IMG/VR virus record: IMGVR_UViG_3300049255_000556
Location: 1 to 32,631 of that record
From: a virus
Direction: 5' to 3' (one strand)
Length of the DNA: 32,631 nt
Shown: positions 1-32,631 of the stretch, in pieces
Layout: the number at the start of each line of letters is the position of its first letter
Position numbering within the stretch: the first letter of the stretch is position 1
The notes under the pieces: generated by a model
What the model was told of the DNA's origin: nothing
Seen by the model: the letters and a program-made list of their open reading frames with translations, nothing else
Database searches by the model: none
Position numbers and translations under genes: made by a program

Positions 1-987
1 TTAGAGTCCAATATTCGCGGCTGAGTTAGCATCAAATTCCTTGTTAAGCCGTTCGTATTTACGTAAAGTTGAGACATTTGTGTGGCCTGTTTGTCTCATA
101 ATCCAAGTCTCTGGAGTCCCTTTTTTTATGGAAGATGTAACGTGACCTGCTCGCAAACTGTGACCGGCAACCTCATTAGAGAAACCAAATGGCATACACC
201 ATTTCTTGAGCCGTAGTGCAACGGATCGATCTCCTAGTCTTTCTCGGATGATTTTCCCTCCTTTTGTTGTTTGAAGAAAAATAGGTCCAGTGTCTATTTG
301 GGCATAAGTTAACCACTTTTTCAAAGCTCTGACAGGGCAATAAGGCTCATTGGGAGTAAAAGGAATGTCTACAGTTCGGCCTTCTCCTTCTTGGTCGGTT
401 TTTGAGTTCGGAATCAATATAGAAACCCCTTGAGGGTCAAAAGAGAGATGCTCGAAATCTATACTCACGAGTTCAGAACGGCGAAAGGCTCCTGCAAATC
501 CAATAAGGATGATCGCTTTGTCTCTGATACATATGGATGTTTCTTTTTTTCCAAAAGAATCGATCAGCAACTTGATGTTTTCAGTTAATAGAGGAATTTT
601 GCGAACCTGTCTTGTTCCCAATTCTCGACGAATACCTGTCATGGCTTTACGGATCTCCTGATGCCGTGTATCTACATTAATTCCTTGCTCAAGGTAAAAG
701 TGTTTGATACCTGCTAAATAGGCTGAAAGTGACGCAGGCTTTAACTCTTGCTGTTTGGCCATAGAAGAAATAAAGAGACCTATGAGTAACTCATAAGATG
801 ACGCTGGAGGTTTGAACATGTCATATCCATGCTCTGTCAACCATTCAATGAACTTTGCCCATGCAAATTCATAGGCTCTGATCGAATTTGAGCACTTGGA
901 TTTTTTGGTGTAGGTAAAAAAATCTTCAATTTGCTGCTTTTTGCGTTTTTCAAGATTTGTCTCATCAAGCTTCGAAAGACCATCCAT
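1..987 (-). CDS. Tyrosine recombinase (phage/plasmid integrase or multimer resolvase)
   Basis: A 328-residue tyrosine recombinase that cuts and rejoins DNA at paired core sites through a 3'-phosphotyrosine intermediate. Residues about 15-125 form the SAM-like core-binding domain and 130-325 the catalytic domain. The catalytic set is complete: Arg169 (in FRRSEL), Lys196, His276 and Arg279 (HSLR), His302 (GHT) and Tyr311. It starts at the ATG at 985-987 and ends at the TAA at 1-3, so it is intact. It is transcribed away from an inverted repeat at 1001-1025 that could be its operator or its recombination core. In a plasmid-like element it could either integrate the element or resolve multimers (as XerC/D, Cre or the chlamydial plasmid pGP7/8 recombinases do); the sequence does not decide which. 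Family assignment is firm; the biological role is inferred. Confidence 0.93.
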   Translation of the reverse strand: MDGLSKLDETNLEKRKKQQIEDFFTYTKKSKCSNSIRAYEFAWAKFIEWLTEHGYDMFKPPASSYELLIGLFISSMAKQQELKPASLSAYLAGIKHFYLEQGINVDTRHQEIRKAMTGIRRELGTRQVRKIPLLTENIKLLIDSFGKKETSICIRDKAIILIGFAGAFRRSELVSIDFEHLSFDPQGVSILIPNSKTDQEGEGRTVDIPFTPNEPYCPVRALKKWLTYAQIDTGPIFLQTTKGGKIIRERLGDRSVALRLKKWCMPFGFSNEVAGHSLRAGHVTSSIKKGTPETWIMRQTGHTNVSTLRKYERLNKEFDANSAANIGL

Positions 988-1000
988 ATTTTACCATTAT

Positions 1001-1025
1001 TACCGTTAAGGTCTGCTTAACGGTA
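1001..1025. promoter_or_regulatory. Inverted repeat upstream of recombinase gene (operator or recombination core)
   Basis: Perfect 9-bp arms TACCGTTAA (1001-1009) and TTAACGGTA (1017-1025) flank a 7-bp centre. The arms extend to 12 of 14 matching positions. The geometry resembles a tyrosine-recombinase core (11-13 bp arms, 6-8 bp spacer). The repeat lies 13 bp upstream of the recombinase ATG, over the likely promoter, so an autorepressor operator is equally possible. Confidence 0.55.
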
Positions 1026-1229
1026 TAAATACAACAATCGGGATTTTTGAGCAAATTCAAAATTTTATAGCTAATCCATATAGCTGGATAGCTGTTTTTC
1101 CAACTTTCCATTTTTTCAGACTTATGGAGAACCAAAGAATGATCAATCTAAAAAAGTATTTTCTTGCCATTCCTTATTTTTGATATCGTGTTAGCCCTAC
1201 ATGTTTGTGATTTAAAAGAGGGAAGTGCA

Positions 1230-2414
1230 GTGGCAGAAAATAGTCCTACAGTCGATATGCTGTTTAAATTGGCAGCCGAAAACATACAATCTGAATTTGA
1301 AAAAATTCGAAAAACAATGCCACACCATCTGACTTCTGGAGAAGAAGCTGAAGACTTGCTGAGTAAATTTTTAAATGCACATTTGCCAAGACGCTTTGCA
1401 GCCACGTCAGGATTTGTCATTGATACAGATAACACCCTTTCTAAACAATGTGACGTCCTCATTTATGATGCTGAAAATAGTCCTATATATCGCGCGGGAA
1501 GCAGAGGTCAAATATTGCCCTCTGATAGTATTGCTTCAGTAATTGAGATAAAATCCAGACTCAATAAAAAAGAATTGCAAGATGCTTCAGAAAAGATTGC
1601 GAGTGTAAAAAAGCTCAAAAGAAGTGCCATTTCAGAACTTGATCAACCCGTTACATTTTCTAATTTTATAGTAAACTCTTCATTAGGAGTAGTTTTTGCA
1701 TATGAATCAGATACATCTCTACAAACTCTTGCAGAAAATTTAAGAGAGCTCAATAAAACTCTGCCTCGTGCGCATTGGATTGACACAGTGGTAGTTTTAG
1801 GAAAGGGGATGATAAGTTACTGTATAGAATTTCCAGGAGAGAAAAAATTTCGTGGGATGATAATGCCTCCTGCCTCTGAAGATTTTGTTATTTTTCCTTG
1901 TTATATTCATTTATCTATTTTCGAAGATGCTGAGTATGCACTCAATCGATTTTTTCTGTCTCTTATGTCTGTGCTGGCTTTTTATAGAAAAAAAACCTTC
2001 GTACCCTTTGACAGCCTTTTACGTGGAGCAGAAAAGACCACTAAAACTATCAGAGGATATTGGTATAAAACTGATCGAGAATTGGTAGAAGTGCCAGAAG
2101 AGCAAATTGGCAAAGGCAGAGAGCCACTAGCTATTTTTGACGTCTTTTATCAGGGAAGTAACAATATTATCGCAAGATTTAAACAACATGAATGGTCTGA
2201 TGGATTCATATATGAAGTCATTCCTCCAAAAAATGACAGTCTCGCCATTCTGCAATTGATTGTAAAAATGACCCAACAACAACCGTTTAATGTACTTCCT
2301 ACTCAAGAAGGTGTGGTTGCTTTTACTTCTCTACTAAAAGGCAAACCTCCAACGATGGAAGAAATTAAAAAACACCTTACTAAACATGCTAACGTAAGAA
2401 TCGAGATCCGTTAA
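1230..2414 (+). CDS. DUF6602-type protein, PD-(D/E)XK nuclease-like
   Basis: A 394-residue protein resembling the DUF6602 family. The N-terminal third carries a PD-(D/E)XK-like core: Asp75 in QCDVLIYD, then Glu106-x-Lys108 in SVIEIKSRL, preceded by a helix with GEEAEDLLSKFL. The GTG at 1230 is preferred as start because GAGGGA lies about 7 nt upstream; an in-frame TTG at 1164 and ATG at 1257 lack good ribosome binding sites. The C-terminal 200 residues have no recognisable motif. It is divergent from the recombinase and converges with the next gene, overlapping it by 4 bp. DUF6602 proteins are often found in mobile elements and defence loci, so restriction of competing DNA is a reasonable guess, but no substrate can be read from the sequence. 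Confidence 0.62.
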   Translation: MAENSPTVDMLFKLAAENIQSEFEKIRKTMPHHLTSGEEAEDLLSKFLNAHLPRRFAATSGFVIDTDNTLSKQCDVLIYDAENSPIYRAGSRGQILPSDSIASVIEIKSRLNKKELQDASEKIASVKKLKRSAISELDQPVTFSNFIVNSSLGVVFAYESDTSLQTLAENLRELNKTLPRAHWIDTVVVLGKGMISYCIEFPGEKKFRGMIMPPASEDFVIFPCYIHLSIFEDAEYALNRFFLSLMSVLAFYRKKTFVPFDSLLRGAEKTTKTIRGYWYKTDRELVEVPEEQIGKGREPLAIFDVFYQGSNNIIARFKQHEWSDGFIYEVIPPKNDSLAILQLIVKMTQQQPFNVLPTQEGVVAFTSLLKGKPPTMEEIKKHLTKHANVRIEIR

Positions 2415-2677
2415 AAGGAAGTCGCTCTGGGCATCCAATGGGTTATTCTATCTGTATATCCATCATGCTCTTCTTGATTACACGCTTTAATAAATCCGAA
2501 CTTCTGGTCTGCTTCTAAGTGTTTGTCGCATTCAATTATTGTCGGGACCAGAAATTTTCCTTTACAATACATAGCAGCTAGAATTGGACAATCAGGACAA
2601 TCTGTTCTAATGTACACATCTTGAAAGTTTTCTGGCGTCGACTTGTCAATTCTAATCCATTCCATCGCTATTTCCAT
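2411..2677 (-). CDS. DUF551-like small phage accessory protein
   Basis: An 88-residue protein with the outline of DUF551: an N-terminal MEWIRIDKSTPENFQDV segment and a C-terminal THWMPRA motif, as in many small early phage proteins of unknown function. Cys residues at CPDC and in MYCKGK and IIECDKH might bind metal, but this is not characteristic of the family. Two starts are possible, ATG 2677 or ATG 2665; family members usually begin with Met-x-Trp-Ile, which favours 2665, while 2677 has an upstream AAAGGA at long spacing. Its stop overlaps the end of the convergent nuclease-like gene by 4 bp. It lies downstream of the tail-fibre trio on the same strand, 139 bp away. Confidence 0.6.
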   Translation of the reverse strand: MEIAMEWIRIDKSTPENFQDVYIRTDCPDCPILAAMYCKGKFLVPTIIECDKHLEADQKFGFIKACNQEEHDGYTDRITHWMPRATSF

Positions 2678-2816
2678 TAGTAGATGTAGGTCCTTTTTTT
2701 AGAATATCTGTTCATATTAGTGTAAAGCCCGACATAAAATCGGTCCATCTTATGAAGATAAAGTTTATTTTTCCAAACAGAAACTCTAATTTCTTAAAGA
2801 GCTGCAATGACATAGA

Positions 2817-3563
2817 TTAAACCTCCATGATATTGCACCACACAACAAAAGGGTTGGCGTTATTCGAAGCATTCAAAATAATTGAGTCGCTTGCATTGAG
2901 AGAAGTTCCTCCTGATAATTGCATTGGGTTCGCGCCTCCCACATTCACTTGACTGATCACCTTATTCCCTAACCCAGAAACGCCGCCATTTGGCACGTAA
3001 TTTAAGTTCATCGTGATCGTAGATCCCGAATTGTTGAATCCAAAAATAGAGTTAGAGTCGCCATTCCATGTCGAACTTCCCATGATAAAAACAGACTTCA
3101 TAGCTGGGACGGTATAAAGAATATTGTCTCCACTTGCCAATGAAAGTAGTCTGGGCGATTTCATCCCTGAAGTCTTATCAAACTCCATGACATGAGTCCA
3201 TAAATTGATGCCTGCTTGAGACATATTAAGGGCTATCGTGTCCCCTTCCTCCAAAATAATCGGTGTTCCTTGGTTGAGGTCGATGATGTTGATATAAGTA
3301 TTTGTTGCTAAAGTAGTCGTAGGAGAAAGACGATAATAAACTCCGCTGATTTTTACTTCAAAGTACAGGGTTGTGGTGCTCCCAGCTGTATTAAATAGGT
3401 CTATTTCATTGATAAACGCTCTTTTGCCCGATGGGACCGTATAAATATCTATGTCTCCAGATCCAGCATTGCCTATAAATCCTACTGGAAACTTTAAGCC
3501 ACTAATCCCAAGCCCTTGGTAAAAAGACATCGTACTGTTATTTATCGCATTTTGTGTGCCCAT
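2817..3563 (-). CDS. Tail-fibre-like paralogue, third of trio
   Basis: A 248-residue protein, last in a three-gene array of paralogues. It begins with the signature MGTQNAINN seen in other fibre genes here, followed by two homologous halves. The first contains GDIDIYTVPSGKRA and VKISGVYYRL, the second contains GDNILYTVPAMKS. The shared stretch IILEEGDTIALNMSQAG is nearly identical in all three. There is no signal peptide or membrane segment, and composition is rich in Ser, Thr, Asn and Gly as in beta-structured fibre proteins. Its ATG overlaps the upstream TAA (TAATG), implying coupled translation. Role as a host-binding tail component is inferred from the N-terminal signature and the phage context; no receptor or enzyme motif is visible. 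Confidence 0.6.
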   Translation of the reverse strand: MGTQNAINNSTMSFYQGLGISGLKFPVGFIGNAGSGDIDIYTVPSGKRAFINEIDLFNTAGSTTTLYFEVKISGVYYRLSPTTTLATNTYINIIDLNQGTPIILEEGDTIALNMSQAGINLWTHVMEFDKTSGMKSPRLLSLASGDNILYTVPAMKSVFIMGSSTWNGDSNSIFGFNNSGSTITMNLNYVPNGGVSGLGNKVISQVNVGGANPMQLSGGTSLNASDSIILNASNNANPFVVWCNIMEV

Positions 3564-4294
3564 TATATTTCCATTACGCTAACCCAAAGCATCTGCCCCG
3601 GATCTCCCGTTCCTAAGTTGTATGATACAAAATCACCAGCATTCAAACTTTTCGGACCAGCTAGGGATGTCACCCCATTGGCCGATACTGCATTATTGAT
3701 CGAGCTATTTGTAGGCCCTGGAGACCCGCCGTTGGGAACTACTCTACAATCCAATGTTGAACTTACACTGGCTGCACTAGCTAAAAATGCTCCTATTGAA
3801 TTATTGATCGACAAATTTCTATCCAGCATCCATGCGCTTTTACCCACTGGAACCATATAAATCGTATTATCACCAGTAGAGGGTCCTAAGATTTTCGATG
3901 TTTTCAGACCTGTATTGATATCAAACTCCATGACCCTCGACCATACATTCAGACCGGCCTGCGAAGTATTATAAGAAAAAATCTCTCCTGGCTCTAAAAT
4001 GATTGATGGGGCCTGGACACTAGCTGTACTAATGCCAGCAGCCGTGCTTGAATTGATGCTTACTCGATAATACACTCCGCCTACTTTGATTTGAGTATGC
4101 CAGGTAGTCAGAGTGGCAGCCGAATTATAGGCATGTTGGCTGAAAATAGCCGCTCTTTTGCCAGGCGGAACCGTGTAAATATCCACATCCCCACTCCCAA
4201 TATTTGATTGGAAAATGGATACAAATCTAGGATTACTGACATAAATACCTCCCAGACCTCCCATCACAGCATTTTCAATCACATTCTGTGCCAT
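3563..4294 (-). CDS. Tail-fibre-like paralogue, second of trio
   Basis: A 243-residue paralogue of its two neighbours. It begins MAQNVIENAV, a diverged form of the common N-terminal signature. The first half has GSGDVDIYTVPPGKRA and VGGVYYRV; the central IILEPGEIFSYNTSQAGLN is shared; the second half has TGDNTIYMVPVGKSA. The two halves look like an internal duplication. It is coupled on both sides by TAATG overlaps. The C-termini of the three (VSVMEI, WMNVVEI, CNIMEV) are similar, so the proteins are full length and not decayed copies. Function is inferred as an alternative or co-assembling fibre/adhesin subunit. Confidence 0.6.
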   Translation of the reverse strand: MAQNVIENAVMGGLGGIYVSNPRFVSIFQSNIGSGDVDIYTVPPGKRAAIFSQHAYNSAATLTTWHTQIKVGGVYYRVSINSSTAAGISTASVQAPSIILEPGEIFSYNTSQAGLNVWSRVMEFDINTGLKTSKILGPSTGDNTIYMVPVGKSAWMLDRNLSINNSIGAFLASAASVSSTLDCRVVPNGGSPGPTNSSINNAVSANGVTSLAGPKSLNAGDFVSYNLGTGDPGQMLWVSVMEI

Positions 4295-5043
4295 TAGATC
4301 TCCACTACATTCATCCAGGCGGTTTGAATTCCTGTTCCAACTGAAGTATTTAAAACCACAAAGTCTCCACCATTCAAACAGGGAATCACTTGTGGGAAAA
4401 AGCCATTGTTATTTGATACATTTGTCGCCGCACTCACTTGATTGCTTACCCCCTTTACTCCCCCATTCGGAATAAAATAGAGCGTGTATTGCGCCGTTCC
4501 CCCAGAGACATTGATGCATCGAAAACTACTTCGATTGGCCGCAACTATTGTCGTTACCATATTGCCTCCCAGTCCAGATGCTGTTTTGCCAGAAGGGACA
4601 GTATAGATGGTGTTATCACCACTAATCAGGTTCAGAATCTTTGGAGAATAAATGGGGTACGTCGCGTCATATTCGAAAATGCTATACCAGAAATTTAACC
4701 CAGCTTGAGATGTGTTAATCGCAAGGGTTTCTCCAGATTCCAAGATGATTGCAGGAACAGCTATATCCCCTGAGCTAGCTCCTGAAGAGGTATTTACTGT
4801 TGCATTAAGGCGATAGTAAACGCCAGCGATTTTTAATGTGCAAAACCAGTTTGTAGTAGTTCCTGCGGTATTTTTTGTCTCATAGGATAAGGCCATAGCA
4901 CGTCTGCCAGTCGGCGCTGTATAGAGGTCTATGTCTCCTGCTCCAGCATTTCCCAAAAAGGCTTTAAAAAAGCGCCCTCCATAAATGGGTAAGTTGGCAG
5001 GGAAAGATTGTCCTTGTCTATTGATCGAATTTTGAATGAACAT
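4294..5043 (-). CDS. Tail-fibre-like paralogue, first of trio
   Basis: A 249-residue first gene of the minus-strand trio. It starts MFIQNSINRQG, with AGGAAG ideally spaced upstream of the ATG at 5041-5043. The same two-halved plan is present: AGAGDIDLYTAPTGRRA and IAGVYYRL, then IILESGETLAINTSQAGLN, then SGDNTIYTVPSGKTA. It ends with the common WMNVVEI. Being first, it probably lies just downstream of the promoter of this short operon, which would be in 5050-5130 on the minus strand; I see no convincing consensus there. Role in host recognition is inferred only from the signature and context. Confidence 0.6.
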   Translation of the reverse strand: MFIQNSINRQGQSFPANLPIYGGRFFKAFLGNAGAGDIDLYTAPTGRRAMALSYETKNTAGTTTNWFCTLKIAGVYYRLNATVNTSSGASSGDIAVPAIILESGETLAINTSQAGLNFWYSIFEYDATYPIYSPKILNLISGDNTIYTVPSGKTASGLGGNMVTTIVAANRSSFRCINVSGGTAQYTLYFIPNGGVKGVSNQVSAATNVSNNNGFFPQVIPCLNGGDFVVLNTSVGTGIQTAWMNVVEI

Positions 5044-5115
5044 GCTTCCTATAGCTTTGAGAGGGTCAAAATTTGTTGTATGGGAGTATAGGAGAGATTG
5101 AGTTCTTGAGATCCC

Positions 5116-5144
5116 TTGACGGTTCTTTTTAAATTAACTAAATT
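5116..5144 (+). promoter_or_regulatory. Candidate sigma70-type promoter, distal
   Basis: TTGACG at 5116-5121, a 17-bp spacer, and TAAATT at 5139-5144 fit a sigma70-type promoter pointing towards the XRE-ImmA gene, with a leader of about 200 nt. It is by-eye only and competes with the proximal element at 5309-5314. Confidence 0.35.
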
Positions 5145-5308
5145 TTAAAAAAAACTTTACAAGTATCCTATATTCTACGTCCTTCTTCATTTCGATTCAA
5201 ATGCAGATATTGCTTCTCTGAGGACGAATTTTACCTTACTGAAGGAGCCAAATCCCCTCTTTTCGAGTAAGTTTGCAAGATTTTACTGCAATTTTATTAG
5301 AAATTGGT

Positions 5309-5314
5309 TATAAT
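5309..5314 (+). promoter_or_regulatory. Candidate -10 element for XRE-ImmA/PIN operon
   Basis: A perfect TATAAT lies 38 bp upstream of the ATG at 5352. The -35 region at correct spacing is poor (CTGCAA), which would fit a promoter controlled by a regulator bound at the adjacent TGCAA direct repeat. Confidence 0.4.
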
Positions 5315-5351
5315 AGAGGTATAAAGCAAGAAAATATTGCAAAGAGCACGT

Positions 5352-6467
5352 ATGAAAACAGATATAGGTCAGAGGATCAAGGCAGAAAGAGAGCGAAAAA
5401 AGATCTCCCAGGAGAAGCTTGCAATTGCTCTTGGATGGAACCATCATCAAATCGTAAGTGACCTGGAACAGGGAAAACGTGAGGTGAAGGCTTGGGAGCT
5501 TTATGAAATCGCCAAATTTTTGCATGTCGATATGGATGTCTTAATGGGTAGTAAAGAGTCTCAGCAACAGCCCTATGTTTTGTGGAGACAAAAGCCCACC
5601 CAAGACGAAAAAATCCTCGAAGCGCGCTTTACAAATGAATGTGACAATTATCTGTGGGTTGAAGAAGCCATATCAAATGCCAGACTCCCCTCCATGGCAG
5701 TTTTGGAAGAGTTGCCAAGAAAAAAGATTGACCTCACCAACTTTACTTTAGAGCATGCCTATCAGCTAGCCGAAAGCATCAGGCAATGTATGGCTTTGGG
5801 AGATTTTCCAACAGCACAGCTTCTAGGCGTGCTTGAGGATCGATATGGCATTAAATTTATCGTAGATAATGATGAGATGGAACCTTCTGCTGCATGTTCT
5901 CGATCGGGAAAAGGATGTTTTATCCTCATCAACGGCCGTAATGTAGAAGTGAGACAATATTTCAGCATTGCTCATGAGCTTTTTCACCTGATTACTTGGG
6001 ATGAAGAGATGCTCAAGTTGGTAGATAGCAATCAGGAATATCACGAGAAAAACGAGCAGTTAGCTAATGCTTTTGCTGCGGGTCTTCTCATTCCTAAAGA
6101 AAAGCTGGAAATTGAAGCCTCGAAAATTTGTGCAAACAAATCAATAGGTCCTTCTGATGTGATTGCTTTAGCCGAGCAATTCCAGGTCTCTAAAGAGGCT
6201 ATGCTATATCGAATGCGCAATGTGAATTTGATTTCTCACAAACAACTTAATGAAATAAAAGAGCGCCTACAGACCATTGTGAACATGAAAACCTCTAGTC
6301 AAACAATTGCTCATTCTCTTCGAAGCAAATATGTGCGCCTTGTCTATATAGGTTTGGAGCATGTTAAAATCTCCAGAGCAAAAGCCGCAAAACTGCTTAA
6401 TGTCGATTTGTGCGATCTCTCAGACCTTTTTAACGAATATGGCTTTGCTGAAGTAAATGCAGTCTAA
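5352..6467 (+). CDS. XRE-family HTH fused to ImmA/IrrE metallopeptidase
   Basis: A 371-residue regulator and peptidase. Residues 1-65 are a Cro/C1-type HTH (IGQRIKAERERKKISQEKLA), and about 140-265 an ImmA/IrrE zinc peptidase with His208-Glu209-x-x-His212 (HELFH) and a likely third ligand Glu235 in NEQLANAFAAGLLIP. The last 50 residues (ISRAKAAKLLNVDLCDLSDL) look like a second small HTH. The ATG at 5352 is chosen over an in-frame TTG at 5337. In phages and ICEs, ImmA-type peptidases cleave repressors to trigger induction (ICEBs1 ImmA/ImmR), and XRE-ImmA fusions also act as antitoxins to neighbouring toxins. Here the gene overlaps a PIN-domain gene by 11 bp, favouring an antitoxin or switch role. 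Domains are clear; the target is unknown. Confidence 0.85.
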   Translation: MKTDIGQRIKAERERKKISQEKLAIALGWNHHQIVSDLEQGKREVKAWELYEIAKFLHVDMDVLMGSKESQQQPYVLWRQKPTQDEKILEARFTNECDNYLWVEEAISNARLPSMAVLEELPRKKIDLTNFTLEHAYQLAESIRQCMALGDFPTAQLLGVLEDRYGIKFIVDNDEMEPSAACSRSGKGCFILINGRNVEVRQYFSIAHELFHLITWDEEMLKLVDSNQEYHEKNEQLANAFAAGLLIPKEKLEIEASKICANKSIGPSDVIALAEQFQVSKEAMLYRMRNVNLISHKQLNEIKERLQTIVNMKTSSQTIAHSLRSKYVRLVYIGLEHVKISRAKAAKLLNVDLCDLSDLFNEYGFAEVNAV

Positions 6468-7002
6468 ATTGAAACAAAAAATTATTTTCGATGCCAATGT
6501 GATTATTTGTCTGCATAGGTTCTCCTTATGGAAACAGGTTACTCATGCTTGCAGTGCAGCTATAACCCCCATCATCAAACGTGAAGCCCGTTTTTACAAA
6601 GATGAGCAAGGCTGCAAAAAACCTATAGAATTAAGCCTAGATGTGGAATCTCAAAAAGTGGAAGAAATTCCAGTCTCTCTAAAAGATTTTTCCTGCTTAG
6701 ACACGGTTCTCAATGATTTTTTTCTTCAATCAATCGATGCGGGTGAAAGAGAAGCAATCGCTTTTTTGTACAACACTAGACAAAGCAATCAGTATCTATT
6801 TTGCACAGCAGATATGCTGGCAATCAAGTGTCTCGGTATTTTAGGACTTAAATTTCATGGAATCTCGCTCCAGGAGTTGTTTGAGAAACTAGCCATCAAA
6901 TCAAATCCTCTTGGAAATGCCATCCATAACCATTCTAAAGAGCTTTTTGATCGAATGCTTAATGAGGGATTTCAAGAGTCCCATTTATACAAAAAAAAGT
7001 AA
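6457..7002 (+). CDS. PIN-domain protein, probable toxin RNase paired with XRE-ImmA
   Basis: A 181-residue PIN-like protein. The acidic set typical of PIN ribonucleases is visible: Asp12 in IIFDANVII, Glu43 after ITPIIKRE, Glu97/Glu99 in DAGEREAIAF, and Asp119 in FCTADMLAIK. Such residues bind Mg/Mn to cleave RNA, often tRNA or mRNA in VapC toxins. It starts at an ATG inside the 3' end of the XRE-ImmA gene (11-bp overlap), so the two are probably co-translated. Pairing of a PIN protein with an XRE-ImmA/IrrE partner is a known toxin-antitoxin arrangement. On a plasmid-like element this would stabilise maintenance by killing cells that lose the element. The C-terminal 30 residues are poorly conserved in appearance. 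Confidence 0.7.
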   Translation: MQSKLKQKIIFDANVIICLHRFSLWKQVTHACSAAITPIIKREARFYKDEQGCKKPIELSLDVESQKVEEIPVSLKDFSCLDTVLNDFFLQSIDAGEREAIAFLYNTRQSNQYLFCTADMLAIKCLGILGLKFHGISLQELFEKLAIKSNPLGNAIHNHSKELFDRMLNEGFQESHLYKKK

Positions 7003-7066
7003 TCTCGTTTCTAATTTCAGTTTATTCAAAAATATAAATTTAAGTTGTTGATATACAAATATTTTC

Positions 7067-7080
7067 GTATTTACAAATAC
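7067..7080. promoter_or_regulatory. Short inverted repeat upstream of outer-membrane protein gene
   Basis: GTATTTACAAATAC has 6-bp arms around a 2-bp centre, about 58 bp upstream of the barrel gene start in an AT-rich stretch. It may be a regulator site controlling the cargo gene. No clear -35/-10 pair could be assigned. Confidence 0.3.
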
Positions 7081-7137
7081 TTCCTTCTGTGGTTTTAATG
7101 CCTCTCGTTAACTTTATCTAAATAACTGGAGGTCAGT

Positions 7138-7746
7138 ATGAAAAAAATTTTTCTGTTTTTGATTTCAATATTTGCAACTGCAAGTGCTTTTGCAGAACCA
7201 TTTTCATTTTCTAATTTTTACATTGATGGATTCGGAGGAATCAATTTTGTGAATAGTTTCAAAGAACGCGGTGTTCGAGTCGATTTAAATTCTGGATATG
7301 CAGTAGGGGGCGCATTGGGATATAGGTTCTCAAGATTTTTTAGGCTTGAAGGAGAAGCAGCATATAGATCCAATACATTCGATCAAGTGGTTGTAAAAGA
7401 CATGCAATTCCCTGCTTCTGGAGGCATCAAAAATATGACTGCTATGGCAAATGGGCTCATTGAAATCCCCCTATTAGAAAACACTCTAATCCCCTACTTC
7501 GGCGGTGGAATTGGCGAAAGCTGGAGCAGAGAGAACTTCAAATTAGAACCCATAGCAACAGATGAAGGAACCTATGTTTTTGACAGATCCATAAAGAGTA
7601 GTCGTGGTTTAGCTGGTCAAGGTATAGTGGGATTAATTTTCTCCACTGGCCAAAAAATACAGGCAGCCGTGGAATATCGCTATTTAGATGGCTCTCACAT
7701 CCAAGGGAATCACACAATAGGTCTAAACTTAAAAAGATATTTCTAA
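7138..7746 (+). CDS. Outer-membrane beta-barrel protein (Opa/OmpW-like), cargo
   Basis: A 202-residue secreted protein. It begins with a textbook Sec signal peptide (MKKIF, hydrophobic core, cleavage after AFA at residue 19). The mature part has alternating beta-strand patterns, GALGYRFSRFFRLEGEAAYR, YFGGGIGESW, AAVEYRYLDG, and ends in an aromatic C-terminal strand (LNLKRYF), the BamA recognition signature. It therefore looks like a small 8-stranded porin-like or opacity-type surface protein. A strong GGAGGT site precedes the ATG. It is not a phage structural gene and stands alone, so it resembles a lysogenic-conversion gene that alters the host surface, perhaps for superinfection exclusion or interaction with a eukaryotic host. 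The fold is confident; function is inferred. Confidence 0.8.
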   Translation: MKKIFLFLISIFATASAFAEPFSFSNFYIDGFGGINFVNSFKERGVRVDLNSGYAVGGALGYRFSRFFRLEGEAAYRSNTFDQVVVKDMQFPASGGIKNMTAMANGLIEIPLLENTLIPYFGGGIGESWSRENFKLEPIATDEGTYVFDRSIKSSRGLAGQGIVGLIFSTGQKIQAAVEYRYLDGSHIQGNHTIGLNLKRYF

Positions 7747-7757
7747 AGATAGGACAC

Positions 7758-7792
7758 TCCAAATGCTCTTCACTCGAAAAAGAGCATTTGGA
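7758..7792 (+). terminator. 13-bp perfect stem after outer-membrane protein gene
   Basis: TCCAAATGCTCTT (7758-7770) pairs exactly with AAGAGCATTTGGA (7780-7792) around a 9-nt loop, 12 bp after the barrel gene stop. No good T-run follows on the plus strand (AAATTTAC), so termination may be weak, or it may be an RNA-stabilising hairpin. Confidence 0.6.
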
Positions 7793-7940
7793 AAATTTAC
7801 AAATCATGAGCTATATGATCTCAGTAGCGTCTGATAATAATTTTGATCTACTAAGAACTAGCCGCACTTTAAAATCTTTAACTCTCTATATTCAACATTC
7901 TGTGTTAGTTGGTAATCCATTTAAATGTTTTTCCGTTTAA

Positions 7941-8070
7941 CTGGTTTGTTGGATTTCCAACTTTACGGATGGTTGGATGGTTGATAAACAAACCAGATGG
8001 ATTGTTTCTTTGCTGGATGTATGGCTTGTTGGTTGAATGGATGGATTGCTTAATTACTGGATGTCCAGTT
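7941..8070. repeat. TGGATGG repeat cluster, candidate centromere (parS-like) site
   Basis: A roughly 130-bp cluster of short G/T-rich repeats. GGATGGTTGGATGGTTG lies at 7967-7983, with further copies of TGGATG, GATGGATTG and TTGGTTGAATGG to 8047. The cluster is bounded by two 6-2-6 palindromes of the same type, GTTGGATTTCCAAC (7948-7961) and ACTGGATGTCCAGT (8056-8069). It lies at the 3' side of the divergent RHH gene and not in a promoter, so a centromere bound by an RHH protein is more likely than an operator. The complementary sequence recurs inside the gene after parA. Confidence 0.55.
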
Positions 8071-8135
8071 AATGACTGTGTCTAAGTGATAGCAACATTT
8101 CTATGCCGTTTTCAATTAAAGAGGATTGCCAGTTT

Positions 8136-8324
8136 TTAGTTTTTCTTTGACGCTAATTTTTCTTCAATCATGGATAAAATAAGATCGTTCATACTTCTAT
8201 CTTCTTGAGCTGCTCGAATTCTGATAGCTTTTCTTAATTCTAATGAGCATTCAAGTGTGATTCGAGCCCTTTTAGGCTTTTCGTTATTTTTAGTCGTTTT
8301 AGTCGTAGTTTTCTTCGCTGCCAT
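8136..8324 (-). CDS. Small ribbon-helix-helix DNA-binding protein
   Basis: A 62-residue protein with a basic Lys/Thr-rich tail (residues 1-20) and an RHH core. ARITLECS is the DNA-contacting beta-strand, ELRKAIRIRAAQED helix A and SMNDLILSMIEEKL helix B, as in CopG, Arc, ParG and the omega protein. A good AAGGA site is 5 nt upstream of the ATG. It is divergent from parA and sits between parA and the TGGATGG cluster. Plausible roles are centromere-binding partner of ParA, copy-number control (CopG-like) or transcriptional repressor of the divergent promoters. The fold is confident; the binding site is inferred. Confidence 0.75.
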   Translation of the reverse strand: MAAKKTTTKTTKNNEKPKRARITLECSLELRKAIRIRAAQEDRSMNDLILSMIEEKLASKKN

Positions 8325-8398
8325 ATGGATCCTTATCTAGTGATTCACACCCTCATCTTATGAAAACCCCTAATTCAAGTAAATCATCAATTCCGCTG

Positions 8399-8427
8399 TT
8401 TACACAAAAATGCGCATTCAGTAGATT
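8399..8427 (+). promoter_or_regulatory. Candidate sigma70-type promoter for parA operon
   Basis: TTTACA (8399-8404), a 17-bp spacer and TAGATT (8422-8427) match the sigma70 consensus in 5 of 6 and 4 of 6 positions, 39 bp upstream of the parA ATG. The region between it and the divergent RHH gene would hold the opposite promoter. Confidence 0.5.
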
Positions 8428-8466
8428 TGTATTTCAAGGACTCAAAACAACCCAAGGACACATCTC

Positions 8467-9246
8467 ATGTTCAAAATAGCGATCTGCAACCAAAAGGGAG
8501 GATGCGGAAAAACAACTACAAGCATCAACCTTGCGGCAGGTTTAGCCTATGCTGGAAAAAAGGTCCTCCTCATAGACCTAGACCCCCAAGGAAACTCCAC
8601 TATAGGACTCGGAATCAAGACAGAAAATCGACAAACGATTGCCGAACTACTATGCCAAGAAGAGTGTGAAGTAAAAGACATTGTGCAAGATACGTATATT
8701 GAAGGATTGCATATTCTCCCCTCAGATGTTTCTTTAGCTGTCGCTGATGTGAAGCTTGCCCAAATCCAAGCTAAAGAATTCGCTCTGCGTTCTAAGCTGA
8801 CAAATATCAATTATGACTATCTCATCATTGATACCTCTCCTACCTTTGGCACTCTATTAACCAATGCTGTTTTAGCTGTCGATCATATCATTTTACCGGT
8901 CGGATTGGATTTTTTTAACTTAGCTGGCATGCAAAGCTTCGTAGATACAATTAATCGCACTAATAAGAAAGTTGGCCATCACGTGAACCATCGAGCTGAA
9001 ATTCTTGGTGTACTCGTAACCTTTTTCAAAATGTCAACTAAACACTCAAAGAAAATTTTTGACGCAATCAATGAGCTCTTTGGTGAGAAAGTCTTTAATA
9101 CAAAAATTCCTGAGAACGTCCGATTGAAAGAGTCTCAAGAAGCTGCAAAAGCAATTTTCGATTTTGCTCCTGATTGCAGTAGTGCAATTGCTTATCGTGA
9201 CCTTACAAAAGAACTTGAGGAGAGATTAAGTTATGTCAGGAATTGA
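8467..9246 (+). CDS. parA: ParA partition ATPase
   Basis: A 259-residue ParA/Soj-type ATPase that positions plasmid copies over the nucleoid. The deviant Walker A is KGGCGKTT with signature Lys10; Walker A' is LLIDLDPQGN; Walker B is YLIIDTSPTFG. There is no N-terminal HTH, so it is the short ParA form (type Ib or Soj-like), which relies on a partner for autoregulation. AAGGA lies 8 nt upstream of the ATG. Its stop overlaps the start of the next gene by 14 bp, the usual parA-parB arrangement. The chlamydial plasmid protein pGP5 belongs to the same family. A plasmid-maintenance function is strongly supported by its neighbours. Confidence 0.93.
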   Translation: MFKIAICNQKGGCGKTTTSINLAAGLAYAGKKVLLIDLDPQGNSTIGLGIKTENRQTIAELLCQEECEVKDIVQDTYIEGLHILPSDVSLAVADVKLAQIQAKEFALRSKLTNINYDYLIIDTSPTFGTLLTNAVLAVDHIILPVGLDFFNLAGMQSFVDTINRTNKKVGHHVNHRAEILGVLVTFFKMSTKHSKKIFDAINELFGEKVFNTKIPENVRLKESQEAAKAIFDFAPDCSSAIAYRDLTKELEERLSYVRN

Positions 9247-9790
9247 AGAGCTCAAGCAAAAAACCAAAATATCAATGGATGAAATGTATGAAGATCAGCC
9301 AGTTGGGAAAATGGAAAAAAAGATATCTGGACAAACAGACAGCCAACTAGCTGGACAAATGGGAAACCAACCATCCAATCATCCAACAAAAAATCCACCT
9401 ATCAAGAAATTTGAAAAGGAATCCAAACAGACAAACAACCATCCAAGAAACCAAGAAGCCAAACAACCAGAGAGTTGGACTTCTGGACAACCAGTTAACC
9501 AGCTAGCCAGCAAGTTGGCAAAACAGTTAAATGAACAGCCAGATGTCCATGAAAGTGGATTAATGGATACCCAGATAACCAGACAACCATCAGTATATCC
9601 TGTAAAGCAAATGCAACCACAAAAGATGTCCACTTGCAAAATGACTTTTAATTTGACAGAAGACATCTATAAAGCGTTTAACGACCTCTACGCTAAGCGA
9701 ATGCTACAAGGACGTAAAACGGAAAAATCTGAATTGATTTGCGAAGCCATTCAATGGCTAATCAAAATGGAAGAAAATGGGACAAATTAA
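9233..9790 (+). CDS. ParB-like centromere-binding protein with RHH C-terminus and Q/N/P-rich linker
   Basis: A 185-residue protein translationally coupled to parA. Residues 1-25 are a short acidic/basic head, about 25-120 are a low-complexity Gln/Asn/Pro-rich linker built of short repeats (QPxNQ, NHPxN, QLAxQ), and 125-180 form an RHH-like domain: MTFNLTEDIYKAF as strand plus helix, then TEKSELICEAIQWLIKM. A disordered N-terminus that stimulates ParA plus a C-terminal RHH is the plan of ParG-type partners. The linker is unusual because its coding DNA consists of CCAACC/CCATCC repeats complementary to the cluster at 7941-8070, so the gene may carry its own binding sites. GAGGAGA precedes the start. 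The role is inferred from position and fold; there is no classical ParB HTH. Confidence 0.72.
   Translation: MSGIEELKQKTKISMDEMYEDQPVGKMEKKISGQTDSQLAGQMGNQPSNHPTKNPPIKKFEKESKQTNNHPRNQEAKQPESWTSGQPVNQLASKLAKQLNEQPDVHESGLMDTQITRQPSVYPVKQMQPQKMSTCKMTFNLTEDIYKAFNDLYAKRMLQGRKTEKSELICEAIQWLIKMEENGTN
9318..9600. repeat. Intragenic CCATCC/CCAACC repeats, mirror of the upstream cluster
   Basis: Within the linker of the parB-like gene, short repeats recur at irregular spacing: CCAACCATCCAATCATCC (9367-9384), CAACCATCCAAG (9437-9448), CAACCAGTTAACCAGC (9488-9503) and CAGATGTCCATG (9540-9551). Read on the minus strand the first gives GGATGATTGGATGGTTGG, almost the plus-strand repeat at 7967-7983. This may be a second centromere-like cluster embedded in coding DNA, or simple codon-level repetition. 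Confidence 0.5.
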
Positions 9791-9841
9791 ACAAAACCGC
9801 AAAGTTACGACAAAAGCATCAGTTAGTTCAAGGGATTGAGA

Positions 9842-12199
9842 ATGATCGACAACCTAGTCAAAGAAAAGCTAAAGGCGTCTATTCGAATAGAGGAAGTAGC
9901 TGAGCATTTGGATCTTCATCATATGCTAAACCTCAAGCGCGTCGGTGGGCATTTGGTCGGTCAATGCATCATGGGACACGATTCAAAAAGTGGACAGTGC
10001 TTTAAGCTGGGTCCGAATTGGAGTCATTTTCATTGTTTTAGTTGTAACGAGTCCTTTGATGCCATAGAGCTTATCCAAAAAGTAAAGGGGCTGAGTTTTG
10101 TCGAAGCATGCAAGTATCTTGCAGAAACATTTCGCCGAGATTTGCTAGAAGATCTGAACAAAAGCAATCTCTTGAATCCAGAGGCTAAGAAGTCTTATTC
10201 CACAGCCAATCTTTATGAATTGATCTTTGAATATGGACAAGAATTACTCGTAAAAGAAGAGGGGAGTGAAGCATTTGAATACCTCACGAAAGTTAGGGGA
10301 TATGAGCCTTCCAAATTATTTTCTACCGAATGGATTTATTGGCCTAGAGATGCAGAGCTCAGAGAATACCTAAAAAAACGACTTCCATTTGAACGAAAAC
10401 ATGAAGCAAGTGAAATTAAACTTAATGGGGCAGGAGGAGATCTCTTTAGAGCAGCTCTTCCTTATAGAGACAAATTTGGAAGAATTCTTGGCTTTGCAAA
10501 GAGATCCACTATTACGAAAGGGGTAGAGGGATCTGATGGTCGTACATACAGATGGAGCTACACATCTGGCCTTAAAAAAGATGATCTCTTCAATATCTAT
10601 AAATGCAAACATGAAAAGCAGCTTCTCTTAGTCGAAGGTCTCCCAGATGCTGCTTATCTACCTAGTTTAGGACTCTCAAACATTGTAGCCACAGGTCAAG
10701 GAGAGCTCTCTTCAAAACACATCGAGAGTTTGAAGATTTATGAAATCGAAAGTGTCATCATAGCCTTTGATAACGAACCAAAAAACAGCAAAGGGGAAAT
10801 TGGTTCCGTTGAAAAATCCAAAAAAGCAGCAGATCTCCTAGAAAGAAATGGAATTAAAGCATTCATCTTACCTCCTCATCTCCTTGCTCCATTTAAAGAT
10901 CCTGATGAATATGTGAAGTCATATGGAGTAGATGCTTTCAGAAAATTGATCAAAGAAAAAGCCCTGGCAAGAGCACGATGGCTTCCTGCTTATTTTGCTT
11001 ACAAAGATGATCTCAACACTGATATCGGTCGTTATTCAGCATTAGCAAGAGCTGCAAAAGAATATGTCCGAATAGAAGATGCTTTAGACAAGAATATCTT
11101 CAAACAAGAAATAGAAGTTGTTTTTAGCCTTAGCCAAAATGAAATCGATGGAGTGATGGCTAAAGTTCTAAAAGAGCAAAAAGAAAAAGAGGATGAGGAA
11201 AAGCATAAAAAGCTTCTAGAAGATGCTCAGAGGCTTCTTTCACACGGAGAGATAAATAAAGTAGAGCAACTTCTTTCTCATTTAAAAAAAACGCAAACAA
11301 GTGATGAATTCTTTCTACAACCTTACACAGTAAAAAACTTAAAAGCAGACCTATCCAACATCAAAGAAGGATTGAAAACTGGATACAAATCCCTCGATGA
11401 CATTATCCAGATCCCTCAAGAAGCCATCACTATCATTGCTGGAAGGCCTTCTCATGGAAAAACGACCACTCTACTCAATTTCTTCGTAAATATGGTCAAA
11501 ATCTATCCAGAGAGAGAATTTTACTTTTTTTCATATGAGGAACCAAGAAATCAAATCCTACTGAAAGTATTAAATATTCTTAGCGGAGATCTCATCAGCG
11601 GATCTAACAATTTAGGGGAGTTAGAAGGGTATATTCGTGGAGGATTTACAAGCCGTTCACGTATTAATGAAGCTTCTGCAACTCTTCAATCTCTGACTGA
11701 AAGCCACAGGCTTATGGTTTGTGATTATTCATACTTTGCGGATGACTTAGCAAAGGTCATTGCAACCTTGCGAGAAAAACGAGGGAAAATAGGCGCTATC
11801 TTCATAGATTACATTCAAAAGATAAAATACAAACACAGATGCTCGACAAGACAACTTGAGCTGCAAAAAATATCTGAGACAATCCTAGAAACAGCAAAAT
11901 TCAATTCCGTGCCTATAGTTCTCGGAGCACAGCTTGGACGAGGGAATAGCAAAAAAGAGGTTCTTCGACTTGATAATCTTCGAGAAGCTGGGGACATTGA
12001 AAATGACGCCAAACTTGTGCTAGGTATTTGGAATCAAGCCAAGGAAGAAGCCGAAAATAAAGGAGAAACTCTTACAAGTAGGAAAGTTGACCTAGATTGT
12101 GTAGTGCTTAAAAACCGCAATGGACCCTCCAATCAGAGCGTATCTTTAGAATTTGATAGACCTTTATCCACACTGCATGAGAAGAACTGGAACATATGA
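9842..12199 (+). CDS. Primase-helicase fusion (CHC2-like zinc finger, TOPRIM, DnaB-type helicase)
   Basis: A 785-residue replication protein that should prime and unwind DNA. Residues 1-85 hold a zinc finger with Cys42, His46, Cys65 and Cys68 (HCFSC), as in bacterial and T7-type primases. Residues about 255-340 are a TOPRIM domain (LLLVEGLPDA with Glu265; IIAFDNE with Asp310), and 505-785 are a RecA-like DnaB helicase domain: Walker A AGRPSHGKTT (533-542), Walker B IFIDYIQKI, and GAQLGRG in the H3 region. The middle is Lys/Glu-rich and probably helical. The ATG at 9842 is chosen over TTG 9836 because AAGGGA is 6 nt upstream. T7 gp4 has the same order. It overlaps the next gene by ATGA, forming a replication operon ending at the iterons. 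Confidence 0.88.
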   Translation: MIDNLVKEKLKASIRIEEVAEHLDLHHMLNLKRVGGHLVGQCIMGHDSKSGQCFKLGPNWSHFHCFSCNESFDAIELIQKVKGLSFVEACKYLAETFRRDLLEDLNKSNLLNPEAKKSYSTANLYELIFEYGQELLVKEEGSEAFEYLTKVRGYEPSKLFSTEWIYWPRDAELREYLKKRLPFERKHEASEIKLNGAGGDLFRAALPYRDKFGRILGFAKRSTITKGVEGSDGRTYRWSYTSGLKKDDLFNIYKCKHEKQLLLVEGLPDAAYLPSLGLSNIVATGQGELSSKHIESLKIYEIESVIIAFDNEPKNSKGEIGSVEKSKKAADLLERNGIKAFILPPHLLAPFKDPDEYVKSYGVDAFRKLIKEKALARARWLPAYFAYKDDLNTDIGRYSALARAAKEYVRIEDALDKNIFKQEIEVVFSLSQNEIDGVMAKVLKEQKEKEDEEKHKKLLEDAQRLLSHGEINKVEQLLSHLKKTQTSDEFFLQPYTVKNLKADLSNIKEGLKTGYKSLDDIIQIPQEAITIIAGRPSHGKTTTLLNFFVNMVKIYPEREFYFFSYEEPRNQILLKVLNILSGDLISGSNNLGELEGYIRGGFTSRSRINEASATLQSLTESHRLMVCDYSYFADDLAKVIATLREKRGKIGAIFIDYIQKIKYKHRCSTRQLELQKISETILETAKFNSVPIVLGAQLGRGNSKKEVLRLDNLREAGDIENDAKLVLGIWNQAKEEAENKGETLTSRKVDLDCVVLKNRNGPSNQSVSLEFDRPLSTLHEKNWNI

Positions 12200-13860
12200 G
12201 CAACCAATCATTAAAAGAAAAGCCTAAGGCCAAAAAAGCAAAAAGCAAGACTTCAAAAAAAGAAGTAGCTCATGAACTCATTGTTCCTGAACATGAAGGA
12301 CCAGATTATCGACTCACTGTCATCAATAAAAAACTCCATGTAGTCGATAATAAGACAGGAAAAACTATCAATATCAATACCATTGAAGATCTGCAAATGC
12401 TTGGTATTCCTTTCAGTGAAGTCAATAGCTCTGAAAGTAAAGAATGGGAATCCGCTGCATCCTCTATCCAAAATTTTTCCCCAACTCAGCTTACTTCTTT
12501 GAAAAACATACTCAGCGAAATGGGTCCTACCATCCAAAAAACGCTCATCGAAGAAGCCATCCAACGTGTTATTGAGCAATCTTCAAATAAAGATACTTTT
12601 GCTTTCCCTTCTCATGCTCTCATGTTCACATTGCTTGCCATGTTTGCTGGTAAACCAGACAAAATTCCACGACGTCTATTAAGTAAACCTCACTCAGAAT
12701 GGACGAATGAGGAACGAAAAGAAGCCGAAGAATTTTTATCTTCAATCATTCGAGTCGAAAAAAATCCTTCTTTCTTAAATGGAAAAGAAGAAACTGAAGA
12801 AAAATTTATTGCTATAGTAAGTGACAATCCCAAAGTAGAAGCGCAGGCAGAAATTTCAGCATCCATTTTCAAAGAAGATCTCCATTTTAGAGAAGTAAGC
12901 TTAGCAATGCATATCAAACGCACTTTTGGTGCTGAAGGCCTTCGACATCTACTAGGCTTGCTAATAGGTTTAGAAGAGAATTTTAGAAAAGGTCACTTTA
13001 TATGGAGCGTCAATGAGCATCTTGCAAGACTTGGGTACAATAAGAAGTCTCATGGGGGCTATGACCAAGAATTAAAGAAAACATCTAGTGAGATCATTAA
13101 AGTTTTTCAAAGCTTGTTTATCACAGCTCGAAAAAAAGAAGGGAAAAAGGAAGTAATCCAAGGAGAGCGTCTCTTTAGTGTTGATGGTTTCCGGCAAGAA
13201 ATTTTTGATAAGGTCATCATTGATGAAAAAATCAAACTGAGAGCGACAGACTTTTGGTATAAAAATGCATTTGAACCCAAAGATGGCCAGGCTAGAAAAT
13301 ACACAAAATTGCTAAAGAAAATAGCTCATGAAAACCATCGAGAGCATCATCTCACAATCTATTTAGCACCTTTATTGGCAATTTTCTGGCGCATGAATCC
13401 TCAACAAAAAATCTCCGTGATTAGCTTAATGGACTGGTGTGATTTGGATTATAAGGGACGATATAAACTTAGGGATCTGAGAGCTCTGGAATGTGAACTC
13501 AACTATATGAAAGAACATGGATATTTAGGGGAGTGGAAAAGCAATGGAGAACAGTTGCTTCCATCGAAGTCTGAAGATCCTTTCAAATGTTCTCTTACGC
13601 TAACTCCTCCTGAATGGCTTGATCAAGAATTGAAACTTATCCAAAGCAAGCGTGAAATCCCAGCCATAGAAAAACAAGAGGAACTGCCCCTAACTCTCGC
13701 AGAATTTCGTGAAATATTTAAAAACTCAAAACTCAATGCTAAACAATTCGCTAGTCATCTTGGTATCACAGCAGCAATGGTAAGCCTCATTTTGAACGAA
13801 AAAAGACCCATAAAAGAAGATATAGCGAATAAAGTCAGGGAATTTGCTAAATCTTTTTAG
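12196..13860 (+). CDS. Putative replication initiator with C-terminal XRE-type HTH
   Basis: A 554-residue protein I do not recognise by family. The first 25 residues are Lys-rich and probably flexible. Residues about 230-480 contain helical segments and short strands that could be winged-helix units (AEGLRHLLGLLIGLEENF; IWSVNEHLARLGYN; VISLMDWCDLDYKGRYKLR), as in plasmid Rep proteins. Residues 495-554 form a clear Cro/C1-like HTH (SKLNAKQFASHLGITAAMVS). It is coupled to the primase-helicase by ATGA and ends 26 bp before the first iteron, the usual place of an initiator. Initiator function is therefore inferred from location and DNA-binding domains. The alternative is a regulator or helicase loader. 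A Pfam/HHpred match to Rep_3 or RepA_N would settle it. Confidence 0.55.
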   Translation: MSNQSLKEKPKAKKAKSKTSKKEVAHELIVPEHEGPDYRLTVINKKLHVVDNKTGKTININTIEDLQMLGIPFSEVNSSESKEWESAASSIQNFSPTQLTSLKNILSEMGPTIQKTLIEEAIQRVIEQSSNKDTFAFPSHALMFTLLAMFAGKPDKIPRRLLSKPHSEWTNEERKEAEEFLSSIIRVEKNPSFLNGKEETEEKFIAIVSDNPKVEAQAEISASIFKEDLHFREVSLAMHIKRTFGAEGLRHLLGLLIGLEENFRKGHFIWSVNEHLARLGYNKKSHGGYDQELKKTSSEIIKVFQSLFITARKKEGKKEVIQGERLFSVDGFRQEIFDKVIIDEKIKLRATDFWYKNAFEPKDGQARKYTKLLKKIAHENHREHHLTIYLAPLLAIFWRMNPQQKISVISLMDWCDLDYKGRYKLRDLRALECELNYMKEHGYLGEWKSNGEQLLPSKSEDPFKCSLTLTPPEWLDQELKLIQSKREIPAIEKQEELPLTLAEFREIFKNSKLNAKQFASHLGITAAMVSLILNEKRPIKEDIANKVREFAKSF

Positions 13861-13885
13861 TCAAAAAAGAGAAAAAGCTCAGCAG

Positions 13886-15158
13886 AATTAACAAAATCCC
13901 ACTCCCTTGATCACAGCTATCAGAGATAAGCACATCTGATTTCTTGATTAACAAGAGCTGTTTTGCATTGGAAAATCGAAAAAATATATTTTGAATTTCA
14001 TGCGATTATGTCGCGCTTTCAGATTAACAAGATTAACAAAAGCCAACCCTCTTGATCACAGTTTGTCGAGAAGAAGAGCCTTTCACTCCAATTAACAACA
14101 CCCTACTCTCTCAGTCACAAACGATTTGGAAAATATTGCTATCACTTAAAGACTTAGATACAAAAGAAAGGCGATTAACAAGATTAACAAAAACCACCTC
14201 TCTTGATCACAGTTTTCTAAGATAGATAATAGTGCTAATCCTCATAGGGTTACGTACTTGATTTATCGATTAACAGGATTAACAAGATCCAACTCCCTTG
14301 ATCACAGTTTAGCAAGAGAACTGGTATTTCACTCCATTAACAAAGGCCACCTTTCTCAGTCACAAGTGATCTCAAAAATAGTATTGTTTCTTAATGATTT
14401 AGCTATTCAAAAGAGCGATTAACAGAATTAACAAGATCCAACCCCCTTGATCACAGCTATCGGAGATAAAAAAAGTTAAGAGCTTTCCGATTAACAAGCA
14501 CCATTCTTTTAAACAGAGGCGGAATTTAAAAAATTTTCTATTCAGAATAATGGCATACGCGAGACTGCATGATTAACAAGATTAACAAAAACCACCTTTC
14601 TTAATCACACTTTACCGAGAGGCGAGTGCTTGACCACAATTAACAAACACCTACTCCCTTAGTCACACAACAATTCCATAATGTCATTTATATTTAGATA
14701 TTTAAGTATAAAAAATGCCACTTAACAAAATCGGCAAAATCCAACCATCTTAATCACAAAAATGATTTTTTTATAATGACTGAAAATCAAAAGGTTATGA
14801 ATTAAGTATGCAATTAACAAGATTAACAAGATCCAACCCTCTTGATCACAGTTTGCAGAGAGAAAGATTCGATTAGTCAAGTTAACAAAGCCAAACCCTC
14901 TTAGTCACAGGTAATTTTGAAAACAATGTTATTGCTTAAGCACTTAAATATGAAAAAAGAGCGATTAACAAGATTAACAAAATACCCCTCCCTTGATCAC
15001 AGTTTTTGCTTCCTATTAAGTTCATAAACTGGTGATTAACAACACCCTACCCTCATAATCACAATACCCAACTCCCTTGATCACAATACCTACCCCCCTT
15101 GATCACAAGGTGTTTCTTAAATCGCTGAAAATGAGAGATATAAATAGGGATTAACAAG
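13886..15158. repeat. Iteron array, probable replication origin
   Basis: A 1.3-kb non-coding array of direct repeats. Class A units (about 40 bp) have two GATTAACAA boxes, a C-rich stretch and TTGATCACAG: 14022-14061, 14173-14212, 14268-14307, 14417-14456, 14571-14609, 14812-14851 and 14963-15002, with a diverged copy at 14721-14758. Class B units (about 30 bp) have one ATTAAC box and end in AGTCACA: 14090-14119, 14335-14364, 14638-14667 and 14871-14910; 15034-15063 ends in TAATCACA. A single-box unit lies at 13886-13916, box-only half-sites at 13946, 14489 and 15149, and box-less tails at 15064-15107. Units are ordered A-B-A, repeated four times with a period near 243 bp. Position directly after the initiator candidate supports an iteron origin. 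Confidence 0.8.
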
Positions 15159-15161
15159 CTT

Positions 15162-15242
15162 AATTATATTCAATCAGAATATAATTTTGTTAACTGCTCC
15201 GCAGTAAACAACAGCTCTCTCTCGCTTACGCTACGAGAGCTG
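15162..15242. terminator. Three consecutive hairpins between origin and tail operon
   Basis: Three inverted repeats lie end to end. AATTATATTC (15162-15171) pairs with GAATATAATT (15177-15186); GTTAACTGC (15189-15197) pairs with GCAGTAAAC (15201-15209) with one mismatch; CAGCTCTC (15212-15219) pairs with GAGAGCTG (15235-15242). They lie 40 bp past the stop of the last tail-operon gene and could terminate its leftward transcription before the origin. None has a classical long T-run, so they could instead be origin structures. Confidence 0.45.
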
Positions 15243-15282
15243 AAGAATGCTCTTTCTAATGGTGAACATTTATTGCCGCCCA

Positions 15283-15885
15283 TCAAACTTTTAGCTCCCA
15301 AACAATAATGGATGATTCAATAGCTCCTCCAAAAAGTTGTGCAGAGGGAGTGCCATTAATATATGCTGTGCCTGAGGGCGCAACTCCAAGATAGACTTTG
15401 AAAGTAGTTGGACTAATAGTTCCTGCTGTCATGTAGTGATTTAGAGTAATCGGACCTGGGTTTGGTCCAGATGTGTATAACACGCCTGCCGTTAAAGCGT
15501 TTATTATAGAATCTTGAAAAAGGGCAATGATAGGTTCATTGACTCCTGAGTTGGAGGATGCGTAAGCAAGAACTTGGATAAATAATAGATTGTTGGAGTT
15601 TGTTGGGGTTATCGACACGCTATACATAAAAGCGCCCCCAGAAGTGGTTGGAACAGCTGTTAATGAAAAAGCATTAGACGTATTTGAGTAAGTGCTAAAG
15701 CTCGTTCTTTTATATTGAACTAGGGTTTGAAAAGCAGAGGGAGGCTGGAAAGAGGGAGCAACTCCAGGTCCATTTGAAGTTGCTACATTTCCAGCGGCTC
15801 CAGGATTTAAACCAGAAAAGAGTCCATTTCCATTATAGTGGACCAGTCCTGGGGAAATTAGGTTAATTGAGTTATTTGTTCCCAT
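15283..15885 (-). CDS. Fibre-like protein, signature N-terminus, YING-type C-domain
   Basis: A 200-residue protein. The ATG at 15885 is chosen because it begins with MGTNNSINLISPG, the signature of the other fibre genes, and overlaps the upstream TAA (TAATG). Residues 1-60 form a Gly/Pro-rich stem (LFSGLNPGAAGN). Residues 75-200 are a beta-rich domain (VSITPTNSNNLLFIQVLAY, TAYINGTPSAQLFGG) that also forms the C-terminal part of the gene at 16606-17238. It is the last gene of the long tail operon. No catalytic motif is seen; receptor binding or fibre-tip function is inferred from its location and modular sharing. Confidence 0.62.
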   Translation of the reverse strand: MGTNNSINLISPGLVHYNGNGLFSGLNPGAAGNVATSNGPGVAPSFQPPSAFQTLVQYKRTSFSTYSNTSNAFSLTAVPTTSGGAFMYSVSITPTNSNNLLFIQVLAYASSNSGVNEPIIALFQDSIINALTAGVLYTSGPNPGPITLNHYMTAGTISPTTFKVYLGVAPSGTAYINGTPSAQLFGGAIESSIIVWELKV

Positions 15886-16547
15886 TATACATATGATATG
15901 TTGCCGATTGCGCTGTCTACTCTCCAGGTTGTATTTGCAACGATGCAAATCAATTCTAAACAGTCACCTGCATCTGTGCTTGCCAAAGACCCGCCTGCAC
16001 CGACTGTGGTCGCTATATTGCCAAACAAAATGGATTGGCCTGCGCCTTGAGAAATTGACCATGCGCCTTGGATGCCCACTATTCTCATCGTATCAAATTT
16101 TGCGGCAGTTGAGGGGAGACTGAAAGCAACCGCCGTTGGATTGTTAGCATAATATCCATTGCCAGATACCATTGCTTGTGAAGAGCCTGTTACATCCGTC
16201 CATGCTGTGACCCCACCAGATCCTGTGGCTGGAGCCCATTTGGTTCCGGATGGTTGAGAAGAATCGGCTGTTAAGACATAGGTATCTGCACCAACGGCGA
16301 GTGGAGTGAATGCACTTGGTCCGGTCCCAACCAGAATCACCCCTTTTGCTGTATAGTCTGCAAAACCGATTAAGGTATCTGCCGCCCTATTTGGGTATGT
16401 ATAAACACCTGCCCCAGCAAATTGGTTTGTAAGGGTAAAATCACCATTCCCATTGAATGTGGCTGTTCTTTTGGTGGTTCCTCCACCAATGCTAAAGCCA
16501 ACCAAAAGGTTGGCAATATCTAGGTTTACTGCTGAATTATGAGCCAT
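15885..16547 (-). CDS. Fibre-like protein with QGAGQ C-terminal domain
   Basis: A 220-residue protein starting MAHNSAVNLDIANLL, a variant of the common signature. It contains the stem motif SSQPSGTKWAPATG, common in phage fibres, and a C-terminal domain of about 80 residues (WSISQGAGQSILFGN, then CLELICIVANTTWRV, then GNISYV). That domain is shared with the protein at 19653-20135, whose N-terminus is unrelated, showing domain shuffling. It is coupled to the downstream gene by TAATG. Role: probably a fibre or fibre-tip component; no enzymatic motif is seen. Confidence 0.62.
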   Translation of the reverse strand: MAHNSAVNLDIANLLVGFSIGGGTTKRTATFNGNGDFTLTNQFAGAGVYTYPNRAADTLIGFADYTAKGVILVGTGPSAFTPLAVGADTYVLTADSSQPSGTKWAPATGSGGVTAWTDVTGSSQAMVSGNGYYANNPTAVAFSLPSTAAKFDTMRIVGIQGAWSISQGAGQSILFGNIATTVGAGGSLASTDAGDCLELICIVANTTWRVDSAIGNISYV

Positions 16548-16605
16548 TTTCCTGCCTCTTTTTTGTTAAATAAGGTTTACGATTCTTTATATTTTTCCTT
16601 TCGTT

Positions 16606-17238
16606 TTATGGTGTTATCTCTGCAACCATTAGATAACAAAGAGATGCGCCACCATACAGGCGTCCTCCACTATTGCCATTAACATAAAAATGAGGGGACC
16701 CTGCTGTATTCTCTAAACCGACCCTCATTTTAAATATTGTTGGGGAAGTGCTTCCCGCAGTTGTAAAATGAAGTAGGGGAACAGAAGCCCACATTCCTAC
16801 ATTGCTATTGGCTCCTGCGATTGCCAAGGCATTCGCAATTGAGTCGCGAAATAAACAGGCCATCATTGCGCCAAAAGTACCTGAAAAAAATGCAACCCCT
16901 TGAGCCTGCCCCCAAACTATCAATTGACTGCTTGCATTTGTTGGAGTGATGGAGACAGTTAGAATCTCTTCTCCTTCTGTATTTTGAGGAATTGTATTGT
17001 CATGAGGGAAGGTTGCCGAAACATCGATAAATGAGGCTGTTGAAGCAGATACCATTTGCGCAATTTTACTTGATCCTGCGGATGCCCATTTTGTGCCTGT
17101 TGGCTGCGTATTATCTAGGGTTAAAACCAGTCCATTAGCAGCCGCAGCCAGAATTGCAGGGTTCAATCCTCCTCCTTGACCGAAGAGGAGATCTCCTTTG
17201 TTGAAAAGCGCCGGTGTATTAATAGAGTTTTGGGTCAT
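16606..17238 (-). CDS. Fibre-like protein, signature N-terminus plus YING-type C-domain
   Basis: A 210-residue protein. It begins MTQNSINTPALFNKGDLLFG, almost the same first 20 residues as the protein at 18141-19640. The stem motif LTLDNTQPTGTKWASAG follows. The C-terminal 130 residues (LTVSITPTNASSQLIVW, HFYVNGNSGGRLYGG) match the last gene of the operon. It is therefore a chimera of the N-terminal module of one neighbour and the C-terminal module of another. The signature could be a docking tag for a shared attachment point on the baseplate; this is inference. Confidence 0.63.
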   Translation of the reverse strand: MTQNSINTPALFNKGDLLFGQGGGLNPAILAAAANGLVLTLDNTQPTGTKWASAGSSKIAQMVSASTASFIDVSATFPHDNTIPQNTEGEEILTVSITPTNASSQLIVWGQAQGVAFFSGTFGAMMACLFRDSIANALAIAGANSNVGMWASVPLLHFTTAGSTSPTIFKMRVGLENTAGSPHFYVNGNSGGRLYGGASLCYLMVAEITP

Positions 17239-17251
17239 TGATTTTCTTTTC

Positions 17252-18124
17252 CTAAATATATTCTGTGATGATTACGATGCCGCTTCCGCCTTGTCCTCCA
17301 GCAAAAGGGCCAGTCCCAATGTTAGAAGCTGAAGCTCCTGATCCTCCTCCTCCAAATATCCCTACATTTCCAGAAACAGAATCGGTATTAGCATTTAGTG
17401 ATTGTCCTCCAGCTCCAATTCGGTTGCTTCCTCCAGCTCCCGAAAATCCACGAGCTACACCGCTCGTGACGTTTGCAAAGCTTGACATCCCAGGTGCACC
17501 GATGTAATCCAATCCTGAAAAGATATTCGCTCCTCCTTGTCCAGAAGATGAAGCTGCTGCGTTTCCTGGAGATCCACCCGCTCCTCCTGTTGCCGAAATC
17601 AAAGACCCTACACTGGTCATTCCCCCTTGGTTTCCAACTCCATTTGATACCCCTGTTCCTCCAGGTCCAATCGTCACAGTTTTTGAGGCTCCTATGGTTG
17701 CTGCACTAAAAAAGCCCCAATTATAATTTCCAGCAGCTCCCCCTCCTCCAACAGAGACAGTCGTTCCCAGAGAAGTCGATCCAACTCCTCCTCCGCCTCC
17801 ACCTCCTCCGAAGACTTCAATCAAGCAATATTTCATGTTGCTGGTCGGAATGTAAGTTCCAGAAGAAGTGAAAATCTGCTGATTAATAGAGGTGAATCCA
17901 CTGCCTCCAGGCGCATTTACCCATTCTAAACCTGTATCTTGCGCAGAATTAGCTGATAGAAATTTGCCATTTGTTCCTATAGGAAGAACTGCATATTGGT
18001 TGGCTGTTCCGTCAAAGGTAAGCAATTGCCCTTTCATTAGTGGAAGACCAACGAATCTTCCTAAAGAATTATCGTAAATAGCAATGCCCGGTTGTTTTAG
18101 ATTTATCGCATTATTAGTCCCCAT
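17252..18124 (-). CDS. Glycine-rich adhesin-like tail protein
   Basis: A 290-residue protein. It starts MGTNNAINLKQPGIAIYD (signature), has a stem with AQDTGLEWVNAPGG, then a strongly glycine-rich region (about residues 100-285) with runs such as GGGGGGGG, GGAGG and GQGGSG, ending GSGIVIITEYI. Gly-rich repeats of this type fold into polyglycine-II helical sandwiches in phage adhesins (for example T2/T6-like gp38) and form variable receptor-contact loops. The long Gly runs make the coding DNA repetitive and prone to slippage. Function as a receptor-binding adhesin is a family-based inference. Confidence 0.68.
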   Translation of the reverse strand: MGTNNAINLKQPGIAIYDNSLGRFVGLPLMKGQLLTFDGTANQYAVLPIGTNGKFLSANSAQDTGLEWVNAPGGSGFTSINQQIFTSSGTYIPTSNMKYCLIEVFGGGGGGGGVGSTSLGTTVSVGGGGAAGNYNWGFFSAATIGASKTVTIGPGGTGVSNGVGNQGGMTSVGSLISATGGAGGSPGNAAASSSGQGGANIFSGLDYIGAPGMSSFANVTSGVARGFSGAGGSNRIGAGGQSLNANTDSVSGNVGIFGGGGSGASASNIGTGPFAGGQGGSGIVIITEYI

Positions 18125-18140
18125 AAAAATCCTCGTATTT

Positions 18141-19640
18141 TCATAGGTTAGTTAAAATTTTCTGGTAGCTGTATGTGCAAACCCAATTATAAGTCGCTCC
18201 TGAAACTCCAGTTACAGATAGCTGAACAGATTGAGAGAGGGTATTAACAACACATGTGAAGAGTGCGGCTGAAGAAGAGGCTATATTGATAAGGGGGGAG
18301 CCTACCAAGGTGACATTTCCTCCTACGGCTCTCCTTGCGCAAATCAAAAAATTTCCTCCTACCATATTCGAATGATCATCTTCTGCTGCGGTGATTGTTC
18401 CCGATAAAGTAATTGACTCACTCTGATTGAGGAGGACAGAGGCTAAGACTTGAGGGGTATTATTCGTTGTTTGTATTCCAGATTGGCTTGTGTATCGGGA
18501 AGAGCCATTAAATCCTGAAGTGATTGCCTCGAATCTTTCAAACACTCCATTTGCATTTTGCACGGAGCTATTGGTTATCTGGACATTTCCTCCGCTAAAG
18601 ACATCACTTGCGTTATTTCCTGCTCTTCCAAAATAGCAATTGGATACGTATGTGTTGAAATCAGAATTATTTATGGTTCCAACGTTGTAGAGAGGACTTG
18701 AGGTGATTTCGCAATGTTCATAGATGATGCCCCCTTCTGTTGAAGACCCTATTGTGTGAAAAGGAGCATTCTGGACATTTGAAAAATGTGTTGAATGGTA
18801 GCAAGCAAAAGAATAGGCACTGTTTCCTGAAGTGACTACTTGAGATCCATAAGTACAATCTCGCAAAACAATGTTATGTGATACTCCATCTGGAACCAAA
18901 TAGGTATTTAGGGGATTGATAAGCGATCGAGATGCATAAAAATTATTATCTCCAGCCAGTTTGAATAATAGGGATCCTCCTGGACCTTGATCGGTGACGA
19001 CACAATCTGAAATGATTAGATTTGAGTTTGTTAGATTAAATGCGCATTGACCAGACTGATTTACGTCAATTCTGCAGTAACCCAAATAAAATCTTTGATC
19101 GAGTCCGGGGTTCCCAGAAAGAATGATGGCATCATCGATTTGAGGAACAATCCATATGTTATAGATTCGAAATTCAACTGAAGCATTGAGAGTCGAAGAA
19201 TCGTAGGAGATAGATCCATTTATCCGAACGCTTTGATTGCTGACAGCATATAAGCCAATTCCCATAGGGAGGGTATTGGGTACAGGGTCAAATCCGATCA
19301 GATTAATTCCATCATGAAGAATGGGATCTTCAATGTATGTGCCTGGCTTTATATAGACATTTTTTGGGTTCGAGCAAGAGGCTCCATCAGCGGCAGCTTG
19401 ATCGATGGCAGCCTGAATTGTCGTGAAATCGCTGCCTGTCGGACCTACAATGTAAGGCGATAGGGTCGATCCTCCTACAGCAGCCCATTTAGCTCCGAAA
19501 GGCTGAGCATCATCGAGTGTTAGAACAAATCCATTTGTCGAGGCTGGCAAAATTCCAGGGCTAAGACCGCCTCCTCTTCCAAAAAGTAGATCTCCTTTAT
19601 TAAAGAGGGCAGGGATATTAATCACATTATTGGTTGTCAA
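18141..19640 (-). CDS. Tail fibre/spike with predicted parallel beta-helix (pectin-lyase-like) domain
   Basis: A 499-residue protein, the largest of the fibre set. Residues 1-60 share the MTTNNVINIPALFNKGDLLFG signature and stem (LTLDDAQPFGAKWAAVGG). From about 70 it has FTTIQAAIDQAAADGA and NVYIKPGTYIEDP, the usual opening of pectin-lyase-fold beta-helices, then rungs such as INLIGFDPV, NLIISDCVVTDQG and VQITNSSVQNANG to about 360. A C-terminal beta domain of about 130 residues follows. Parallel beta-helices are typical of phage tailspikes that bind or cut surface polysaccharide. No catalytic residues can be assigned, so depolymerase activity is only possible. Confidence 0.68.
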   Translation of the reverse strand: MTTNNVINIPALFNKGDLLFGRGGGLSPGILPASTNGFVLTLDDAQPFGAKWAAVGGSTLSPYIVGPTGSDFTTIQAAIDQAAADGASCSNPKNVYIKPGTYIEDPILHDGINLIGFDPVPNTLPMGIGLYAVSNQSVRINGSISYDSSTLNASVEFRIYNIWIVPQIDDAIILSGNPGLDQRFYLGYCRIDVNQSGQCAFNLTNSNLIISDCVVTDQGPGGSLLFKLAGDNNFYASRSLINPLNTYLVPDGVSHNIVLRDCTYGSQVVTSGNSAYSFACYHSTHFSNVQNAPFHTIGSSTEGGIIYEHCEITSSPLYNVGTINNSDFNTYVSNCYFGRAGNNASDVFSGGNVQITNSSVQNANGVFERFEAITSGFNGSSRYTSQSGIQTTNNTPQVLASVLLNQSESITLSGTITAAEDDHSNMVGGNFLICARRAVGGNVTLVGSPLINIASSSAALFTCVVNTLSQSVQLSVTGVSGATYNWVCTYSYQKILTNL

Positions 19641-19652
19641 GTTCCTGCCCCA

Positions 19653-20135
19653 TTAAACAAAGTTTATGTTTCCTTGTGGACCATTTGGGACTATCCAGAT
19701 CGTATTATCTTGAACACAAAGCAATTCGATGCTGTCAGTAATGAGGGTCGATTCTAATTGCCCAGTGACTCCGCTAGTAGTGGACACATTGCCATATATT
19801 ATTTGTTGTCCAGCCCCTTGAAGAATTTTCCAACCTGTTCCTGTGTACCCTGCAACCCTTTGCCGTGTTCCGGCTGTTGCAATAGAAGGAAGGGTTAGAT
19901 TGATCAAGCCTGGTCCCAGAACATAATAAAAAACGTTAGGTGACATGATGAGATCTGAAGATGCAGGAAGCCAAAGATCGGTGGTGACGCCTGCTCTTAA
20001 TTGCGCAGCCGTGCATTTTTTATCCATGAAGCCACCTGATAAACTGTCAAATTGGCGCAGGATAAGTAAATCATCGTCATTGACTTGTGCAGCACTCAAA
20101 AGTTGATTGATGCTACGAGGAACTGGACCGCTCAT
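19653..20135 (-). CDS. Tail collar/fibre-like protein with QGAGQ C-terminal domain
   Basis: A 160-residue protein. The N-terminal 50 residues (DDDLLILRQFDS, FMDKKCTAAQLR) resemble the same region of the collar protein at 20495-21121 (TQDLTIIHQGFTDKKATIAQIR), a module common in tail-fibre N-termini. The C-terminal 80 residues (WKILQGAGQQIIYGN, IELLCVQDNTIWIV, GNINFV) match those of the protein at 15885-16547. It overlaps the upstream gene by 23 bp. It does not carry the Asn-rich signature. Probably an adaptor or short fibre; inference from modules only. Confidence 0.6.
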   Translation of the reverse strand: MSGPVPRSINQLLSAAQVNDDDLLILRQFDSLSGGFMDKKCTAAQLRAGVTTDLWLPASSDLIMSPNVFYYVLGPGLINLTLPSIATAGTRQRVAGYTGTGWKILQGAGQQIIYGNVSTTSGVTGQLESTLITDSIELLCVQDNTIWIVPNGPQGNINFV

Positions 20136-20472
20136 AACCTACTTCTCTCCTTTTTGGTTTTTTAGGAATTTTCTTTTGAGACTGCTCGACCATATAATTT
20201 CTGCTTTGATCTATGAGTTGTCCTAAAAGTCCTTCTAGTTTTTCCAGGCGATTTCTCATTTGCTCAACAGCCTGTTGAAGAGCGAACATGCGATTTACTT
20301 CGGTTTGCTGTTGGATCAATATTCTTTTGGGAACACAGTCTTGAATAATTTTTGGCTGTCCTTGTCCACCCTCCTGCCACCATGATTCCATGAAATTGGG
20401 GCATTCTTTTTCTGAAGAGCACATCTTATTTTTTACGAAAGGGCAGTTATCACCACATGAAGTACATTCCAT
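20113..20472 (-). CDS. Cys-rich protein with coiled coil, unknown function
   Basis: A 119-residue protein unlike its fibre neighbours. The N-terminus has six Cys (3, 6, 10, 18, 24 and 46) with the pattern CTSCGDNC, then C and C, likely a zinc-binding or disulphide knot. Residues about 50-95 are a heptad-like coiled coil (RMFALQQAVEQMRNRLEKLEGLLGQLI), followed by a Lys/Arg-rich tail. It has no signal peptide. It lies between the collar protein and a fibre gene, overlapping the latter by 23 bp. It could be a fibre-assembly chaperone or a trimeric connector; the coiled coil would suit either. I do not recognise the family. Confidence 0.5.
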   Translation of the reverse strand: MECTSCGDNCPFVKNKMCSSEKECPNFMESWWQEGGQGQPKIIQDCVPKRILIQQQTEVNRMFALQQAVEQMRNRLEKLEGLLGQLIDQSRNYMVEQSQKKIPKKPKRREVGYERSSSS

Positions 20473-20494
20473 TGAGTTACCTATTTAGTTTGGT

Positions 20495-21121
20495 TTAAGG
20501 TTGTTTTTGACATAAAATTCCTGTTGCAGCCAAAGGACGCCAAGTGGATCCATGGTTGTGCAATGCTGCTTGAGAAAATCCAGAAGCAGGATCTCCCCCT
20601 GTATTACTTGTAAAAGTTTGGCCGCCATTCCCTGCTCTCCATGTTGTTGTGTCTGCGCCACCCCTATTGTTTTTTCCTGGAGTCATGGGTTCAATAAAGT
20701 GATTATGGGGAGGAATTTGGGTAACATCTAATCGAATCCCCGTTTGCTGCCAAGTGCCTTGAGGAAGAGATCCTCCCACCGTATATGTGCCCCCTCCTTT
20801 CACTGATAAAAGACAGTCTCCTACAGGAAGAATGACCCATCCACTTGGAGCAGTATCTTGGTAAAACCACAGTTGAGTGCCTGCAACAAAACTTACTTGA
20901 TCGAATCGGATTTGATAGTTTATGGATCCTCGTCCAATGACAAACAAATCATTGTTGACAGCGGTGCTAGGAAGGGGATCAAATAGCGAGATATCGAAAT
21001 TTCGTATTTGTGCGATGGTCGCTTTTTTGTCAGTGAATCCTTGATGGATAATCGTTAAATCTTGAGTTGGGTCAATCACACCTGCTGGATCTAAATCGGG
21101 TATTTGTACAGGTAAACTCAT
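20495..21121 (-). CDS. Phage tail collar-domain short fibre protein
   Basis: A 208-residue short-fibre protein. The N-terminal module (DLTIIHQGFTDKKATIAQIR) is followed by FYQDTAPSGWVILP and a C-terminal collar-like region with HNHF and HNHG, ending in the typical WRPLAATGILCQK. In T4 gp12 and related short fibres such His-rich repeats bind metal ions along the trimer axis and the tip contacts host LPS. Here the pattern supports a trimeric short tail fibre attached to the baseplate. It is the third gene after baseplate J on the same operon. Confidence 0.75.
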   Translation of the reverse strand: MSLPVQIPDLDPAGVIDPTQDLTIIHQGFTDKKATIAQIRNFDISLFDPLPSTAVNNDLFVIGRGSINYQIRFDQVSFVAGTQLWFYQDTAPSGWVILPVGDCLLSVKGGGTYTVGGSLPQGTWQQTGIRLDVTQIPPHNHFIEPMTPGKNNRGGADTTTWRAGNGGQTFTSNTGGDPASGFSQAALHNHGSTWRPLAATGILCQKQP

Positions 21122-21130
21122 CTTTGCTCC

Positions 21131-21598
21131 TTATGATGGAATAATTTTTGATTGACCCCAGGCAATGATCGTCGATGGGTCTGCTGCACCGGTTATGGGA
21201 ACAGAAGTACCAGAAATCACTCCTAAACTTAGAGTTGCGCTTGAAACTATCGTCAGTGTTAGCGTTCCTCCTACATTGGCTCCAATTGCATGCAAGTAAT
21301 GTGTTGGGCTTGCCATATCAACGGCATATAAGACACATAGTGAATCGCTTATAGGGAAGATATTCACTCCATCCCCATCAGTGATAATGGCTTGTTCTTC
21401 TTGTTGTTTTAACCAATTAAGCCAGCGATAAGTATACCTGCCAAGCCAGTTGAACCAATTCCGAGGAGGAAATTCTAAGCGTGCCCAGCCTTCTAATTTT
21501 TTTTCATTGGGAGGTTCAAGAACATTGTTTTGTCCAGATATTGGATCTACAACGTCATTTTCTGCCCATTCAGGCAAGATGCTTGGCTTAGATACCAT
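21131..21598 (-). CDS. Tail-fibre anchor-like protein
   Basis: A 155-residue protein with the N-terminal arrangement found in many phage fibre attachment proteins: LPEWAEND, then NEKKLEGWARLEFPPRNWFNWLGRYTYRWLNWL, where the Pro-Pro-Arg/Trp-rich segment packs against the baseplate. The C-terminal half (TLTLTIVSSATLSLG) is beta-rich. It lies between the DUF2612 protein and the collar fibre, where an anchor between baseplate wedge and fibres would be expected. Family recalled from common phage annotation and not from a search. Confidence 0.6.
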   Translation of the reverse strand: MVSKPSILPEWAENDVVDPISGQNNVLEPPNEKKLEGWARLEFPPRNWFNWLGRYTYRWLNWLKQQEEQAIITDGDGVNIFPISDSLCVLYAVDMASPTHYLHAIGANVGGTLTLTIVSSATLSLGVISGTSVPITGAADPSTIIAWGQSKIIPS

Positions 21599-21608
21599 AA
21601 TTATCTCC

Positions 21609-22364
21609 TTAAGGTATGGGAGGTTGAGAGCCGTTAAACATGATTACTTCCGCAAATTGTCCGGCACTGGTCGTAACAATAGGGATTCCAAATTCAGCAA
21701 AGCACCCTCCAAAGGAAGGATTAGCTACATTGCCTGCATTGACGGCGAGAAGATCTGTTAGTTCGACTTGAAGGTTTCTTAAATCAAAGGGATCAGTTTC
21801 AAAAGGAGATACATAGAGAAGCTCAACGATAGGATCTCCGCTAAAAACAAAAGGAAGAGGAACTCCATAAGTTGCCGTGATGGGTGTATATTGGACGGCT
21901 GCTGGACTCACTGATTGAATGGCTGTAACAAGCATTTCTGGTGGATTAGGAAAGGTCTGTCCATCAGTATCCATTTGAAAAGCTGCCGGATAGTACTCAT
22001 GGTAACGGACTTTAGTCGCTTTTGTGAGAAATTTAAGGACGGTTATGACCTCTTCTGGTGTGGCATTACCTTTGTTAATATAAATTTGAAATCGAAGTTT
22101 TTCACGGTAATCATCATCCGATTCATCAGGCAGTCGGGCAAGTCCCAAAATTTGCCCCAATCCATCCAATTGCACACCGACAGCAGTATCTATAGCTCGA
22201 TCAAATTTTAGATTTTGATCGACATTGTCGATTTCTTGCATTGAAGTGACAAAGGCACGAATAAGCCTTTGAAAACGATTATATTCACCATCAACAAGGC
22301 TTTGCTGAAACTGTCCAGCTAAGAGGGCGATCGCTCTTTGAACATGATTTGGAATCAAGACCAT
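21609..22364 (-). CDS. DUF2612 baseplate/tail protein (gpI-like)
   Basis: A 251-residue protein that resembles DUF2612 tail proteins, which follow baseplate J and have the role of P2 gpI or Mu gp48: closing the wedge and connecting fibres. Key segments are DTAVGVQLDGLGQILGLARLPDESDDDYREKLRFQIYINKGNATPEEV, a typical helical N-terminal block, and a beta-rich end with FGIPIVTTSAGQFAEVI. It begins 17 bp after the baseplate J stop on the same strand. No membrane or secretion features. Confidence 0.75.
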   Translation of the reverse strand: MVLIPNHVQRAIALLAGQFQQSLVDGEYNRFQRLIRAFVTSMQEIDNVDQNLKFDRAIDTAVGVQLDGLGQILGLARLPDESDDDYREKLRFQIYINKGNATPEEVITVLKFLTKATKVRYHEYYPAAFQMDTDGQTFPNPPEMLVTAIQSVSPAAVQYTPITATYGVPLPFVFSGDPIVELLYVSPFETDPFDLRNLQVELTDLLAVNAGNVANPSFGGCFAEFGIPIVTTSAGQFAEVIMFNGSQPPIP

Positions 22365-22380
22365 TTGATGCCCTCACTTC

Positions 22381-24369
22381 TCATACCGTCACCGTGATTC
22401 GTGTTAAGTCAAAGACGGCCAATTCATTCTCTGCGATTGGGATATCAGCAGTTCCGAAAAGAGGGGAGTCACCAGGTTCATTGGTGGCTGCAATTTGCAT
22501 GATCCCACTTGCAACGCCAGGGACTGTGAAAATTTGGCAAAGAACTCTTTGTAAGAGGACATCAACACCTATTCCCAAAGAGTTGCCATAGGTGTTGATT
22601 GCAGCAGCTACAAGGTCTTGGCCATTTGGTGGAAAAACTTCTTCAGTATAGAGGGTTAACGCAACCGTAACCCAAATGTAGATGGGGGTGGGGCGGCTAA
22701 AATTGATTGTCTGTTCTTCACCTTGTGAGTCGGTGATGGTAAACGACGTATTTCCGAACGTTTGGATACCTGCTGGTTTCGTGAGCCAGATTTTATTTGC
22801 AACGTCAGCATCAGAGCCTCCTTGTACGACTGCTTCAAAACTTTTTGGAACTCTACCTCCTTTAATCACAGCAGAGGCTTGGGACGCTCCCCCAGTGACT
22901 GTAAAATCGCTAGGGGTTATTGAGACCACAATTGCGATCTGCATGTTTAGGGTGAGCGTCCTATTTGCTGTGCCTCCGACTGTGCATGATGCAATCTCAG
23001 GTTGGTTCGATAAAAGAATTGCAATTGCATTCATGGTAGCTAAATGGGAAACCGCAAAAGTGACGGTCGGCAATGTCCTCGTGTTAAGGACAATCACAAT
23101 TTGGTTCCCCGTGACTAAATCCTGATTAAGGACGATCTGAATCGGATCTTGAGTCAGATCTCTATTTTCAAAGACAAAAGCGGAGGTCACTCCTGCCACT
23201 TCTTGGAGTAAACGGGCGCGAATAGCTTCAACAGTCGCCGCGCCTAAAAGTCTAATTGAATTATTGCGACGTATCCGCAGCTCGGCATCGGTTTCTATGA
23301 AGCGTCCTGTTACTCCAGCTTTGAGATTATTTATGGAAATCCACCCAGAAATAGGAGTGAGAATTTCAGTTAAAGTATTTATGGGAGTGGCTATTGGGGC
23401 AAAAGCCTGCGATAAAAAAGTCGCAGGGGAAGATTGGGCAGTGATGCTTAAATTTGAGCCGACATTGATCGAGAAGGGAACATCTGAATCATTCGCATTG
23501 ATTGTAAATGTATCATTTAAATTGTCTATGGCCAGGACAGGCTGTGGACCCTCATTGATGATTGAAGATAAATTGAGGGTGATTGCATTTATATCGACTG
23601 GCTGATCAAAAGTGACTCCATAAGTAGGTTGTGAGGCTCCCCCTGTAATCACAATTGAATTGATCACGACATTATGTCCAAGGATTGGGATCACACTTAT
23701 GATGTTGGGATTGGTTGGTGTTGCTGAGGCTACTTCGAAGAAAGAGGCAATGTTTGAAGCAAGATCGGCAAGCGTTTGGTCATTATCCGTATTGAAGGGG
23801 ACGGCCGCCAATTGCGTTCCATTTAGGGTGACTACTATCGAATTCCCAACAACAAAGCTTCCTGTAAAAGTAATAATTGGCAAAGAATATGTAAAAGCTT
23901 GGTTATTAACTATGACGGTGTAGGCTTGAAAAGCTAAAGCTGTGACCAATACAGTCGCCGAGGCGGCATTTGATCGGGTGATGAAAGTGTTTTGTTGGCA
24001 AAAAAACACATCGCCAGTAATGGGAATTCTCGCCAGAGCACCCTGATTAATCAGAGTTCCCTCTAGACCTGCGCAAACTGCTGTTACTTTTGTTTGTTGT
24101 GCAGCAAGTCTTGTAATAGCATTTAGCTGAACCACATTATCAAGGCTAATTCCCTCGGCTGAATTTGGGTATTGGCTGAAGTAAACGTCTTCCATATTTT
24201 CCCATAAGTCTGCGAGAACTTTTGAAAAAACACCGATGAGTTGGCCAAATATGGATTGTGGGTCTAAATTGATTTCTCCAAATTCAGCAAGCAATTGATT
24301 TTCTAAATCAGCTTTAATGTCAGCAAGCCTTTTAGCTCTAAAACCTTGAGGAGTTAAACCGAATGTCAT
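22381..24369 (-). CDS. Baseplate J-like wedge protein with inserted repeated domains
   Basis: A 662-residue baseplate wedge protein. Residues 1-120 and 345-400 are the Baseplate_J core (LNAITRLAAQQT; FIETDAELRIRRNNSIRLLGAATVEAIRARLLQEVAGV). Two insertions interrupt it, about 140-330 and 405-505. Each contains the same beta-rich module: FVVGNSIVVTLNG or DLVTGNQIVIVLN, then a TLADLA/TMNAIA helix, ending ITGGASQPT or VTGGASQAS. The sheath protein at 29665-31548 carries the same module. The protein is longer than many J homologues, which is explained by these insertions. It overlaps the gp25-like gene by ATGA. In contractile tails it forms the ring that triggers sheath contraction. Confidence 0.88.
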   Translation of the reverse strand: MTFGLTPQGFRAKRLADIKADLENQLLAEFGEINLDPQSIFGQLIGVFSKVLADLWENMEDVYFSQYPNSAEGISLDNVVQLNAITRLAAQQTKVTAVCAGLEGTLINQGALARIPITGDVFFCQQNTFITRSNAASATVLVTALAFQAYTVIVNNQAFTYSLPIITFTGSFVVGNSIVVTLNGTQLAAVPFNTDNDQTLADLASNIASFFEVASATPTNPNIISVIPILGHNVVINSIVITGGASQPTYGVTFDQPVDINAITLNLSSIINEGPQPVLAIDNLNDTFTINANDSDVPFSINVGSNLSITAQSSPATFLSQAFAPIATPINTLTEILTPISGWISINNLKAGVTGRFIETDAELRIRRNNSIRLLGAATVEAIRARLLQEVAGVTSAFVFENRDLTQDPIQIVLNQDLVTGNQIVIVLNTRTLPTVTFAVSHLATMNAIAILLSNQPEIASCTVGGTANRTLTLNMQIAIVVSITPSDFTVTGGASQASAVIKGGRVPKSFEAVVQGGSDADVANKIWLTKPAGIQTFGNTSFTITDSQGEEQTINFSRPTPIYIWVTVALTLYTEEVFPPNGQDLVAAAINTYGNSLGIGVDVLLQRVLCQIFTVPGVASGIMQIAATNEPGDSPLFGTADIPIAENELAVFDLTRITVTV

Positions 24370-24728
24370 GCTAATAACTCCTGCGTAAGAGTAATTTCAC
24401 CCTGGATGGTGCTTACTGAAAAAGTGACAGAGTAAATGCGGCGTTGATCATCAAAATTGCTTGTAAAACTCAGTATTTCACTGACACCAGGCGTATTGAG
24501 AATTTCTTGTTTGAGGACACTTTCTATACGGATTTGATTAGGAGCTTTGATGAAAAAATCTTGATAATAGGAAACTCCTGCTGAAATATCTAAAAACCAT
24601 TCACCTAAAATAAAGCGCAATCTAATCGCTAAATTTTGAGTAATTTGGTCTTGATTTTCAACAAGCTGTAAATCAAAATCTTGTAATAAAAGATCGCCAG
24701 TTGTTTTATCCAGCGCGATATCTTTCAT
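24366..24728 (-). CDS. gpW/gp25-like baseplate wedge protein
   Basis: A 120-residue protein of the gp25 family: the N-terminal beta-hairpin (DIALDKTTGDLLLQDFDLQLVEN), the helix with QNLAIRLRFILGEWFLDISAGVSYYQDFF, and the C-terminal strand region (FSVSTIQGEITLTQELL). gp25 initiates sheath polymerisation at the baseplate and is diagnostic of contractile tails and related injection systems. It is coupled with baseplate J by ATGA. An 83-bp gap separates it from the upstream spike gene, one of the few gaps in the operon. Confidence 0.87.
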   Translation of the reverse strand: MKDIALDKTTGDLLLQDFDLQLVENQDQITQNLAIRLRFILGEWFLDISAGVSYYQDFFIKAPNQIRIESVLKQEILNTPGVSEILSFTSNFDDQRRIYSVTFSVSTIQGEITLTQELLA

Positions 24729-24811
24729 GCAGCCTCGTTAACTCAAAAAAAATCCTAACTATTTTGTTGGGGTATTTGAGTAATTGAGACTGTTGAGTAT
24801 ATTTGCAGCTT

Positions 24812-25462
24812 TTAAGAGATTGATCCCTTAATTGAGTCTAAAGCAAGTTTTAAGGTTGAGTAAGTGGGTCCTGCGCCTTGGAAAATTGGACTGCCTGAGG
24901 CTGTAGTCACAGATGTTATCAAAATTCCAAGTATGCTGCTGACGATGTCAAGGACTTCCGTTGAAGCATTTCCTATCGCCACCTTCGAAGCTGTTTCAAT
25001 TTGGATATCTCCACTAGCTTTAATTCTTATACTAGAGTTTTTGTATGTTAAAAGCACGTCTTCGTTATTTTCGGAAAAAGAATTCTCTGAAAATGGCATT
25101 AAACCCATGAAAGCAACAGCATCTGAAAGATCAAATTTTCTGGGATCATTTGGCGCGACTATACCACCAGTTGATTTCCAAAGATCTGTACTTCTTTCAA
25201 TAAACAAAAGTAAACATGTATCACCTTGAAGGACTGGGAAAGTTAGACTAGCTCCTCCTGCTCTGGGAAAAATTACAGGCACATTATTTAAAATGGGCAT
25301 TTCTTGGGTTGTGCCATCAGTGTAGCTTTTTTTCAGTGCAGGTTGGATCGTTGCCTTTTGCTTTGTATTATCATAGGAAATAATAATGCCAGGAAGAGCT
25401 GTGTGAACATCATATAACTGAAATAGCACAGCTTGTCTCATAGCATCAGTCATTGTAGTCAT
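24812..25462 (-). CDS. Gp138-type membrane-puncturing tail spike
   Basis: A 216-residue protein resembling the Gp138_N family spike of small contractile-tailed phages. The OB-fold-like N-terminal half has GIIISYDNTKQKATIQPALK, NVPVIFPRAGGASLTFPVLQGD and LLLFIERSTDLW. The middle FDLSDAVAFMGLMPFS leads into a narrow beta-helix-like segment (SSIRIKASGDIQIETASKVAIGN). The trimeric needle pierces the outer membrane when the sheath contracts. The C-terminal tail is hydrophobic and lacks an obvious His-x-His iron-binding tip. It overlaps the upstream small gene by ATGA. Confidence 0.82.
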   Translation of the reverse strand: MTTMTDAMRQAVLFQLYDVHTALPGIIISYDNTKQKATIQPALKKSYTDGTTQEMPILNNVPVIFPRAGGASLTFPVLQGDTCLLLFIERSTDLWKSTGGIVAPNDPRKFDLSDAVAFMGLMPFSENSFSENNEDVLLTYKNSSIRIKASGDIQIETASKVAIGNASTEVLDIVSSILGILITSVTTASGSPIFQGAGPTYSTLKLALDSIKGSIS

Positions 25463-25680
25463 TTTTCATCACCTTTAGCTATTTTCCAACACTCTAAGAT
25501 ACTTTCTTTAAGATGTTTGATTTGTTGATGCATTTCGACAAAGTCATCTGTATGTGCATTAAGATATTTTACTACAAAAGCGTCTTGGTTCTTCCATCCC
25601 CAATCCAAAAGTTGGCAACTCAGTAGAGAACCCAATTTTTCTCTTAGTCTTCCCAATTCTTCCACTCTTTCGGCTTTCAT
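25459..25680 (-). CDS. Small helical protein between hub and spike, unknown function
   Basis: A 73-residue protein if started at ATG 25680, which overlaps the hub gene stop (ATGA) and is preferred over a TTG at 25710. It is nearly all helix (AERVEELGRLREKLGSLL, MHQQIKHLKESILECWKIAKGDEK) with two Cys and a Trp-rich centre (LLDWGWKNQDAFVV). It is coupled on both sides. Position between hub and spike suggests an assembly factor or a small baseplate component; I do not recognise it. Confidence 0.55.
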   Translation of the reverse strand: MKAERVEELGRLREKLGSLLSCQLLDWGWKNQDAFVVKYLNAHTDDFVEMHQQIKHLKESILECWKIAKGDEK

Positions 25681-26540
25681 AATAAAATGATCTCCATCAA
25701 TGAGCGCCAATTAGGTCCGAAAGTATCTCCTTCATGCCTGATTGAAAACACTGAATAAGGACCATCCAATCCGATTCTTTCTGATTTCACGTTGATGCGG
25801 TCTCCAGGAAGAATATCTGGTCGCAATGTGGTTGTAACGACGTATCCCGTTTTTGGACCGCCGATATACAGAGATGCTCTTTTATCTGTGAATCTTTGAG
25901 GGATGCCTATCATTCCAGTATCAGCATTGATTTCAACAGGAGGCTTAGAAGTAGTTCCAAAAGGGGGAATGATCTGAAGCTTGCCATTTTGCACACTCCA
26001 TTTTAATCCAAGTCGTGAAACTGTTTTATCAATCGCATTTTTTCCCATGCCTACAAACTCAAAACCTTGCTCATACACAACGTTGTCAGTAGGAGTAAAC
26101 TCAGAAATAGTAAGACCCATTTGCTCCGCGATCGTCTCGATAACTTGGCGCACTGAGACCTTTTCCTTGAAGCTAACAGAGATATTTTTTTGATTGAGAA
26201 TGCGTTCTCCATCTCCACAATCAAGGGTGGTGATAATTTCTGGTTGCTCATAGGCATGGCTGACTTGGGTAGTATTTCCGATGAAAAGGAGTTGTTCACC
26301 TGCGTCTTCACTATATCCTGCTGATACAATGACTTGATCTCCATAATCTTTAATCCTATTTCTGTTTTCTTGACTTAAGTTCCAAATTTTTACTGAAGCA
26401 GTATTGGCAGACCAAGCTAAATTTTTTTGCATAGAAAAAGCTACTCGCAAATGGGAGAGTTTTATCGTACCAATATAGCCACTGAAAGTTGAATTTCTCA
26501 GACCTATTTCTACACTGGCAATTCGATTGAACCTCGTCAT
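25677..26540 (-). CDS. Baseplate hub protein (gp27/gpD-like)
   Basis: A 287-residue hub protein similar in plan to gp44/gp27-type hubs. The N-terminal block (ASVKIWNLSQENRNRIKDYGDQVIVSAGY) and the phrase FIGNTTQVSHAYEQPEIITTLDCGDG are typical, followed by a helical LysM-like region (VRQVIETIAEQMGLTI) and C-terminal beta segments (LPGDRINVKSERIGLDGPYSVFSIRHEGD). Trimeric hubs seat the central spike and close the tube end. It is followed by a coupled small gene and then the spike, which fits. Confidence rests on order and pattern. Confidence 0.8.
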   Translation of the reverse strand: MTRFNRIASVEIGLRNSTFSGYIGTIKLSHLRVAFSMQKNLAWSANTASVKIWNLSQENRNRIKDYGDQVIVSAGYSEDAGEQLLFIGNTTQVSHAYEQPEIITTLDCGDGERILNQKNISVSFKEKVSVRQVIETIAEQMGLTISEFTPTDNVVYEQGFEFVGMGKNAIDKTVSRLGLKWSVQNGKLQIIPPFGTTSKPPVEINADTGMIGIPQRFTDKRASLYIGGPKTGYVVTTTLRPDILPGDRINVKSERIGLDGPYSVFSIRHEGDTFGPNWRSLMEIILL

Positions 26541-26542
26541 TT

Positions 26543-26863
26543 TTATGCAAACTCCCCCTGAGAATAATAGATGAGCTCTGCCACTGCTCCCATATCGAAT
26601 CGTTGAATTTTTCCTTGTCCTCCGATGATGTTTTCACAAACAATATCGCCATTTGGCTGTCCATCTGCGATGTATTGAGCGGTTAGGTTATAATTTGCGA
26701 CTACCTTTATTCCTAAGATAATAGGGACTAAATCTCTTGTCAGAATGTCCATGACCCAATATTCATTCATGGCATTCCATCTGAAAGATAAGATGAAAGT
26801 CTGACTATCTAATTCAATTTGCTGCTGCCATTGAGCAGGTTCTTTAAAGGGGATAATTTGCAT
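26543..26863 (-). CDS. Baseplate plug-like protein (DUF6983-type)
   Basis: A 106-residue beta-rich protein with the pattern of phage baseplate plug domains: FILSFRWNAMNEYWVMDILTRD, then PIILGIKVVANYNLTAQY, and the end AVAELIYYSQGEF. In small contractile phages this protein sits at the tube-hub junction. It lies between the Dit-like and hub genes with only 1-2 bp gaps, the usual position. No other domain visible. Confidence 0.7.
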   Translation of the reverse strand: MQIIPFKEPAQWQQQIELDSQTFILSFRWNAMNEYWVMDILTRDLVPIILGIKVVANYNLTAQYIADGQPNGDIVCENIIGGQGKIQRFDMGAVAELIYYSQGEFA

Positions 26864-26864
26864 C

Positions 26865-27509
26865 TTAAACCACTCCCAAAATTTGATTTTTTATAGCTAG
26901 GACATTAGGAAGAATATCAGGGGCGATCGGAACAAGAGACTGAACTCCAACGTTGATTCCACTTGAAGCTTGGTCTTTTAAACTTCCTGGAGGATCGTTT
27001 TGGATAATCGGGTAGTTAGTATTTGCTGCTACGATGTCTCTGGGAGTTTTATTTTGAACCCCTCCAAAGTTGTCACCCTGATCAAGCAGCAATCTGACAC
27101 TGGTATCAAAGATAATTCTTTGCATTTCAATGGTGAATGTAAGCGATTGTCCTGTCTTTACGTCCCTGGGCACATCCAAATTAACGATTGCCATGTTTTG
27201 ATAGACTTTCAATCCTGTGACCACTGTCACTACTTCTCTTTTTTCATGAAGTTGAATTAAGCGGTTAAAAGCATCAATAGACCGATTGAAAGGAGCAAAA
27301 ATGGAGAGGGGAGTATCTGTCACAAGACCCACCAAGACAATGATATCTGGTTCATTTATAATATGGTCGGATACGATCGTCCCGTCTTCAACGGGGTAGT
27401 TCGTTACACGTGATGCAAAACGGTGTTCTTCCCGAATAGTCACATCTAGGTCAATGGAACCCACTTTTGGGCTAGGATATTTTTTTCCAAACAACAGAGA
27501 TAAAACCAT
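26865..27509 (-). CDS. Dit-like N-terminal-domain tail/baseplate protein
   Basis: A 214-residue protein matching the Dit-like N-terminal family: GSIDLDVTIREEHRFASRVTNYPVEDGTIVSDHIINEPDIIVLVGLV, followed by FNRLIQLHEKREVVTVVTGLKVYQNMAI and DVKTGQSLTFTIEMQRI. Such proteins form a ring connecting tube and hub, directly after the tape measure gene. The last 50 residues are Asn/Pro-rich and possibly flexible. The start overlaps the tape measure stop (TAATG). Confidence 0.78.
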   Translation of the reverse strand: MVLSLLFGKKYPSPKVGSIDLDVTIREEHRFASRVTNYPVEDGTIVSDHIINEPDIIVLVGLVTDTPLSIFAPFNRSIDAFNRLIQLHEKREVVTVVTGLKVYQNMAIVNLDVPRDVKTGQSLTFTIEMQRIIFDTSVRLLLDQGDNFGGVQNKTPRDIVAANTNYPIIQNDPPGSLKDQASSGINVGVQSLVPIAPDILPNVLAIKNQILGVV

Positions 27510-28579
27510 TATTCCACCTGAGGATTGTTGTTATAGATTTCTCGTACCTCATCTAATAAGGCTCCCTTTATCACCTCTTCCACAGTTTCACGAAGGATAT
27601 TTTGTTGCTGATCTGTTGTGCCTGGCGGAACTTGCATTTCAATTCTCGTATTCAAATTGATATTTTGTTCTGTCTTGGTCGGTGCATTTTTAGCTGACTG
27701 ATTTTTCATGACTCTATTGATTTTTTGGTTAGTCTCGACCTCAAAATCAGGGATTTCTAAAAAATCGGACATGTATTCTCTTTGAATATCTTGTCCTATT
27801 ATTTTGAATGCCCCTTTAATGCCTCTTGCCAAATAGCCTATGCCTTTCAATGCGACTTCTAATGTTTTAACCCCAAAAGTGATGGCGGGTAAAATGTCTT
27901 CAACAAAGGCAATTTTCAAGCCTTCAAAAGTTTGCCAAAAATTTCTAATAGATTTATTGACTTCTTCTAATGCTGGGAGGGAATCTTTCAGAGATTTAGC
28001 GTATTCATCATACTTCACCGTTAAAACATCGAGGTTGTCACCCGCTTCTTTTGCGAATTTAATAAATTTTTGAGCATCTTCTTCTCCAAAAAAAAGCTTA
28101 GCGATTGCAAATCGTTCAGTTTCAGTTTGGACTTCATTAATTTTTTTGAGGATGTCAACAAAGAGATCACGGGCATTTTTTACTTCTCCAGTGAATTTGT
28201 CTCTGAATTCAATTCCAGTGTAATAGGCGATAGTGCCTAACTCTCCCATGCCATTTCTAGCTTCACGGAGTAGTTTACTAAGATTGATTAAGGCAGCCTG
28301 GAAATTTTTCGGTTCAATCCTAAAATCTTCAGCCACTCTTCGAAGTTTGATGAATTCTTCAAATGAAATGCCAATGCTTTTAGCCAGGTCATCTGCATCA
28401 AGCGTTGCATCTGAGATGTCTTTAAAAAAATCGAGAGTCTTGGCGACAAATGCTGCCGCAGCCGTTGCAGCTATGGCAAATTTTGTCTTAAAGCCAATAA
28501 TGGTGCGATTAAATTGCTCGACACCTCGTTGATCGACTTGAAATCCAAGTTTTGTGACTAACTCTCTGACTACTGTCAT
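27509..28579 (-). CDS. Tape measure protein, short
   Basis: A 356-residue, mainly helical protein with LVTKLGFQVDQRGVEQFNRTI near the N-terminus, a hydrophobic Ala-rich segment at about 33-46 (FAIAATAAAAFVAKTL), long amphipathic helices and a more hydrophobic patch at about 235-265. This fits a tape measure protein, which sets tail length; by the usual rule of about 0.15 nm per residue the tail would be near 50 nm. The C-terminal part (ETVEEVIKGALLDEVREI) may recruit the hub. It follows the frameshifted chaperone pair (ATGA overlap), the canonical order. Confidence 0.8.
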   Translation of the reverse strand: MTVVRELVTKLGFQVDQRGVEQFNRTIIGFKTKFAIAATAAAAFVAKTLDFFKDISDATLDADDLAKSIGISFEEFIKLRRVAEDFRIEPKNFQAALINLSKLLREARNGMGELGTIAYYTGIEFRDKFTGEVKNARDLFVDILKKINEVQTETERFAIAKLFFGEEDAQKFIKFAKEAGDNLDVLTVKYDEYAKSLKDSLPALEEVNKSIRNFWQTFEGLKIAFVEDILPAITFGVKTLEVALKGIGYLARGIKGAFKIIGQDIQREYMSDFLEIPDFEVETNQKINRVMKNQSAKNAPTKTEQNINLNTRIEMQVPPGTTDQQQNILRETVEEVIKGALLDEVREIYNNNPQVE

Positions 28580-29213
28580 TTCCTTGACTCTTTTCTTTTA
28601 GATTCCTCTATCAGATCGAGCCTCATATCCAGTAAGGCATTTGCCCTCATCAGATCATCTAAATTCCATGTACGCTCGATTTCATCTAAAGTCGCAATTC
28701 CTTCCAAAATTAAACGCCAGAAAAGGAATTCGCTCTTTATTTCCGAATGGAGGTTGTTCTCGTATCTGGCTGACGATTCTGCGGTATCGGTGCTGAGGCT
28801 CCGAATAGGCTTCCAATACCGCTCTCCCCAAAAAAAGAACCGAAATTGCAATCAATGACAAACCATAAAACTTGCATCAAAGTCCCGAGATCTCCAGCAA
28901 ACTCAACATCTATCACAGACTCTGTCAATTCCATGCCTTCTTTTCTAACACCTTGACAAAGCTCAATGACCAGATTTTCAAAAGTTTTATCGTCAAGTTG
29001 TTGTATTAAAGATTCGACAGCTTTAACAGCTTCTTGTTTAGAGAAAGGCAAGCCAGTTATGTTTTCGCTATTGCCACCTGGAAGTAACAGCTGAGCCAAA
29101 GCAGGTCCGAATAATCTCATTAATTTAGATTTTAGCCGCAAAGCTCTTCTTGCGGGGAGTTGTGTGACAGAGTACACTGCCCCATGAATTTGTTTTTCTC
29201 TTGTTTCAATCAT
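28576..29213 (-). CDS. Tail assembly chaperone, -1 frameshift fusion (gpGT-like)
   Basis: Predicted 212-residue fusion made when ribosomes slip back one base at T_TTT_TTT (28836-28830). It joins residues 1-128 of the short product to 84 residues in the -1 frame, beginning WGERYWKPIRS and containing EFLFWRLILEGIATLDEIERTWNLDDLMRANALLDMRLD, a typical second half of such chaperones. The -1 frame alone has no good start (only a TTG at 28851), so it is unlikely to be an independent gene. In lambda and many other phages the G:GT ratio is set by frameshifting and is essential for tail assembly. Confidence 0.75.
28737..29213 (-). CDS. Tail assembly chaperone, short (gpG-like) product
   Basis: A 158-residue zero-frame product of the chaperone locus. 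It is helical (RRALRLKSKLMRLFGPALAQLLLPGG; KQEAVKAVESLIQQLDDKTFENLVIELC) and resembles the N-terminal part of tail chaperones encoded between tube and tape measure genes. Such proteins coat the tape measure during tail assembly. Ribosomes that do not shift at 28830-28836 end at 28737, giving the last 30 residues (GESGIGSLFGASAP to TSIRK). Start overlaps the tube gene stop (TAATG). Confidence 0.78.
   Translation of the reverse strand: MIETREKQIHGAVYSVTQLPARRALRLKSKLMRLFGPALAQLLLPGGNSENITGLPFSKQEAVKAVESLIQQLDDKTFENLVIELCQGVRKEGMELTESVIDVEFAGDLGTLMQVLWFVIDCNFGSFFGESGIGSLFGASAPIPQNRQPDTRTTSIRK
28781..28836 (-). promoter_or_regulatory. Programmed -1 ribosomal frameshift signal
   Basis: On the minus strand the slippery heptamer T_TTT_TTT (28836-28830, in the zero frame TCT TTT TTT GGG) is followed by a 7-nt spacer (GGGGAGA). 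A stem of GCGGTAT (28822-28816) and ATACCGC (28787-28781), perfect over 7 bp and extendable by a G-U pair, comes next. Slip site, spacer of 5-9 nt and downstream stem are the textbook elements. Confidence 0.8.
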
Positions 29214-29647
29214 TAAACGTTTACTCCATTGCTACCTACGAAAATGTCCAGATCTACGAGATCTAATACCCATTCACGGTTAGCTAAATCTTTTCCAAAT
29301 TCCGAAGAAGGGTATTTCTTCACCCATCCAGTGGCGCTGAAATAGATTGAGTTTCCACTCAAATCTTTAACTAAAATGGGGATTACCCCTGCATTGGTGA
29401 GCTCATCAATATTTGCGAAGCCTGAGAGGATGTCATTGCTAGGGCTTGATTGTTTAAGAGTGATGGTCATGTTGCCTGAGCGATTATTACTCTTAATACG
29501 AGTTGTCGTTCCATCTGCTCCAGTGACCTTTGCCCATTGATCATCATCCCTATCAACAGTTAAAAAAGTCCCATCGGCAAATCCACTCATTGGAACTCCG
29601 CCGACTGTGATGATAACCTGTTTAGGGTCATATGTTCTTACTGCCAT
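29213..29647 (-). CDS. Tail tube protein (DUF3277-type)
   Basis: A 144-residue tube subunit resembling DUF3277: YDPKQVIITVGGVPMSGFADGTFLTVDRDDDQWAKVTGADGTTTR, then SGNMTITLKQSSPSND, and a C-terminal ANREWVLDLVDLDIFVG. Tube proteins of this family form stacked hexameric rings inside the sheath. Order sheath-tube-chaperone-tape measure is canonical. Overlaps the chaperone start by TAATG. Confidence 0.88.
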   Translation of the reverse strand: MAVRTYDPKQVIITVGGVPMSGFADGTFLTVDRDDDQWAKVTGADGTTTRIKSNNRSGNMTITLKQSSPSNDILSGFANIDELTNAGVIPILVKDLSGNSIYFSATGWVKKYPSSEFGKDLANREWVLDLVDLDIFVGSNGVNV

Positions 29648-29664
29648 AATTTCTCCTCGCCTTT

Positions 29665-31548
29665 TTAAACGGTGACCGTTCCTATAATCTCAACCGCTTG
29701 AATCGCTCCTGATAAAGTTGCTTGAAATCTGACATTTTTCAAAATTCTCTGAGCCTTATCATTTGGAGGAACATTTGCAGCTTTAGGAACTGTTATTATT
29801 GGCTCTGGATCTTCTGCAATAAAGTTATTGCTGATGCCGAGTTGCAATGCTCGCCTCACTTCAGATTCTATGGCTGTGATGCCCGCGTCAGTATAGGGGA
29901 CTTTATTGCTATTGACTAAGACCGAGTAGACAAATTCTTGAATTCTTGAAGTTAGCCAGTCTACGCCCCGCACAATATCAATGAACTCACCCTGAGCAAC
30001 AGTGCCTTCACGAGTGATCCCAACTCCACCGATGAACTCATAAGTGTTGGCTTTCTTATTTCTTGCATTTTGGGATTGAGTGATTGTTAAATTAGAATAA
30101 GAAATTGAATTGAGTCTTTTAAATTTCCACGTTTCAGAGCCTGGATCTAATGGGAGCACTCCTCCAAACCAAGCACATTCAGGAAAATCATTTTCAGCAT
30201 CCTGATGATAAAGAACGAAAGTGCGTATATATCCTGCTTGGTTACACTTCGCTGCTATTGAGGATAAGTCTACCCCTGCCGCAAGATTGATAATGTTTGG
30301 ATCAGAAGAGGCTGTTCCAAAAAGTTTGACTTGTCCCTCTGTCCATCCTGCGGCTGAAAAAACTGTCGCCAATGTCCGGTCAGTCATGGCTAGGGCATAC
30401 CAAGTGTCGTCCACTTGCTGAATTGTGTTTAAATCATCAATCACAGGGTCTGAAGGAATGAAAGGTGCGATGATGAGTCCAAACTGTTTGCTGAGGATTC
30501 CATCAGACACACTCAATACGAACCCCGTTCCCGCAACATTTGCTTCTAACTCAAAACTGCCATCTAAATTATCTGTTGCGCTAACAGGGACTGCCGTTTG
30601 ATTTTGAATGAGAAGGACAAGGGCAGCAGCGATGTCCTCATTTGTCTGGACCTCATTCAATGTCGTATAGGTAAAGTCTACCCCATTGATTGTCACCGTG
30701 TAGTCCGTATTGGGTTCCACTTGGGTGACTGTGATTCGAGCTGCATCAGGATTTACAATGGTTGTGCTAACATCCAATGTGTACGGCACTCCTGGGACAT
30801 CTGCCACTAATCCAAATGTCGCATCCAAATTATTTGTTGCAGTTATTCCTAAAGCAGCAGCATTGATAGCAGATACTAAGGCGCTTGCAATTGTTTCTGG
30901 GGAAACGGGTTGTGTGGGAGTAGTGATCGTGGCTGTTGGTTGACTTGCTCCACCTGTGACCACAAAACTGTTTATGATGGCTGAAATATTAGGATTTCCA
31001 TAAACAGTTAATGTTCTATTATTTGGATCTGAAATTAATACGGTATCCACTGCTGGATTGGCTTCTAATGCTGTGGCAATATCATTCATTGTGGTGATTT
31101 GGTCCGTATTGAATGGAATGGGGGAAAGGGGAGTGCCATTCAAAGTGATCGCGATGGAGTTGCCCGTCACAAAGTCTCCACTCATCACTACAACAGAGTT
31201 TTGAGCGGTTGGAGTTGAGGGGACAGTAATGGGCGTAGAATTAAGTGTGACCGTATAATTGAAAGGGGACATTGCTGTTTCAACGAGGATCGAAGCACTA
31301 TTGACAGTCCTGCGTCCAATAGCAATGCGTTGGGGACTTAATGCCTGGCTGAATGTTTCTTGAGCTGCAATATATTCTAAATCAGTAGCTTCAAAATCAT
31401 TAGCCACACTTTGAATATTGCTATAAAACCTGATACGGTCATTAAACCGTTTATGTGTCCCTAGAATCATGAGCGTGCCAAAGCCAGCTTCAGAGACTGT
31501 CTGCGTATCTCTCGTGATTTGGACATTTACAATATCGCTTAATGGCAT
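29665..31548 (-). CDS. Contractile tail sheath protein (DUF3383-type) with large domain insertion
   Basis: A 627-residue sheath protein resembling DUF3383. The core is split: residues 1-95 ([47 protein letters not shown]) and about 355-627 ([24 protein letters not shown] to a C-terminal strand [23 protein letters not shown]). Between them about 260 residues form beta-rich modules: one ending [10 protein letters not shown] (122-207) and two related units ([40 protein letters not shown]). The first is shared with baseplate J. Insertions in sheath proteins project outward and do not block contraction. The sheath marks this as a contractile-tailed phage. Confidence 0.88.
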
Positions 31549-31557
31549 AACATCTCC

Positions 31558-32085
31558 CTAAGGTATTGTGATTGTTTGGTCATAAACCACACTCCCACTT
31601 GCATCTTGATAAATTTCTTCTACCTCGACTGTTTCGATCAAACCTAAGTTGTCTTGGTAGTCTTGTCCTATTCTGAAAAGGACATCCATTGACGCTCTTT
31701 TTTCAAATCGCGAATCCAAAAGTTCTGTGACATCATTGATCTGAAAATGATTCACAAATACAATCCCATTTGCTCGTAATGAGTCCAGCACAGTTTGTAT
31801 TTGCAGGCTGCTTCTTAAATTCTCAAGCCGTGTAATGCAATCGCCGCCATAGGTTTGGATTTGCAGGGTAAATTCTCTATCTCCAACCATGTCCACCAAG
31901 CCGTTCATGTCGGCTTCAGGAGTGTAATCTTCACCTATTTGATTCAGAGTATTGAGAAATAAAGTAACATATGGTTGATCTGGACGAGGGGCATTTTCAT
32001 TCAAAAAAATCACCGAGCATCCAGGACAATTGGCTAAAGCCCAGGCATAGAGGTTAGTCTTTATTGTCTCAAAATTAAGCGGCAT
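31558..32085 (-). CDS. Tail terminator / neck protein (LIC_12616-like)
   Basis: A 175-residue protein resembling phage neck terminator proteins, which cap the tail and bind the head connector. It shows an N-terminal helix (NFETIKTNLYAWALANCPG), FLNENAPRPDQPYVTLFLNTLNQIG and a C-terminal half with NDVTELLDSRFEKRASMDVLFRIGQDY, a typical pattern. It lies directly upstream of the sheath gene on the same strand. The start overlaps the preceding small gene's end by 11 bp. Confidence 0.78.
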   Translation of the reverse strand: MPLNFETIKTNLYAWALANCPGCSVIFLNENAPRPDQPYVTLFLNTLNQIGEDYTPEADMNGLVDMVGDREFTLQIQTYGGDCITRLENLRSSLQIQTVLDSLRANGIVFVNHFQINDVTELLDSRFEKRASMDVLFRIGQDYQDNLGLIETVEVEEIYQDASGSVVYDQTITIP

Positions 32086-32275
32086 TTTTTTTCAATCCAT
32101 AGATAACAAGAACAGAGTGCAGTTCATGTCCCTCCATCTCTATTTCGGGCACATAAAAGGTGTCATATTTGATATCAAATAGACGCCATGCGTTCTCTTT
32201 TATTTCTTTTAAAAACTCATTCAATCTTGATTCGAGTATTGAATAATTTGTTTCTGATATAATCTTAGCTTTCAT
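32075..32275 (-). CDS. Small Cse60-like phage protein
   Basis: A 66-residue protein started at ATG 32275 (overlapping the adaptor gene stop, ATGA), preferred over an upstream in-frame start at 32347 that lies entirely within the adaptor gene. Its pattern MKAKIISE, SRLNEFLKEI, FDIKYDTFYV, LVIYGLK resembles the small Cse60-type proteins found in many phages, function unknown. It sits between head-tail adaptor and tail terminator. Confidence 0.55.
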   Translation of the reverse strand: MKAKIISETNYSILESRLNEFLKEIKENAWRLFDIKYDTFYVPEIEMEGHELHSVLVIYGLKKNAA

Positions 32276-32631
32276 GATTGCCCCTCTAATCTTAAAACTA
32301 TGTATTTGTAATGATTTACTAATCCAAAATTCTGGTTGTTTTGCCAAGGGAAGACTTGGACTACTTCAAATATTTTACTAAAAAAGAGAACCAAATCAGG
32401 ATTTAAGCTTGTGATCGTATTGATCTCAGTAGCCGTATAAAGCTTGTATCCTTCAGAATCTCTTCTACCTTCTGGCAATTCCTGCATTTCTTCTCCTTTC
32501 ATAGGCTGAATGCTGGAAGTAATGACGCTGTCGATAAAACTTCCATCAGCCCAGCGCCCATTTGTATAGCCACCACTTTGAAATCTGCGTAATGTCACAG
32601 GTGTTCGAAAGATTTCAAAAGGGCTTGCCAT
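32272..32631 (-). CDS. Head-tail adaptor / head-closure protein
   Basis: A 119-residue complete protein; the ATG is the last codon of the window on this strand. Pattern TPVTLRRFQSGGYTNGRWADGSFIDSVITSSIQPMKGEEMQELPEGRRDSEGYKLYT is typical of SPP1 gp16-like head-closure proteins, which sit between portal and tail terminator. It indicates that a head is encoded nearby, so the operon belongs to a phage and not to a headless tailocin. Coupled to the next gene by ATGA. Head genes should lie just beyond the window. Confidence 0.75.
   Translation of the reverse strand: MASPFEIFRTPVTLRRFQSGGYTNGRWADGSFIDSVITSSIQPMKGEEMQELPEGRRDSEGYKLYTATEINTITSLNPDLVLFFSKIFEVVQVFPWQNNQNFGLVNHYKYIVLRLEGQS

Follow-up and report, generated by a model that had tools for sequence, protein, structure and literature searches.

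A probable replication origin with a serial A-B-A repeat array in a phage-plasmid of environmental Chlamydiota

Introduction

In the Chlamydia plasmid, Pgp2 has been proposed as an iteron initiator whose gene shares an operon with that of the helicase Pgp1 (PMC11895440), and the iterons are four 22-bp tandem repeats (PMC7259575). In ori2 of Vibrio cholerae chromosome II, which measures about 900 bp including its regulatory half, the initiator RctB recognises two classes of sites, and a core (ori2-min) lies beside a regulatory array (ori2-inc) (PMC6090056). A survey of chlamydial plasmids described a phage gene group on the plasmids of C. sequanensis and P. massiliensis (PMC7846284).

Here we analyse a repeat array in a viral sequence of 32,631 nucleotides (IMG/VR record IMGVR_UViG_3300049255_000556, positions 1 to 32,631), hereafter referred to as the window. 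We consider it quite likely that the array and an adjoining conserved core serve a phage-plasmid of environmental Chlamydiota as its iteron-controlled origin of replication, in which a 554-aa protein acts as initiator, the core opens and the array limits copy number. This would define an origin type for a phage-plasmid family of environmental chlamydiae, with a searchable core, a two-class site code and a likely initiator, and it offers a first look at how such chlamydial phage-plasmid origins are built and evolve.

Judged by published descriptions, the locus resembles the Pgp1-Pgp2 replicon of Chlamydia in that a single operon holds the helicase and initiator-like genes, the direct repeats measure 22 bp and the host belongs to the Chlamydiota. 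Unlike that replicon, the window encodes a primase-helicase fusion and a 554-aa protein with a C-terminal HTH, carries 14 long units of bipartite build in addition to 22-bp units, and has its array directly 3′ of the initiator gene, together with a conserved palindrome and hairpins. Its anatomy is similar to that of ori2, with two classes of putative initiator sites and a core beside what may be a regulatory array, and its predicted initiator can be likened to RctB, an initiator with several HTH domains (PMC6090056). However, the RctB 39-mers are unrelated in sequence to the RctB iterons, whereas the A and B units of the window share one core; site number and layout also differ, and no sequence relationship between ori2 and the window was found.

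Results and Discussion

A predicted initiator encoded beside the array

The array follows two genes:

9836..12199, + strand: primase-helicase (CHC2 zinc finger, Toprim, DnaB_C)
12196..13860, + strand: 554-aa replication-initiator-like (Pgp2-like) protein, with a winged helix at about residues 368-478 and an HTH at 500-554 (local model)

The end of the primase-helicase gene overlaps the start of the initiator-like gene by 4 bp, the two forming one operon, and their order parallels that of Pgp1 and Pgp2 in Chlamydia. Pfam and PHROG searches of the 554-aa protein returned no family match, and a PDB sequence search gave no convincing match to any solved initiator. The full-length AlphaFold model was too poor for use (mean pLDDT 49); the usable model regions are the one winged helix (fair confidence) and the HTH. 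The cognate Rep of an iteron-type origin has two winged-helix domains; in the window protein, the region outside this one winged helix was modelled with low confidence. A Foldseek search with residues 209-488 gave no significant match, and VIA-align listed generic winged helices (Z about 5-6), placed at 368-478, without pi or RepE, an absence that excludes nothing. As in the Pgp2 system, the gene stands in an operon with a helicase gene, a pairing kept in relatives, and the locus has 22-bp tandem iterons. From these features we infer that the protein works like Pgp2, that is, as a predicted initiator.

Repeat units form four A-B-A modules

We detected 16 co-oriented repeat units at window positions 13887-15107, all on the + strand and none elsewhere in the 32.6-kb window. 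A 37-nt repeat is present in 13 copies, accompanied by further 22-bp tandem units, within 13879-15107 on the same strand. With a position weight matrix derived from 14 of the 16 units, each unit scored at least 19.8, and the best non-unit places in the window scored 5.6 (+ strand) and -0.4 (- strand). Class A units consist of TTAACA-n3-TTAACA, with the boxes 9 bp apart, followed by a block ending in CTTGATCACA or CTTAATCACA; class B units have a single TTAACA box and mostly end in TCAGTCACA or TTAGTCACA. Leave-one-out scoring reproduced the class of 13 of 14 units and left the one at 14581 undecided (score 0.0). The order of classes reads A(ABA)(ABA)(ABA)(ABA)B, with a period-3 agreement of 10/11 (shuffle p = 0.003). 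The array contains the following features:

13887..13915, + strand: unit A1, upstream second box lost
13947..13955, + strand: lone box b1, ATTAACAAG, 60 bp after A1, in the place of a B unit
14023..14212, + strand: module 1 (A 14032, B 14091, A 14183)
14269..14456, + strand: module 2 (A 14278, B 14336, A 14427)
14490..14498, + strand: lone box b5, ATTAACAAG, 63 bp after A5 (the unit at 14427) and 91 bp before A6
14572..14759, + strand: module 3 (A 14581, B 14639, A 14730, the last with a degenerate inner box, ATCGGCA)
14813..15002, + strand: module 4 (A 14822, B 14881, A 14973)

The unit at 14973 also leads into the origin core as A-62-B-22-C-22-C. These results agree with the original prediction that the class order is non-random and that A-B-A recurs four times, with starts near 14022, 14268, 14571 and 14812. 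Inside modules 1 to 4, the A-to-B and B-to-A steps are 59+92, 58+91, 58+91 and 59+92 bp, respectively. Successive modules start 246, 303 and 241 bp apart, so that the predicted distance of 241-246 bp between matching units holds for the first and last steps; the middle one is 303 bp because the segment with lone box b5 is present there. This extra segment, predicted at 14489 with a counterpart at 13946, is real (boxes at 14490 and 13947), and the spacers from A1 to 13947 and from A5 to 14490 match one another (p 0.0002). We considered the lone boxes as decayed B units, for which their position fits, but their 3′ halves gave no convincing B score (p 0.28 at 13947 and 0.03 at 14490), and this reading was not adopted. 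Nor was a larger period of 543 bp (A b A B A A B) preferred, as autocorrelation at 544-549, although present, was weaker than at 303 and 245.

When the modules are aligned together with their spacers (about 185 bases), their identity is 74-80%. Against dinucleotide shuffles, the B-to-A spacers of modules 1, 2 and 4 are clearly related (identity 68-72%, p 0.0002 each), that of module 3 is more weakly so (p 0.002), and the short A-to-B spacers show weak relatedness (p about 0.01 at best). The A-to-A spacers between modules (14212-14268 and 14759-14812) showed no significant relatedness (p 0.08). The predicted kinship of the AT-rich spacers is therefore borne out inside modules, whereas between modules it did not reach significance. 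Since the B-to-A spacers are related, the modules were likely copied together with their inner spacers, and the segment of an A unit plus a lone box was likely copied as well.

A conserved core adjoining the array

A conserved core of about 210 bp (15035-15242) lies at the right end of the array. It falls partly outside the interval first described and was missed there. Its parts are:

15035..15108, + strand: a B unit and two 22-bp tandem units (15057, 15079), found by TRF and aligned in all core-bearing relatives
15150..15158, + strand: half-site box ATTAACAAG, GTAAACA in most relatives and GTTAACA in G109
15164..15184, no strand: AT-rich palindrome TTATATTCAATCAGAATATAA, conserved, with compensatory changes in G109
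15189..15209, no strand: hairpin 1, GTTAACTGC-TCC-GCAGTAAAC, conserved, its arms being inverted box sequences
15212..15242, no strand: hairpin CAGCTCTC...GAGAGCTG, conserved

TRF delimited the 22-bp tandem array at 15039-15108, and GC content is 27% at 15120-15209 versus 42-45% immediately before. As in iteron origins, same-direction repeats stand beside a rep-like gene and tandem units of about 22 bp beside an AT-rich stretch. The conserved core is likely the minimal origin; the A-B-A array next to it more probably serves in regulation or binding. The expectation of an origin larger than typical iteron origins was only partly right, the probable minimal origin being about 210 bp with the array beside it; the size of ori2 with its regulatory half, about 900 bp, gives the scale (PMC6090056).

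No Rfam match was found. In nucleotide searches, the array matched nothing in phages and, in plasmids, the Criblamydia core alone; the exact window-type unit was not found in viral contigs. The core palindrome alone retrieved, among viral contigs, those of this family and otherwise chance matches in coding or AT-rich DNA.

A contractile-tail operon lies downstream of the array on the opposite strand, so that the array stands between this operon and the initiator operon, both converging on it. This position would suit a regulatory operator for the tail operon or another promoter rather than an origin. We find such a role very improbable: the array is at the 3′ ends of both operons, promoter-like matches within it are at chance level (5 found versus 5.3 expected), and the core is conserved in synteny with the initiator gene.

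The core in relatives and its synteny with the initiator gene

Within what was searched, relatives of the 554-aa protein occur in Chlamydiota only. They include the Criblamydia sequanensis plasmid NZ_LK031773 (76%), six IMG/VR contigs and MAGs labelled Parachlamydiales, Rhabdochlamydiaceae and Chlamydiae; matches were found in 8 of 234 Chlamydiota genomes, three of the eight being distant. All Chlamydiota relatives with long enough contigs (10/10), the Criblamydia plasmid among them, have the core downstream of this initiator-like gene; L005 was left out of this count because its contig ends too early. The plan shared by ten relatives comprises a unit, two units at exact 22-bp steps, an AT-rich stretch, a half-site box, the palindrome TTATATTCAAnnAGAATATAA, an inverted-box hairpin (GTTTAC...GTAAAC) and a second hairpin (CTCTC...GAGAG). 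Because this synteny is kept in relatives, sequence comparison gives good support for regarding the A and B repeats as putative iterons of the 12196-13860 protein.

NZ_LK031773 has the same order of ParA, 185-aa protein, primase-helicase, initiator and array as the window, and the first three genes travel with the 554-aa gene in relatives. The likeness between the window and NZ_LK031773 and L002-L007 covers ParA, the 185-aa protein, the primase-helicase, the initiator (70-76% identity), A/B units and the core. Their boxes, however, are GTAAACA instead of ATTAACA. Relatives carry 5-11 irregularly spaced A/B-type units. Most of these lie beyond the core, a region that is free of units in the window, and no A-B-A periodicity was found in the relatives. 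The palindrome starts 237-286 bp past the initiator gene in nine relatives versus about 1,305 bp in the window, because the A-B-A array sits in between. The A-B-A series thus appears, so far, to be particular to the window. Past the core, relatives again contain A-B pairs, with the two units at a distance of 54-57 bp, which suggests that the A-B pair is old. In several relatives, two A-class units also lie 1.7-3 kb past the initiator gene at a conserved distance of 204-206 bp from each other (L012, about 24464-24670; beyond the origin in L002 and L004).

Two distant Chlamydiota homologues, L037 and L038, have an initiator-like gene after a DnaB-type helicase gene, followed by their own 22-bp repeats, whose sequence is unrelated to the repeats of the window. 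The N-terminal domain of the L037 protein is clearly homologous to that of the window protein (hhalign probability 95%), and the homology of the L038 protein is weak (21%).

Several plasmid partition systems use repeat arrays as centromeres. The array could accordingly be mainly a parS/parC-like partition centromere bound by the 185-aa protein encoded near ParA (9233-9787), with the origin confined to the core; ParA and this downstream partner are indeed in the same gene block. Such a function is improbable in our assessment, as the array lies 4 kb from parA and after the initiator gene, the core contains the same unit type as the array, a separate repeat cluster is present upstream of parA (7996-8064), and the distant homologues keep 22-bp repeats directly after an initiator-like gene.

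Core duplication and possible covariation of boxes with the predicted initiator

G109 holds the whole core twice (274 bp, 96% identity, at a distance of 641 bp) and also has a 44-bp tandem copy:

G109:C3:26797-26979, - strand: core copy (L048), GTTAACA boxes
G109:C3:27431-27620, - strand: core copy (L048), GTTAACA boxes

Judged by its sequence, the double core arose when a plasmid origin recently underwent segmental duplication. Together with the related spacers and the 1.3-kb gene-to-core distance in the window, it supports the earlier proposal that a composite unit was segmentally duplicated. Origin growth by segmental duplication thus seems to have been caught at two stages, a recent one in G109 and an older one in the window.

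All three core dyads of G109 depart from those of the other relatives through paired changes, five base pairs being altered in both arms; 98% of cells in the dyads are paired, a value reached in 0 of 500 shuffles. These compensatory changes come from the single G109 lineage, and pair counts before its addition were uninformative. In hairpin 1 of G109, both arms have changed to GTTAAC, matching the change in its iterons. More generally, the box type shifts together in the array, the half-site and hairpin 1, being GTAAACA, GTTAACA (G109) or mostly ATTAACA (window).

The predicted recognition helix of the C-terminal HTH includes residue 527, which is Gln in ten relatives (GITGQMVS), Pro in G109 (GITGPMVS) and Ala in the window (GITAAMVS), so that both TTAAC-box lineages have lost an otherwise invariant Gln. 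In the tree, G109 and L005 form a group (99/96) that is separate from the window; G109 and the window are not sisters, and box and residue 527 therefore differ together in two separate lineages. A link between residue 527 and box type is suggestive only, as two lineages are involved, both of which differ at ten positions that are otherwise invariant (2.2 expected). The natural series GTAAACA / GTTAACA / ATTAACA, in which boxes and one recognition-helix residue change together, makes initiator specificity directly testable.

This covariation also bears on a different reading of the core, in which the palindrome and hairpins are an att or dimer-resolution site for the tyrosine integrase encoded at 1-987 and the array provides arm-type sites. 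An integrase gene is present in the window and the 21-bp palindrome is highly conserved, but the gene lies at the far end of the window, and tblastn found no integrase homologue in the relative loci, most of which are cut around the origin. As the box type, in the array as in hairpin 1, changes along with the initiator HTH, we judge a recombination site to be quite improbable.

A model for origin function and copy control

In the favoured origin model, the predicted initiator would bind the A, B and 22-bp units, the TTAACA boxes probably being read by its C-terminal HTH (recognition helix at about residues 526-533). Opening would take place in the conserved core, and the co-transcribed primase-helicase would be loaded at the opened origin. 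In the lineage of the window, the A-B-A segment would have been duplicated with its spacers between the initiator gene and the core. The resulting dense array most likely titrates much of the initiator and pairs origins by handcuffing, which would lower copy number in the manner of ori2-inc of V. cholerae chromosome II (PMC6090056).

Within this origin model, the A-B-A order may be a neutral by-product of unequal exchange, unit number and sequence being what matters and the module being of no consequence, a possibility that we rate seriously, if at somewhat less than even. Units in the first or the second A position resemble those of their own position no more than those of the other (p = 1.0), a loss of positional memory that is expected if protein binding or conversion homogenises unit cores. 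No convincing helical phasing was found in the unit spacing, and the module periodicity is absent in relatives. A neutral order fits less well with the A-to-B distance, which is held at 58-59 bp in 4/4 modules, and with the recurrence of A-B pairs beyond the core in relatives. Alternatively, the A-B-A block with its fixed steps of 58-59 and 91-92 bp could be a functional composite operator. The initiator on double-box A and single-box B units would then form a looped or paired complex, copy number would be set by module number and geometry rather than by iteron count, and the inverted-box hairpin of the core would switch between pairing and opening. We regard this operator as unlikely, and lean towards array growth with the order as a by-product, plus titration, over functional geometry.

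Surroundings of the origin

The window ends exactly at gene boundaries on both sides, which suggests that it is a provirus cut out of a longer contig. We additionally noted the following features:

2817-5043, - strand: three adjacent ORFs of 243-249 aa without a Pfam match
7138-7746: gene for an outer-membrane beta-barrel protein, here carried by a phage-like element
7758-7792: inverted repeat with perfectly matching 13-bp arms and a 9-bp loop, just after the beta-barrel gene and before parA
7996-8064: cluster of 20-24-bp TGGATGG-like repeats, a candidate partition site
15283-15948, - strand: 221-aa protein at the end of the tail operon

The 221-aa protein matched Pfam Chlam_vir (the Pgp3 C-terminal domain) at 24.7 bits against a cut-off of 25, and may be a tail-tip protein that shares a trimeric fold with chlamydial Pgp3.
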